A stretch of DNA of 64,000 nucleotides from Bacteroidales bacterium (lineage in GTDB: Bacteria > Bacteroidota > Bacteroidia > Bacteroidales > Bacteroidaceae): the NCBI GenBank assembly GCA_015654535.1, contig JAATGU010000049.1, positions 26,217 through 90,216 of the forward strand, read 5' to 3'. The translations under genes were made by a program, and so were the position numbers. The notes under the pieces were generated by a model. It ran no database searches and was not told the DNA's origin. It saw only the letters and a list, made by a program, of their open reading frames with translations. Below are positions 1 through 64,000 of this stretch, in pieces; position 1 is the stretch's first letter, and each line of letters begins with the position of its first letter.

Positions 1-1616
1 ATTGCCCCTTTAGAGATCACAGAGTTATCTTTTCTCCAATGTAATATTTTGCTGATATAATTAAAGGCTTCATTCTGAAGTTGAGTACGTCCGCCGTTGG
101 TAAAAGCGTTTTGAGTATCATTATTCCAACCTCCCGGAAAATCTTTTCGCACATATCCGTCGCTTTTATCTTTTTTGCCATTCATCATAATCTCTGTACC
201 ATAGTAAAGTTGAGGAATACGTCGGGTAGTCAGCAATAATGTTACCGCTTGCTTTAATTCCGCAAGATCATTCCCATCTTCCAAAAAACGATTCGTATCA
301 TGATTGTCCAGAAAAGCCATTACAGAAGCGGGGTTGGGGTAGAGGAAATCATATACAAAATTGTTGTAAATGCGATTCAGCCCTTTACCATCTTCATTGC
401 TTTCTTCGTTTTTTGCCTGACTCATCTTATCATAGAAGCTAAAATCCATCACCGTTTTGAGGTTGGAATTACGCGGAGCCGCCAATTTGGAATCTTTTTG
501 CCAGTAGGCGGTATAAGCTGGTTCTGTGACCCAGGATTCGCCAACAACATTAAAATTAGGATATTCTTAATTCAGTTCTTTCATCCATTCTGCCATTGCG
601 TTGAAGTCGGCATAAGGATATGTGTCCATCCGAATGCCATCAATACCTGCATATTCAATCCACCAGAAACTATTCTGAATAAGATAACGGATCACATGAG
701 GATTGCGTTGATTCAAATCGGGCATTGAGCGTACAAACCACCCATCATTCATCACGCTAAAATCCTGGCTGGAGGCATATGGGTCAACGTGAGGAGTTAG
801 TTTGAAGGAGGTCTGAACAAAGTTTTTTTCATAATCAGGATGATTGAACCAATCTCGGGAAGGCATATCTTTTAACCATGGATGCTGGTCACCGCAGTGA
901 TTAAAAATCATATCCATTACAATCTTGAGTCCTTTATCGTGGGCTTTTTCAATTAAGGTCTTATATTCATCATTGCTCCCCAGGCGAGGGTCTACTTTGT
1001 AATAGTTTGTGGTAGCATAGCCATGATATGACCCTCCGTTCATATTGTTTTCCAGAACAGGAGTGAACCATAAAGCGGTAACTCCTAATTCATTGAAATA
1101 ATCCAAATGTTTTTCAATGCCTGCAAGGTCCCCGCCATGACGGGCATTCGGATCTTTTCGGTCTGCTATGGAGGGAGACAATGTTTTATTATTATCATTC
1201 TCAGGATTTCCGTTGGCAAAGCGATCAGGCATTAGCATATAAAGTACATCCGAAGCATCAAAACCGATTCGTTCATTTCCCTTTTTTGTGCGTTGTTTGA
1301 GCTCATAAAATTGAATGTCTTTTTTCTTTCCTTGTGTAAATGTTAGTTCTACTTTTCCTGCTTCTACTTCTTTATCGAGTGTGAGGTAAATTAATAAGTA
1401 ATTAGGACTTTCCAATTTAATCACACTACTTAAGTGTACTCCGGGGTAGCGTACGGTAACATCTGATGAAGCTATATTTTTTCCGTATACCATCAGCTGG
1501 AGTTTGGGGTTTTTCATCCCAATATACCAAAAGGATGGCTCTATCTTATCTATTTTTCCGACTGCATTCATAGTGATAACTACAAACAAGATGAAAGTTA
1601 AAAATGCTTTTCTCAT
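1..1616 (-). pseudogene. GH13 alpha-amylase / neopullulanase-like (SusA-type) enzyme, interrupted by an in-frame TAA; 3' end runs off the window
   Basis: ORF 567..1616 has a signal peptide, N-terminal Ig-like domain and GH13 motifs (VMDMIFNHCGDQH, GIDGIRMDTYPY). Reading through TAA at 567-569 in the same frame gives EYPNFNVVGESWVTEPAYTAYWQKDS...FLDNHDTNRF down to base 1. Confidence 0.9.
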
Positions 1617-1738
1617 AGTCTTATTAATTTAATGTTACGTGGATGCGAATATACATTAAAAATTTGCATACTGCCTTTTTACTCTTTATTCTCTTTATCA
1701 AATTTTATGCAAACGTTTTCATAACTTGCTTATAAAAA

Positions 1739-1775
1739 AACGTCTGCTCCCATTAAAGAGAACAGACGTTTCATT
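1739..1775 (-). terminator. Hairpin terminator candidate for the decarboxylase operon
   Basis: AACGTCTG ... CAGACGTT inverted repeat flanked by A/T runs, just downstream of the minus-strand stop at 1791. Confidence 0.6.
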
Positions 1776-1790
1776 ATGTTAAATATTCTT

Positions 1791-2951
1791 CTACATTAAG
1801 AATCCCAAAAGAACACCGGCGGCAACTGCCGAGCCGATAACTCCTGCTACATTTGGACCCATGGCATGCATGAGTAAGTAGTTGGTAGAATCATATTCCA
1901 ATCCTATGTTCTGTGAAATACGAGCTGACATAGGAACAGCGGATACTCCTGCATTACCAATCAGCGGATTAATTTTATTACCTTTCTTAAGTATCAGATT
2001 GAATACCTTGACAAATAAAACACCTGAAGCTGTGGCAATAATGAAAGCCATAAAGCCTAAGAAGAAGATAAACAAAGTGCTTGGAGTTATAAATTCGCTG
2101 GCTTGGGTTGAAGCTCCAACTGTTAAGCCCAATAAAATGGTGACGATATCAATCATTGGTCCACTTGCCGTATCGGCCAAACGACGGGTAACTCCGCTTT
2201 CTTTCAACAGGTTTCCAAAGAATAACATTCCCAACAATGGTAAACCGGAAGGTACTAAAAAACAGGTTAGTAATAGTCCGATAATTGGGAACATTACTTT
2301 TTCAGTGTGAGAAACTTGACGTGCAGGCTTCATTCGGATTAATCGCTCCTTTTTAGTTGTTAACAATCGCATAATAGGGGGCTGTATCACCGGTACTAGT
2401 GCCATATACGAATAAGCCGAAACGGCGATAGCACCTAGTAAACTTGGAGCTAATTTAGAGGCAAGGAAGATTGCGGTAGGGCCATCGGCACCACCAATAA
2501 TAGCGATACCAGCAGCTTGGTTAGGCGCAAAGCCTAAAAACAGAGCAATCATATAAGCTCCAAAAATGCCAAATTGTGCGGCAGCTCCCACCAACATTAA
2601 TTTGGGATTGGATATCAGGGCCGAAAAATCTGTCATGGCTCCGATTCCTAAGAAAATCAATGGTGGATACCAACCACATTTTACCCCTTGATATAAGATA
2701 TTGAATACAGAGCCTTCTTCATAGATGCCCAGTTCAAGACCGGCATCCATTTTGAAAGGAATATTACCGATAAGTATACCAAATCCAATAGGAATTAGTA
2801 ACATTGGTTCAAAATCTTTTTTAACGGCCAAATAGATAAAAAACATTCCGACAAGCAGCATTACAAGACCGCCCGGCGTAACGTTTGCGAATCCTGTATA
2901 ACTCCAGAAATCGCCTAAATTATTTGTTAGAAATGTTGCAAACTCTCCCAT
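1791..2951 (-). CDS. Sodium-translocating decarboxylase beta subunit (OadB/MmdB family)
   Basis: 386 aa multi-TM protein with GGADGPTAIFLASKLAP motif; in operon with biotin carrier and carboxyltransferase. Confidence 0.93.
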   Translation of the reverse strand: MGEFATFLTNNLGDFWSYTGFANVTPGGLVMLLVGMFFIYLAVKKDFEPMLLIPIGFGILIGNIPFKMDAGLELGIYEEGSVFNILYQGVKCGWYPPLIFLGIGAMTDFSALISNPKLMLVGAAAQFGIFGAYMIALFLGFAPNQAAGIAIIGGADGPTAIFLASKLAPSLLGAIAVSAYSYMALVPVIQPPIMRLLTTKKERLIRMKPARQVSHTEKVMFPIIGLLLTCFLVPSGLPLLGMLFFGNLLKESGVTRRLADTASGPMIDIVTILLGLTVGASTQASEFITPSTLFIFFLGFMAFIIATASGVLFVKVFNLILKKGNKINPLIGNAGVSAVPMSARISQNIGLEYDSTNYLLMHAMGPNVAGVIGSAVAAGVLLGFLM

Positions 2952-2955
2952 ACTA

Positions 2956-3384
2956 TTATTCGATTATGATCAGATCCGTACCTTCCAGTACAGAATCTCC
3001 CTTGTTTACATTAATAGCAGAAATTTTGCCATCTTTGTCCGCATTAATATTATTTTCCATTTTCATAGCTTCCAGAATAAGAATTGTTTGTCCTTTCTTT
3101 ACAGCATCTCCTACGTTTACTTTAATGTCTAGTATAATGCCAGGAAGGGGAGACTTAACCGCACTCTTATTTGAATTAACTGCCGGACGTGAAATAACTG
3201 GTGCGCCGTCTTCTTTTTTAGGAGCTGCTGCCGGACGAGTGATAGGTTTAGGTACGATAGGTTTGTCTATCTCAACTTTATAAGGTGTACCATTAACTTC
3301 AACGGCAGCGATGTTGTTATCATCAATGTCGTTCACTGTCACTTTATAGAGGTTCCCATTGATTTTATATTTATATTGTTTCAT
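2956..3384 (-). CDS. Biotin/lipoyl attachment protein (decarboxylase biotin carrier)
   Basis: 142 aa, C-terminal ILEAMKMENNI biotinylation motif after a Pro/Ala linker. Confidence 0.93.
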   Translation of the reverse strand: MKQYKYKINGNLYKVTVNDIDDNNIAAVEVNGTPYKVEIDKPIVPKPITRPAAAPKKEDGAPVISRPAVNSNKSAVKSPLPGIILDIKVNVGDAVKKGQTILILEAMKMENNINADKDGKISAINVNKGDSVLEGTDLIIIE

Positions 3385-3420
3385 CTTTTATTAAATTAAG
3401 AATTAATACTAAAAGGTTCT

Positions 3421-4338
3421 TTAACGTCTATGAGGTGTTTCACGTAAGGTATAAATTTTAGAATTCCATGGGGAGTAGTTACGTTTAACCTTATTAATAG
3501 TCAATACCGTATCTTCTACATCATGTACATTATCCTGATATTCGTGCAATGCCATCGCAATAGCAGCAAATACTTCACCGGATTCTACTCCAATAGATTT
3601 TTCGTGGGCAACTTTTTTGTCGGTAATACCATGAACTTTCATTGCATTTCTTTTTGATAAACGTATGGAAATATTCCCGATGAATTTAAAAGCTAAATAG
3701 AGGAGAATTAAACCAAGGAAAACCACTCCCATAGCAATGACGGTCATACCTATGCCGGCAGAGTCGTGTTGATGGAAGCTATCAATCTTTGTGTTTTTAT
3801 CAAGTGTAAGATTATTGGTACCGGGAGTAACATAATTTTTGTTATCTAATCCTTTTACAACCCATTTAGCACTTCCATCCTCTTCACGTCCATAAGAATA
3901 GTCCGTAAGAATGCTTGCTGGAATTGTTACCGAATCAATTAAAGTGATTCCATCAGAATCATACAGACCAACCCAGTTGGAGTGGGTAGGATCTAAGGTG
4001 AAATTCACATGGAAAGTTCCTCTGTTTGGTTTCTCGTCAGCCCAGAAAAGTAAATGTTGACGAGGCGCAATTTCTGTCATTGCATCTGCTTTTGGGATAG
4101 AATACATTTTAGGATTATTCTTATCATTTGTCAGATAGCAGCTTTTTAAATTAACGGTTGCAAAGGAGGAGTTATAAATTTCTATCCACGGGCTATGCAC
4201 TCCATAGTCATCCTGAACATTTGCTTTATTACTTAACATTACTTCGTTAATTTGCAAGCTTTTGGTGCCTTGTGCGTTTGCACCAAAACATACTGCTAAC
4301 AGCATAATGATTAATATTCCTTTATTTATTTTATTCAT
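3421..4338 (-). CDS. OadG-type small subunit fused to an N-terminal secreted lamin-tail-like (LTD) domain
   Basis: Signal peptide; SLQINEVMLSNKANVQDDYGVHSPWIEIYNSS resembles an LTD core; C-terminal single TM segment (GMTVIAMGVVFLGLILLYLAFKFIG) typical of OadG. Confidence 0.8.
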   Translation of the reverse strand: MNKINKGILIIMLLAVCFGANAQGTKSLQINEVMLSNKANVQDDYGVHSPWIEIYNSSFATVNLKSCYLTNDKNNPKMYSIPKADAMTEIAPRQHLLFWADEKPNRGTFHVNFTLDPTHSNWVGLYDSDGITLIDSVTIPASILTDYSYGREEDGSAKWVVKGLDNKNYVTPGTNNLTLDKNTKIDSFHQHDSAGIGMTVIAMGVVFLGLILLYLAFKFIGNISIRLSKRNAMKVHGITDKKVAHEKSIGVESGEVFAAIAMALHEYQDNVHDVEDTVLTINKVKRNYSPWNSKIYTLRETPHRR

Positions 4339-4359
4339 AACATATTATTTTATAGTTAC

Positions 4360-5913
4360 TTATAATGGAATATTACCATGCTTCTTAGCAGGGTTAGTTA
4401 ATTTCTTTGTCTGTAATTGCTGTAAGGCCCGAATAATGCGGAAACGTGTATTTCTAGGTTCAATCACATCATCAATGTAACCATACTTTGCTGCATTATA
4501 AGGGTTAGCGAATAACTTAGTGTACTCTGCTTCTTTTTCTGCCATAAATGCTGCCGGATCTTCAGCTACTTTTGCTTCTTTGGCATATAGAACTTCTACT
4601 GCGCCTGCACCACCCATTACGGCTATTTCCGCTGTTGGCCATGCATAGTTCATATCTCCACGAAGTTGCTTGCAACTCATTACGATATGTGAACCTCCGT
4701 ATGATTTTCTAAGGGTAATCGTTACTTTAGGAACGGTTGCCTCACCATATGCATACAGTAATTTGGCTCCATGAAGAATTACCCCGTTATATTCTTGCCC
4801 AGTTCCGGGAAGGAATCCTGGAACATCAACCAATGTTACCAAAGGGATGTTAAAGGCATCGCAGAAACGAACAAAACGTCCGGCTTTACGTGAAGCATTG
4901 CTATCAAGTACTCCTGCCAGATATTTTGGTTGATTGGCAACAAGACCTACAGACTGCCCATTAAAACGAGCAAAACCTATAATAATATTTTTAGAGAAAT
5001 CTTTTTGTACTTCGAGGAATTCCCCATTATCAATGATTGCTCCAATCACTTCATACATATCATAGGGCTTGTTGGGACTATCGGGGATAATTTCATTCAA
5101 TGAATCTTCCAGACGATCAATAGGATCATCACACATTACAAGTGGAGCTTCTTCTAAGTTGTTTTGAGGAATAAAGCTGAGCAGCTTGCGGATAATTCCT
5201 AAACCTTCCTCTTCTGTTTGTGCTGTAAAATGAGTTACACCTGATTTAGATGAGTGTACACTTGCTCCACCAAGAGCTTCTTGTGTAACATCTTCACCAG
5301 TGACGGTCTTCACAACTTTTGGTCCGGTAAGGAACATGTATGAAGTGCCTTCCATCATTAAAGTAAAATCCGTTAATGCGGGAGAATAAACTGCACCACC
5401 GGCACAAGGACCAAAAATTCCTGAAATTTGAGGAATAACACCGGATGCCATAATGTTACGTTGAAAAATTTCAGCGTAGCCTCCCAATGCATTGATCCCT
5501 TCTTGAATTCGCGCGCCACCTGAATCATTGATTCCAATGACCGGTGCACCCATTTTCATGGCTTGATCCATTACTTTGCAAATCTTTAATGCCATTGTTT
5601 CTGATAGAGAACCACCAAATACAGTGAAATCTTGAGCAAAAACATATACTAATCTTCCTTCAATAGTGCCGTACCCGGTAACAACTCCATCACCAAGGTA
5701 TGATTTCTTTTCTTGTCCAAAGTTGGTACATCTATGTTTTACAAACATATCAAATTCTTCAAAACTGCCTTCGTCTAATAATTGAGAAATACGCTCACGA
5801 GCAGTGTATTTTCCTTTTGCGTGTTGTTTTTCAATAGCTTTTTCGCCGCCACCTAAGCGAGCCTGAGTACGTAGTTCTATAAGCTCTTTTACTTTTTCAA
5901 GTTGGTTACTCAT
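4360..5913 (-). CDS. mmdA: Acyl-CoA carboxylase/decarboxylase carboxyltransferase subunit (methylmalonyl-CoA decarboxylase alpha / PccB-like)
   Basis: 517 aa; motifs [44 protein letters not shown]. Confidence 0.93.
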
Positions 5914-5940
5914 GAATTTATTATTTTAAAAGTTAATAAT

Positions 5941-6345
5941 TTAATGTTCACATAGTTCGGTAAGTACTCCAAGGGTGGATTTGGGATGAAGAAAAGCTAT
6001 TTTTAATCCTTCTGCACCATTGCGAGGTGCTTTATCTATTGTACGGATTTCTTTTTTCTCTGCTTCTTCCAAAGCATTTGCTACTCCATCTTCAATGGCA
6101 AATGCTATATGGTGAATGCCTGCTCCTTTGTTTTCAATAAATTTAGCAATAGTACTTTCAGGGCTAGTAGGCTCTAATAATTCTATTTTGGTATCTCCTA
6201 CTTTTAAAAATGCAGTTCTAACTTTTTGGTCTTCAACCACTTCTATGTTATAGCATTTTAAGCCTAATACATTCTCATAGTAAGGTAAGGCTTCTTCAAT
6301 GCTTTTTACAGCAATACCTAAATGTTCAATGTGTGAAATCTTCAT
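5941..6345 (-). CDS. mce: Methylmalonyl-CoA epimerase
   Basis: MKISHIEHLGIAVKSIEEALPYY...GAGIHHIAF; glyoxalase-fold protein. Start chosen at the internal Met of ORF 5941..6402. Confidence 0.92.
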   Translation of the reverse strand: MKISHIEHLGIAVKSIEEALPYYENVLGLKCYNIEVVEDQKVRTAFLKVGDTKIELLEPTSPESTIAKFIENKGAGIHHIAFAIEDGVANALEEAEKKEIRTIDKAPRNGAEGLKIAFLHPKSTLGVLTELCEH

Positions 6346-6463
6346 GACTATTCTATTTTTTGTTAGTATATTAATGTATCTATAACCGATAAAGCAATAC
6401 AAAGAAAGTCAATTACTTCTTAATAAAGAAATATTTCTTCATTTAATTTAGGACAATATGCAG

Positions 6464-8875
6464 TTAGAACTCTAATAGTAACCGGATATTGATTTGACGA
6501 GATGTAAGGTAATTGGGAACCGCATACTGGTTATTGTACACATCTGTGACCCAATAATAGGAGTTCACGTTGCTTATTCCAAGCAAATTGAAAACATCTG
6601 CTCCAATCCACATGTTTCGTATGTGACGGCTGATGCGTCCACGATAATCTCCATTCTCATTATCTATTAATTGACGGGATATCCCAATATCTACACGGCG
6701 GTAAGCGGGAGTACGGAATACCATTTTCTCTCTTCCGGAATGAGGAGGACCAAAAGGTAAACCGTCGGCTAAGGTAGCTTTCAGATTCATTTTCCATTTC
6801 TTATTTCCACGGAAATAGTCGGTAAAGTACAAAGATAAGTTATACCGTTGGTCTGTAGGGCGAGGAATCCATTTTTCGTTGATCTTTTCTTTTGTCTGCA
6901 TTAATGAAAGACACAGCCATGAGTCAGTTCCGGGTACAAACTCTCCAAATAGTTTCATATCAAGTCCGGCGGCGTACCCGCTTGCCATGTTTTTACCGTA
7001 ATAGCTGATGCGTACATTATCGACATTATAAGGAACCAAATTGCTGAGCATTTTGTAATACAACTCGGTAGTAAACTTAAATGGACGACCCAATGTGCGG
7101 AATTTATAATCACTAGCTAAAACAAAGTGAATGGAACGCTGTGATTTAATATCTTTATTTAGCACCACCACTGTATTTCCATTTATAGTTGTTGTGTCTC
7201 TAAACTCCTTGTAGAAAGGTGCTTGATAATAGACTCCGGTAGCTCCACGGAAGGTAAAGTTCTCATTAAATTTGGGGATTAAGGCCATCGAAACGCGTGG
7301 ACTGAAGATAAATTCTTTGTTCCAGTTCCAGTAGCTGCCTCGTATTCCTGCATTAAAAGTAAATAATCCTAAGTCAGAAGAGAATTTATAAGTGTCTTGT
7401 GTATAAAATGAAAGCCGGTTACTTTTTATTTCATTTTTGGAAGCTAAACTGTAAATCAATTCTACATCATTACTTGTGTGAGGTAGAGAATATCCCGCAG
7501 AATCTCTCATTTCCCATTCGCGAAGTTTATCTTTAATAAACTCTTTTTTAAATTCCAATCCCCATTTTATCTGATGACTTTTTACTTTGTGATTGCCGGT
7601 AATAGAGTAACTTTGCACATTTGCATTTAGATAATTACGGGCATGCTCCATATAAGTTCCCACACCAACGGTCTGGTCTTCATTGCTTGTTTCCCCTGAA
7701 GTATTTTCATCCAGAGAGCTTAACCAATATTCTCCTGTAATATCGTAAGTTTCTTGTTCTTTAGTATGGAAAGCAGAGCCAATAAAAGTAATATCATTGT
7801 AGGGATTAAAATGATAAGTGATGCTTCCTGAACCAAAAAAAGTTTGAAATAAATCCTGTTCTTGGCCTCCAAAGTATACTTTAAATTCCTGGACGGAAGA
7901 AACGGTCCCAAATTTTGTTGTACGGTCTTTAGGAGTGAAGTTATATTTGTTTTGTGAAATGTTACCAATAAAGCCTACCTCCCAACGTTTACTGGGCTTC
8001 CAGTTTAGAAAAGTTTGGTAGTCAAAAAAGCTGGGATCATATTCTCCTTTAGTATCCAAAGTACCTAAAAGATAACGATTGCTTTTGTAACGAATACCAT
8101 TAGTCATAGAGAAATGTTTGTTAGCGAAGCCTACATAAGCACTTGTTCCAAGGAGGCTGGCAGTCACTGAACCTTCTAACTTATCAGGCTTTTTATAAGT
8201 GATATCCAGAACAGAAGACATTTTGTCTCCATATTTAGCTTCATATCCTCCGGAAGAAAATCCAACTTCCTGCACCATGTCAGGATTAATAAAACTAAGT
8301 CCTTCTTGCTGTCCTGACCGGATTAACAAAGGACGATAAATTTCCACGCCGTTCACATAAACAATATTTTCATCAAAACTACCTCCACGGACATTATACT
8401 GAGAGCTTAGTTCATTATGAGAACTCACTCCGGCTTGCGTGGCAATTAATGCCTCAATATTTCCGCCTGAAGCATCTGGCATAAGTTTTGCTCCTTTCGT
8501 ATTTATTTTTTCAGTCATACCTGTTTGCCGCTTTGTTTCGGTAACGGTAACTTCGCCTAGTTCGTACCCCGTATTAAGTAACACTACATTCAGTGTAATT
8601 TCTCCTTTTGGGTTTTTTAGTAAGCGTTTTCTAGTATTATACCCTAGCTTGGAATAAACCAATACTACACTATCTTTGGATGTTACATTCAGTGAATAAT
8701 GTCCTTTCAGGTTAGTTACGGTACCTGCTATGTGTCCTTGAACTCGTACATTAACTATTTCAATCGGATTATTGTCCTGATCCAATACAATACCAGATAT
8801 CTTTGCGGTTTTCTGAGCGCTGATTCCTGAAGGCAATATAATCAATAGAAGTGCGAGGAGTGCACAATATTTCAT
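6464..8875 (-). CDS. TonB-dependent outer membrane receptor with carboxypeptidase-regulatory-like N-terminal domain
   Basis: 803 aa; signal peptide, ISGIVLDQDNNPIEIVNVRV, plug domain YNVRGGSFDENIVYVNGVEIYRP, C-terminal beta strand LNIRLLLEF-like end. Confidence 0.9.
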   Translation of the reverse strand: MKYCALLALLLIILPSGISAQKTAKISGIVLDQDNNPIEIVNVRVQGHIAGTVTNLKGHYSLNVTSKDSVVLVYSKLGYNTRKRLLKNPKGEITLNVVLLNTGYELGEVTVTETKRQTGMTEKINTKGAKLMPDASGGNIEALIATQAGVSSHNELSSQYNVRGGSFDENIVYVNGVEIYRPLLIRSGQQEGLSFINPDMVQEVGFSSGGYEAKYGDKMSSVLDITYKKPDKLEGSVTASLLGTSAYVGFANKHFSMTNGIRYKSNRYLLGTLDTKGEYDPSFFDYQTFLNWKPSKRWEVGFIGNISQNKYNFTPKDRTTKFGTVSSVQEFKVYFGGQEQDLFQTFFGSGSITYHFNPYNDITFIGSAFHTKEQETYDITGEYWLSSLDENTSGETSNEDQTVGVGTYMEHARNYLNANVQSYSITGNHKVKSHQIKWGLEFKKEFIKDKLREWEMRDSAGYSLPHTSNDVELIYSLASKNEIKSNRLSFYTQDTYKFSSDLGLFTFNAGIRGSYWNWNKEFIFSPRVSMALIPKFNENFTFRGATGVYYQAPFYKEFRDTTTINGNTVVVLNKDIKSQRSIHFVLASDYKFRTLGRPFKFTTELYYKMLSNLVPYNVDNVRISYYGKNMASGYAAGLDMKLFGEFVPGTDSWLCLSLMQTKEKINEKWIPRPTDQRYNLSLYFTDYFRGNKKWKMNLKATLADGLPFGPPHSGREKMVFRTPAYRRVDIGISRQLIDNENGDYRGRISRHIRNMWIGADVFNLLGISNVNSYYWVTDVYNNQYAVPNYLTSRQINIRLLLEF

Positions 8876-8941
8876 AACTAATATATTCTTTTTAGGCGCA
8901 GATTGGTCTGTGCTTTATGACTAAATAACGTAAAAAAGAGA

Positions 8942-9925
8942 TTAAGTGTATATTTTAGTAAATAAATTATTTAAAAAAGCCCATCTGAAGTGGAACCAGC
9001 GCCGGGAACTTTTTTGGTTCCCACCAAATCGAAGAACAAAATCTCTGTATCCATGCTTTTTAAAAGGTAAGCCTACATCCATGTATTCTAGATGTTGATA
9101 GCCCTCATTAAATGAATATTCTAATGCTTCCCATGTGGCCAATACGCCTGGATAGAGTCTTTTATAAGTCTTGTTCATTCCTCCAGAGAATAGCAAATAA
9201 GCGTTTTTACCAGAAAAAACAATCACTGAGCCTCCTATAATTTTTTCTTTATATTTCACTATAAATATTCGTCCCATACCGCTGTGCACAGCTTTTTCAT
9301 CGAAATATTTAAAGAACTCTATACATGGAAAATGTTTTCTTATTTTATATGAATAGTTTTTTCGAAGCATTTTAGAAAAGGCACGTATCTCTTCAACGTC
9401 CCCAGTAGCATATACTCGGGCTCCGTTAGCGTATCCCTTTTTTATTTGTCTTCGGCGGGATTCACTTATTTTATCCATTAAATTGGATGTATTGTGCAAA
9501 GAAGTCCTTACTTGCAACCAATTAATAGGGAAATATTGATTTTCTCGGAAATATTTGTAGCCAAACAGGGAATTTTCTAAGTTTCTGAACTCAATGAGAA
9601 AGGGTTCTTGAGTTCCTATATTTGTTAAATACTCCAGCATTTCTCCAAAAAGATCTTCAGCGTCTATATTTTCATCAAAATATTCTCCAGTACCATATAT
9701 TTCGCATCGAGGAATAAAGGAGGAAAGTGACAGGCGAGTACTTCTTCTAAGAAGAGATAACATTTTGGCCAGAGGTCTCATCTCATCATAGGCAACTATC
9801 AGAATAGGAGTATATCCGGGAGTTGATTCGTAAATCTGAAACATCTCTTTAGAGTAAAACACATTACTCCCGGGTAGCTTCGGGATGTCATTTCCGTGGT
9901 AATATGTGATGAGTTTTAGTAACAT
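8942..9925 (-). CDS. FemAB/GNAT-like acyltransferase
   Basis: 327 aa; SRRRQIKKGYANGARV...GGSVIVFSGKNAYLLFSGGMNKTYKRLYPGVLATWEALEY resembles FemAB/Acetyltransf_6 proteins. Confidence 0.65.
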   Translation of the reverse strand: MLLKLITYYHGNDIPKLPGSNVFYSKEMFQIYESTPGYTPILIVAYDEMRPLAKMLSLLRRSTRLSLSSFIPRCEIYGTGEYFDENIDAEDLFGEMLEYLTNIGTQEPFLIEFRNLENSLFGYKYFRENQYFPINWLQVRTSLHNTSNLMDKISESRRRQIKKGYANGARVYATGDVEEIRAFSKMLRKNYSYKIRKHFPCIEFFKYFDEKAVHSGMGRIFIVKYKEKIIGGSVIVFSGKNAYLLFSGGMNKTYKRLYPGVLATWEALEYSFNEGYQHLEYMDVGLPFKKHGYRDFVLRFGGNQKSSRRWFHFRWAFLNNLFTKIYT

Positions 9926-9973
9926 AGATTTGCAAATTTATCATTTTTTACTAAGAATTCAAAATCCTAGTCG

Positions 9974-9981
9974 TATATTTG
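9974..9981 (+). promoter_or_regulatory. Bacteroidetes-type -7 box candidate upstream of the nitroreductase operon
   Basis: TATATTTG matches TAnnTTTG, about 32 bp upstream of ATG at 10013. Confidence 0.5.
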
Positions 9982-10012
9982 TCGGTGATTAATGAACAAT
10001 TAGCTTAAACAG

Positions 10013-10549
10013 ATGAAACAATTCAGCGAGTTACTAAGAAACAGACGCAGTAGTAGAAAGTTTACTTCAGAGGAATTAAATCAAGAAGAAGTGGTTGTTT
10101 TATTGAAAGCAGCTTTGATGTCTCCCACTTCCAAACGTAGTAACTCCTGGCAATTTATTGTAGTGGATGATAAAGAGACGTTGGCTAAATTGTCTCATTG
10201 TAAAGAACAAAGTTCAAGTTTCATTGCAGACGCAGCTCTTGCTATTGTTGTTACCGCTGATCCGTTTGCAAGCGATGTTTGGATTGAAGATAGCTCTATT
10301 GCTTCTATTTTGATACAATTACAAGCAGAAGATCTGGGATTGGGTAGTTGCTGGGTACAAATTCGTGAACGTCAAACTGCTTCAGAAATCTCTTCCGACG
10401 AATTTATTCATGGAGTGTTGGATATTCCTTTGCAACTGCAGGTGCTTTCTGTCATAGCGATTGGTCATAAAAAAATGGAACAAAAGCCCTTTAATGAAGA
10501 TCATCTGTTATGGGAAAAGATACATATTAATAAATATGGAGGGAAATAA
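10013..10549 (+). CDS. Nitroreductase family protein
   Basis: 178 aa; FSELLRNRRSSRKFTSEELNQEEVVVLLKAALMSPTSKRSNSWQFIVV. Confidence 0.92.
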   Translation: MKQFSELLRNRRSSRKFTSEELNQEEVVVLLKAALMSPTSKRSNSWQFIVVDDKETLAKLSHCKEQSSSFIADAALAIVVTADPFASDVWIEDSSIASILIQLQAEDLGLGSCWVQIRERQTASEISSDEFIHGVLDIPLQLQVLSVIAIGHKKMEQKPFNEDHLLWEKIHINKYGGK

Positions 10550-11309
10550 AATTATTTTTATTGGAGCTGGCAATCTGGCTACCAATCTGGCAAAAGCTTT
10601 TTATGATCAGCATATTAAAATTGTCCAAATCTATAGTCGTACGGAGGATTCCGCTAAAACTTTAGCCGAAGTAGTAAATGCTGATTATACCACTATCCCT
10701 GAAGAAATAAAAAAGGATGCCGATCTATATATTGTAGCATTGAAAGACGATGTGTTGGTTGAGTTGATGCCTCGTATCATTGCAGGTAAAGAACATGCTT
10801 TAATGGCACATACTTCTGGTAGTTTACCTTTGAGCATATGGCCGGATTCAGTCAAACGTAAAGGCGTCTTTTATCCACTTCAGACATTTAGTAAACAGCG
10901 GAAGGTTGATTTTCGGAATATTCATCTCTTTATAGAGAGCAATAGTTTTGAGGATAATGCGCTTCTTGAAAGATTAGCGGCTTGTATATCCAATAATGTT
11001 TGTGAACTTTCCTCTGAAAAACGAAGGCAACTACATCTTGCCGCAGTGTTTGCTTGTAACTTTACTAATCACATGTATGCATTGGCTGAAAAACTATTGA
11101 AGCAATATGATCTGCCTTTCAATTATCTGCTTCCTTTGATAGAAGAAACAGAAAAAAAAGTGCATCTTCTTTCTCCGCGAGAAGCCCAGACAGGACCTGC
11201 GGTCCGTTATGACGAAAATATAATTAACAAGCATTTGGATCTGCTTTCAGATGAACCTGAAATGCGGGAAATTTACCAATTAATAAGTAAGAGTATACAT
11301 AAGTTATGA
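10536..11309 (+). CDS. Rossmann-like / DUF2520 domain protein
   Basis: [23 protein letters not shown] dinucleotide-binding motif and DUF2520-like C-terminus; start overlaps the nitroreductase 3' end. Confidence 0.85.
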
Positions 11310-11827
11310 GTGCAATAAATTATGATTTGAAGAAAATAAAAGCAATGGCTTTTGATGTGGATGGAGTGTTGAGCCCCGATATGATTCCTTTACATCCCAG
11401 CGGAGAACCCATGAGATGCGTAAATATTAAAGATGGATATGCTATGCAATTGGCTGTTAAACATGAATATCATGTAGCGATTATTACCGGTGGACGGACG
11501 GATGCTGTTCGTATACGTTTTGAAATGTTGGGAATAAAGGATGTTTATATGGGCTCTCGTGTGAAGATTATCGATTATAATGACTTTAAAGAAAAGCATC
11601 AGCTAGAAGATGAGGAAATTCTTTATATGGGAGACGATATACCTGACTTGGAAGTGCTTCAGCGTTGCGGACTTCCATGTTGTCCGGCCGATGCTTCTCC
11701 TGAAGTAAAAGCTTCAGTAAAATACATTTCTCATAAGAATGGTGGTGATGGTTGCGGACGTGATGTAATAGAACAAGTAATGAAGGCGCAAGGTCGGTGG
11801 ATGACTGGCGATGCGTTTGGTTGGTAA
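11306..11827 (+). CDS. HAD-family KDO-8-phosphate phosphatase-like protein
   Basis: [57 protein letters not shown] motifs. Confidence 0.9.
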
Positions 11828-11839
11828 AAAGAGATAAAT

Positions 11840-12421
11840 ATGTTAGATAACTTAAAAAAATATAAGATTGTACTAGCCTCTAATTCTCCTCGCAGAAAAG
11901 AATTAATGACTGGACTGGGAGTAGACTATACTATAAAAACTTTACCTGATGTGGATGAATCTTATCCTGAAACATTTGTGGGAGAGGAGATCCCTTTATA
12001 TATTGCCAGGAGAAAGGCTGATGCCTATAAGGACTTGATTCAGTCAGATGAACTGATTATTACTGCCGATACAATTGTGTGGTTGGAAGGAAAAGTCCTT
12101 GGAAAGCCTAATAATGATGAAGAAGCGAAAGAAATGCTTTATTGTCTTTCTGGAAAATCTCATCAGGTTTATACGGGAGTGTGTCTCACTACAACGATCT
12201 TTCAAAAGAGTTTTTCGGCTGTTAGTGAAGTTAGATTTGCCAATTTGGATGAGGCAGAGATTGATTATTATGTCAGTCATTACCACCCTTTGGATAAAGC
12301 TGGCGCTTACGGCGTTCAGGAATGGATTGGCTTAGTGGCTGTAGAGCAGATTTCCGGCTCATATTTTAACGTTATGGGACTTCCTGTGCAACGCCTTTAT
12401 CGGGAGTTAGCTGATCTATAG
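11840..12421 (+). CDS. maf: Maf-like nucleotide pyrophosphatase
   Basis: IVLASNSPRRKELM...ADTIVWLEGKVLGKP; 193 aa. Confidence 0.93.
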   Translation: MLDNLKKYKIVLASNSPRRKELMTGLGVDYTIKTLPDVDESYPETFVGEEIPLYIARRKADAYKDLIQSDELIITADTIVWLEGKVLGKPNNDEEAKEMLYCLSGKSHQVYTGVCLTTTIFQKSFSAVSEVRFANLDEAEIDYYVSHYHPLDKAGAYGVQEWIGLVAVEQISGSYFNVMGLPVQRLYRELADL

Positions 12422-12444
12422 ATATATCGCTCAAATAGCTATTA

Positions 12445-12475
12445 AATAAGACTTTCATATGAAAGTCTTATTTTG
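12445..12475 (+). terminator. Perfect palindromic terminator candidate
   Basis: AATAAGACTTTCATATGAAAGTCTTATT followed by TTG, directly downstream of maf. Confidence 0.65.
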
Positions 12476-12619
12476 TTATTCGTTACTTCCTACCCATATG
12501 CCTCTTTGCATCGACTTCTTTTTAAGACGGGAAGTAAATTGAATCATAATATTCTTTTCATAACCATCTTTCAAATATAAATAACCAATAAGCATTTACT
12601 TGTTTCTATGACTATTGCG

Positions 12620-13912
12620 TCAATTAAAACCAGTTGCTTTCGTATAATTAGAATAAGCGATAAGATATTCATAAATTGCTGTGATATAATTTTGTTCGGC
12701 TGTATTGACGGAAGATTTAATATCCAGTAAAGCACTATAACTAATCGTTCCCAACTTATAAACAGCTAATTGTTGTGAATAAAGTTCTTTGCTCAAATTC
12801 AATGTTTTAGTTGTCGAATTAATATTGCCAAAGGCATTGAGTAATTCTGTATTATACTTATCCCTTTCATAATTTATATCGTGTAGCTTTTGATTGTATT
12901 GCATTGATAGTTGTGATGATTTTAATTGATATTCCCGTCTGTCAGTGCGGAGTTTGAAAATATTAGAAAGCGGGAAACTGGCTTTAAGTCCGATATAGTT
13001 ATACGGGAACCATAATTTTTGCGAAAATCTGAAATTGGAAGCCTGATATTCAGTTGTATAATTAGCCATAAGTAATATGGTCGGCAACCACATCATACTG
13101 GTCTTTTTCAACCATAAATCATTTTCCTGCTGAGAATAATATATTTGCCTTAGTTCCGGGCGATCCTCGGCATTTGTATTCCGAATCTGCATCGGGTTAT
13201 TATTTAACAATACCGAAAGGGAATCCGTCAAAACTAACTTTTCTGAATCTGGCATATTCAAGTGATATTTCAATGCCTTTACCGCCAAAGTATAGTTTTG
13301 CTGTGCTTTTTGTAGGTTTGTCTGAGAGTTTTCATAATCCGTTTGTGCTTGTAATAACTCCGACTCGAGAATAGTGCCGAGTTGAATTTTATTCTGGGTT
13401 AGGTCGAAATAGGACTTATATCGTTCAGTATTTTCTTCACTCAGTTTCAACTGCTGTTCTCTGAGTATTACATTGAGATAAGCCTCTATGACATATATTT
13501 TAATGTTAGTCTTCTTTTCCTGCAGAACCTCTTTTTTTACGGATAAAGTTGCCTTATTAATTTTTATGTCAGTGCTCAATCCTGGTTTGAAAATGGGTTG
13601 CGAAAGTTCAAGACTTAAGGTCGTAAGATTCTTAGTCCCCATTTTAAACTCTTCACCATTGTCAAAAATCATAGTTTGCAATTGTGCATTATACAATACT
13701 TCACCATTGGCAGTAATCTCAGGTATCCATTCGTTTCGAGATTTACTGACAGCATTTTGGGCCAATTCTATATCAAACTTGTTGGCTTGCGCGTCATAAC
13801 GGTTTTTTGCAGCATATTCCACCGCATCGGCGAGTGAAAGTCTTTGCTGTGCCTGACTCAATTGGATACAACTGAGCAGGATTACTATTATTATAAAAAA
13901 TTGTCTTTTCAT
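12620..13912 (-). CDS. TolC-family outer membrane efflux protein
   Basis: 430 aa; signal peptide, RLSLADAVEYAAKNRYD, two TolC repeats. Confidence 0.9.
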   Translation of the reverse strand: MKRQFFIIIVILLSCIQLSQAQQRLSLADAVEYAAKNRYDAQANKFDIELAQNAVSKSRNEWIPEITANGEVLYNAQLQTMIFDNGEEFKMGTKNLTTLSLELSQPIFKPGLSTDIKINKATLSVKKEVLQEKKTNIKIYVIEAYLNVILREQQLKLSEENTERYKSYFDLTQNKIQLGTILESELLQAQTDYENSQTNLQKAQQNYTLAVKALKYHLNMPDSEKLVLTDSLSVLLNNNPMQIRNTNAEDRPELRQIYYSQQENDLWLKKTSMMWLPTILLMANYTTEYQASNFRFSQKLWFPYNYIGLKASFPLSNIFKLRTDRREYQLKSSQLSMQYNQKLHDINYERDKYNTELLNAFGNINSTTKTLNLSKELYSQQLAVYKLGTISYSALLDIKSSVNTAEQNYITAIYEYLIAYSNYTKATGFN

Positions 13913-13924
13913 TATTTTAAAAAA

Positions 13925-15040
13925 TTACATTCTGAAAATTTGTACTGGTTCGAGTTTAAAGATTTTTTTCAGGCAGAAAAAACTACCTACAAGGCTCATA
14001 ATAAGTGTCATTGAAAAAATAAAGAAGAGTAAGCCGACAGATAAGCTGACGTTCAAAAGGAACTTCAACACCACCAGCAATACCACCGTCAACAGGAATC
14101 CAATAATAGCATAAAGAACAGCCTGCCACAGGATTAATTTGGTAATGATCTTGTTGCTTCCGCCAATGGCTTTAATGGTGCCGTAATCGCGTATGCGGTC
14201 GTTCACTGACGAGAACATCGTCAATCCGACAATAATGCTTCCCGAGATAAGCGTAAATGTGATCATCATATAAAAACTGCCAAGAATACCATTGGTCTTT
14301 TTATTATAATCTTTGCTCACATTGACGAACTCTTCTCCCGAATAGGCTTTGACGTTGGGAATAGTGCGGTTTATTTGTTCGATAACAAAGCGTTCGGTTT
14401 GAGGGTCTTGATCTGTGCATTTCAGTAGAAAGGCACTCACCTGATTAGTGTTAAACCCTGTAAGCTGTCTTGCCCGCTCGATGGTGGTAACGACATAAGG
14501 TACTCCGAGTCCGTCATTATTCTGTGATATTCCGCTCACCATTACACGGTTATTATTGATGTAGAAATAGCTACCTATGTTCAATTCTTCTACCTTTGGT
14601 AGATCGGCTTCGTCAATAATTATGGCACCATCGTTTTGCAAGGTGGCGAGTTTTGTTTCTGTCGTATATTGTTTTGGTGCGCCTGCCATTTCGGGATACT
14701 GAACGCCTATGATGCTGACATTTGCCGTGCTGCCTGAATCGAAGTTGCATGTTCCACCGGAAACTATTACCGGAAACACCTTGCCCACTCCGGATATGGA
14801 TTGAAGCTCGTAACCGACACGTTTATCAACACCCAACAGCGATGTACTGGAGTTGCTTTTCTGATCCACTACATAAATATATTGGTGATTTCCCCTCAAG
14901 AAGCTGGTAGATTTATTCAGAAATTTATCGACCAGGGCGAGTTGTATACCTACCAGAAACATAGAAATTACAATGCCTAACAATATCCCGGCAAGCTTCG
15001 ACCGCTCATAAACCATAAAATTTAATGCTGTTTTCCACAT
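13925..15040 (-). CDS. FtsX/DevC-like ABC transporter permease
   Basis: 371 aa; N-terminal TM, periplasmic domain, C-terminal FtsX-like TM region (SSVNDRIRDYGTIKAIGGSN). Confidence 0.88.
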   Translation of the reverse strand: MWKTALNFMVYERSKLAGILLGIVISMFLVGIQLALVDKFLNKSTSFLRGNHQYIYVVDQKSNSSTSLLGVDKRVGYELQSISGVGKVFPVIVSGGTCNFDSGSTANVSIIGVQYPEMAGAPKQYTTETKLATLQNDGAIIIDEADLPKVEELNIGSYFYINNNRVMVSGISQNNDGLGVPYVVTTIERARQLTGFNTNQVSAFLLKCTDQDPQTERFVIEQINRTIPNVKAYSGEEFVNVSKDYNKKTNGILGSFYMMITFTLISGSIIVGLTMFSSVNDRIRDYGTIKAIGGSNKIITKLILWQAVLYAIIGFLLTVVLLVVLKFLLNVSLSVGLLFFIFSMTLIMSLVGSFFCLKKIFKLEPVQIFRM

Positions 15041-15047
15041 ATCGCCG

Positions 15048-15986
15048 CTATTTTAGATGTATAGTACAATCCACTTTACTATTGATAACGGCCTTCGAGT
15101 TATCGTCGAGTCGCACTTTCAACTCTTTCACCCGACGATCTTCAACGGTATTTTCATCTGAAAAGAGTGATTTCTTCTTTAGAAAATTAGCAACATAGAC
15201 AACTGTTCCTGTAGCGATGCGTTCACCGTTCAATTGCGAGTAGACATCAGCTTTCATTCCGACTTTTACCCTATCCTGAAACAGTTCGTCGATTTCTGTT
15301 ACAGCTGCTAATGCGCCTTCAGGAGCAAACTGTCCAATTTTTTGACCTTGCGTTACATAATCACCATTATGAACCTCCCATTGTAACACATGGCCTGCAA
15401 AAGCAGAATTTAATATCCTTTCATTTAGTAAAGCCCTGCGGTAGTCGATATTTGCTCTTAGCTCACTAAGTATGTTTGTCTGCTGATTTTTGTCGGCTAC
15501 GGCTTTTGCATAATTACTTATAAGTTTTTCTACCTTAACTTTGCTGTCGTCTAGAGTTTGTTTCGTAATTGCCTTTACTGCGAATAGTTGTCCGTTCAAT
15601 GTAAGGTCGCTTTTTGCTTTATCCAGGTCGTTTTTTACTGATTCGGTATTTCGAGCAGCCGCTTCTATAGCTGCCTTTTGTGCTGCGATCTTACTTTCTT
15701 CTACATTGAGCAAAGCCTTTTCTATATCACTGTCTAAGATTAATAGTGGACTTTCTTCTGTTATGGGTTGATTTTCCAAAGCGACAATTTTTGTTATTCT
15801 GCCGTTGGAGTTGGCATAGATGTTTAGAAGTCCGTTTTCGGGTTCTATCCGTGCAACGCCCGTAATACTTTCAATATCTGTCTGATCGTTCACCGTTGCC
15901 TGTACTTTGTTTTTGTTGCCTTTGTTTGAGCAAGAGCAAAAACTGGATGCTAATATGCCTGCGATTAAAAAAGTTCTGAGTTTCAT
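15048..15986 (-). CDS. HlyD/DevB-like periplasmic adaptor (lipoprotein)
   Basis: 312 aa; lipobox-like SSFCSCSN, coiled coil, HVLQWEVHNGDYVTQGQKIGQF lipoyl-like motif. Confidence 0.87.
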   Translation of the reverse strand: MKLRTFLIAGILASSFCSCSNKGNKNKVQATVNDQTDIESITGVARIEPENGLLNIYANSNGRITKIVALENQPITEESPLLILDSDIEKALLNVEESKIAAQKAAIEAAARNTESVKNDLDKAKSDLTLNGQLFAVKAITKQTLDDSKVKVEKLISNYAKAVADKNQQTNILSELRANIDYRRALLNERILNSAFAGHVLQWEVHNGDYVTQGQKIGQFAPEGALAAVTEIDELFQDRVKVGMKADVYSQLNGERIATGTVVYVANFLKKKSLFSDENTVEDRRVKELKVRLDDNSKAVINSKVDCTIHLK

Positions 15987-15992
15987 TTTTTA

Positions 15993-16664
15993 CTATTTTA
16001 CGATTGTTGTTTTTCCGTTATTTATCTCTACGCAGCGATCTGCATATTCGGTCAGCCGGGGGTCATGGGTAACAACGGCTACGGCTTTCCCGTCACGCGC
16101 CAACTGTTTTAACTCATCCATTACTATATAAAGACTCTCTTTGTCGAGCGAAGCGGTAGGTTCATCACACAGAATAATTTTAGGATCGGTAACCAATGCC
16201 CGGGCTATGGCAATACGTTGCTGTTGTCCGCCCGAAAGTTGTTTAGGTAACTTCTTTCTGTGTTCCTGCATGTTTACTTTTTTAAGTACTATTTCCGTTT
16301 TTTTCTTTATTTCGGTAGCGGAAAGATTTTGCATCTTCAACGGGAACGCCACGTTCTCTTCGGCTGTTAGTGCCGACAATAAGTTAAACTGCTGGAACAC
16401 AAAGCCGATAGTGTTGAGCCTGATTGACGCCATCTTGCTCGCCGAGAGTTCGTTTATAACCTTATTGTCGATTTCCAAAGTCCCCTCGGTTGGATAAATC
16501 AAACAGCCGAGCAGTGAAAGCAAAGTGGTTTTTCCCGACCCGGAAGGACCGATAATAAGCAAAAGTTCTCCTTCGTTCAGTCCTATATTGCATTGTTCCA
16601 AAACGGTCAACTGTCCCGCCGGAGAGTCATAAACCTTATTTGCATTAATTAATTGTGCGATCAT
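15993..16664 (-). CDS. ABC transporter ATP-binding protein (MacB/LolD/DevA-like)
   Basis: Walker A GPSGSGKTT, signature LSGGQQQR, Walker B IILCDEPTASLD. Confidence 0.95.
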   Translation of the reverse strand: MIAQLINANKVYDSPAGQLTVLEQCNIGLNEGELLLIIGPSGSGKTTLLSLLGCLIYPTEGTLEIDNKVINELSASKMASIRLNTIGFVFQQFNLLSALTAEENVAFPLKMQNLSATEIKKKTEIVLKKVNMQEHRKKLPKQLSGGQQQRIAIARALVTDPKIILCDEPTASLDKESLYIVMDELKQLARDGKAVAVVTHDPRLTEYADRCVEINNGKTTIVK

Positions 16665-16722
16665 ATTTTTTTATGTTTGAATTACACTGCAAAGATATGG
16701 GGACAAAATGAAATAAAATACC

Positions 16723-16730
16723 TATATTTG
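16723..16730 (+). promoter_or_regulatory. Bacteroidetes-type -7 box candidate for the AraC regulator
   Basis: TATATTTG about 28 bp upstream of ATG 16758. Confidence 0.5.
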
Positions 16731-16757
16731 TCCACAAATTAGTCGCAAAGGGTATTT

Positions 16758-17729
16758 ATGAAAGAATTGGAAAATTTACCAAAAGGAGCAGGAATATTGG
16801 TTCCGTTTGCCAAGTTATTGGGAACAAAAGTTGAGAACAATCGAGTAATCATCCCTGAACAGTATGGGAAAGGATATACCGCCAGCTATGTGTTCAACGA
16901 GCATATAGCTATGATGATTAACAACCATATACTTTATCGGGAAATCGCCTTTAAGAGTTCAGCCCGCAACTTTCCCAAACAGATGATATTTTTCAGATTT
17001 CAGAATATCATCACCAATCCGGAGGCAGTATCGATAGGAAAAGGAGCGAAAGAATTGCCGTCGGTACAGATTTCAACTATGGGAATGAGTCCGGATATTA
17101 TTGTACCAAGCCACATTAATAGGGCATATATCTATATTATAGTTGATGCCGATTACCTGCGTGAATTAGTATCTTCTATTGAAAAAACATCTGTTGTGCA
17201 AACTATTTTACAAAACAATCAGCTGTTGCTGTTTGATCAGATCGTTCAACATTCTTTACAAAAGGTGGCAGATGAAATAATGACGGAAATAGTAGATCAA
17301 CCGTTTGAGTTGTTTTTTTACCGCATAAAGGCAGAAGAACTTGTCTGTCGCTTATTAATGGAGTTATCGAAACGCGAGGGAAAGACTATTTATCCATTGA
17401 ATGTCCAGGATATTCAGACAATTTATAAAGTAAAAGAGTTGATGTTCGAACGCCTGGACACTTCGCCGACCCTTGATGAGTTAGCTAAATTCGCTAATAT
17501 GAGCTTGTCGAAATTGAAACGTTTATTCAAACAGGTTTTCGGAGATAGTATATTCAGCTACTATCAGGCATTTCGTATGCAAGAAGCCGCCAGATTGCTG
17601 AAAGAAGAGAAACTATCAGTTTCTGAAGTTGGATACCGTCTTGGATTTTCTAACCTGAGCCATTTTTCAAGAATGTTTGAACAACATATCGGTATGAAGC
17701 CGAAAAAATATACTCAATCCTTTGTATAA
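16758..17729 (+). CDS. AraC-family transcriptional regulator, divergent from the efflux operon
   Basis: C-terminal double HTH: PTLDELAKFANMSLSKLKRLFKQVFGDSIFSYYQAFRMQEAARLL...LSVSEVGYRLGFSNLSHFSRMFEQHIGMKPKKY. Confidence 0.93.
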   Translation: MKELENLPKGAGILVPFAKLLGTKVENNRVIIPEQYGKGYTASYVFNEHIAMMINNHILYREIAFKSSARNFPKQMIFFRFQNIITNPEAVSIGKGAKELPSVQISTMGMSPDIIVPSHINRAYIYIIVDADYLRELVSSIEKTSVVQTILQNNQLLLFDQIVQHSLQKVADEIMTEIVDQPFELFFYRIKAEELVCRLLMELSKREGKTIYPLNVQDIQTIYKVKELMFERLDTSPTLDELAKFANMSLSKLKRLFKQVFGDSIFSYYQAFRMQEAARLLKEEKLSVSEVGYRLGFSNLSHFSRMFEQHIGMKPKKYTQSFV

Positions 17730-17893
17730 GTTTAAAGAGTTATCAAATAAAGTAAAGTATATTTGATACGTTGAATGACTAAAAGAAAGAGATTTCAGAG
17801 AAAATAGGGACAAGAATATATTTGAGAATGTTGGTAATATGAGGATTAGTTAAAAAATAAGCTTTACCTTTGTCGCAATAAATATAAATAAAT

Positions 17894-18124
17894 ATGAAAC
17901 ATACCAAATCAGGAAAAAGCGATATAATAATAAACACGCTAAACCCCTATGAACATGGGATGCAGCGTTACCTCTCTCTTTCAAAAGATATAGAGCGTTT
18001 GGTGGACAACGCTGAAGATAATAATGATGCATGTATACCTATTGAACTTTTTGCAGAGTTTATGACGCTACAAGAAGAACTTTATCAAAAGGCTGCGAAA
18101 AAGAAAAGAGAGGAAACTAACTAA
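17894..18124 (+). CDS. Small hypothetical protein (76 aa)
   Basis: ORF with TACCTTTG -7 box candidate at 17865-17872 and acceptable composition; no recognised domain. Confidence 0.5.
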   Translation: MKHTKSGKSDIIINTLNPYEHGMQRYLSLSKDIERLVDNAEDNNDACIPIELFAEFMTLQEELYQKAAKKKREETN

Positions 18125-18353
18125 AATGTCAGCCTAATGATGTGGAGAATCCACATGATTGAGAATCAAGGGGCTCTTTAATGGGAATATTCACATCGTA
18201 GTCAATAGCGAAGCATAAGTTTTTATGGTGGAGGTGGGGAACAAAAGAATTCAGGCAGGAAATCGTGAACTTTAATCCTCATTCGACTGTTCAATACACT
18301 GAGATAGTTAACGTAATTGAGTAGAAGCAATTACTTCATTATTAATAAAGGTA

Positions 18354-18378
18354 GCCTCGGAGAAATCCGGGGCTTTTC
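18354..18378 (+). terminator. Rho-independent-like terminator
   Basis: GCCTCGG-AGAAAT-CCGGGGC followed by TTTT. Confidence 0.65.
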
Positions 18379-18443
18379 ATTTACAGATATTTCTTTTGAA
18401 ATTATGCGCAGAATTATGCTGAGAAAATTGTAATGTGATGGAT

Positions 18444-18493
18444 AAAAGACAGAAAGAGACTTATTTAAAATAAAAGTCTCTTTCTGTCTTTTT
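18444..18493. terminator. Bidirectional hairpin terminator candidate
   Basis: AAAAGACAGAAAGAGACTTATTT / AAATAAAAGTCTCTTTCTGTCTTTTTT long inverted repeat between convergent genes. Confidence 0.7.
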
Positions 18494-18496
18494 TGT

Positions 18497-20713
18497 TTAT
18501 TGATAATAACGTAATAAATCGAGCATTAAAGGAATATCATCTTCTTTAATTCCTTGTGCGATGAGATCCTTTCTATCTTTATTAAATAAATCCATAAAGG
18601 CTTCAGGACTATCACTCATGGCAAGACTGGTGGCATACATTTTCACCGCTTTGTCCAGTTGTCCCATGCTCCATGCTACATGTCCGGCATTCAGATAATC
18701 CAATAACTGTGTACCCTTTTCCAGTAATTTTTTATAGTATTTCATGGCTTGTTCATGTTTACCTACAACAAAAGAACACCAAGCAATTGCGCGACATACT
18801 TTAGGCGATTCGGCATCAAGATACTCTACCTTAAAAAAGTAATTTAAGGCTTCTTCATAGCGTTTGAGCCCTACTAAACAGTGACCTATTTGTGACAGAA
18901 TATTTAGATTATCGGGCTGTACGGCTTCTATCTTTTCGTAGTAGTCTAATGCTTTATCCAACTGGTTTAGTTGACGGTAACACATTGCCAGGTGATGATT
19001 TGTCCATGCACTATCCGGCTTCAGTATATCTGCTTGTAAGTAGGCTTCAATAGCTTTCTCATAACCTCTGTTCTTTTGCATACAATACCCCATTTTTTGA
19101 TAAATTTCGGCATCTCCAGCATTGGTTTTTACTATTTCTTCATAGAGCAACCATGCTTCTATTAAATAGTTTTTATGAAAGAAATATCCCGCTAATGTAA
19201 GTTGATTACTACTGTCGCTGAGCGTTTCTTTTAACGTGATGGAATATTGCAGATTTAACGATTCCTTAAATGGATCTTTAAATTCATTTCTACGAGGATG
19301 AATTCTGAAAAAACGATACAGATCGTGTATATATTGATTGCTGATGGTTTCGGCACGTTGAGAGAATGTCAAAATTTTATCGTAGCTTTTTTCTTCATTG
19401 ATTGCTTCATTTTGCGCTTCGAATTGCTGGGCCATCATTTGCCGTTGAGCTTCGGGTACTTGCATCATGGTGAAGCAGAAAGAATACTTATCGCTATTAC
19501 AGAAAAATCCTGACTGATAAATGGTATCCAGTAAAAGGTCCCGCTTCTCGGGAGTAGTTGAAAATGCTTGGACAACGGCTGAGTGCTGCATATCAAACGG
19601 ATAAAACCAATTGGCCATTTCCCGGAAAAAAGGATATGTTTTCAGTTGGGCAAAGGTGCTCATATAGACATCAGCTCCCTCCATCTGAAGATCATTCATT
19701 TCTTTTAGTTTATCACTCAAGCCAGATTGATCCATCCAGTCCTCCCAATCAGGATTCTTGTCGTTCTGTCCATTATCCTCATCTGGAGCTTCCATGTTAA
19801 ACTTTACATTCCGCAGGTTTGGATTTTTCATTAATTCGGGAAGAATCTCTTCCCGCATCTTTTTATCAATCTTTTCTGTTTCCCTACAACGTAAGAGCTG
19901 TATTTGTATGCGACTCATGTTATTGGCAAAGATAGCATTCTCGTTGAGTAACTCCAATCGTGCGGCAACTTCAGGATATAAAGATAAACGCTGATCGTAA
20001 CGAAAGATAATAAGTGTCAGTGCCACGATGGCACGTTGATTCACATCGTTCGAAGTATGTTGATAGGCATCGAATAAAAGCATTAGTTTCCGGATATCGA
20101 AATATTCCATCAAACTCAGCATAAGCGCACTGACAAATAAAGAAAGATCATTGATTTGAACCAGTACGGATTGTAAAAAATTGCGAGCTTCTTCTTCATC
20201 TTGCTCACTCCAAGGTTCAGATAACCAAATGAGATAAAATAATTCGGATACAGCAGCTTCATGACGTCGGCGAATAGTGGCCAAATCCCCCGCCTGTTTT
20301 TCTGTATAATGAAGTAGATTACCCACAGCCATGTCTTCGGTATAACTTTCCAACTCTAGTTGTATGGCAGGAAGTGGGCGAAGCGGAATAAACTTATGAT
20401 ATCTTTTCCTATCGAAATAATACTCAGTAGAAATAGGAGTTAGTTTGGCTATTCTCGTTTTATCTGTTAGTTTATAAGCTGTAGCCAATAGTTTTGGGTA
20501 GAGATTTTTACGTTCCGGATCTGCAATACCTTGTTGCAGGTATTGTAACATATATCGATAAGACGTTTGTAACTCTTCCACAGAGTTTTTTAACGTCCAA
20601 TCTATCATGTCTTGAGTAAAGACTTCCATGCGGATCAAGGCTTCTGCTAATCTTTTATTGTCCAGCAAATGGACAATTCGCTCATATTCTTCGTTTATGA
20701 CTGTTTCGTTCAT
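18497..20713 (-). CDS. Large TPR-repeat protein
   Basis: 738 aa; C-terminal TPRs (AEIYQKMGYCMQKNRGYEKAIEAYLQADILKPDSAWTNHHLAMCYRQLNQLDKALDYYEK). Confidence 0.88.
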   Translation of the reverse strand: MNETVINEEYERIVHLLDNKRLAEALIRMEVFTQDMIDWTLKNSVEELQTSYRYMLQYLQQGIADPERKNLYPKLLATAYKLTDKTRIAKLTPISTEYYFDRKRYHKFIPLRPLPAIQLELESYTEDMAVGNLLHYTEKQAGDLATIRRRHEAAVSELFYLIWLSEPWSEQDEEEARNFLQSVLVQINDLSLFVSALMLSLMEYFDIRKLMLLFDAYQHTSNDVNQRAIVALTLIIFRYDQRLSLYPEVAARLELLNENAIFANNMSRIQIQLLRCRETEKIDKKMREEILPELMKNPNLRNVKFNMEAPDEDNGQNDKNPDWEDWMDQSGLSDKLKEMNDLQMEGADVYMSTFAQLKTYPFFREMANWFYPFDMQHSAVVQAFSTTPEKRDLLLDTIYQSGFFCNSDKYSFCFTMMQVPEAQRQMMAQQFEAQNEAINEEKSYDKILTFSQRAETISNQYIHDLYRFFRIHPRRNEFKDPFKESLNLQYSITLKETLSDSSNQLTLAGYFFHKNYLIEAWLLYEEIVKTNAGDAEIYQKMGYCMQKNRGYEKAIEAYLQADILKPDSAWTNHHLAMCYRQLNQLDKALDYYEKIEAVQPDNLNILSQIGHCLVGLKRYEEALNYFFKVEYLDAESPKVCRAIAWCSFVVGKHEQAMKYYKKLLEKGTQLLDYLNAGHVAWSMGQLDKAVKMYATSLAMSDSPEAFMDLFNKDRKDLIAQGIKEDDIPLMLDLLRYYQ

Positions 20714-21047
20714 TGTTTTGCTCTGTTTGTTTTCCTATATAACAAACAAAGATAAAAAAATATTTGGTTTTACCTCCTTAATTTATCCTAATGTTTACTT
20801 CCTGTCCAAGTAAGTCTTTTCCACAATAGAAGACACAGTGATTATCCTTTTCGGCTGAAAACGAGCAAATTACAAGAATAAACTTCTTGATAGGTAACGA
20901 TTTGGAAACGAGCGAGTCTCTGTTTTTTACGTCATTTTTCACAATGCACACAAAGAACGACTTTTCGATTGTAAAGGTACGAAAAAACTTTCTAAGCAAA
21001 TAGAATTACTTCTTGAATATTTGAAATTAGATTTTTTAATTAGGCAC

Positions 21048-21078
21048 TTTGTAAATACAATAGAAATGGCTATATTTG
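21048..21078 (+). promoter_or_regulatory. Bacteroidetes-type promoter of the transposase
   Basis: TTTG (21048-21051) - 19 bp - TATATTTG (21071-21078); fits TTTG-N19-21-TAnnTTTG. Confidence 0.7.
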
Positions 21079-21095
21079 CGGGAAAAGTATTAACA

Positions 21096-21986
21096 ATGGA
21101 GAACAAATTCAGAAGCCTGACTATTTTTGAGTTTCAGGAACATTTCCCTGACGAAGATTCCTGTTATGCCTATCTAAGTGAATTAAAATGGGGAACTGGT
21201 TTTGTATGCCCCAGTTGCGGACATACCAAATATTGCAATGGTAAGCGCAAATACGACAGGCAGTATACCAGTTATCACCGCATATCTTCACCAACGAGCG
21301 GGACGCTGTTTCATCAGTTGAAGTTTTCTGTATTAAGGGCCTTTTACATCGTTTACTATGTCAGTGCGAATAAAAAAGGGATTAGTAGTACGGAACTGAG
21401 CAGAAAGCTGGGGCTAAGACAAAAAACTTGCTGGAAGTTCAAAGGCAAGGCAATGAAAGCGATGGAGAGCAGTGGTAATCACAAAATCAATGGCAATGCC
21501 GAAGTTGACGAGAGTGTTGTTGGTGGTCAGGAAGAAGGCGTTGTGAGAAGAAAAAATGCAAAAAAGAAGCTGGTTGTATTTGCCATTGAGCGCAGCGGCA
21601 AGGGAGTTAGCCGTATGTATGGGAAGGTTATCCAAAAGAGCAGTTCAAAAGAACTTGGTGAATTTATGAAAACAACCATTGGTCTGGATGTACAAATAAA
21701 AACGGATAAATGGCGGGGATATACTCCTTTAGCAAAAGAGTTCAAAAACCTGATACAGATTGATTCTGGGAAAAAGGGTGGTAACTTCCCAGATTTGCAT
21801 CAGTGTATCATGGGATTCAAAGGCTGGCTCCGGGGAATGCACCATCAGGTCGAGAATTTGCAGGCTTATATTGACGAATACTGTTATCAGTTTAACCGTA
21901 GCAATATGAAGGATGGAATTTTTGACAACCTATTGAATAGAATGGTTAAAGCTGATCCTTTCCCGTATAAACCAATTATTACTTAA
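21096..21986 (+). CDS. IS1595-family transposase
   Basis: MENKFRSLTIFEFQEHFPDEDSCYAYLSELKWGTGFVCPSCGH zinc ribbon followed by DDE-type domain (NAEVDESVVGGQEEG ... IKTDKWRGYTPL). Confidence 0.9.
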   Translation: MENKFRSLTIFEFQEHFPDEDSCYAYLSELKWGTGFVCPSCGHTKYCNGKRKYDRQYTSYHRISSPTSGTLFHQLKFSVLRAFYIVYYVSANKKGISSTELSRKLGLRQKTCWKFKGKAMKAMESSGNHKINGNAEVDESVVGGQEEGVVRRKNAKKKLVVFAIERSGKGVSRMYGKVIQKSSSKELGEFMKTTIGLDVQIKTDKWRGYTPLAKEFKNLIQIDSGKKGGNFPDLHQCIMGFKGWLRGMHHQVENLQAYIDEYCYQFNRSNMKDGIFDNLLNRMVKADPFPYKPIIT

Positions 21987-22847
21987 ATGCCTAATTCAAT
22001 TAAAAAATATACACTGCCGCAAGAATTTGAATTGATTGGCATCCGACAACTATACAACAACAATTCTGACAAGTTGACGACACTACATCGGATAGGTTTT
22101 TATCACATACTTTGGTTTCAAAAAGGTAACCCAACTCATTTGGTTGACTTCAATCCCGTAAAAATTAAACCGAATACCATTCTGTTTTTGAATAAGGAAA
22201 CGGTTCAACGATTTGATAAGAAAGGCGGTTTTGACGGCAAAGCAATTCTGTTTACTGACAGTTTTTTCTGCAAGACAGAAACAGACACAAAGTATTTGCG
22301 GAACAGTATTTTATTCAACGACTTGTTTTCAGTTGCTCAAATTCAACTAAGTGAAACAGCTTCACTGTTTGCCGATTTGTTTAAGCTAATGGAAAAGGAA
22401 TTAGAAAATGAAAATGACATTTCACAACCCGACATTCTAAAAAATTTATTGCATAACTTTTTACTTCTATCTGAAAGAGAAAGACGAAAACAGGATTTTA
22501 CCGAAATTAAAAAAGGAGCCGACTTTGACTATGTAATGCTTTTCAAAGACCTTTTAGAAACCAATTATCGTAAGTTGAAACAAGTAAGCGGGTATGCAAA
22601 AATGATAAGCGTAACCGAAAAGAGGCTGAACCAGGCAACATCAAAGGCGTTGGACAAATCGCCAAAGCAAATGATTGACGAAAGGGTAATGCTTGAAGCA
22701 AAACGACTTTTAGCACACACAAACGAAAGCATAAAAGAAATTGGTTTTGACTTGGGCTTTGATGAGCCAACCAACTTTATAAAATACTTTCGCAAACACA
22801 GTAATTCAACGCCGGTTGAATTTAGAAAGCAATTTTCTTCGGCTTAA
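21987..22847 (+). CDS. AraC-family transcriptional regulator
   Basis: 286 aa; cupin-like N-terminus and C-terminal HTH (YAKMISVTEKRLNQATSKALDKSPKQMIDERVMLEAKRLLAHTNESIKEIGFDLGFDEPTNFIKYFRKHSNSTPVEFRKQF). Confidence 0.9.
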   Translation: MPNSIKKYTLPQEFELIGIRQLYNNNSDKLTTLHRIGFYHILWFQKGNPTHLVDFNPVKIKPNTILFLNKETVQRFDKKGGFDGKAILFTDSFFCKTETDTKYLRNSILFNDLFSVAQIQLSETASLFADLFKLMEKELENENDISQPDILKNLLHNFLLLSERERRKQDFTEIKKGADFDYVMLFKDLLETNYRKLKQVSGYAKMISVTEKRLNQATSKALDKSPKQMIDERVMLEAKRLLAHTNESIKEIGFDLGFDEPTNFIKYFRKHSNSTPVEFRKQFSSA

Positions 22848-22930
22848 AAGTATCATTTAAAAGACTGTTTCTACCTTTTACATTCTTGTGCATCGTTGTA
22901 CTTTTACAGTTCCAATTAAATCATAAAAAA

Positions 22931-23293
22931 ATGAACAAGACATTTATAAGTCCAGCGATAATTTTAAGAGTTGGATTTTCTGCCTGCACCAGCTGGAGCA
23001 ACTATAATTCACAAACAAAAAAAGAAGAAAAAATAGAAATCTCAAACAAAGAAAAAGTTGTCGCCCTTTTGAAAAGCATTGAAATAGGTGAACAAGAACC
23101 TCTTGGTTACATTAACCCTAATAAATACATTCAGCACAACTTGGGAGTTGCTGACGGATTTGCAGGATTTCGGGAGATGCTGCAACAGTTACCGCTGATA
23201 ACATCTAACGCATCTCTTACAGGAAGCAAAAATTTAATACACTCAATATGGTTTTTCTTATTCATAACAAATCACAAAGTTGATTACCTTTAA
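22931..23293 (+). pseudogene. Truncated SnoaL-like / NTF2-fold protein
   Basis: NKEKVVALLKSIEIGEQEPLGYINPNKYIQHNLGVADGFAGFREMLQQLP looks like a SnoaL-like N-terminus; the remainder degenerates and the expected C-terminal half is absent. Confidence 0.55.
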
Positions 23294-23320
23294 CTGATAT
23301 ATTTAGAAGCCAAAAATAAC

Positions 23321-23328
23321 TAAATTTG
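23321..23328 (+). promoter_or_regulatory. -7 box candidate for the oxidoreductase gene
   Basis: TAAATTTG matches TAnnTTTG upstream of ATG 23365. Confidence 0.5.
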
Positions 23329-23364
23329 CGGTATCAAATAAGTTTAATTTTAAAAAAAAGAAAT

Positions 23365-24090
23365 ATGAACATCGGAATAATTGGTGCGGGACTTATCGGA
23401 GGTACACTTGCCCGCAGACTATCACTATTAAATCACAAAGTAACTATTGCAAATTCCAGAGGACCTGAAACCTTGAAAGATTTGGCAACAGAAATAAACG
23501 TAAAGGCAGGAACGGCTTATGAAGCTGCACGGAATAATGACATTGCAGTCATCACTATTCCGCAAAAAAACATTGCTGATTTACCGAAAGATTTGTTTGA
23601 AGGTGTAAAAGATGATGTCATTGTAATTGATACTTGCAACTACTATCCGTTGTTAAGAGATGGTGTTATAGCCGAACTTGAACATGACCTGACAAATTCT
23701 GAATGGGTTCAGGCAAAAATCAAAAAACCCATAGTAAAAACATTTAACTCTATTCCTTATACAAGTTTGGGAGATGCAGGTCGTCCGAAAGGCGACAAAA
23801 ACAGAATTGCTTTGCCTGTTTCGGGCGATAGAAAAAAAGACAAAGAAGCAGTAAGCGATTTACTTGACCAACTTGGATTTGATTTTTTTGACGTAGGCGA
23901 ACTTAAAAATTCGTGGAAATACGAACCGGGTACACCAACCTATTGTATGGACTTCAACTTAGAGACCTTAAAAAATAAGTTGAATGACTTAGGGACAATC
24001 AGAACACCTGAAATCAAAGCAAACATCATCGAACAAAGAACGGAACAAGAAAAACAGTTTTTAGAATACTATTCAAAAATGAAAAAGTAA
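23365..24090 (+). CDS. NADP/F420-dependent oxidoreductase-like Rossmann protein
   Basis: MNIGIIGAGLIGGTLARRLSLLNHKVTIANSRGPETL; start chosen at the internal Met of ORF 23326. Confidence 0.85.
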   Translation: MNIGIIGAGLIGGTLARRLSLLNHKVTIANSRGPETLKDLATEINVKAGTAYEAARNNDIAVITIPQKNIADLPKDLFEGVKDDVIVIDTCNYYPLLRDGVIAELEHDLTNSEWVQAKIKKPIVKTFNSIPYTSLGDAGRPKGDKNRIALPVSGDRKKDKEAVSDLLDQLGFDFFDVGELKNSWKYEPGTPTYCMDFNLETLKNKLNDLGTIRTPEIKANIIEQRTEQEKQFLEYYSKMKK

Positions 24091-24164
24091 TTAAAACCAC
24101 TTGCCAAAAAATAATAAAAAGGTAGCAAAGGTAAGGCGGACAGCGGACGACTGAAGCCACTTAT

Positions 24165-24300
24165 AACAGCACACCTACACGCAAGCAGGGGTTTCGTGCT
24201 TCGTAGGACAGGAAAGCGCTAAATTTGAAGCTCAGTTCTTCGTAGGAAGTTCAGTGCTAAAAATCTCTGCCTGCGTGTAGCCGCCCCCCCGTTGCAAGCA
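24165..24300 (+). repeat. Large imperfect hairpin with attC-like layout
   Basis: CTACACGCAAGCAG (24175-24188) pairs with CTGCCTGCGTGTAG (24267-24280), 13/14; outer AAC at 24165-24167 and GTT at 24291-24293; internal direct repeat CTTCGTAGGA at 24199-24208 and 24238-24247. Confidence 0.6.
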
Positions 24301-24334
24301 ATGTTCGTGCGATCCGTAAACACCTTTAGGGTCC

Positions 24335-24342
24335 TACCTTTG
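24335..24342 (+). promoter_or_regulatory. -7 box candidate for the MFS gene
   Basis: TACCTTTG, about 24 bp upstream of ATG 24367. Confidence 0.45.
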
Positions 24343-24366
24343 CCATCTTTTTAAGCAGAGAAAAAA

Positions 24367-25575
24367 ATGAAGTTATCAAATAAAGAAATCTTTATTGTTA
24401 TTATATTGAGCCTGCTCGCGTCTTTTATAGCGCTGAGCATAGATTTGTATTTACCCTCTTTTAAATTCATTGCGGAAGATTTGCATACCGATATGGGAAA
24501 AGTGCAGATTTCTCTTTCCGTATTTATTGGCGGGCTTGCCGTTGGGCAACTTTTATGGGGAACGCTTTCGGACAGAGTGGGCAGAAAATTACCACTTATC
24601 ATTGCTATTAGCGTTTACAGTATTGCTTCGATTTTGGTTGTCACCACACATAGCATAGAAGAATTGTGGCTGTACCGTTTTTTGCAGGCTTTTTGTGGTT
24701 CGGCAGGAATGGTGGTGCCGAGAGCGGTTGTTACCGATTATTTTGACAGGGGAAAAACGGCAAAAATCTTTTCGTTGCTAGCCTTGATTTCGGGCGTTGG
24801 GCCCATTATTGCACCAAGTATCGGAACCCTTTTATTAGGCGGAAACAGTTGGCATAATGTTTTCGTGGCAATGGCAGTTTTTGGTGCAGTCTCGGTGTTT
24901 TTGGTTATTTTCTTTTTGCCCGAAACACATTCGCCAAAAGAAAAAACAACCGCTTACACCAAAAAGGAACGCGGCGTTTTGGCTTCATACATTCACGTTT
25001 TCCAAAACAAACAGTTTGTCGTTTATACACTTGTGGGCAGTATTACATTCAGTGCGCTAATGGTTTATATTTCCAATTCACCTTTCCTTATAATGGAAAA
25101 AGGCGGTTTCACGGGAACGCAATACAGCTTGGTTTTTGGCTTGAACGCGATAGGAATGGTGGTGGGTAATTATTCCGTTGGTTTTCTGGTAAATCGTTTC
25201 AGCACCAGGACATTGGTTAAATTCGCTTCATTATTACAGACAATTTTCGGGGTTTTGCTGGTTGCCTGTATTCTGGCTGAACTTCCGCTTACCATAATTT
25301 TGGCATTGTTGTTTTTATCTTTGATAGTGATTGGCATTTCGCTTACTTCCACAATCGATTTGGCATTAGCGCCTTTTCGCAACGACAGCGGAACGGCTTC
25401 GGCAGTTTTCGGGTTTTTCCAGTTGGCATTAACGTTTGTAATATCGGGTGTTGCCGGGTTGGTACAAAACAATTCTGTTATGCCTATGGCAATCACATTG
25501 TTGTCTTGTGCGGTGATTTCATTCGTGGGAACGACTATTTTAAAAAATAAATCTGACAATGGAAAAGCGAAGTAA
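24367..25575 (+). CDS. MFS drug transporter, Bcr/CflA-like
   Basis: 402 aa; IDLYLPSFKFIAEDLHTDMGKVQISLSVFIGGLAVGQLLWGTLSDRVGRKLPL. Confidence 0.92.
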   Translation: MKLSNKEIFIVIILSLLASFIALSIDLYLPSFKFIAEDLHTDMGKVQISLSVFIGGLAVGQLLWGTLSDRVGRKLPLIIAISVYSIASILVVTTHSIEELWLYRFLQAFCGSAGMVVPRAVVTDYFDRGKTAKIFSLLALISGVGPIIAPSIGTLLLGGNSWHNVFVAMAVFGAVSVFLVIFFLPETHSPKEKTTAYTKKERGVLASYIHVFQNKQFVVYTLVGSITFSALMVYISNSPFLIMEKGGFTGTQYSLVFGLNAIGMVVGNYSVGFLVNRFSTRTLVKFASLLQTIFGVLLVACILAELPLTIILALLFLSLIVIGISLTSTIDLALAPFRNDSGTASAVFGFFQLALTFVISGVAGLVQNNSVMPMAITLLSCAVISFVGTTILKNKSDNGKAK

Positions 25576-25699
25576 CCAATACAAAAACCGGTTACAGGAA
25601 ATTGAACCGAAAGACGGAACACAATCAGGAAAATCAACAGCATTTGAGTTTAAAAACCACGGCAATATCTTGCATCAATTGAAATGTTGTGTGTAACTC
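25559..25699 (+). pseudogene. Truncated DUF3861-like small protein
   Basis: MEKRSNQYKNRLQEIEPKDGTQSGKSTAFEFKNHGNILHQLKCCV then stop; overlaps the MFS 3' end; resembles only the N-terminus of DUF3861 proteins. Confidence 0.5.
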
Positions 25700-25763
25700 T
25701 AAAACCGAACATCGTAACAAGAAAGAGCATAGAATTAAAACGGCTATTAAAAATTTAACAAAT

Positions 25764-26762
25764 ATGGAATACAGGAATTTAGGAAAATCAGGATTAAAAG
25801 TCCCCGTATTAAGCCTTGGTACAGGAACATTCGGTGGAACAAACGAATTTTTTCAGCGTTGGGGACAAACGGACGTAAAGGAAGCCTCACGACTGATTGA
25901 CATTAGTTTGGAAAGAGGCGTAAATTTCTTTGATACCGCCAATGTTTATTCGCAGGGAGCATCGGAAGAAGTTTTGGGTGCAGCCGTGAAAGGAAGACGT
26001 GAAAAAACAATCATCTCAACCAAAGCTACGTTCGAAATGGGCGAAGACGTAAACGATAAAGGTTCATCACGTTTTCATCTTATCAAAGCTTGCGAAGACA
26101 GCTTGAAGCGTTTGGGAACGGACTACATAGACCTTTACCTGATGCACGGTTTTGACAGCACTACGCCCGTGGAGGAAACCTTGCGGACATTGGATAATTT
26201 GGTAACAAGCGGCAAGGTCAGATATATTGGTTGTTCCAACTTTGCGGCTTGGCAACTGATGAAATCATTGTCCGTTTCGGAAAAATACAACCTGGAAAAG
26301 TATATAATTTATCAGGGGTATTATTCGCTAATCGGACGTGATTACGAACAGGAACTAATGCCATTGATAAAAGACCAGGGTTTGGGGTTAATGGTATGGA
26401 GTCCGCTTGGTTGGGGCAGGCTTACAGGAAAAATCAGAAGAAATCAACCGCTTGCCGAAGGACGCATACAATCAGGCGGGGCAGTCGGATCACCACCTGT
26501 TGAAGACGAATTTTTATATACGGTTGTAGATGCTTTGGAAAGTATAGCAAACGAAACAGGCAAGACCATATCACAGGTAGCCATTAATTGGTTGCTGCAA
26601 CAGGAAACCGTTTCCAACATTGTCATCGGTGCAAGAAACGAACAGCAACTAATAGAAAACCTGGACGCAGTCGGTTGGTCTTTGTCGAAAGAACATTTGA
26701 CCGAATTGGATAACATTACAACTCAAACACCCATTTACCCGCATTGGGTCGGGAAACGATAA
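25764..26762 (+). CDS. Aldo/keto reductase
   Basis: MEYRNLGKSGLKVPVLSLGTGTFGG...FFDTANVYSQGASEEVLG...DYIDLYLMHGFD. Confidence 0.93.
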   Translation: MEYRNLGKSGLKVPVLSLGTGTFGGTNEFFQRWGQTDVKEASRLIDISLERGVNFFDTANVYSQGASEEVLGAAVKGRREKTIISTKATFEMGEDVNDKGSSRFHLIKACEDSLKRLGTDYIDLYLMHGFDSTTPVEETLRTLDNLVTSGKVRYIGCSNFAAWQLMKSLSVSEKYNLEKYIIYQGYYSLIGRDYEQELMPLIKDQGLGLMVWSPLGWGRLTGKIRRNQPLAEGRIQSGGAVGSPPVEDEFLYTVVDALESIANETGKTISQVAINWLLQQETVSNIVIGARNEQQLIENLDAVGWSLSKEHLTELDNITTQTPIYPHWVGKR

Positions 26763-26805
26763 CAGAAGAATAAATTACCAACCGCAGACGGACAAAAAAG
26801 AGCTA

Positions 26806-26888
26806 CACACAATAAGACGGCTGACGTTCAGCCCTGAGAGTTCCTGCGGACTTTTCCGCCCGAACGCCAAGCCCCGAACCGTTATGTG
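26806..26888 (+). repeat. Second structured intergenic element, weaker attC-like hairpin
   Basis: ACGGCTGACGTTCAGCC (from 26816) can pair imperfectly with CGAACGCCAAGCCCCG (26860-26877); outer CACACAATAA versus GTTATGTG; inner GCGGACTTTTCCGC hairpin. Confidence 0.4.
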
Positions 26889-27078
26889 AAATCTTACGGA
26901 CAGTGCGATGCGATTTGTATTGGCCTTGGTTTTGGTACTTAACTCTCGGTTGGGAAATTGAATATGTTTACGAAGAGAGGCATCATATTTTTACTATATC
27001 ATTCAACAGTTAACAGAATATCTTATTTTTGGCTACGACAAAAGCAGATTTGGCAACATCTACTCTTTTTCAGTTACT

Positions 27079-27086
27079 TATTTTTG
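27079..27086 (+). promoter_or_regulatory. -7 box candidate for the SDR gene
   Basis: TATTTTTG fits TAnnTTTG; ATG at 27114. Confidence 0.4.
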
Positions 27087-27113
27087 TACCATCAAAAATA
27101 AATAAGAATAGTT

Positions 27114-27989
27114 ATGAAAGTATTTGTAACAGGAGCATCAGGATTTATTGGCTCCGCAGTAGTAAAAGATTTATTGGCAGCAGGCCATGAAGTAACAGGA
27201 TTGGCACGTTCCGACGAATCGGCGGGTGCAATTATCGAATCAGGAGCCAGGGTGTTAAAAGGCAGCCTTGAAGATCTGGACATTTTAAGACAAGGCGCAT
27301 CTCAGGCAGACGGCATTATACATACCGCTTTCGTTTATGGTTTTCACCAATTTGCAAAAGCAAATGAGATAGATAAGGCTGCAATCGAAGCAATGGGCGA
27401 AGCACTTGTAGGAACGAATAAGTCGATCGTAATTGCTTCCGGTATGCTGGGAGCATCCAAAACAAACGGATTTGTCACCGAAGCCGACGCTTTTCCTGCA
27501 TTTCCCCGCTCGTCCGAAGCCGCGGTGATGGCTGTGGCCGAAAAAGGGGTAAACGCTTCTGTTGTACGCTTGTCCCCGTCGGTGCATGATAAAGGAGATC
27601 GTGGTTTCATCCCCTTCATGATCGCACAAGCACTTAAGCACGGAGCATCGGCATATGTGGGTGATGGCAGCAACCGCTGGCCTGCCGTGCATCGCCTGGA
27701 CGCTGCTCGCTTGTTCCGGTTGGCTGTGGAAAAAGGAGCGAAAGGTGTACGGTATAATGCCGTGGGAGATGAAAGTATCAGAATACGTGAAATAGCTGAA
27801 TTGATAGGAGAAAAGCTGAATTTGCAGGTCAAATCTCTGTTGGAAGATGAAGTTGCTGCCCATTTTGAATGGCTGAGCATGTTTGTAGGACTCGATTCTC
27901 CGGCAACAAGCCATAAAACACAAGAACAATTGGGCTGGAAGCCGACACATATCGGTTTACTTGATGATATGAAGGAAAATTACTTTTAA
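27114..27989 (+). CDS. SDR/NAD-dependent epimerase-like oxidoreductase
   Basis: MKVFVTGASGFIGSAVVKDLLAAGHEVTGLARSDESA; 291 aa. Confidence 0.92.
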   Translation: MKVFVTGASGFIGSAVVKDLLAAGHEVTGLARSDESAGAIIESGARVLKGSLEDLDILRQGASQADGIIHTAFVYGFHQFAKANEIDKAAIEAMGEALVGTNKSIVIASGMLGASKTNGFVTEADAFPAFPRSSEAAVMAVAEKGVNASVVRLSPSVHDKGDRGFIPFMIAQALKHGASAYVGDGSNRWPAVHRLDAARLFRLAVEKGAKGVRYNAVGDESIRIREIAELIGEKLNLQVKSLLEDEVAAHFEWLSMFVGLDSPATSHKTQEQLGWKPTHIGLLDDMKENYF

Positions 27990-28007
27990 TCTTCTATTTT
28001 TTTGTAA

Positions 28008-28916
28008 ATGAAAAACAATGAAGTATATCATATAAAGACAATTAACGAATTTCACCGGTACAGGGGCTTGCCAAAGCCCCTGCATCCTTTGATCAGTCTC
28101 GTTGATTTCAAGGATATGTCACCATTATCCGGAGAGGGCGAAATAAGCCTGATGCTCGATTTTTATTCCATTGCTATCAAAAGAGGAATGAAAAGTAAGC
28201 TAAAGTACGGACAGCAGCAGTATGACTTTGATGAAGGCATTATGTTTTTCATGTCGCCCCGTCAGGTTTTCGGTATCGAAGCGGATAGCAACCCGATTGG
28301 TTGGATGCTGCTCATTCATCCCGATTTTTTGTGGAATACTCCTTTAGGCAGAAACATAAAGCACTACGGATACTTTGATTATTCGGTAAACGAAGCCCTT
28401 TTCCTTTCTGAAAAGGAGGAATCCATTATCGATAATATTATTGATAATATTCAGGAAGAATACAATACCAATATTGATACGTTCAGCCAGAATATCATTA
28501 TTTCACAACTTGAAACCCTGCTCAACTATGCAGAACGGTTTTACCAACGGCAGTTCATCACACGAAAAATAACGAATCATCATGTGCTCGACCAATTAGA
28601 AAAGGTACTCACGGAATATTTCAACGGCAATAACCTTGCAATCAGAGGCTTGCCAACCGTTCAGTATATTGCTGACAGATTAAACCTTTCACCAAACTAT
28701 TTAAGCAACTTGCTTAAGGTACTGACTGGGCAAAGCACACAACAACATATCCACAACAAACTTATTGATAAAGCCAAAGAACTATTGACGACAACGAATT
28801 TATCAGTAAAAGAAATTGCTTATCAGTTAGGTTTTGAATATCCACAGTCGTTCAATAAATTATTTAAGAAGAAAACCAACATTTCACCTTTGGAGTTCAG
28901 ACAGTCATTTAACTGA
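28008..28916 (+). CDS. AraC-family transcriptional regulator
   Basis: C-terminal HTH: TVQYIADRLNLSPNYLSNLLKVLTGQSTQQHIHNKLIDKAKELLTTTNLSVKEIAYQLGFEYPQSFNKLFKKKTNISPLEFRQSF. Confidence 0.93.
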   Translation: MKNNEVYHIKTINEFHRYRGLPKPLHPLISLVDFKDMSPLSGEGEISLMLDFYSIAIKRGMKSKLKYGQQQYDFDEGIMFFMSPRQVFGIEADSNPIGWMLLIHPDFLWNTPLGRNIKHYGYFDYSVNEALFLSEKEESIIDNIIDNIQEEYNTNIDTFSQNIIISQLETLLNYAERFYQRQFITRKITNHHVLDQLEKVLTEYFNGNNLAIRGLPTVQYIADRLNLSPNYLSNLLKVLTGQSTQQHIHNKLIDKAKELLTTTNLSVKEIAYQLGFEYPQSFNKLFKKKTNISPLEFRQSFN

Positions 28917-28941
28917 CAATCACAACGCTCTTCCGGCAAAA

Positions 28942-29268
28942 ATGGCAAAAGAGCATTCCGCAGTTATCATAGGCCGTTGTGGTTTTCATGTCCTGCGTGA
29001 ATACCCGAATCAGGTCAGCATATTTTTACATGGAGATATTGCTTTCCGAAACAGCCGGATACAGAAGTTATATAATGTTTCAGAAGAGGTTGCTGGAAAA
29101 ATGATTGCCCAAAGCGACAAAGAAAGAGCAGTTTACATCAATACATTTACCAGGAAGGAGTGGGCAAATGCAACGAATTACGATATTTCCATAGATACTG
29201 GCAAAACCGGCGTTGATAAAACTGTTAAACTTATCCTGCATTATTTGGAACTGGCTGGGCTGACTTAA
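28942..29268 (+). pseudogene. Cytidylate-kinase-like protein, C-terminal fragment
   Basis: SAVIIGRCGFHVLREYPNQVSIFLHGDIAFRNSRIQKLYNVSEEVAGKMIAQSDKERAVYINTFTRKEWANATNYDISIDTGKTGVDKTVKLIL; P-loop N-terminus missing. Confidence 0.7.
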
Positions 29269-29497
29269 AAAATTATAAGTTTTACTCAAAAAGTAATTTG
29301 TGTAATCCGTTATGGGAAATAGCGGAAGAAGCCGAAGCCAAAGAAAGAAGACTCGAAGAAAAGGAGCAAATATGAAGAAGATAGATACATGGCAAAATAT
29401 TAAGACTATAGATGTTATTTTGAAAAAACTAAGAAACAAATGCCAAGAAAATGCTAATCCTGCTAAATCGCTTATTGGGTTAATTAATAATTGAAAT

Positions 29498-30082
29498 ATG
29501 CTTGAATATGTTGCCAAATTACGTAAGGAAACCGATGATGCGATAGACCGTATCGAATCATCAGACAACAATATCCTGAAAAAATCGCTGTATGCTTCGC
29601 ATATCCTGGCGGATGCTTTCAACAAATTGAAAAAGTTTATCCTTTCCTATGAATTTCGGGATGAAACGGAAGAAATCACTTTCTTCAAAGAGATAAAACC
29701 TAAATTCTGCTACTGGCTGATCTATTACCGGAAACTGTATAACATCGAAATCAACCGTCCTGTTGCGGCAATATGTACGCAAAAGGAATACCTACATGAA
29801 GAACTGGAAACGATCAACAAATACACGAACAAACGATTGGATTTTGTCCGTTATTACCGTTCCGGCTCCACACATCTGGATTCCCTCTATTTTCTGCGTG
29901 GCAGGGTGGATACCGAACAATACCTGGAAACTTTTTACTATGAGCTTGATCCGAATTTCTCGACCAACTGCAATTTTAAAGTGGCCAAAATTATGGCTAA
30001 CGATATGCTTTCCGCTTATCTAATGCAGGAAATAGAACTATTGAATGACAACGGAATGAAAGCCGGCTCTTTCAACTTTCAG
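29498..30082 (+). pseudogene. rteC: RteC-family protein (CTnDOT-type ICE regulator), C-terminally truncated
   Basis: EEITFFKEIKPKFCYWLIYYRKLYNIEINRPV...LDFVRYYRSGSTHLDSLYFLRGRVD...DPNFSTNCNFKVAKIMANDMLSAYLMQEIE is RteC-like; ORF then runs antisense into the resident gene at 30084. Confidence 0.82.
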
Positions 30083-30083
30083 G

Positions 30084-31034
30084 CTATTTGTTTTTCACAA
30101 ACGAGCTGTCGATCAAATCTTTTTCATTATAATTTTCGGGAATCAATTGTTTTATTTTTAGCCAGATAATACTTGCCTTAATATCTTTATTTTCGGGAAG
30201 TTTTGCTTGCTGGTAGTTAGGGATTGGGATCTGGCCCGCTAATGATTCGGATACTTCACATTGATCAGCGAGTACTTTGTTCCACTTCTTTTGCGGATGC
30301 GTTTTTATATAATCAACTCCTAGGTTATATCCTTGGATTAACGCTTTTATTTCTTTTCTCTTTTCTTTTATGGCACTTTCGGAAAAAATAGTTTCTGTTG
30401 CACTAATACCTAGTTTCTGAGTGGTGGTCAATGATTTTAGTCCCTCTTTTTTAGCAATGGTGGCATATGGGTCGGGTAAGAAAGAAGCATCAATTTGTCC
30501 ATTTTCTAGCATTTCCAAACGAAGAGGTATTTTATTGATTTCCGGCTTGTTAACATTTACAGATAAAATATTAGCTGATTGCAGTGCCATATCCGTGGAA
30601 AACTCAGTCACTGTATTTTCAGAAACACCAATATTCGTTTGTCTTAGATCGGTAAGGGCTTTAATATTTGACTCTGCTTTTACTATCAAGTAAAAAATGC
30701 CATCATTTTTCATGACTATTTTTAGCTTCAATCCATTAGCCTGTTGCGTAATTGCTCCGGTTAAATCTGTTATTGCACCATCTATCTTCCCGGATCTAAA
30801 GGCTAGATCGCGTTCATTGGCAGAGAAAAAACGAATGAAATTAAGTTTTAATCCTAATGAGTCATATACTCCTTGCTTTTGAGCAACGGCAAAAGGAATA
30901 TAATCCATTGATGACATAACCCCCAGATTAATTTCTTTTAATTCATATTCATTAGCGACATTCCTTTTCCCTTTGCAGGAGGTGAAGATGAATGTGGTAA
31001 GGACAATAGTGATAAGTAAGATGTATTTTTTCAT
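30084..31034 (-). CDS. Orphan ABC transporter substrate-binding lipoprotein (NMT1/SsuA-like)
   Basis: 316 aa; lipobox FIFTSCKG, LGVMSSMDYIPFAVAQKQGVYDSLGLKLNFIRFFSANERDLAFRSGKIDGAITDL. Confidence 0.85.
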   Translation of the reverse strand: MKKYILLITIVLTTFIFTSCKGKRNVANEYELKEINLGVMSSMDYIPFAVAQKQGVYDSLGLKLNFIRFFSANERDLAFRSGKIDGAITDLTGAITQQANGLKLKIVMKNDGIFYLIVKAESNIKALTDLRQTNIGVSENTVTEFSTDMALQSANILSVNVNKPEINKIPLRLEMLENGQIDASFLPDPYATIAKKEGLKSLTTTQKLGISATETIFSESAIKEKRKEIKALIQGYNLGVDYIKTHPQKKWNKVLADQCEVSESLAGQIPIPNYQQAKLPENKDIKASIIWLKIKQLIPENYNEKDLIDSSFVKNK

Positions 31035-31071
31035 TGAAAAAAAATCATAGAAAGGTTAACCGATCAAATTT

Positions 31072-31145
31072 AAAAAGAGAGTGCTTCAAAAGTGTTTCGA
31101 ATCTTTTAAAACTTCGATTTTTACTTTTGAAATACTCTCTTTTTA
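31072..31145. terminator. Long hairpin terminator candidate
   Basis: AAAAAGAGAGTGCTTCAAAAGT ... ACTTTTGAAATACTCTCTTTTT. Confidence 0.7.
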
Positions 31146-31172
31146 ATTTATATGTCTACATTCTTTTGGAAA

Positions 31173-32435
31173 TTAGGCTTCTTCAATGGCTGCAATTCCT
31201 GGAAGTTCTTTTCCTTCAATTGCTTCTAGTAAAGCACCACCACCAGTGGAAACGTAAGATACGCCATCAGCTAAACCGAACTTGTTTACACAAGCTACAG
31301 AGTCGCCGCCACCTACAAGAGAAAATGCTCCGTTTTTAGTTGCTTCAACGATTGCCTCACCTACCGCACGCGAACCTGATGTAAAGTTATCAAATTCGAA
31401 TACACCTGTAGGACCATTCCAAAGGATTGTTTTAGACTTCTTGATCACTTCGGCAAATTTTGCTTCGGTTTTAGGACCGATATCAAGGCCTTCCCATCCG
31501 TCAGGAATTTCGTCTACCGGAACAAACTGAGTGTGGGCATCGTTTGAGAAACTATCGGCAATCTTAGCATCTTCAGCCAATACTAAGTTCACCTTGTTTG
31601 CTTTTGCTTTTTCAATTAATTCAAGAGCTAAATCCAATTTGTCATCTTCACAGAGTGAGATACCAATCTTACCACCCATTGCCTTGGTGAAAGTATAAGT
31701 CATGCCCCCTGCAATAATCAGATTGTCTACTTTAGAAAGTAAGTTTTCAATTATTTCGATTTTGGAAGAAACTTTAGATCCACCCATAATGGCAGTAAAA
31801 GGACGATTAATATCTTTCAATATTCTTTCCACCGCTTTTACTTCTTTGTCCATTAAGAAACCAAACATTTTGTGATCAGTATCAAAATATTTAGCAATCA
31901 GTGCAGTAGAAGCGTGAGCACGGTGAGCAGTACCGAAAGCATCATTTACATAGCAATCTGCATAAGAAGCTAATGTTTTAGTGAAGGTCTTCTGGCTTTC
32001 TTTTACTACTTTCTTTGCAGCCGCTTTTTCTTCATCGGTCGCATCTTCTGCAAGACCTCTTGGTTTGCCTTCTTCTTCTGCATAAAAACGAAGGTTTTCA
32101 AGCAATAGAGCTTCACCGGGTTTTAAAGCAGCGGCTTTGGTAGCTGGTTCGTCACCCATACAATCGCTGGCGAATTGAACTGGTATACCAAGTAGCTCGG
32201 AAACGCGAGGTAAAATGTGCTTTAATGAGAATTTGTCAGTTGCTCCTTTCGGACGTCCGAGGTGAGAACCAATAATAAGGCTACCGCCGTCAGCGATAAT
32301 CTTCTTTAATGTAGGGAGGGCGGCACGGATACGATTGTCGTCTGTAATGTTGAAGTTTTCATCCAATGGAACATTAAAGTCCACTCTAACGAATGCCTTT
32401 TTACCGGCAAAGTTGAATTTTTCAATTGTTTGCAT
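31173..32435 (-). CDS. pgk: Phosphoglycerate kinase
   Basis: [65 protein letters not shown]. Confidence 0.97.
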
Positions 32436-32519
32436 AATTCTCTTTTATTTAAAGTTCTGAATTTCTTAAATGCGAGTGCAAAGGTATTAATTATTTCCCG
32501 CTTATTTAGTAAGTTTTAT

Positions 32520-33203
32520 CTAATTATTTCCCGTTTTTGTGCCTTTTGTCTTGTCAATTATCACTTTATGTTCGTTTTTGTAATATTTACATAGCGATTG
32601 CAATCCACAGCTATCACATTTGGGATTTCTGGCGACGCAGACATATCTTCCGTGAAGAATCAGCCAATGATGGGCGATGGGAAGTAACTCGCCAGGTATA
32701 TACTTTACTAACTCTTTTTCAGTAGTTAATGGCGTTTTAGAGTTCGTAGTCAGACCAATGCGATTAGAAACGCGGAACACATGAGTGTCTACCGGCATGG
32801 CTTCTTTATTGAATATAACAGCACGAATAACATTGGCAGTCTTTCTCCCAACCCCGGGCATTTTCTCTAATAAATCAAGATCGGATGGTACTTCATCGTG
32901 GAAATCGTTATGTAATACACGCGCCATTCCTACAAGATGTTTGGCTTTGTTATTGGGGTAGGATACACTTCTGATATATTCAAATATAACTTCTGGTGTA
33001 CTTGTTGCCAAGGCTTCGGCAGTGGGGTAGTCCTGAAATAGTCGGGGAGTAATAAGATTTACTCGTTTGTCTGTACATTGTGCAGAAAGAATGACGGCAA
33101 CTAATAATTCATAAGGACTTTTATAATTTAGTTCTGTTTCAGCAACCGGCATATTTTTTTTGAACCATTCTATTACTTCATGATATAGTTCTTTCTTTCT
33201 CAT
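32520..33203 (-). CDS. nth: Endonuclease III
   Basis: SAQCTDKRVN, HhH LLEKMPGVGRKTANVI, VDTHVFRVSNRIGL, C-terminal 4Fe-4S Cys cluster. Confidence 0.95.
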   Translation of the reverse strand: MRKKELYHEVIEWFKKNMPVAETELNYKSPYELLVAVILSAQCTDKRVNLITPRLFQDYPTAEALATSTPEVIFEYIRSVSYPNNKAKHLVGMARVLHNDFHDEVPSDLDLLEKMPGVGRKTANVIRAVIFNKEAMPVDTHVFRVSNRIGLTTNSKTPLTTEKELVKYIPGELLPIAHHWLILHGRYVCVARNPKCDSCGLQSLCKYYKNEHKVIIDKTKGTKTGNN

Positions 33204-33209
33204 CTTCTT

Positions 33210-34406
33210 TTATCTTAATTTGTTACGTTCAAAGTGAGGTGTTACTTTCATATTGAAATAGATGACGGCAAAGACAGTGAGGCATGCTCCAAGAAGAAAA
33301 GCTTTGCCAAAGTTAGCAATTTGTCCGATGTAGCCTCCTAGCATAAGTCCTGCTCCAATACCAATATCCCATGAAGTGAGGTAGGTAGAAGTTGCCGTTC
33401 CCCGTTGATGGTTTGGTGCCAAATTAACAAAAAGGGTGTTGAAGGCAGGAAACATTGTTCCAAAACCAATTCCCAAAAATAGTGCGATGCCAAAGAATAT
33501 TCGTGTGGCAATCAAACTATCCCATTTCATTAATGCTTCGCAGGCATAGAGCATAAAAAAACAAACACATACAAGACTCATTCCTATAGAAATGACAGTC
33601 GTTATTCTGCCCTTGTCCACTTGTCTACCGGAGAACAGACGCGAAATAGCCATACCGATGGCCATAAATGTAAAAAAAAGGCCTGTTCCACTGGTAATGC
33701 CCATTTCTTTGGCATACATAGCCACGTAGGTAGTGGTCATGCCATAAGGAATAGAAAGTAATAATAAATCTATTCCGGCAGGAATCCATTTTATCAAAAC
33801 AAAGCGGTCCAGTGAGAGAGGCTCTTTTTTCACGGGTAGTTTTACTGGAGTTTTTACCAGAGTGGCCATGATAAATCCTAAACTACAAGATATAAGTGCA
33901 CACGTAAATATGACTTCAAATGAATAAGCCTCATGTAAAAAAAGTCCAACCATGGGACCGATGCTCATAGCGGAGTTGTTCATTAATCCATAATAACCAA
34001 GTCCTTCTCCTCTTCGAGAAGAAGGCATAATGTCTATTACAATTGTATTTCCCGCTACGGTTACTGTTCCGAAAGCAAAACCATGAGCAATTCGTAAAAG
34101 AGTGAATAGTGTGAGAGTTCCCGCAAATAAATAACCTGCAAAGATTCCGGTAAAGATAAAAAAGGCAAATAAATAAAGTGGTTTACGGGAGAATGTATCG
34201 AGTAAATATCCTGAAAATGGACGTATACAGAGTGCTGCAATGGTATAACAGGAGAGAATAATTCCTACGGAAGCATTGTTAGATTTGAATACTTCTGTGA
34301 GATAGAAAGGAAGGATGGGCAAGAGTAGATAAAAGCCAAAGTACAGTAAAAAGTTTGCAGAAAGAATATAAAGGTAGCTGCGGGTCAGTAATTTGTCTTT
34401 TGTCAT
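33210..34406 (-). CDS. MFS transporter
   Basis: 398 aa, 12-TM profile, GYLLDTFSRKPLYLF motif. Confidence 0.9.
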   Translation of the reverse strand: MTKDKLLTRSYLYILSANFLLYFGFYLLLPILPFYLTEVFKSNNASVGIILSCYTIAALCIRPFSGYLLDTFSRKPLYLFAFFIFTGIFAGYLFAGTLTLFTLLRIAHGFAFGTVTVAGNTIVIDIMPSSRRGEGLGYYGLMNNSAMSIGPMVGLFLHEAYSFEVIFTCALISCSLGFIMATLVKTPVKLPVKKEPLSLDRFVLIKWIPAGIDLLLLSIPYGMTTTYVAMYAKEMGITSGTGLFFTFMAIGMAISRLFSGRQVDKGRITTVISIGMSLVCVCFFMLYACEALMKWDSLIATRIFFGIALFLGIGFGTMFPAFNTLFVNLAPNHQRGTATSTYLTSWDIGIGAGLMLGGYIGQIANFGKAFLLGACLTVFAVIYFNMKVTPHFERNKLR

Positions 34407-34500
34407 AAACTGAGTATTTAAGAATAAACAAAGAACAATGGATAATGATTAGTGCAATTGCTTGAATTATTCATCATTTATTGTTCTTTATTCATTTATG

Positions 34501-35520
34501 TTAGTTCGCTGCTTCAAATTCTTTTAGGAATCGAGTATCATTTTCGGAGAACATACGAAGATCTTTTACCTGATATTTCAGGTTTGTGATCCGTTCAATT
34601 CCCATTCCAAGAGCGTAACCGGAATAAACTTTACTATCAATGCCATTACTTTCGAGTACATTGGGATCAACCATACCACAACCAAGGATCTCCACCCAAC
34701 CGGTATGCTTGCAAAACGGGCAACCCTTACCGCCACAAATGTTACAACTAATATCCATTTCCGCACTTGGCTCTGTGAAAGGGAAGTAACTTGGACGAAG
34801 ACGTATTTTAGTCTCTGCACCAAACATTTCTCTAGCAAAGAGAAGAAGCACTTGTTTTAGATCTGTAAAAGAAACATCTTTATCAATATAAAGAGCTTCC
34901 ACCTGATGGAAGAAGCAATGCGCGCGATAACTAATGGCTTCATTGCGATATACACGTCCCGGACAAATAATACGGATAGGTGGTTGTGTTACTTCCATTA
35001 CCCGGCTTTGCACAGAAGAAGTATGTGTACGTAATAAAACGTCGGGATGGGATTCAATGAAGAATGTATCCTGCATATCTCTTGCCGGATGATCTTCTGC
35101 AAAGTTAAGTGCAGAGAATACATGCCAATCATCTTCTATCTCCGGTCCTTCTGCAATGCTAAATCCCAAGCGACCAAAAATGTCGATAATTTCATTTTTT
35201 ACAATGGACAAAGGATGGCGACTTCCCAGATTAATGGGATAAGCAGAGCGGGTTAAGTCTAAATCATAAGATGTATTATCCTGATTTTCAAAAGATTCTT
35301 TTAGAATATTAATACGTTCCTGAGCTTTCGTTTTTAGCTCGTTCAGTCTCATTCCTACTTCTTTCTTTTGATCAGCTGTCACATTACGAAAATCGGCCAT
35401 CAAATCGTTTATGGCTCCTTTTTTACTCAAATACTTAATGCGGAGAGCTTCCAATTCTTCCGCATTAGCAGCTTTTAATGTTTCAACTTCTTCCAGTAGT
35501 TGTTTTATTTTAGCTATCAT
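34501..35520 (-). CDS. pheS: Phenylalanyl-tRNA synthetase alpha subunit
   Basis: SRHPLSIVKNEIIDIFGRLGFSIAEGPEIEDDWHVFSALNFAEDHPARDMQDTFF. Confidence 0.97.
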   Translation of the reverse strand: MIAKIKQLLEEVETLKAANAEELEALRIKYLSKKGAINDLMADFRNVTADQKKEVGMRLNELKTKAQERINILKESFENQDNTSYDLDLTRSAYPINLGSRHPLSIVKNEIIDIFGRLGFSIAEGPEIEDDWHVFSALNFAEDHPARDMQDTFFIESHPDVLLRTHTSSVQSRVMEVTQPPIRIICPGRVYRNEAISYRAHCFFHQVEALYIDKDVSFTDLKQVLLLFAREMFGAETKIRLRPSYFPFTEPSAEMDISCNICGGKGCPFCKHTGWVEILGCGMVDPNVLESNGIDSKVYSGYALGMGIERITNLKYQVKDLRMFSENDTRFLKEFEAAN

Positions 35521-36059
35521 ACTTTTTTAATTAATTCCATTCCTTTTAGAATTGCTGCTTCATTCATTGGAATGAGATGATGATGACGTTCGGGGAGAGT
35601 CTTTTTTAGTCCCTTTATAACACTTTCAATACTTACAATAGGGCGAAGTTTTAATAAACCTCCTAACACAATCATGTTAAAAGCTTTGGCATTATTCATC
35701 TCATTAGCAGCGTCCATGGCGTCAATACGGTAAACTTCAATGTCTGTGCGTTTAGGTGGAACATTAATTCCATATCCATCATAAATCAGTATGCCACCAG
35801 GCTTTACTTTATTCTCAAATTTCTCTAATGAAGGCTGATTCAAGATGATTGCAGTATCATACTTACTTAAGATAGGAGAAGAGATCTTTTCATCACTTAC
35901 AATAACAGTAACATTGGCTGTTCCTCCTCTTTGTTCTGGTCCATAAGCTGGCATCCAACTAACTTCTTTTCCTTCCATTAAACCTGAATAGGCTAGGATT
36001 TTGCCCATAGACAAGACTCCTTGTCCACCAAATCCAGCTATGATTATTTCTTCTTTCAT
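35517..36059 (-). CDS. 2-oxoacid:acceptor oxidoreductase gamma subunit
   Basis: IIIAGFGGQGVLSMGKILAYSGLMEGKEVSWMPAYGPEQRGGTANVTVIVSD. Confidence 0.93.
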   Translation of the reverse strand: MKEEIIIAGFGGQGVLSMGKILAYSGLMEGKEVSWMPAYGPEQRGGTANVTVIVSDEKISSPILSKYDTAIILNQPSLEKFENKVKPGGILIYDGYGINVPPKRTDIEVYRIDAMDAANEMNNAKAFNMIVLGGLLKLRPIVSIESVIKGLKKTLPERHHHLIPMNEAAILKGMELIKKV

Positions 36060-36079
36060 TGCTCTGACTTTTAGGTCTA

Positions 36080-36841
36080 TTATTTATCTTTTAAATCACC
36101 CAATGGATAGTAAGGAAACATATTCTCCTCCATCCATTTATTAGCGGCCTCGGGAGTCATTTTCCAACCGGAACTACAGGTAGAAACGATTTCCACCAGA
36201 TTAGAACCTTTTTCATTCATTGAATTTTCGAATGCTTTACGAATCGCTTTTTTTGTTTTCCTTATAGCAGCGGTTGTCTCAACAGATTGGCGGGTCACAT
36301 AAGCTGTACCTTCCAATGTTGCGGCTATTTCAGTTATCTTAAGGGGGTACCCGTGTAACTTTACATCACGGCCGTAAGGGCTGGTTGCGGTTTTCATCCC
36401 CAGCAGGGTTGTTGGAGCCATTTGTCCGCCTGTCATGCCGTAAATAGCATTATTAATAAAGATAATTGTGATATTTTCACCTCGGTTTAAAGCATGAATT
36501 GTTTCAGCCGTACCAATGCAAGCCAAGTCACCGTCTCCCTGATAAGTAAAGACCAGTCTGTCCGGCCATAGACGTTTGATTGCGCTAGCAAGAGCAGGAG
36601 CACGTCCGTGGGCGGCTTCTTGCCAATCTATGTCTATATAATTGTAAATAAAGACAGCACAACCTACCGGCGAAATTCCCACGGCTTTGTCTTCCAGTCC
36701 CATTTCCTCAATTACTTCGGCTACTAATTTATGTACTACACCATGACTACATCCCGGGCAATAATGCATCGGTTTATCATTCATCAATGTTGGTTTCTTA
36801 TATACTAAATTTGCTGGATTGATTATTTCTTCTTTAGTCAT
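36080..36841 (-). CDS. 2-oxoacid:ferredoxin oxidoreductase beta subunit (TPP-binding)
   Basis: HYCPGCSHGVVHKLVAEVI...HGRAPALASAIKRLWPDRLVFTYQGDGDLACIG. Confidence 0.94.
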   Translation of the reverse strand: MTKEEIINPANLVYKKPTLMNDKPMHYCPGCSHGVVHKLVAEVIEEMGLEDKAVGISPVGCAVFIYNYIDIDWQEAAHGRAPALASAIKRLWPDRLVFTYQGDGDLACIGTAETIHALNRGENITIIFINNAIYGMTGGQMAPTTLLGMKTATSPYGRDVKLHGYPLKITEIAATLEGTAYVTRQSVETTAAIRKTKKAIRKAFENSMNEKGSNLVEIVSTCSSGWKMTPEAANKWMEENMFPYYPLGDLKDK

Positions 36842-37037
36842 TGTTTCTCCTTCTTTTATTCAGATTGTTTTGGATGAATCGCAATGCGTACTCTATGAAT
36901 TTTACAAAGATAGTAACACAGCATACTATAAACATCACCATCTGATTGTTTACAGTGAAGTAGATTACAATGGTACTTAGTGTTCCAATCATAAAAATGA
37001 TATTCAGAATAAATCTGATTTTATCCAAATTCATCAT
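36834..37037 (-). CDS. Small two-TM protein within the oxidoreductase operon
   Basis: 67 aa, MMNLDKIRFILNIIFMIGTLSTIVIYFTVNNQMVMFIVCCVTIFVKFIEYALRFIQ...; its stop overlaps the beta-subunit start. Confidence 0.65.
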   Translation of the reverse strand: MMNLDKIRFILNIIFMIGTLSTIVIYFTVNNQMVMFIVCCVTIFVKFIEYALRFIQNNLNKRRRNND

Positions 37038-37043
37038 ACGTTT

Positions 37044-38126
37044 TTACTTAATTAATTTTTCTTTGATTGCTTCAACAACTTCGTCTGGGTCGGGGACAAT
37101 ACCTCCAAGGCGTCCAAAATGTTCCACTTTTACCCGGCCGTTAACAGCTAAGCGGATATCTTCAACCATTTGTCCTGCATTGAGTTCTACAGAGATCATA
37201 CCTTTTACCTTTTCAGCATAATCGGCAATGATTTTTTTAGGGAAAGGCCATAATGTGATGGGACGAAGAAGGCCAACCTTAATACCTTCTGCGCGAGCTA
37301 ATTCTATTGCTTTTTGGCAGATACGTGCACAAGAGCCGAATGCAACAATTAAATATTCCGCATCTTCACACTGAATTTCTTCATAGCGAACTTCATTTTC
37401 TTCAATAACCTTATATTTAGCCTGAAAACGAATGTTGTTTTGCTCCATTGCGGCAGGGTCAAGTTCCAATGAAGTAATGATATTGGGTTTGCGGCCACTT
37501 GTTTTTCCCGTTGTAGCCCAAGGGCATTGCGCGATAACTTCTTCATCAGTGCGGCGTTTCCTTTGGGCAGGAAGTCTCACTTTTTCCATCATCTGACCAA
37601 TTACACCGTCAGCGAGAATAATGGCAGGATTTCTGTATTTGAAAGCAAGTTCAAAGCCTAATCCCACAAAATCAGCCATTTCCTGAACGGAAGCGGGCGC
37701 CAGTGCAATCAGTCGATAATCACCATGACCACCACCTTTTACTGTTTGAAAATAGTCAGCCTGACTTGGTTGAATGGTTCCCAATCCAGGACCACCACGC
37801 ATGACATTTACAATTAAACAAGGAAGTTCAGCGCCGGCAATGTATGAGATGCCTTCTTGCTTGAGACTTATACCAGGGCTGGATGAGGAGGTCATCACCA
37901 TTTTGCCGGAACCGGCGCCTCCATAAACCATATTTATAGCAGCGACTTCACTTTCAGCCTGTAATACAACCATACCAGTTGTCTCCCATGGCTTTAGCTC
38001 TGCCAGCGTTTCCAATACTTCAGATTGAGGAGTGATAGGGTAACCGAAATATCCATCTGCCCCATAGCGAATAGCTGCGTGAGAAATGGCTTCGTTTCCC
38101 TTCATTAAAACAACTTCTTCTTCCAT
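37044..38126 (-). CDS. 2-oxoacid:ferredoxin oxidoreductase alpha subunit (VorB/KorA-like)
   Basis: LMKGNEAISHAAIRYGADGYFGYPITPQSEVLETLAEL. Confidence 0.94.
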   Translation of the reverse strand: MEEEVVLMKGNEAISHAAIRYGADGYFGYPITPQSEVLETLAELKPWETTGMVVLQAESEVAAINMVYGGAGSGKMVMTSSSSPGISLKQEGISYIAGAELPCLIVNVMRGGPGLGTIQPSQADYFQTVKGGGHGDYRLIALAPASVQEMADFVGLGFELAFKYRNPAIILADGVIGQMMEKVRLPAQRKRRTDEEVIAQCPWATTGKTSGRKPNIITSLELDPAAMEQNNIRFQAKYKVIEENEVRYEEIQCEDAEYLIVAFGSCARICQKAIELARAEGIKVGLLRPITLWPFPKKIIADYAEKVKGMISVELNAGQMVEDIRLAVNGRVKVEHFGRLGGIVPDPDEVVEAIKEKLIK

Positions 38127-38179
38127 ATATTCAAGTTTTTTTAAGTTCTTTACTAAGATTTGATAATCACTTTAATTTC

Positions 38180-38407
38180 TTAAAGTTTTACTTTAAAAAC
38201 GGTGATACATCCGTCCGGACATACCATTGCACACGAAGAACATCCAATGCAGGTATCGTCCTTTATTTCCTGAGAAAAGTTATATCCCTTGATATTTACT
38301 TCTTTTTTAGTCAGAGCCAGCACATCGAGTGGGCAAGCCACCACGCAGAGATTACATCCTTTGCACCGCTCTGTGTCTATTACTACTGCTCCTTTTATTT
38401 TAGCCAT
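38180..38407 (-). CDS. 2x[4Fe-4S] ferredoxin subunit
   Basis: CKGCNLCVVACP ... CIGCSSCAMVCP. Confidence 0.95.
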   Translation of the reverse strand: MAKIKGAVVIDTERCKGCNLCVVACPLDVLALTKKEVNIKGYNFSQEIKDDTCIGCSSCAMVCPDGCITVFKVKL

Positions 38408-38418
38408 AATTTAAGAGT

Positions 38419-38691
38419 TTATTGGTTGTACATATCCTTATTATAGAAATTCAGAATGTCCATCATCATATTTTTAGCTTGTTGAGCCGGGCTTTGAGGG
38501 TTAAGTTCAATAGCAGTGAGATAATTGTTTATTGCTGCTTGCCAGTTCCCTTGTTTACGATAAGCATTTCCACGAAGGTAGTACGCCTCGTCACACGTTG
38601 GATAGTTTCCTATTAGCTTGTCCAATGCGTTAATAGCAGCTTCCACTTCATTTTTGTCGATTAGTCCTTTTATGGTATAAAGTTCTTCCAT
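38419..38691 (-). CDS. Small TPR protein in the oxidoreductase operon
   Basis: DEAYYLRGNAYRKQGNWQAAINNYLTAIELNPQSPAQQ. Confidence 0.85.
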   Translation of the reverse strand: MEELYTIKGLIDKNEVEAAINALDKLIGNYPTCDEAYYLRGNAYRKQGNWQAAINNYLTAIELNPQSPAQQAKNMMMDILNFYNKDMYNQ

Positions 38692-38792
38692 TTTTGAATT
38701 CCTAATACTTTAGACCGGCAAAGATACTTTTAATTTTTTAATTTATATATCGGTAAGAGTGAAAAAAGAGAAAAACGACTTTTCAATTCAAA

Positions 38793-38836
38793 GAGAAGAG
38801 ACTATTATTAATGGCAAATAATAGTCTCTCTTCTTA
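38793..38836. terminator. Hairpin terminator candidate
   Basis: GAGACTATTATT (38798-38809) / AATAATAGTCTC (38817-38828) with flanking AGAAGA/TCTTCTT. Confidence 0.7.
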
Positions 38837-38869
38837 TTTAATGGTTTATTTTTTAGGAGTATACATTTG

Positions 38870-40063
<1,194 letters not shown>

Positions 40064-40164
40064 TGTGGTAAGAATGAGTTAATACTAAGGAATGATTCAA
40101 AATTACTCTTCAAAGATAAGAAATAATTCTTTGTATTAACGAAATAAAAGCAGCGTTTTTTTAT

Positions 40165-41559
40165 TTATTTGACCTCAGTTCCGTTGATAAACAATCCTTT
40201 AAAACTGATATCTTTCGCTCCTTTGTTAGAGTTTCCATTGGCTACATTATTGAAGTGGCAATTATCCACACTGACATTATATACATGGTCATTCTTTTCT
40301 AATCCAACAATATAAACACCAAACTGACTTTTTTCACAGGTTACATTTTGTAAATGTACATTCCGTACAGTCGGGGTGAAACTATGATCACAGTTCTCCC
40401 GGTTCTCATATTGAAGATTGATCTTAAGTACCGCCTCACGGCATCTCCCTACAGTTACGTTCCGCACAAATACATTTTCTATGATTCCACCACGGCAGGT
40501 ACTGGTTTTAATTCGGATAACTCGTTCCAGGTTTGGACTATCCATTTTGCAATTTTCTACAAATAGATTTTTGTATCCTCCGGAAATTTCACTTCCTATT
40601 ACAACCCCTCCGTGACCGTCTTTCATGGTACAACCGCGTACAATAACATTTTCACTGGGAATGCCCCATTTACGTCCGTCAGCGTTTCTTCCCGATTTGA
40701 TGGCTATACAATCATCGCCAGTATCAAATACGCAGTTTTCAATCAATACGTTTCTACTTGATTCAGGATCGCATCCATCGTTGTTGGGACCGTGACTACG
40801 GATGTTTACTCCGCGTACAATCATGCTTTCGCAGAATAAGGGGTGAATTACCCAGAAAGGTGAATTGCGTAAGTTTACATCTTCTATTAGTATTGTGTTG
40901 CAGGAATGAAAATTGATTAATTGCGGACGCATGCCATCTTCCGGTTTCATGATGCGTTTATATACAGGCATTAATGTTTCGCTATACATCAATAGGCGCT
41001 CCCGTCCGCCATTTTTCTGTGCGATGTCTCCTTCTTTCCATCCGTATTGTTTGGCGCCGCACATTTTCCACCAATTCTCATTAGCTCCTTGTCCGTCTAT
41101 TGTTCCCTTACCTGTAATGGCAATATTTGTTTCGCCATAGGCATAGATTAGTGGGTGAGCATTCCAGCAGTCAATACCTTCCCAACGCGTCAATACAGCA
41201 GGAAAGTATAGTTTTTGATCAGTGGAAAATTTTAGTGTCGCTCCTTCTTCTAAATGAAGATTTACATTACTTTTCAGGGTAATGGGACCAGTGTAAAATA
41301 CACCCTTGGGTACAATAACTGTTCCGCCTCCTGCCTGATTACAGATGATGATGGCATGATTAATCGCATCGTGACAAAGTTCTGTCTCATTTCCTGCTTT
41401 TGCCCCAAAGTCGGTAATAACGAATGTGCGTTGCGGAAAGGATGTCTTTTTAATTTGTTTTTCAATTTTAGCACTCTCTTCCCAGGCTTTGTCTATAGGA
41501 TCGGCATTGACAAAGATTGCTACCAAAAGCAGAGAAATGATTCCAAATACTTTTCTCAT
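40165..41559 (-). CDS. GH28-family polygalacturonase-like enzyme
   Basis: VITDFGAKAGNETELCHDAINHAI...IRSHGPNNDGCDPESSRNVLIENCVFDTGDDCIAIKSGRN...CTMKDGHGGVVIGSE. Confidence 0.93.
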   Translation of the reverse strand: MRKVFGIISLLLVAIFVNADPIDKAWEESAKIEKQIKKTSFPQRTFVITDFGAKAGNETELCHDAINHAIIICNQAGGGTVIVPKGVFYTGPITLKSNVNLHLEEGATLKFSTDQKLYFPAVLTRWEGIDCWNAHPLIYAYGETNIAITGKGTIDGQGANENWWKMCGAKQYGWKEGDIAQKNGGRERLLMYSETLMPVYKRIMKPEDGMRPQLINFHSCNTILIEDVNLRNSPFWVIHPLFCESMIVRGVNIRSHGPNNDGCDPESSRNVLIENCVFDTGDDCIAIKSGRNADGRKWGIPSENVIVRGCTMKDGHGGVVIGSEISGGYKNLFVENCKMDSPNLERVIRIKTSTCRGGIIENVFVRNVTVGRCREAVLKINLQYENRENCDHSFTPTVRNVHLQNVTCEKSQFGVYIVGLEKNDHVYNVSVDNCHFNNVANGNSNKGAKDISFKGLFINGTEVK

Positions 41560-41671
41560 AGTGTTGTCTTTTTGATGGTTATTAATGAATATCAGGCAAA
41601 GATAATGAATTGAAAAAAGGTTCAATGAGGAGTATTTGGCATAAATAGTGCAATTATTGACACAAATTACT

Positions 41672-43348
41672 CTATTGTTTTCTTTTGCGGTATCTTGAAA
41701 ATACGAGACCGGAAATCAAAAGTAAAATAGGGGGGATGGCAATATTAATTGTTTCCCACAGGCCTCGTTGCTCATTTATTTTTTGTTTGTTGAGTAATCG
41801 GAGACGATAGTCGCGGGAACGAAGGCTAAGCCATTGGGCATTTCCAGCCAGATAGTTCACGGCATTGGTAAGGAAATCTGCGTTACCTAGTTGCTCATTG
41901 GTTATCGGATCGAATCCAAGTGGAATGGGCTGTGCTTTTTCCCCTTGCCCTTGCCATTCATTTTTGATAATACTTCCGGTAGCCGCCACAATGATTCGGG
42001 CATTCTTGCTTTGTTGTAGTCTACCTTGCGGAAGTTCGGTGCAACTATCCGGCGTGAGGCGATTGGTAAAGGCAGAAGGAAATTGCCCTTCTATAAGTCC
42101 GGCCACGGGGAGACTGGGCTCATTGAAGTAAGACGGCTCTGCCGGCATTTCAACATAGCGTAGACTTATTTTTTCGGGGACAGGTAGCGTATGCGCATTA
42201 GCTGAGGTGGTGAGCAGCACTTGTTTTTTTAGTTGACTGTTACCTACAAAAGAGATGGTGCTCACAAACTCTGATTTGAGCGGTGATAGATTATGTGTAA
42301 CAGGACTTTCTGCTGAAGGAACCAGCAGAGGTGCAAAATACCATGGAAGAGTATTATAAGTTTCTTTTGATCCGGCTTCCGAGGAAGCTAAGCGGATGGC
42401 AGTGCATTGCATGTCCTGCACTGTTACGGGATTAATCCTTACTCCGTAAGTAAAAAGCAGGTCGTCCAGGTTCAAGTCTTGTTTTAAAGTGGCCGATTCT
42501 CCGGTGGCATCAAATATTTTTTGAGAGATCTTTATCCCATCTACCAACCAAAGAATATTTCCTCCGTTCATCAGGTATTGATCCAAAGCAAACTTCTCTG
42601 TTTCTGAAAACGGCTTTTGAGGGGAGGCAATGATTAAAACTCTGTAGGGTAGCAATTCTTCAGGATTCCCACTCAGTGAACCTCTGTCCACATTATAATA
42701 CCTACTTAAAATGTTTGTGGCTTCGTACACGTAGGGCTGGCTCCATTCTCCGTGTCCTTCTATGAAAGCGATCCGTGCCGGATGAGTTAATGTAAGTACC
42801 CTGATGCTTTCGGTCAGACTATATTCCAGTTCTCCGGCAGAAGTGTTGAGTATTTCTTGTGGCGTAAGATTCAGATTCTTTTTCAGTAAACTGACGGGGA
42901 TTGTATCTCTACCATAAATTAGCTCCATCCATGGATAAATAACCTTGGATGAGAGCTTGCCTTCTCGATCGTGTTCATTGACAGAAAGTCCCCGCATCCC
43001 CTTTGCTTCCATTCGTAGATAATGTTCTTGCCGGATCTTTTCATCGGGAGCCGCCGATGGATTTACTTCCCGCAAAGTAATGCCGTGAGTGGAGTAAACA
43101 GATAGTTCATCAAGCATATCTGTGGTAGATGTGCGTAGACGATCAAAAGCCGGATTCAACTCTCCGTTCAGATAGAGAATAACCTCCAGCGGTTTGTCCA
43201 GACTTTTAATTAGTTCCTTACTTTGATGGGAGAGGGTATAACGCTTTTCGGTAGTGAAATCCATGCGGATAAAAAAGTAGGAAGAAAATATATTCACGGC
43301 CAGTACCACTACCAGCAATCCCATTCCTTTTATGAGTCTCTTTTTCAT
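41672..43348 (-). CDS. gldG: Gliding-motility-associated ABC transporter substrate-binding protein GldG
   Basis: 558 aa; FTTEKRYTLSHQSKELIKSLDKPLEVILYLNGELNPAFDRLR; C-terminal TM. Confidence 0.9.
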   Translation of the reverse strand: MKKRLIKGMGLLVVVLAVNIFSSYFFIRMDFTTEKRYTLSHQSKELIKSLDKPLEVILYLNGELNPAFDRLRTSTTDMLDELSVYSTHGITLREVNPSAAPDEKIRQEHYLRMEAKGMRGLSVNEHDREGKLSSKVIYPWMELIYGRDTIPVSLLKKNLNLTPQEILNTSAGELEYSLTESIRVLTLTHPARIAFIEGHGEWSQPYVYEATNILSRYYNVDRGSLSGNPEELLPYRVLIIASPQKPFSETEKFALDQYLMNGGNILWLVDGIKISQKIFDATGESATLKQDLNLDDLLFTYGVRINPVTVQDMQCTAIRLASSEAGSKETYNTLPWYFAPLLVPSAESPVTHNLSPLKSEFVSTISFVGNSQLKKQVLLTTSANAHTLPVPEKISLRYVEMPAEPSYFNEPSLPVAGLIEGQFPSAFTNRLTPDSCTELPQGRLQQSKNARIIVAATGSIIKNEWQGQGEKAQPIPLGFDPITNEQLGNADFLTNAVNYLAGNAQWLSLRSRDYRLRLLNKQKINEQRGLWETINIAIPPILLLISGLVFSRYRKRKQ

Positions 43349-44067
43349 CGTTTGCGTAGATTAACTTGTACGGTGAGATATAAGAAAGTGAGCGTGAGTG
43401 AGGCAAAATAAAATAGATCTCGTGTATCTATTACTCCACGTATCATGGATTGATAATGAGCCTGGATGCCCCATTCCACCCAGTCATTGTGCAGACTGCC
43501 AATGTTGGTAAGGGAAGCGACTAAGTCAAATCCGTAGAAAGTGGTAAAGGAAAGCAATGCTGCCAGTAAAAAAGCGATTAATTGGTTGGAGGTTAGTGAA
43601 GAAGTGAAGAGTCCGAAGCTGACAAAGGTTGCTACTAAGCAGAGTAATCCGCAGTATCCCCCGATTACTTCTCCCCAGTCTACTCCTGCTACGCTCAATA
43701 AATAAATACTTAATACATAGAGTAGGGTGGGAAACAGGGCAATAAGCATTAACAACCAGGCTGCCCAGAATTTACTTATCACAATGGTACTTATTTTTAT
43801 CGGACGGGAGAAGAGTAGTTCCAGTGTACCCATCCGTTTTTCTTCAGCAAACATTCGCATGGTGGTTGCGGGAACCAATAGTAAAAAAAGTACCGGAGCC
43901 AGAGAAAAGAACGGGCGAAGGGTAGCATATCCTCCATCCAACAGGTTATACTCTCCGGCAAAGAACCACAACATGAGTGATACTGCCAGCAGCCAAACGA
44001 AGAGGATCACATATCCCATGGCTGAACTAAAGAAACCGATTATTTCTTTTCTAATTAAATAATTCAT
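43345..44067 (-). CDS. gldF: Gliding-motility-associated ABC transporter permease GldF
   Basis: 240 aa ABC-2 permease; RMFAEEKRMGTLELLFSRPIKISTIVISKF; overlaps gldG start. Confidence 0.9.
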   Translation of the reverse strand: MNYLIRKEIIGFFSSAMGYVILFVWLLAVSLMLWFFAGEYNLLDGGYATLRPFFSLAPVLFLLLVPATTMRMFAEEKRMGTLELLFSRPIKISTIVISKFWAAWLLMLIALFPTLLYVLSIYLLSVAGVDWGEVIGGYCGLLCLVATFVSFGLFTSSLTSNQLIAFLLAALLSFTTFYGFDLVASLTNIGSLHNDWVEWGIQAHYQSMIRGVIDTRDLFYFASLTLTFLYLTVQVNLRKR

Positions 44068-44155
44068 TAATTATTAGACTATTTATTACTTTTGTACGTT
44101 TACTATTAAGAATAACGGTACAAAGATACGCATATTGTATGAAAGGCACACACCT

Positions 44156-45739
44156 ATGAACCGGAAATTGGGGATAAGAATATCGATTTTTACGCTTTTT
44201 CTGCTCTTTTTTATCGGAGTGGGGACTTACTTCTTTACGGGACTCAGTGCCCGACAAAAAGTTTCGGAAATCAATCTTTATTCTTTAGTTCCTTCCAATA
44301 GTATTGCTGTGTTTGAGACCAGCAATGTCACCCTATTGGTAAAGGAACTCAAGAAACTCAGCTGTAGCAAAATATTTTCCACACTCAAATTATCTCATAT
44401 TGTAAATGATTTGATGGAGCATTTTGACCAATTGGTGGACCCTATGCCTCACGGGTTAAGTTCTAGCATGAATAAGGTTCTTATTAGCTTTCATTCTCTT
44501 GGCAGTGAACTGGATCAGGTCGTTTATTGCTGTACCACTCCGGAAGATGAAGAGTGGATTGAACAACAAATTCATAAGAAACGTCCCATTGCTTTTCCGC
44601 GTAAAGATGTCTCCTACAAAGGTGAAACACTGGAAATTTATCCCATGGGAGGAGATCTTTTTCTTTGTTGCTATCAATCGCCCGGTTTCTTTGTGGCTAG
44701 TTATTCTAAAAAATTGATTGAGCAGGTTATTGATACTCATATAAGTGGCCATTCTATTCTTTCCGATCCGGTGTTTGGGCTCACACAAGATAAGAAACGA
44801 GCCATTGGTATCGCTTCTCTTTATTTGAAAATGCAACAAACAGGATGGAATAAGTTAGATATGAAGTTTGACGGAGACGCTATTTACCTTTCCGGCATTA
44901 GTGTGGATGCCGATACCAGTTCTTCGTTTGTAAACGCACTCAAAGAACAGTATCCGATTACAAACTTCTCCGGTAACGAAATGCCCCGCTCCACTTACTA
45001 TATTTCTCAGATGGCTATCTCCCAACTGCAATATATTGCTGTAAATACAGCACGACGGGAATATGCACTTGCTACTTATCCCGATGAGGTGAAAGAGATG
45101 GATATTCATATGATGCACTTCCTCAAAAAAAACACATCAGGGAGTTTAACAGCCATTACTTTTTATCCTGAAGACTCTGTTCGCAGGCCACTTTCTCTGC
45201 TTTCTATTCCTGTAAAAGAGGCGGCAAAAGCAGAAGCTGATTTGCAATTATTCTTGCAAAATATAACTTCACAAATAAAAATTCCGACTCCCGGAGCCGC
45301 TAAGTTACTACAGGTAGGTACAAAAAGTTATTTGCTTTATCCTCTTCCCCGGAATACGGTTTTTTCCCAACTTTCTGGCATTGAAGATACTGATCTCACC
45401 GCTTATGCCTTGTTCTATCGAAACCGTTTGCTACTTGCTCCTGAGCCGGTAAGTATTCTTTCTTACATTACTCAGTTAGAAAATGCAAATGTGATTGGGA
45501 ATGAAATTATTTATCAGGAGTGTGTATCTCGTTTAGCCCCTCATTTCAATTACATGGTCATGGCAAATCTTAGTGAAGTCAGTTCCCATCCCGAAAGTAA
45601 ACCTCGGTTCATTCCCTCATTTTTCTTTCAGTATGGTGATTTTTTCAGTCACTTTATCCTCTCCACACAGTTTGTCTGCAACGAAGGAGTAATTTATCCC
45701 AATATTACGCTTACGTACAAAGGTCACGATTTAAAGTAA
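44156..45739 (+). CDS. DUF3352-like membrane-anchored hypothetical protein
   Basis: Single N-terminal TM then SLVPSNSIAVFETSNVTLLVKELKKLS; start chosen at internal Met. Confidence 0.7.
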   Translation: MNRKLGIRISIFTLFLLFFIGVGTYFFTGLSARQKVSEINLYSLVPSNSIAVFETSNVTLLVKELKKLSCSKIFSTLKLSHIVNDLMEHFDQLVDPMPHGLSSSMNKVLISFHSLGSELDQVVYCCTTPEDEEWIEQQIHKKRPIAFPRKDVSYKGETLEIYPMGGDLFLCCYQSPGFFVASYSKKLIEQVIDTHISGHSILSDPVFGLTQDKKRAIGIASLYLKMQQTGWNKLDMKFDGDAIYLSGISVDADTSSSFVNALKEQYPITNFSGNEMPRSTYYISQMAISQLQYIAVNTARREYALATYPDEVKEMDIHMMHFLKKNTSGSLTAITFYPEDSVRRPLSLLSIPVKEAAKAEADLQLFLQNITSQIKIPTPGAAKLLQVGTKSYLLYPLPRNTVFSQLSGIEDTDLTAYALFYRNRLLLAPEPVSILSYITQLENANVIGNEIIYQECVSRLAPHFNYMVMANLSEVSSHPESKPRFIPSFFFQYGDFFSHFILSTQFVCNEGVIYPNITLTYKGHDLK

Positions 45740-45793
45740 ATATTAGTCAGAATGTATTTTTTATTAGCTTTTCATTGTCTTATCCTTAAAAAG

Positions 45794-45831
45794 AGATGTC
45801 CAGAGATATCCTCCAAAGAGTCCGGACATCT
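45794..45831. terminator. Hairpin terminator candidate
   Basis: AGATGTCC (45794-45801) / GGACATCT (45824-45831) after the DUF3352-like gene; a third AGTCCAGACCTTTTTTTT copy follows. Confidence 0.5.
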
Positions 45832-45927
45832 TGAAAAAGAAGTCCAGACCTTTTTTTTAGCAAGACTAAAAAAATAAAAGCCATAGGAAAAAGCAACAAA
45901 GAAATTGAAACTGGTGATAAGCGCGGA

Positions 45928-46046
45928 GGATGCGTAGGGTGCGGAGGCGTTTTCTTAAACCCTATACTATAGATACTATTATATAAATCATATCTATCTA
46001 TATTAGTATATAAAGTCTAAGAAAAACCCTACGCACCCTACGCACC
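45928..46046. repeat. Long imperfect palindrome with GC-rich arms
   Basis: Left arm GGATGCGTAGGGTGCGGAGGCGTTTTCTTA (from 45928); right arm TAAGAAAAACCCTACGCACCCTACGCACC (to 46046); AT-rich quasi-palindromic middle. Confidence 0.85.
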
Positions 46047-46302
46047 TAAATTAAAAAAACGTTTGAAATCAGCTATTAATTCCTCATTATCAAGCAAATG
46101 TATCCATGACTCAAAAAAATGTTCCGATGCTCCATTTCATCCAAATTTATCTCATAAAGATATTAATGTTACTACAATGAGCGTTTTTTATCTCAAAACA
46201 TCTGCCTTATCACTGAAAAACAACAACGGGACGTGACTAACAGATTCCTTTACAATCTGACACATTATGGAGCCGGATAACTTATCGACAATACAATCAC
46301 TA

Positions 46303-46974
46303 TTAAAAAAGGAAAAAGACTTTTATATTATTTGAACAAGAGATTCCACCAGGATTAAGCCCCGGCTTTCCTTCGGGAACAGGTATCTTGAGATTCTCGA
46401 AATACTCTTTCCATACGGGATAAAGTTTACCTGTTTTGGGAGATTTGTAGGTCATAGGGGCAAGAGAGAAGATCGGTTTATTATTATTTGCGCGGAGATA
46501 CATCAGGTAAACTAACTCTGAGCAGTAATATGCATCGTTATTTATGTCAAACGCATCATCATAAGGTTTGCCTACTAACTTCAAAGCTTCACTGATAGCA
46601 GTAGGAATTAATTTTCGGTAACGTTCATTTAAGCGACCAACCGCTACTTTAGGATTCCCTTTTTCATCGACACTTCGTTTCAGAAATTTGTTTAGAGGAG
46701 TAATTGATACTCCTGCGGATATAGCTTCAATAACCATTGGATTGTTATGATTAAACCAAAAAACTCCAACATGGGAAAATTCTGCTCCCTTATAACCATG
46801 CGTCACTTCCTTGATAGCATCGCACATTGGTCCACAATCTATATTTTGGAATAATAAATCACCATCACAAAATTTGAAGGATTGGCGTTGATCTTTCTGC
46901 GCAAAACTTTCACTTGTTATAAAAAAGGCAAGAATGAATCCTAAAAGAAATTTCAAAGATATAGTTGTTTTCAT
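46303..46974 (-). CDS. YiiX/NlpC-P60-like permuted papain-fold cysteine hydrolase, secreted
   Basis: Signal peptide; DGDLLFQNIDCGPMCDAIKEVTHGYKGAEFSHVGVFW ... YYCSELVYLMY. Confidence 0.82.
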   Translation of the reverse strand: MKTTISLKFLLGFILAFFITSESFAQKDQRQSFKFCDGDLLFQNIDCGPMCDAIKEVTHGYKGAEFSHVGVFWFNHNNPMVIEAISAGVSITPLNKFLKRSVDEKGNPKVAVGRLNERYRKLIPTAISEALKLVGKPYDDAFDINNDAYYCSELVYLMYLRANNNKPIFSLAPMTYKSPKTGKLYPVWKEYFENLKIPVPEGKPGLNPGGISCSNNIKVFFLF

Positions 46975-47099
46975 TGACCGTTTTATTATTCAAAGCAAAA
47001 ATAGAATATTTATTTGTTTCTGACAAAAATTGTCGGAAGATACATTTCTGATCCATACATAAGATTAAAGTAAAAAATAGATAAGATAAAAGTAAAAAA

Positions 47100-47128
47100 T
47101 CCCACTTATAGAAAGCGGGATCCTTTTA
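47100..47128 (-). terminator. Hairpin terminator candidate downstream of rpiB
   Basis: TCCCACTT-ATAGA-AAGCGGGA near the rpiB stop at 47146. Confidence 0.45.
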
Positions 47129-47145
47129 TCATGATATGAACGTTT

Positions 47146-47580
47146 TTACTTTACCGGAATCTTTTCTATGCGTCTTTCATGGCGGCCACCATCAAAAGCT
47201 GTGGAAAAGAACTCTGTCATAATGCGATCCGCCTCCTCATTGGTTACAAATCGACCAGGCATTACCAGAATATTTGCATTATTGTGCTGACGGGCAAGAT
47301 GAGAAATCTCTGGGTTCCAGCAAAGAGCTGCCCGGATACCCTGATGCTTGTTTACCGTCATACTAATCCCATTGCCACTTCCACAGATAGCGATGCCTGG
47401 ATAACATTCTCCATCCTCAACAGCCAGAGCAAGAGGATGGGCAAAATCCGCATAGTCACAACTATCGGCTGTGTACGTTCCAAAATCTTTATATGCCCAA
47501 CCTTTAGCTTCGAGCCATTCCTTTACGAATTTTTTAAGCTCAAAACCTGCATGATCAGAGCAAATACCAATTGTCTTCAT
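47146..47580 (-). CDS. rpiB: Ribose-5-phosphate isomerase B
   Basis: MKTIGICSDHAGFELKKFVKEWLEAKG...GNGISMTVNKHQGIRAALCW. Confidence 0.96.
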   Translation of the reverse strand: MKTIGICSDHAGFELKKFVKEWLEAKGWAYKDFGTYTADSCDYADFAHPLALAVEDGECYPGIAICGSGNGISMTVNKHQGIRAALCWNPEISHLARQHNNANILVMPGRFVTNEEADRIMTEFFSTAFDGGRHERRIEKIPVK

Positions 47581-47609
47581 CTTTATCTGTTTACTGATTC
47601 TACGTTTGG

Positions 47610-49625
47610 TTATAACATTTCCTTTACTTGCTTATATACATTTTCGGGAGTGAAACCTAGCTTTTCATCAAGTACTTTGTATGGAGCAGAGAATCCAAAA
47701 GATTCCAAACCAAACACCTTGCCGTTAGCTCCTGCCAATCCTTGAAGATTTACTGGAAGCCCTGCGGTAAGACCAAATACTTTGGCACCTGCTGGAATAA
47801 TCGATTCCTGATACTCCTTGCTTTGGCTACGGAATAATCCTTCAGAAGGAACTGAAACGATGCGGAGCTTTACGCCATCCTTACGAATCAACTCAGCACC
47901 TGCAACTAGCGTGGATACTTCTGAACCGGAAGCAACAAGAATTACATCGGGATTTTCATCCGAACCGGCAACAATATATGCACCCTTGGAAGTGTCTGCA
48001 TAGTTTGTGCCTTTAGGGAGGTTTACAATGTCTTGACGAGAGAATATCAGTCCTGTTGGGGTAGAAGTGTTCTCCATTGCCAGTTTCCATGCAGCGGTAG
48101 TTTCTTCAGCGTCAGCCGGGCGAAGCACCAACATGGAATTATGACCTTTGTGATTCTTTAATTTTTCCATCAGGCGCAGTTGAGCTTCTTGTTCCACTGG
48201 TTCATGAGTTGGTCCGTCTTCACCTACACGGAATGCATCGTGCGTCCAAATGAACTTCACAGGTATTTCCATCAAGGCTGCCATACGAATAGCTGGTTTC
48301 ATGTAATCAGAGAATACAAAGAATGTTCCACAAGCGGGAATTACCCCCCCGTGCAGAGCCATGCCGATGCAAACACAAGCCATAGTTAGTTCAGATACTC
48401 CCGCTTGCAAAAATGATCCGCTGAAGTCGCCTTTAGTGAAAGCATGTGTTTTCTTTAAGAAGCCATCTGTTTTATCAGAATTCGATAAATCGGCAGAAGC
48501 ACAAACCATGTTTTCTACTTGAGTCGCTAGTACACCAAGAACTGTAGCGGAAGCACCGCGAGTAGCAGCACCTGCTTTTTGTTGAATACCCGCCCAGTCT
48601 ACTTTCGGAGCTTTTCCAGAGAAGAAATCCTCCAGTTTAGCTGCTAACTCAGGATTTGCTTTTGCCCATTCTGCTTTAGCAGCTTTTTTGGCCGCCACAA
48701 TCTTTTTTAGCTCGATGGCGCGTTTGGTATATAATTCTTTAACTTCCGGGAATATCTGGAAAGGATGGGTAGGGTCACCTCCCACATTTTTGATCGTTTC
48801 GTCATAACAAGCACCACTTGCACTCAATGGTTGACCGTGAGTGGAGCATTTGCCTTCAAATTTTTCGTGTTCGGCTGTAACGGCGCCTTTACCCATAATA
48901 GTTTTACCAATAATAATGGTAGGACGTTCTTTTTCTGCTTTAGCAGCAGTAAGAGCCTTGCGGATTTCATCTATATCATTGCCATTAATACTGATTACAT
49001 TCCAGTGCCAAGCTTGATATTTTTTCGCAGTATCTTCACTTGTTACAGCATTAGTACTTGTAGAAAGTTGGATATCATTGGAGTCATAGAACATAATCAG
49101 ATTGTCTAATCCCAGATATCCGGCCAAACGACCTGCGCCCTGAGAAATCTCTTCCTGGATTCCCCCGTCGGAGATATAAGCATAGATGCTTTGTCCCATA
49201 ACTTCACCAAAGCGAGCTTTTAGAAATTTGGCGGCAATAGCTGCACCCACTGCATAAGAATGACCTTGTCCTAGCGGACCGGAAGTATTTTCTATTCCAC
49301 GCATTACGTCTAGTTCAGGATGTCCCGGAGTAGGGCTTGCCCATTGACGGAACTGTGACAGCTCGTCCATGGTGTATTTACCTGTAAGGGATAAAACAGA
49401 ATACAACATAGGAGACATGTGACCTGGGTCAAGGAAGAAACGATCACGACTTTCCCATCGGGAATTTTCGGGATCATATTCAAGGAATTCAGAGAAAAGA
49501 ACGTTGACAAAGTCTGCACCACCCATGGCACCTCCCGGATGACCCGAGTTGGCTTTTTCCACCATAGAAGCAGCTAAAATACGCACATTGTTAGCTGCAC
49601 GATTCATTAGTTTACTATCGTTCAT
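47610..49625 (-). CDS. tkt: Transketolase
   Basis: 671 aa; ANSGHPGGAMGGADFVNVLF, ISDGGIQEEISQGA, THDAFRVGEDGPTHEPVEQ. Confidence 0.97.
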   Translation of the reverse strand: MNDSKLMNRAANNVRILAASMVEKANSGHPGGAMGGADFVNVLFSEFLEYDPENSRWESRDRFFLDPGHMSPMLYSVLSLTGKYTMDELSQFRQWASPTPGHPELDVMRGIENTSGPLGQGHSYAVGAAIAAKFLKARFGEVMGQSIYAYISDGGIQEEISQGAGRLAGYLGLDNLIMFYDSNDIQLSTSTNAVTSEDTAKKYQAWHWNVISINGNDIDEIRKALTAAKAEKERPTIIIGKTIMGKGAVTAEHEKFEGKCSTHGQPLSASGACYDETIKNVGGDPTHPFQIFPEVKELYTKRAIELKKIVAAKKAAKAEWAKANPELAAKLEDFFSGKAPKVDWAGIQQKAGAATRGASATVLGVLATQVENMVCASADLSNSDKTDGFLKKTHAFTKGDFSGSFLQAGVSELTMACVCIGMALHGGVIPACGTFFVFSDYMKPAIRMAALMEIPVKFIWTHDAFRVGEDGPTHEPVEQEAQLRLMEKLKNHKGHNSMLVLRPADAEETTAAWKLAMENTSTPTGLIFSRQDIVNLPKGTNYADTSKGAYIVAGSDENPDVILVASGSEVSTLVAGAELIRKDGVKLRIVSVPSEGLFRSQSKEYQESIIPAGAKVFGLTAGLPVNLQGLAGANGKVFGLESFGFSAPYKVLDEKLGFTPENVYKQVKEML

Positions 49626-49741
49626 ATTATTGATTTGTTAATTTTCCATGCAAAGATAATAGTTTATGACTAATAATCTCTTAGAAAAGAATGTTTTTTA
49701 TTGTAGCTATTACAATAGTTTGTAAGGTGTATATAAAGAAA

Positions 49742-49806
49742 GAGGCTGTCTCAAAAGTAATTTTACCGTTTCTTTTTGTATAAAATTGCTTTTGAGAGAG
49801 CCTTCT
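49742..49806 (-). terminator. Long hairpin terminator candidate
   Basis: GAGGCTGTCTCAAAAGTAATTTTA ... TAAAATTGCTTTTGAGAGAGCCTT, downstream of the SSS transporter stop. Confidence 0.7.
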
Positions 49807-49821
49807 TAAATTAGAGGATTA

Positions 49822-51459
49822 TTACCAGAAATAGATATAAAATGCTACACAGAGACCAACCACTGCAACTGATGTGATTATGTCTATAGCGCTCCAACTG
49901 GCGCGAGTTTCTGCAATTTGTTCATTACCCTGAGAGAAATAAGTAATTCCCCTTAATTGTTCTTCAGTTGCCTTTGGCGTAAACATACTGATGACAACCA
50001 TTACTAACATTGTAAATACAAACAAGAAGATACAGAAGTACAACCAGTTTATAGTCAGGAACGCTCCAAGAATACTGTCTGCCGGTATAGAGCTTTTAAA
50101 TATCATAAGAGCCAGACGTATCATACCTATCGCAAAGCCGATAAGTAAGCCCCATTCTCCTGCCTTCGGAGTAATTCTCTTGTTAAATACACCAAGGACA
50201 AATACTGCTGCAATAGCGGGTGCGATAAGAGATTGTACTTCCTGAAGGTATTCATAGAGAACATTACCTAAACCTCTCATGATAGGAATCCATATTAATC
50301 CTAAAAATACAACGGTGATAGTTGCTATACGTCCTACCCATACCAATCGTTTTTCAGTTGCCTGAGGATGTTTATGTTTATAGAAGTCAATAGTGAACAG
50401 GGTTGCTGATGAATTGAAGTGAGCAGCCAACGAAGTAACCAATGCTGCGATAAATCCTACCGTAACCAGTCCTTTAATGCCCATTGGCAATAAATTGAGA
50501 ACCATACTGCCGAACGCTTTATCGTTAGAGTCAAAATTAAAGCCGTCTACTCCTTTAGCCCTTAGTGCAGCAGCGATCATACCTGGAATAAGGAACATAA
50601 ACACTGGAAGGACTTTTAAGAAACCTGCAAAGATTGTACCTCTACGGGCATTCTTTAAGTCTTTTGCGGCAAGGACTCGTTGCACAATGTGTTGGTCGGT
50701 ACACCAGTACCAGAATCCGATAATGGCCGCACCAAAAATTACTCCAACACCTGGGAATTTTGAGAATAAAGGATCGGAAGGGTCTGAGTGAATCAAGTGA
50801 CGGTTTTCACCAATATATTCCAATGTTGAGTGCCATCCGTCTAAGATACCACCTCCACCGATTTTCATCAATCCTAGAACTAAAATAGTCAAAGAACCCA
50901 CAATCAGGATAGGAGTTTGAATAACCGATATCACCATAATTCCCTTCATCCCTCCCAGAACACTGAATATACCGGTAAGAAGAACGAGACCAATAGCTCC
51001 GTACCAGAAATTAATTCCAAGAATCGTTTCGAGGAAAATACCTCCGGTAAAGGCTGTTACAGATACTTTTGTAAGTACATAACTGATAAGAGTGATAATC
51101 GACAAGGTTGAACTTGCATTCTGATTAAATCGTCTGGACAAAAATTCAGGCATGGTAAATACCTTACTATGCGCATAAAACGGGACAAAAACCCATCCAA
51201 GGATAAGGATCATCCAGCCTTGCATTTCCCAGTGTGCCATAGCCATACCACTTTCTGCGCCGGCTCCCGCTAAACCTACCAGGTGTTCCGAGCCTATATT
51301 AGCAGCAAAGATGGCAGCACCAACAGTTAACCATGTTTCGCTGCGTCCGGAAAGAAAATAATCGCTTGTGTTGCCTGTCTTGCGTTTCATTACCCAGACA
51401 ATAATTCCAATTAGTGCTAGTAGAAATAGCGCAATAATGACCCAATCTAAAATTGCCAT
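49822..51459 (-). CDS. Sodium:solute symporter (SSS/SGLT family), probable arabinose transporter
   Basis: 545 aa; FLSGRSETWLTVGAAIFAANIGSEHLVGLAGAGAESGMA; in ara operon. Confidence 0.93.
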   Translation of the reverse strand: MAILDWVIIALFLLALIGIIVWVMKRKTGNTSDYFLSGRSETWLTVGAAIFAANIGSEHLVGLAGAGAESGMAMAHWEMQGWMILILGWVFVPFYAHSKVFTMPEFLSRRFNQNASSTLSIITLISYVLTKVSVTAFTGGIFLETILGINFWYGAIGLVLLTGIFSVLGGMKGIMVISVIQTPILIVGSLTILVLGLMKIGGGGILDGWHSTLEYIGENRHLIHSDPSDPLFSKFPGVGVIFGAAIIGFWYWCTDQHIVQRVLAAKDLKNARRGTIFAGFLKVLPVFMFLIPGMIAAALRAKGVDGFNFDSNDKAFGSMVLNLLPMGIKGLVTVGFIAALVTSLAAHFNSSATLFTIDFYKHKHPQATEKRLVWVGRIATITVVFLGLIWIPIMRGLGNVLYEYLQEVQSLIAPAIAAVFVLGVFNKRITPKAGEWGLLIGFAIGMIRLALMIFKSSIPADSILGAFLTINWLYFCIFLFVFTMLVMVVISMFTPKATEEQLRGITYFSQGNEQIAETRASWSAIDIITSVAVVGLCVAFYIYFW

Positions 51460-51489
51460 AATATTATTGATAAAGTTAATAAATGCTTG

Positions 51490-53160
51490 TTATAATAATT
51501 CTTTTTCAGTGAAACGCCCAAGCTTGGTATATTTCTCATATAATGTAAGATATGCTTTGTGAGCCTCTTCATCAGGATAAAATTCTGAAGCAAATCCTTT
51601 TCCCATACCTTTTTGGGCATCTTCTACTTTAGTGTATACATCAGCCGCTACTGCTGCAAACATAGATGCTCCGAGAGCACAAGCTTGTTCCGATTTGGCA
51701 ACTTTAATAGGCATACCCAATACGTTGGCAAGGGTTTGCATTACGAAAGGAGATTTTAGCGGTATTCCTCCAATGCCAATCACTTGCTTTATTTCTATGC
51801 CGTTTTCAATAAATCTGTCCACAATGGCTTTTGAACCGAAAGCGGTGGCTTCAACCAAAGCCCTGAAAATAAGAGGGGCAGTGCTTCCTAAAGTAAGTCC
51901 GGCTATTGTTCCGTGAAGTAATTGATTGGCATCCGGGGTACGGCGACCATTCATCCAGTCGGTAGCAATGATTGTGCTTTCACTGATTGGAATCAATTCA
52001 GCTTCTTTGGTGAGGGCAGGTATAATTTTATCACATGCCTCTTCAATCAACTTTTCTTTTGTTGCATCATCCAGAAGAGAGGAGGTTCCGATAATTTCCT
52101 TGATTGGGAATTCTAATATACTTTTAAACCATGCGTAGATATCACCAAAACCTGATTGTCCCGCTTCCAGACCTATATATCCGGGGATTACAGAGCCATC
52201 CACTTGTCCGCAAATACCGTTAATGAGTTTATGCCCCATTTCTTCATAAGAAGAAACCATAATATCACAGGTAGAAGTACCAATAACGCGTACAAAGGTT
52301 TTAGGAGTTATTCCTGCACCTACAGCTCCCATGTGGCAGTCGAACGCTCCACCTGCTACTGCAACTTTGGTAGTTAAACCAAGCTTTGATGCCCATTCTT
52401 CTGTTAAATGGCCTACCGCTTTATCCGCGGTGTAAGTTTCTGTGAAGAGTCTTTCTCTTAATCCGCCTAAGATAGGATCAAGTGCCACCAAAAATTCTTC
52501 CGAAGGAAGTCCTCCCCATTGTTCATGCCACATTGCTTTATGTCCGCAAGCGCAACGGCTACGGATAATATCCGATGACTTTGACACTCCGGTAATAAGC
52601 GCGGGAAGCCATTCACAATGTTCTACAATAGAGTAAGCTGCCTTGCGCACTTTCTCGTCTTGGCGAAGTACATGCAGTGCTTTTGCCCAATACCATTCTG
52701 AAGAATAGATTCCTCCTTCATAAGCAGAATAATCTATATCCCATTTAGCGCATAGTTCGTTAATTTCAGCAGCTTCTTTTACTGCTGTATGATCTTTCCA
52801 CAATATAAACATAGCATTGGGATTCTCTGTAAATTCAGGATTAAGTGCCAATGGTGCTCCTGTAGCATCAGTTAATACGGGGGTACTCCCTGTAGTATCA
52901 AAAGCGATACCTACTACATTTTCAGCTGTTCCAGCAGGACATTTAGCCAATGATTCCTTAATAGTAGTTTCCAGCACTTCAACATAATCCAATGGGTGTT
53001 GGCGATATTGATTCTTAGAAGGATTGCAATACTTCCCCGCTTTCCAGCGAGGATAGTATTTTACGGCTGTGGCCAGTTCTTCACCTGTCAGAGCATTCAC
53101 AATGATGGCACGTGCAGAGTCGCTACCGTAGTCTAATCCAATTACATATTTGTTTGCCAT
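51490..53160 (-). CDS. araB: Ribulokinase
   Basis: VIGLDYGSDSARAIIVNALTGEELATAVKYYPRWK; FGGY-kinase C-terminus. Confidence 0.96.
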   Translation of the reverse strand: MANKYVIGLDYGSDSARAIIVNALTGEELATAVKYYPRWKAGKYCNPSKNQYRQHPLDYVEVLETTIKESLAKCPAGTAENVVGIAFDTTGSTPVLTDATGAPLALNPEFTENPNAMFILWKDHTAVKEAAEINELCAKWDIDYSAYEGGIYSSEWYWAKALHVLRQDEKVRKAAYSIVEHCEWLPALITGVSKSSDIIRSRCACGHKAMWHEQWGGLPSEEFLVALDPILGGLRERLFTETYTADKAVGHLTEEWASKLGLTTKVAVAGGAFDCHMGAVGAGITPKTFVRVIGTSTCDIMVSSYEEMGHKLINGICGQVDGSVIPGYIGLEAGQSGFGDIYAWFKSILEFPIKEIIGTSSLLDDATKEKLIEEACDKIIPALTKEAELIPISESTIIATDWMNGRRTPDANQLLHGTIAGLTLGSTAPLIFRALVEATAFGSKAIVDRFIENGIEIKQVIGIGGIPLKSPFVMQTLANVLGMPIKVAKSEQACALGASMFAAVAADVYTKVEDAQKGMGKGFASEFYPDEEAHKAYLTLYEKYTKLGRFTEKELL

Positions 53161-53161
53161 A

Positions 53162-54664
53162 TTACATTAAAGCTTTGTTTAATAAGTAATAGATTTCATT
53201 CAGATGCAATTCTTTTTTGAAGTTGCTGATGGTAGTGTCTTTATTAATAACAACCAATTCAATGCGTGCCATCTCAGCAAAATCTTCCAAATACTCTTGA
53301 GTAAGGGCAAAAGAGAAGCTGGTGTGATGAGTTCCACCTGCAAGTATCCATGCAGCAGCACCTATTTCAAGGTTTGGTTGAGGAATCCAGAGAGCGGAAG
53401 CAACAGGAAGCTTAGGCAGTGGTTGAGGTTTGATTACATCTACTTGATTAACGATCATACGGAAACGGTTGCCCAGATCTATAACAGTGGCGGCAACTCC
53501 GGTTCCTTCGTGAGCGGTAAATACCAAGCGTGCAGGATCATTTTTTCCACCGATACCCAGTGGATGAACTTCCAAAGTAGGCTTTTTAGCAGCGATAAGC
53601 GGGCAAACTTCCAGCATGTGTGCTTGAAGGATAGCGCTCTTGTCACCATCGAAATGATAGGTGTAATCTTCCAGAAAGGAAGCACCACCTTCGAGCCCTT
53701 GTCCCATAAACCACATAGTGCGGTAAAGGGCAGCCGTTTTCCAGTCTCCTTCAGCTCCAAATCCGAAACCTTCTGCCATTAGGCGTTGAGAAGCAAGACC
53801 CGGTAGCTGATCTACTCCATGTAGCGCATTAAAGTTAGTTGTGAATCCTTTTGCCCCTTTTTCCTTAAGGAATTTGCGAATGGCTATTTCTTCACGAGCG
53901 GCTTCAATCACTTGTTTGCGATCTTTTCCACCTTCTTTTGCATTGTCGGCAAAAGTATATTCTTCTTCATAAACCTTCACTAATTCAGCAATTTCAGCAT
54001 CTGTCACAGTATCCTGAACAGCTACTAAATCACCGATAGGATAGTAGTCCACATGATAACCCAGACGAAGTTCGGCCTCTACTTTATCGCCATCGGTTAC
54101 AGCTACATTATTCATGTTATCTCCGAAGCGGACAATCAGCATATCTTGTGCATCTGCCCAGGCAGCAGCTACACGCATCCATATGGCTATTTTTGCCTGA
54201 GCTTTTTCATCTTGCCAGTGACCAACTACCACCTTGCGATTTTTGCGCATACGGGTAACCATGTGGCCAAATTCGCGATCACCATGAGCCGACTGATTCA
54301 GATTCATGAAATCCATATCAATTTCGCTCCATGGAATTTGTTTATTGAACTGTGTATGGAAGTGAAGAAGAGGTTTTTTCAATTCCTGCAATCCGTGAAT
54401 CCACATTTTTGCAGGTGAGAAAGTGTGCATCCAGGTAATAATGCCGATACACTTATCATCGTTATTAGCAGCCCTGAATGTTGCCGTTACTTCCGGTGCG
54501 GAATTAACAGTACCTTTATAAATTACTTTTACAGGAAGATTGCCTGATTCATTCAGCCCTTTAACTATTTCGTTAGAGTGTGCGTCCACTGCGATAACTG
54601 CATCGCCTCCGTAAAGGAGCTGTGCTCCGGTTACGAACCATACTTCTAAATCTTGAAATGCCAT
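53162..54664 (-). CDS. araA: L-arabinose isomerase
   Basis: EVWFVTGAQLLYGGDAV...GAEGDWKTAALYRTMWFMGQGLEGGASFLEDYTYHF. Confidence 0.97.
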   Translation of the reverse strand: MAFQDLEVWFVTGAQLLYGGDAVIAVDAHSNEIVKGLNESGNLPVKVIYKGTVNSAPEVTATFRAANNDDKCIGIITWMHTFSPAKMWIHGLQELKKPLLHFHTQFNKQIPWSEIDMDFMNLNQSAHGDREFGHMVTRMRKNRKVVVGHWQDEKAQAKIAIWMRVAAAWADAQDMLIVRFGDNMNNVAVTDGDKVEAELRLGYHVDYYPIGDLVAVQDTVTDAEIAELVKVYEEEYTFADNAKEGGKDRKQVIEAAREEIAIRKFLKEKGAKGFTTNFNALHGVDQLPGLASQRLMAEGFGFGAEGDWKTAALYRTMWFMGQGLEGGASFLEDYTYHFDGDKSAILQAHMLEVCPLIAAKKPTLEVHPLGIGGKNDPARLVFTAHEGTGVAATVIDLGNRFRMIVNQVDVIKPQPLPKLPVASALWIPQPNLEIGAAAWILAGGTHHTSFSFALTQEYLEDFAEMARIELVVINKDTTISNFKKELHLNEIYYLLNKALM

Positions 54665-54706
54665 AGTGTTTTTAATTTATTATAATTATTAATCTGATTT
54701 TTATGA

Positions 54707-55393
54707 TCACTTTTGTCCGTAATAAGCTCCCGGACCGTGTTTTCTATTAAAATGTTTTTCTACCAGCAAAGGATTCATGGTCAATGCCGGATTTACGGAA
54801 TAAGCAATGAAAGCCATTTTGGCAACCTGCTCTATTACTACAGCGTTGTGAACGGCATCCTGCGCATCTTTTCCCCAGGAAAAAGGACCATGATTCTTGA
54901 CCAGTACCCCCGGAGTATGTACCGGATTAATATCTTTGAATCGTTTCACGATCACGTTGCCTGTCTCCAGTTCATAAGCACCTTCCACCTCTTCTTTGTT
55001 CATATCCGCAGTACAGGGAATGGCATCGTGGAAGTAGTCCGCATGGGTCGTACCAATGTTTGGTAAGTCAATTCCTGCCTGAGCCCAAGCTGTGGCATAA
55101 GTAGAGTGTGTATGTACCACTCCGCCAATTTCAGGGAAGGCTTTATAAAGGACCACGTGGGTAGGAGTATCGGATGATGGTTTCAGTTTTCCTTCCATCA
55201 CATTTCCATCAAGATCAACTACTACCATATCTTCTGCTTTCATATCGTCATATGATACTCCACTGGGTTTAATCACAATCCGTCCGCTTTTACGGTCTAT
55301 AGCCGAAACGTTTCCCCAAGTGAATATGACCAATCCGTGCTTCACCAAATCCAGATTAGCACGGAATACTTGTTCTTTTAAAGCTTCTAACAT
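54707..55393 (-). CDS. araD: L-ribulose-5-phosphate 4-epimerase
   Basis: [34 protein letters not shown]...[14 protein letters not shown]. Confidence 0.96.
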
Positions 55394-55400
55394 AATTTTA

Positions 55401-56078
55401 TTATAACTTAAATTTCGGATCTTTTCGATAAATCTTATTATTAAACTTATATAGATAAGCACCTCTTTTTGATCCTGTCTTATCTATTTTATTTGTTTTT
55501 TCAATATAATCCATATCCGCCACCCGTTTTCGGAAATTGCGTTTATCAATGGGTTCTCCATAAATAGCTTCGTACAGTTGTTGCATTTGTGGGAGTGTAA
55601 ATAGATCTGGCAAAAGATTGAAACCAATGGGCTCTACGGCTGCTTTTTCTCTCATCAGGTTACGAGCTTTGATGACCATATCCTCATGGTCAAAAATAAG
55701 TGGAGGAAGTTCGTTTATGTTTAACCAATGGGCATTGTGCTTTTGCACAAAAGCGCGATCATATTCATTAATGTTAATCAACGCATAATAAGCAACAGAT
55801 AAGACCCTTTCTCCCGGATCACGATTGATTTCTCCAAAGACACCGACTTGCTCCATATAAACATCGTCTAATCCTGTTAGCTCACACAAAACTCTGCTAG
55901 CTGCTTCGTCGATGCTCTCTTCCTTTTGAAGAAAACCTCCCATAAGGGACCATTCTCCCTTTGCCGGTTCAAAGTTGCGCTTTAGTAGCAATAAATTTAA
56001 TTCACCTTGGCTAAATCCAAAGATGATGCAGTCTACCGCTACATAAAAGCGTTCATTATTTTTATAAAAGGTATTCAT
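55401..56078 (-). CDS. araR: Nudix-domain transcriptional regulator of arabinose utilisation (AraR-like)
   Basis: N-terminal Nudix domain ([24 protein letters not shown]) plus C-terminal winged-HTH-like region ([15 protein letters not shown]...RGAYLYKFN), directly upstream of araD. Confidence 0.82.
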
Positions 56079-56128
56079 ATCATTTACCGGAATATTATAT
56101 ATGAGAATATATAGACTTCTTTTTTCTG

Positions 56129-57265
56129 TTATTTCTTTACTGTGAATTTAAAAATGCAATGACTGTTATAGGTCTTACCCGGTTCCAGCACTGTCGAGGG
56201 CCAGTTTGCTTTGTTAGGACTATCGGGATAGTGTTGTGTTTCCAAACAAACAGAAGCTCGTTTATTATAAACAATACCTTTTTTGCCCTTTACACTTCCA
56301 TCCAGAAAATTGCCGGTATATACTTGAATGCCTGGTTCATTTGTATAAACCTCCAAGGTGATGCCACTTACCGGTGAATAGAGCCTAGCAGCCACCGATT
56401 TTATATTGTCTTTGGTGTTTAATACCCAGTTGTGATCGTATCCGTTCCCGTATTTTATTTGTATGAAATCTGTCTTATTTATATCTTTTCCTACTTCTTT
56501 AGGAGTTGTAAAATCCATAGGAGTGCCTTTTACCTGAAGCATTTCCCCGGTTGTCATAAAAGTACTGTCTACGGGAGTGTATTGGTCGGCATTAATATAG
56601 AGTATATGGTCGGTGGCTGGTTTGGAAGGATCTCCGGATAAGTTAAAGTAAGAGTGATTGGTCATATTGATGATCGTCTTTTTATCCGTAGTTGCTTCAT
56701 AGGTTATATCAAGTGCATTGTCATCGGTTAGTTTGTAAGTTACCTTAGCTACCACGTTTCCAGGGAAATTAGAATCTCCGTCGGGAGAGTTCATCACAAG
56801 TTCCAATGTAGAGTCATTTATTTTTTTGGCATCATACATTTGATATTGCCATCCTTGAGGCCCTCCATGCAGGCAGTGTCCAAAGTTGTTTATCGGTAGT
56901 TGAATAGTGTCTTCATCGAGCACAAACTTACCTTTGTTAATACGGTTGGCGTAGCGGCCGATCGAAGCTCCAAAATCACTTGGGGTATGAATGTAATTGA
57001 TTATGCTGTCGAAACCAAGCACCACATCCTGCATTTTTCCGTTTTTGTCGGGAACCATTATAGATACGATTCGTCCTCCGAAGTTAGTGATACAAACTTC
57101 CATCCCTGCTTTGTTTTTCAAGGTATACAGATTTGTCTGTTTTCCTTTTACTTTAGTCTGAAAATTGGTTGGATTTAATCCGGAAAGGGTTAACTCTTTT
57201 TGCTGACTGCTGCATGAGGTAAGTATACCTACCATTATACAGCAAATAAATAATAACTTCTTCAT
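56129..57265 (-). CDS. Aldose 1-epimerase, lipoprotein form
   Basis: Lipobox GILTSCSS; GRYANRINKGKF, NMTNHSYFNLSG motifs. Confidence 0.93.
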   Translation of the reverse strand: MKKLLFICCIMVGILTSCSSQQKELTLSGLNPTNFQTKVKGKQTNLYTLKNKAGMEVCITNFGGRIVSIMVPDKNGKMQDVVLGFDSIINYIHTPSDFGASIGRYANRINKGKFVLDEDTIQLPINNFGHCLHGGPQGWQYQMYDAKKINDSTLELVMNSPDGDSNFPGNVVAKVTYKLTDDNALDITYEATTDKKTIINMTNHSYFNLSGDPSKPATDHILYINADQYTPVDSTFMTTGEMLQVKGTPMDFTTPKEVGKDINKTDFIQIKYGNGYDHNWVLNTKDNIKSVAARLYSPVSGITLEVYTNEPGIQVYTGNFLDGSVKGKKGIVYNKRASVCLETQHYPDSPNKANWPSTVLEPGKTYNSHCIFKFTVKK

Positions 57266-57323
57266 GTTTTTCAGTAATTAAGATATGTTTTAAAAATATT
57301 TTTTTATTTTGGTGTAAAAGTAA

Positions 57324-57341
57324 CACTTATAGATATAGGTG
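57324..57341. promoter_or_regulatory. Palindromic operator candidate upstream of the ara operon
   Basis: CACTTATAGATATAGGTG, imperfect dyad next to a TACTTTTA -7-like box (minus strand, 57315-57322). Confidence 0.45.
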
Positions 57342-57421
57342 CTCCTTTTTTCTATATGTTATTGAACATAAATCAGATAGAAAGTGTCCATAAAACACTT
57401 ATTTAACGTTTCTGGAATAAA

Positions 57422-57457
57422 AAATGCGGTGCTCCGAAATCGGATACCGCACTTTTT
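57422..57457 (-). terminator. Hairpin terminator downstream of galK
   Basis: GCGGTGCTCCGA-AAT-CGGATACCGC followed by ACTTTTTT on the plus strand; A-rich on the other side. Confidence 0.65.
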
Positions 57458-57479
57458 TATAAAAAGAATAGAGTTCTAT

Positions 57480-58631
57480 TTAAGCTAACTTACGAGAGCC
57501 ATCACTGATCACCACATCATAAACTTTTGGAGTTTTGCCGAATTTTGCTTTGAAGGATTCAACTGCATCTTTAACAAAAGCATCATAAAGTTCATCTTTT
57601 ACTAAATTGATAGTGCACCCACCGAATCCACCACCCATCACGCGTGAACCGGTTACACCATTTTTCTTAGCGCAGTCGTTAAGGAAATCTAATTCTTCGC
57701 AGCTTACTTCATATAGTTTACTCATACCATGATGAGTGCCATACATCTTTTCACCTACAGTTTCGTAATCTCCTTTTTCAAGTGCGTCGCAAACTTCCAA
57801 TACACGTTGTATTTCTTCAATCACATACTCAGCACGCATAAAATCTTCTTCGCTTACCACACTTTTAACGTCGTAAAGCATAGACATGGTGGCATCACGA
57901 AGGAATTGAACTTCAGAATGGTTCTTTTGAATGGCAGCCACTACTTTTTCACAAGATTGACGACGCTTGTTATAAGCTGATGAAGCCAATTCGTGCTTTA
58001 CAACTGAATCTAGTAATACTAATTTGTATCCTTTGGGATTGAATGGATAGTACTTGTATTCTAAAGAACGGCAATCCAAGCGGATTAAACTGCCTGCTTT
58101 GCCAAAGACAGAAGCAAACTGATCCATAATACCACAGTTTACTCCGCAGTAGTTATGTTCTGTAGCCTGACCAATCTTAGCCAACTCAAACTTATCGATA
58201 TTACAATCGAACAGATCGTTCAGCGCAAAAGCATAGGTGCTTTCCAATGCAGCGGATGAAGACATTCCTGCGCCCAGAGGCACATCGCCTGAAAAGACGG
58301 TGTCAAAGCCATGAATTTTTGCTCCTCTTTTAATCATTTCACGGCATACACCAAAAATGTATCTTGCCCAGCTGGCTTTGGGAGCATCTTCTTCGTTCAA
58401 TCCGAATTCAACGAAATCTTTTAAATCAATGGAGTAAGCCTTTACTATATCTGTTCCGTTGAGTTTTATTTCAGCAACCATTCCTTTATCGATGGCTCCC
58501 GGAAAAACAAATCCTCCATTATAGTCTGTATGTTCTCCAATAAGATTAATACGTCCAGGAGACGCATATACAGAGCCTATAGCTCCGTTAAAGTGCTTTT
58601 TAAAGCGACTTCTTACATATTCTATATCCAT
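57480..58631 (-). CDS. galK: Galactokinase
   Basis: SPGRINLIGEHTDYNGGFVFPGAID, GDVPLGAGMSSSAALE, GSRVMGGGFGGCTI. Confidence 0.97.
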   Translation of the reverse strand: MDIEYVRSRFKKHFNGAIGSVYASPGRINLIGEHTDYNGGFVFPGAIDKGMVAEIKLNGTDIVKAYSIDLKDFVEFGLNEEDAPKASWARYIFGVCREMIKRGAKIHGFDTVFSGDVPLGAGMSSSAALESTYAFALNDLFDCNIDKFELAKIGQATEHNYCGVNCGIMDQFASVFGKAGSLIRLDCRSLEYKYYPFNPKGYKLVLLDSVVKHELASSAYNKRRQSCEKVVAAIQKNHSEVQFLRDATMSMLYDVKSVVSEEDFMRAEYVIEEIQRVLEVCDALEKGDYETVGEKMYGTHHGMSKLYEVSCEELDFLNDCAKKNGVTGSRVMGGGFGGCTINLVKDELYDAFVKDAVESFKAKFGKTPKVYDVVISDGSRKLA

Positions 58632-58646
58632 AGTATAAATAATTTA

Positions 58647-59963
58647 TTATTCTGCTGATTGTTTAACTTTAGATCCTAGTAATGCATAATAGAGGATAAA
58701 TAATTCTCCTAAAATAACGACGAACCATGTCCATCTCCATCCTCCCAAAGCATCGGCAAGCATACCTTGTAAAAGGGGAATAATAGCTCCACCAACCACA
58801 CCAATCATAAAGACACCGGATGCGATAGAAGTGTATTTCCCAAGTTTATCCACTGATAAGGTAAAGATAGCTCCCCACATTACAGAGTGGAATAAACCTA
58901 CGGCGACTAATAACCAAGGATTATCGGTCATGATGGATAAAATTGTGAAACAGGCTGCTAAAATAGAAGTTAGTGTAAGTTGAGTACGTGGAGACACGCT
59001 GCTTAATGAACTGGAAACCAAACGACCAACGAGCATACCTCCCCAATACAATGTTGCCATTAAGGCGGGTATTGCGAAATTAATTCCAAAAACAGTGACA
59101 GAATTCATTCCGAAGAAAGAAAGTCCACCTAGCTTTGTCTGTGCTTCGAGTGCATAAAGATTAATGTTTGCACCAATTGCTACTTCAACCCCTACATAGA
59201 AGAAGATAGCAATAACGCCCAATGTTAGATGACTGAATGACCATATGCTCTTTTCCAGTTTTTCTCCTACTTCAGTTTTTGTTCCTTTGATATCGGGTAA
59301 GGAAAGTCTGGTAAGAAGAATCACAATAACAGCAATGATTACCATCAATGCCAAAAATGGGATCATTAACTGGCTTGGCTTTACTTCTTCCATTGATAAA
59401 CCACCAAATACGATACCTGTAACAAAGAATGGTGCGAAGGTCGTACCAATAGAATTAGATGAACCTCCAATATTTAAACGTTGAACGGCTTGTGTCCCTT
59501 TTACGTAGCAAGCTGTTAAATAGGGGTTGATAACTACTTGCAGGATTGTTGCGGCAGAACCTACTACAAATGAACCCAATAAGAATATAAAATATCCTAA
59601 AGGAATGGTTGCAGAAGCGATTTGCACGCTAGAACCCGGAAATTGGACAGTATACCAAGATGAAGAGAAAAAGATTCCCAGACCTATAATCATCACTAAT
59701 AAAGCTCGGACCAATGTTCCTTTATATCCGTACTTGGTAACCCAAGATGAGCCGATTCCTCCTGTGAGTGGATATGCTAAAAACCACGAAAAAGAGATGA
59801 GAGTAGTAAATGTATTTTTTAAATCTCCTGCACCACTTAAAAATGCGGCCTTTAATGGTCCTTGAAACTGACCGTTTGCTGTCGTTAAAAATCCGACAAT
59901 GAAAAATAAGAAGACCAGTGTAATAAATGGTCCCAGATAGCTTTGTTGCTCTTTTTGAGTCAT
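58647..59963 (-). CDS. Glucose/galactose MFS transporter (FucP/GluP-like)
   Basis: 438 aa; LGPFITLVFLFFIVGFLTTANGQFQGPLKAAF, in operon with galK. Confidence 0.9.
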   Translation of the reverse strand: MTQKEQQSYLGPFITLVFLFFIVGFLTTANGQFQGPLKAAFLSGAGDLKNTFTTLISFSWFLAYPLTGGIGSSWVTKYGYKGTLVRALLVMIIGLGIFFSSSWYTVQFPGSSVQIASATIPLGYFIFLLGSFVVGSAATILQVVINPYLTACYVKGTQAVQRLNIGGSSNSIGTTFAPFFVTGIVFGGLSMEEVKPSQLMIPFLALMVIIAVIVILLTRLSLPDIKGTKTEVGEKLEKSIWSFSHLTLGVIAIFFYVGVEVAIGANINLYALEAQTKLGGLSFFGMNSVTVFGINFAIPALMATLYWGGMLVGRLVSSSLSSVSPRTQLTLTSILAACFTILSIMTDNPWLLVAVGLFHSVMWGAIFTLSVDKLGKYTSIASGVFMIGVVGGAIIPLLQGMLADALGGWRWTWFVVILGELFILYYALLGSKVKQSAE

Positions 59964-60011
59964 GGCATTAAGTTTAAATTATTTGTTATAAATTAGGTTT
60001 GTTAGAGTGAA

Positions 60012-61106
60012 TTATTTTTCTACTCCGAATTTGTAAATAGTAACTTGTTTATATTCTTCTCCCGGATGTAAAACAGCAGATGGAAAATGAGGATTATTGG
60101 GAGTATCGGGGAAGTGCTGAGCTTCAAAGCATATTGCACTTCTGGCGGGGAATGTTGCTCCGTGAGCCCCGCTAAAACCATTGAGCCAGTTACCGGTATA
60201 AAGTTGTACGCCCGGTTCGGTAGTGTAAACCTCCATAAAGCGTCCGCTAAGGGGCTCTATACATTTGGCGGCAAAGCTTAGCTGACCTACTTCTTTCTTA
60301 TTCAACACAAAGCAATGATCGTATCCTGCTCCGTTCGCAATTTGTTGATGATTGTCATTAATGCGTTCACCAACCGTATGAGGAGTTCTGAAGTCCAGCG
60401 GTGTACCTTCTACTTTGGCTATTTCACCAAAAGGAATACATACATCGTCTATGGGTGTGTAGAGATCCGCGTTAATGGTCAGGATGTTATTAAGAACGGT
60501 AGGGGTGGGATTGGCAATGCCTGCGAGATTGAAGAAACCGTGATTGGTGAGATTTACAATGGTTGTTTTACTGGTAATCGCTTTGTAAGTGATCAAAAAC
60601 TCATTGGCATCATTGATGGAATAAGTCATCAGTACATCCAGTTTACCGGGAAATCCTTCCTCACCATCTTGTGCGGTATATCTCAGTTCCAGTGAGTGTT
60701 CGCCAATTTGCTTGGCATCCCATACCACCGCATGAAATCCCTTTGGCCCTCCATGTAGGGAATTGGGACCATTGTTTGTGGCAAGTGTATATTCTATGCC
60801 GCATAACGTAAATTTACCTTTGGCAATTCTGTTGTCATATCGTCCGATGGAAGTGCTCAGAAAAGGTTCAGGGCTATTTATTACCTTATCTATACTGTCG
60901 TGTCCCAGAATAATATTCCCATATTTCCCGTTTTTGTCAGGAGCCATGATGGCAAGTATTGCTGCGCCATAATTGGTGACTGCTATTTCTATACCATGGT
61001 TATTCTTTATAAAAAATAAATCGGTTGCTTTACCGTTTACTGTTTTTTGAAAGTCTTCAGGCTTTAGCCCAGATAGGTTCTTATTAGCAATTGGAGTGTT
61101 TATCAT
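60012..61106 (-). CDS. galM: Aldose 1-epimerase, no signal peptide
   Basis: GRYDNRIAKGKF, LTNHGFFNLAG; starts MINTPIANKNLSGL without a signal sequence. Confidence 0.92.
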   Translation of the reverse strand: MINTPIANKNLSGLKPEDFQKTVNGKATDLFFIKNNHGIEIAVTNYGAAILAIMAPDKNGKYGNIILGHDSIDKVINSPEPFLSTSIGRYDNRIAKGKFTLCGIEYTLATNNGPNSLHGGPKGFHAVVWDAKQIGEHSLELRYTAQDGEEGFPGKLDVLMTYSINDANEFLITYKAITSKTTIVNLTNHGFFNLAGIANPTPTVLNNILTINADLYTPIDDVCIPFGEIAKVEGTPLDFRTPHTVGERINDNHQQIANGAGYDHCFVLNKKEVGQLSFAAKCIEPLSGRFMEVYTTEPGVQLYTGNWLNGFSGAHGATFPARSAICFEAQHFPDTPNNPHFPSAVLHPGEEYKQVTIYKFGVEK

Positions 61107-61369
61107 GTTTGATCTGTTATTAAGTATTTCCTTGCAAATAAAGTCAAATTCTTTGGTATGCCCAAATAAATTAGTGTAAAACTGATACTCTAATTAAGAA
61201 AGTTTAGCCCTTTGTCGGTCTATGTAACAAATAGTACCCCATGAAGAAACAAACGGGCACCCTATACTATCAAAAAGCATACGCTAAGAAAACAAACGCA
61301 TAAGTTCTGTTTGCTTTAAATATAGTAATTTTACAGCATTGAATAGAAATAATAAAAAATAAGTAAACG

Positions 61370-64000
61370 ATGAGAAACGTATCTCTTTATTTGTTAACTG
61401 TAATACTGTTTATGTCTTGCGCAAGGCCGGGATATGATAAAACCGTGGATGGGGTTATTGTAAAATTGAAGCAAGAACGGCACTCTGATGTCAGACTAGT
61501 GAGATTACAAGTGATGAACGACAAAACGATCCATGTTTCCGCTACTCCCGAGGATAAATTTTCAGAAGATAAAAGCTTGATTATTGTCCCTGAAAAAGGT
61601 AAAACGCCTTTTTTTTCTGTAAAGACGAAAAAGGATATGGTGCTACTTTCCACCGATTCTTTAAAAGCTTTTGTTAGTCTGACAACTGGCGAAGTGACTT
61701 TCACAGATGAGAAAGGGAACTCTATTCTGAGAGAAAATAAAGGTGGAGGTAAATCTTTCACTCCCATAGAAGTGGAGGGGACAAAGGGATACAGCATCCG
61801 TCAGGTTTTTGAATCTCCCGATGATGAAGCTTTCTATGGATTGGGGCAGCATCAGGCTGATGAGTTTAATTATAAAGGCAAGAATGAATCGCTTTTTCAA
61901 TATAATACGAAAGTTTCTATTCCTTTTGTTCTTTCAAACAAAAACTATGGCATTTTATGGGATAACTACTCTTTAAGTAAGTTCGGTGATAACCGCGATT
62001 ACGGACAGTTGAATCAGTTTAAACTTTATGATGTCAATGGCAAGGAAGGCGGTCTGACCGCTACATATGTTCCTAATTCAAGAAGCGGACTGCAAACATT
62101 GACTCGTACGGAATCCATTATTGATTATGAGGATATAAAGACGATTAAAAATTTACCGGCTAATTTTCCGTTTAATGGCGCTAATGTAACTTACTCTGGT
62201 GAGTTGGAAGCCGATCAGAGTGGCGTTTATCGTTTCTGGCTATATTATGCCGGTTATACGAAAGTGTTTATTAATAATGTAGAAGTAGTACAGGAACGCT
62301 GGCGTACTGCCTGGAATCCGAATAACTATAAGTTTACGGTCCGGCTCGAAAAAGGCAAGCGTGTTCCTGTTCGTATAGAATGGAAACCGGATGGAGGGAT
62401 TTCTTACTTAGCTTTACGGGCTTTGAGTCCGGTGGCAGATAGCGAACAAAATAAATTGGCTCTTTCTAGTGAAATGGGAGATGAGATCAATTACTATTTT
62501 ATAAAAGGTAAAAATATGGATGAGGTAATCAGCGGTTACCGTTCACTCACGGGTAAGTCACCCATTATGCCCAAGTGGGCGATGGGGTACTGGCAAAGTC
62601 GTGAACGTTATAAAACACAGGATGAATTGTTGGGCGTATTGAAAGAGTTCCGCAAACGGCAGATTCCTATTGATAACATTGTGCTCGACTGGAATTATTG
62701 GCCGGAAGATGCATGGGGAAGCCATGGCTTTGACAGTAGTCGCTTTCCGAACCCAACGGCTATGGTGGATTCGGTGCATCGGTTAAATGCAAAGATTATG
62801 ATTTCCGTTTGGCCCAAGTTCTATATCACCACGGAAAATTTTAAAGCATTCGACAGAAAGGGATGGATGTACCGGCAAGCGGTTAAGGATAGTATCCGTG
62901 ACTGGGTGGGTGAAGGATATATAGGTTCTTTTTATGATGCCTATTCCGATGGGGCACGGAAGCTTTTCTGGAAACAAATGCAAGATAGTTTATATACCAA
63001 AGGTTTTGATGCCTGGTGGATGGATGCTTCGGAGCCGAATGTACGGGATTGTACGGACATGGAATACCGGAAGAAACTGTGTGGACCAACGGCTTTGGGC
63101 CCTTCTACTAAATATTTTAATGCGTATGCGTTGATGAATGCCGAGGCCATCTATGACGGACAGCGGGGAGCAGACCCTGATAAACGAGTGTTTCTGCTTA
63201 CCCGTTCCGGATTTGCAGGATTGCAACGCTATTCCACTGCTACCTGGAGTGGAGATATTGCTACCCGATGGGAGGATATGAAGGCACAAATCTCTGCCGG
63301 ACTCAATTTTGCGATGGCGGGGGTGCCTTATTGGACCATGGATATTGGCGGATTCTGTGTAGAAAAAAGGTATGAAACCGGACAACGCTTGTTTGACAAG
63401 ACTGGTCAGGAGAATGCCGATCTCAGGGAATGGCGGGAACTTAACACCCGCTGGTATCAGTTTGGTGCGTTTGCTCCTTTATTCCGTGCACACGGTCAGT
63501 TTCCTTTCCGCGAAGTCTATAATATAGCTCCCGAGGATCACCCCGCTTATCAGTCCATAGTCTATTATACCAAGTTGCGTTATAGCTTGATGCCGTATAT
63601 CTATTCATTGGCAGGAATGACTTATTTCAATGATTACACCATTATGCGTGCTTTGGTAATGGATTTTGAAAAAGATACGCAAGTGAACGATATAGGAGAC
63701 CAATATATGTTTGGCCCTGCCCTTATGGTATGCCCGGTATATAAATACGAAGATCGTTCACGAAACGTTTATTTCCCTGCTACTACCGGTTGGTATGATT
63801 TCTACACCGGGAAATGGATTAGCGGCGGACAAACGCAGAAAGTAGACGCACCTTATAAGCAAATGCCGCTTTATGTCCGTGAGGGAGCAATCATTCCTTA
63901 TGGCCCCGATATTCAGTATACGAATGAAAAACAAGCTGATCGAATTACTCTATATGTATACGGTGGAAAAAACGGTTCTTTTACTTTGTATGAAGACGAG
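61370..64000 (+). CDS. GH31-family glycosidase with PA14-like insert (alpha-xylosidase/alpha-glucosidase), partial at right edge
   Basis: Open frame from ATG 61370 to window end: MRNVSLYLLTVILFMSCARPGYDK lipoprotein signal, YSGELEADQSGVYRFWLYYAGYTKVFINN (PA14-like), GFDAWWMDASEPN GH31 nucleophile motif. Confidence 0.92.
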   Translation, partial: MRNVSLYLLTVILFMSCARPGYDKTVDGVIVKLKQERHSDVRLVRLQVMNDKTIHVSATPEDKFSEDKSLIIVPEKGKTPFFSVKTKKDMVLLSTDSLKAFVSLTTGEVTFTDEKGNSILRENKGGGKSFTPIEVEGTKGYSIRQVFESPDDEAFYGLGQHQADEFNYKGKNESLFQYNTKVSIPFVLSNKNYGILWDNYSLSKFGDNRDYGQLNQFKLYDVNGKEGGLTATYVPNSRSGLQTLTRTESIIDYEDIKTIKNLPANFPFNGANVTYSGELEADQSGVYRFWLYYAGYTKVFINNVEVVQERWRTAWNPNNYKFTVRLEKGKRVPVRIEWKPDGGISYLALRALSPVADSEQNKLALSSEMGDEINYYFIKGKNMDEVISGYRSLTGKSPIMPKWAMGYWQSRERYKTQDELLGVLKEFRKRQIPIDNIVLDWNYWPEDAWGSHGFDSSRFPNPTAMVDSVHRLNAKIMISVWPKFYITTENFKAFDRKGWMYRQAVKDSIRDWVGEGYIGSFYDAYSDGARKLFWKQMQDSLYTKGFDAWWMDASEPNVRDCTDMEYRKKLCGPTALGPSTKYFNAYALMNAEAIYDGQRGADPDKRVFLLTRSGFAGLQRYSTATWSGDIATRWEDMKAQISAGLNFAMAGVPYWTMDIGGFCVEKRYETGQRLFDKTGQENADLREWRELNTRWYQFGAFAPLFRAHGQFPFREVYNIAPEDHPAYQSIVYYTKLRYSLMPYIYSLAGMTYFNDYTIMRALVMDFEKDTQVNDIGDQYMFGPALMVCPVYKYEDRSRNVYFPATTGWYDFYTGKWISGGQTQKVDAPYKQMPLYVREGAIIPYGPDIQYTNEKQADRITLYVYGGKNGSFTLYEDE

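Follow-up and report, generated by a model that had tools for sequence, protein, structure and literature searches.

A hairpin in the 64-kb window (the whole stretch of DNA that was analysed) is very probably a solitary (orphan) attC-type site that belongs to an integron-like cassette system found in the Bacteroidota. Judged from sequence, this system, whose integrase is not IntI, is widespread in the phylum and works like an integron; the features that point to this are the site family, the covariation of its stems, the polarity of its arrays, the boundaries of its cassettes, the association with an integrase, the position of an attI and the reuse of one cassette in two contexts. It is also likely, on balance, that the system represents a second integron class, defined by a XerA-like integrase with a HARP-like domain and no IntI-specific insert, that this class occurs in Bacteroidota and at least one Spirochaetia genome, and that tet(X), blaVEB, erm(F), estT and similar resistance genes were mobilised through it before the uptake of some of them by ISCR elements and class 1 integrons. 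Such a class would have been overlooked because integron searches demand the IntI-specific insert.

The site occupies positions 24157–24301 of the forward strand, on which all of its parts are given, and is supported by the covariance models R1 and R2 and by blastn. It opens with an R''-type end, CCACTTATAAC (24157–24167), which corresponds in position to the R'' boxes compared in 131 cassette pairs, and closes with an R'-type end, GTTGCAAGCA (24291–24300), where similarity to the plasmid copies ends at CGTT and where cassette junctions place the putative crossover at G|TT. The 5' stem arm CTACACGCAAGCAGGGGTTT (24175–24194) and the 3' stem arm AAATCTCTGCCTGCGTGTAG (24261–24280) form an inverted repeat that covaries in the family, and they enclose a loop (24195–24260) with two copies of CTTCGTAGGA, the sequence of which is kept while the arms covary. 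The large imperfect dyad, the outer AAC...GTT ends and the repeated interior motif noticed in the preliminary description are thus real: the 20-nt arms are 85% complementary (17/20 pairs) across a 66-nt gap, AAC stands at 24165–24167 and GTT at 24291–24293, and GTGCTTCGTAGGA / GTTCTTCGTAGGA are found at 24196 and 24235, inside the hairpin loop. The loop, which had been called variable, is conserved in sequence across the family.

Shuffled 64-kb windows contain a mean of 0.25 dyads of this size (17/20 arms, gap 50–90); the real window has them at three places, namely this hairpin, 31063 and a stretch rich in A+T near 45.9 kb. The folding energy alone is unremarkable (RNA z = −1.4; DNA z = −1.66 for one strand and −1.48 for the other), and an Rfam search with the hairpin gave no match. 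What distinguishes the hairpin is its conservation, its covariation and the cassette boundaries of its relatives. The site is flanked by a 19-nt inverted repeat (89%; 24115–24133 and 24335–24353), whose right arm contains TACCTTTGC, a candidate −7 promoter element of Bacteroidota type for the MFS gene that follows.

The first relatives were obtained by blastn, before any model was built. Copies 84–91% identical to the hairpin are present on 13 plasmid records from Bacteroides, Riemerella, Myroides, Sphingobacterium, Flagellimonas, Parabacteroides, Salmonella, Acinetobacter and an uncultured bacterium, and each of the seven records examined has erm(F), tet(X), ere(D), estT or a gene for dihydrofolate reductase close to the hairpin. 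On the right-hand side, similarity among the plasmid copies ends at CGTT and each record differs beyond it, which marks this point as a cassette boundary. The two ends of the estT unit are complementary, as seen from its start GTTAGCGGGC in one record and its end CCCGCTAAC in another. Two further structures were observed in this material. A 4806-bp circular Riemerella 'plasmid' (NZ_CP081933.1) consists solely of five head-to-tail cassettes and has no annotated replication gene, and its closure lacks a single T relative to the junction expected; either several cassettes were excised together as a circle or the assembly produced it. On two records (L027:4188–4254 and L022:4198–4296), the interval between an estT or erm(F) site and tet(X) holds units that are just a hairpin, with no ORF, and these are apparently empty cassettes.

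Two covariance models were used to follow the family through genomes: R1, from an alignment of nine sites with compensatory stem changes, and R2, from 150 sites. Sites found with R1 occur in 114 of 297 Bacteroidota genomes, grouped on one strand, and those found with R2 in 150 of the same 297 (ten candidates scored per genome); initial matches to the complementary strand of these hairpins were not counted, as they merely echo the palindrome. Site detection is not independent, since the training loci of R2 and the test set overlap, and the E-values of both models are rough. Strand, position and boundary complementarity are features on which the models were not trained, except through the site itself. 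The window site, a training member of both models, scores 135.8 bits with R1 and 113 bits (E ~1e-25) with R2, while its blastn homology is independent of them. Among 20 genomes from outside the Bacteroidota, three gave weak R2 matches of 25–33 bits. In a Spirochaetia metagenome-assembled genome (L168 / L312), two weak R2 sites enclose a cassette with 9/9 complementary ends and share a contig with a HARP-bearing XerA relative; from this genome, the system may extend beyond the Bacteroidota.

Across the 150 sites, 17 of the 18 stem pairs change on both sides in some sequences. Stem cells are paired in 92.2% of cases, against 34–43% with the partners slid, in an alignment that was fitted to the structure and so favours pairing. 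G-U wobble pairs are scarce in the stem except at two positions, and this shortage of G-U intermediates fits pairing that matters in DNA. It also bears on the suggestion that the hairpin is a transcription terminator, as already raised in the preliminary description, or another gene-end RNA hairpin spread by gene transfer. The hairpin does stand after genes, a stable fold is possible and an additional effect on transcripts may exist. However, there is neither a T-tract nor a terminator pattern (G+C-rich stem plus T-run) at the hairpin, the folding energy is ordinary, the arms are compensated with few G-U intermediates, and the outer ends pair across the cassette instead of inside the hairpin. 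This pairing across the cassette refutes termination as the main function, and the reading as a whole is very improbable.

The decisive property of the family is this pairing across cassettes. In an integron cassette, the TT... start pairs with the R'' of the cassette's own terminal site, and the two halves join only in the circle; in a terminator or a miniature transposed repeat (MITE), pairing would be within one hairpin. Cassettes of the family begin with GTT followed by 7 nt complementary to the R'' of the site that ends the same cassette. In the larger set, 108 of 131 cassette starts match the R'' of their own cassette at 6/7 or better, against 8/178 (4.5%) within one site, 5/92 with the next-but-one site, 5/126 in the wrong direction and 2.4% by chance. 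The first set, from loci with R1 sites, gave 49/71 units across the cassette and 6/90 within the site at the same threshold. The median cassette length is 901 bp, the longest ORF lies on the strand of the site in 105 of 119 cassettes, and the sites form arrays in a single orientation. The resemblance to attC that had been proposed for the window hairpin therefore extends from its ends and paired arms to the cassette logic of its family. A MITE, a REP-type element or some other transposed repeat could account for copies that are dispersed, palindromic and, in some genomes, numerous. This origin is nevertheless very unlikely: the window's genome holds a single copy, arrays keep a strict orientation with an integrase at their head, and each cassette has complementary ends specific to itself; the cassette-boundary test excludes the MITE alternative as the main explanation.

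The integrase is a tyrosine recombinase at the head of the arrays and was first noticed beside the erm(F) site on a Flagellimonas plasmid. At 120 loci with relatives of this enzyme, 192 of 195 nearby sites point away from the recombinase gene (179 downstream on its strand and 13 divergent), and no site was found around 19 housekeeping XerC/D genes. Among the 32 integrase loci whose downstream sequence reaches 3 kb or more, R2 finds no downstream site in 8, of which two have a divergent array instead; it finds none in 15 of 31 integrase loci from named genomes, a set that includes distant relatives. Loci of this kind may have other site types, divergent or lost arrays, or may reflect limited sensitivity.

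When the start of the first cassette is placed by its complementarity to the R'' of the first site, a junction emerges 50–252 bp 3' of the integrase stop in 41 loci, and within about 77–131 bp in 33 of them. The junction motif is close to TATAAACAA|GTT and is preceded by inverted repeats; integrase, junction and cassettes usually share one direction. Lying about 100 bp beyond the recombinase stop, this attI-like junction is a putative attI.

These loci also speak against the view that the sites belong to classical IntI integrons and that the XerA gene is a bystander. True IntI genes are present in 85 of the 297 genomes of the phylum, the blaVEB cassette is found in a class 1 integron as well, and one IntI array (L298, G434:C13) has weak periodic R2 matches of 18–22 bits, which suggests that the two types of site either share ancestry or have converged. 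On the other hand, the regions around 20 true IntI genes contained no R2 site at E ≤ 0.01, nearly all of these IntI genes belong to other classes than that of the window, a class in which the sites are common, and in most of the 41 loci the first cassette begins about 100 bp from the XerA gene. An IntI origin of the sites is accordingly very improbable.

The array enzymes themselves differ from IntI. The best match of two of the three tested is NCBIfam XerA (NF040815), and all three remain at or below 211 bits with the IntI model TIGR02249 (cut-off 265), with a split match. Aligned to the integron integrase 2a3v, the array enzyme has a gap where the IntI-specific insert sits, and the missing insert explains both the score below the cut-off and the split. 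None of the catalytic residues (R, K, H-x-x-R, H and Y) varies among the array recombinases. An unrooted tree separates three groups, namely the array enzymes (85/92), IntI (100/100) and XerC/D (100/99). The idea that the window carries simply a classical integron minus its integrase is therefore not sustained, as the recombinase in the arrays of its relatives is XerA-like and does not pass as an IntI.

At its N-terminus, the array recombinase has a domain some 60 residues long in which two Trp are invariant. This domain resembles HARP, a DNA-binding domain of SMARCAL1: one member, a relative from the Spirochaetota, exceeds the cut-off of Pfam PF07443 (HARP; 26.2 versus 25 bits), 5 of 30 reach E ≤ 0.05, and an N-terminal profile matches the SMARCAL1 HARP structure 4o66 at E = 0.012. 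In an AlphaFold2 model (pLDDT 87), the domain adopts a beta-beta-alpha-beta-beta arrangement (pLDDT ~92), and the best structural matches of the model are XerA and the integron integrase 2a3v. We infer that the HARP-like domain helps to recognise the folded site.

Taken together, the proposed mechanism is as follows. A XerA-like tyrosine recombinase with a HARP-like N-terminal domain and without the IntI-specific insert heads the cassette array, with an attI-like junction about 100 bp 3' of its gene. Each cassette, of a median of about 0.9 kb and usually with one co-oriented gene, runs from TT... to a hairpin site of about 140 bp that ends in ...G. In the circular form, the TT-start would pair with R'', so that the complete site is rebuilt, and recombination at G|TT with attI or with another site would insert or remove the cassette. 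The reaction is presumably catalysed by the XerA-like recombinase, and its substrate, by analogy with IntI, would be a folded single strand.

Several clinically important resistance genes fit this scheme: tet(X), blaVEB, erm(F) and estT are very probably cassettes of this gene-capturing system. In Acinetobacter, tet(X3) is immediately preceded by a truncated relative of the array integrase (48.9% identical). Three different left sequences, among them an attI-type junction, precede the tet(X) unit, which starts with TTATGTGCC or TTATGGGCC and ends with GGCACATAAC. A second truncated relative (52.6%) is carried by Klebsiella and Aeromonas plasmids and, in the record examined, stands directly upstream of blaVEB-3. 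The blaVEB cassette has the start G|TTAGCGGTAA in both the class 1 attI1 and the XerA-type attI, and exactly G|TTAGCGGTAATTT beside the truncated integrase and in attI1; the class 1 integron concerned comprises intI1, aadB, arr-2, cmlA5 and OXA-10 along with blaVEB. The attC of blaVEB scores 44.8 bits with R2 (E = 1.2e-9). A start at the same base in both contexts implies that one cassette entered two integrase systems. An experimental demonstration that IntI1 recombines the blaVEB attC does not follow from PMC8024014, in which junctions at attI1, aadB and dfrA5 sites are reported.

In the window, by comparison with these arrays, the site stands alone. The cassette position before it is taken by a gene for an F420-dependent NADP oxidoreductase-like protein (23365–24090, forward strand; Pfam PF03807, 5.8e-19), and an MFS transporter gene follows (24367–25575, forward strand; Pfam PF07690, 6.8e-47). 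Upstream of the oxidoreductase gene there is no GTT cassette start that matches the R'' of the site, and downstream of the site there is no clear partner R'' for a next unit. The window's own genome contains no XerA-type integrase at E ≤ 1e-30 and no IntI, with weak Xer-like matches only. For these four reasons the site is regarded as an orphan. The oxidoreductase has two distant homologues only among the 297 Bacteroidota genomes and is not a known cassette elsewhere. A genome-wide search, proposed at the outset as a way to find further copies, returned the hairpin once in 4.1 Mb. The expectation of one such element per gene in the same orientation was likewise not borne out, as the window holds one significant site and the next candidate reaches 14.1 bits (E = 1.4).

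That candidate, an imperfect hairpin at 26805–26892 (forward strand) after an aldo/keto reductase gene, ends in CCGTTATGTG and resembles a decayed short site; given its non-significant R2 score and the lack of plasmid relatives, it was rejected as a second site. At 28930–29000, after an AraC-type gene, CACAAC...GTTGTG ends surround a short hairpin, which could be a short attC-like site or chance. An IS1595/ISXO2-like transposase gene (Pfam PF12762, PF12760) lies at 21021–21986, 2–3 kb upstream of the site, and adjoins an AraC-type gene, which is followed by the oxidoreductase gene; the transposon may have deleted the cassette start.

The original proposal of a cassette array lacking an integrase thus survives in part: the hairpin is an attC-like site of an integron-type system, but it is a lone site, with the cassette start absent upstream and no clear R'' downstream. 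The genome belongs to the Bacteroidota, and the narrower label Bacteroides in the preliminary description is not established. Stranded in this way, with no array, integrase or intact cassette, it may be inert. We lean towards the possibility, compatible with membership in a real family, that the window copy is a decayed relic without present function. The missing integrase, the lack of a matching cassette start or R'' nearby and the IS1595-type transposase upstream are all in keeping with decay, whereas the hairpin itself is intact (17/20 arm pairs, 113 bits with R2) and could be used by an incoming integrase.

Earlier surveys offer a context for these observations. The one complete integron that IntegronFinder 2.0 reported from Bacteroidetes proper is that of Salinibacter ruber (PMC9024848), published models of attC origin include no Bacteroidetes (PMC8352920), and IntegronFinder defines IntI by its specific additional domain (PMC9668308). 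No description of a XerA-type cassette system was found in the open-licence PMC literature, and a paper or preprint outside it is possible. If the present reading is correct, a second integrase class runs a cassette system, the IntI-specific domain is not the sole way to do so, and a source system for tet(X) and blaVEB has come into view. The covariance model and an integrase profile would allow the earlier integron surveys to be repeated.

The reading could also help to explain how Riemerella captures resistance genes independently of homology. According to a 2026 paper, aph(3')-IVb is taken up by natural transformation and inserted into the R. anatipestifer chromosome although homology is lacking, always together with 27 bp on its 5' side and 140 bp on its 3' side; the authors liken the fold of the 140 bp to attC, and the mechanism was left open (PMC13148043). 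This 3' region shares its host group and neighbouring resistance genes with the family described here. The report differs in that it concerns one gene, with no recombinase, no family and no attI (PMC13148043); its 3' region is a possible member of the family.

Among known recombination systems, archaeal and bacterial XerA, the dif sites of XerC/XerD and the pdif modules of Acinetobacter share with the present system a Xer-type tyrosine recombinase and resistance genes organised as modules. While dif and pdif sites are short, those of the family are long hairpins in head-to-tail arrays; moreover, the array integrases form their own group in the tree, and housekeeping XerC/D genes have no such sites nearby. 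The 'XerD' or TnpF gene beside tet(X3) in the ISCR2 contexts of Acinetobacter, hitherto annotated as a generic recombinase linked to ISCR2, is the truncated array-integrase relative described above and is followed by the attI-type junction and the tet(X) cassette. With IntI integrons, both class 1 and sedentary chromosomal, the system has in common GTT at the cassette boundaries, an R''/R' complementarity that reappears in the circular form, arrays of single orientation, an attI beside the integrase gene, hairpin sites of about 140 nt and, with class 1, the blaVEB cassette. It departs from them in its XerA-like integrase, which lacks the IntI-specific insert, falls below the TIGR02249 cut-off and carries a HARP-like N-terminal domain, in a hairpin loop that is conserved in sequence, unlike that of most attC sites, and in a layout in which the integrase gene, in contrast to the usual IntI arrangement, points into the array and has the attI at its 3' end.
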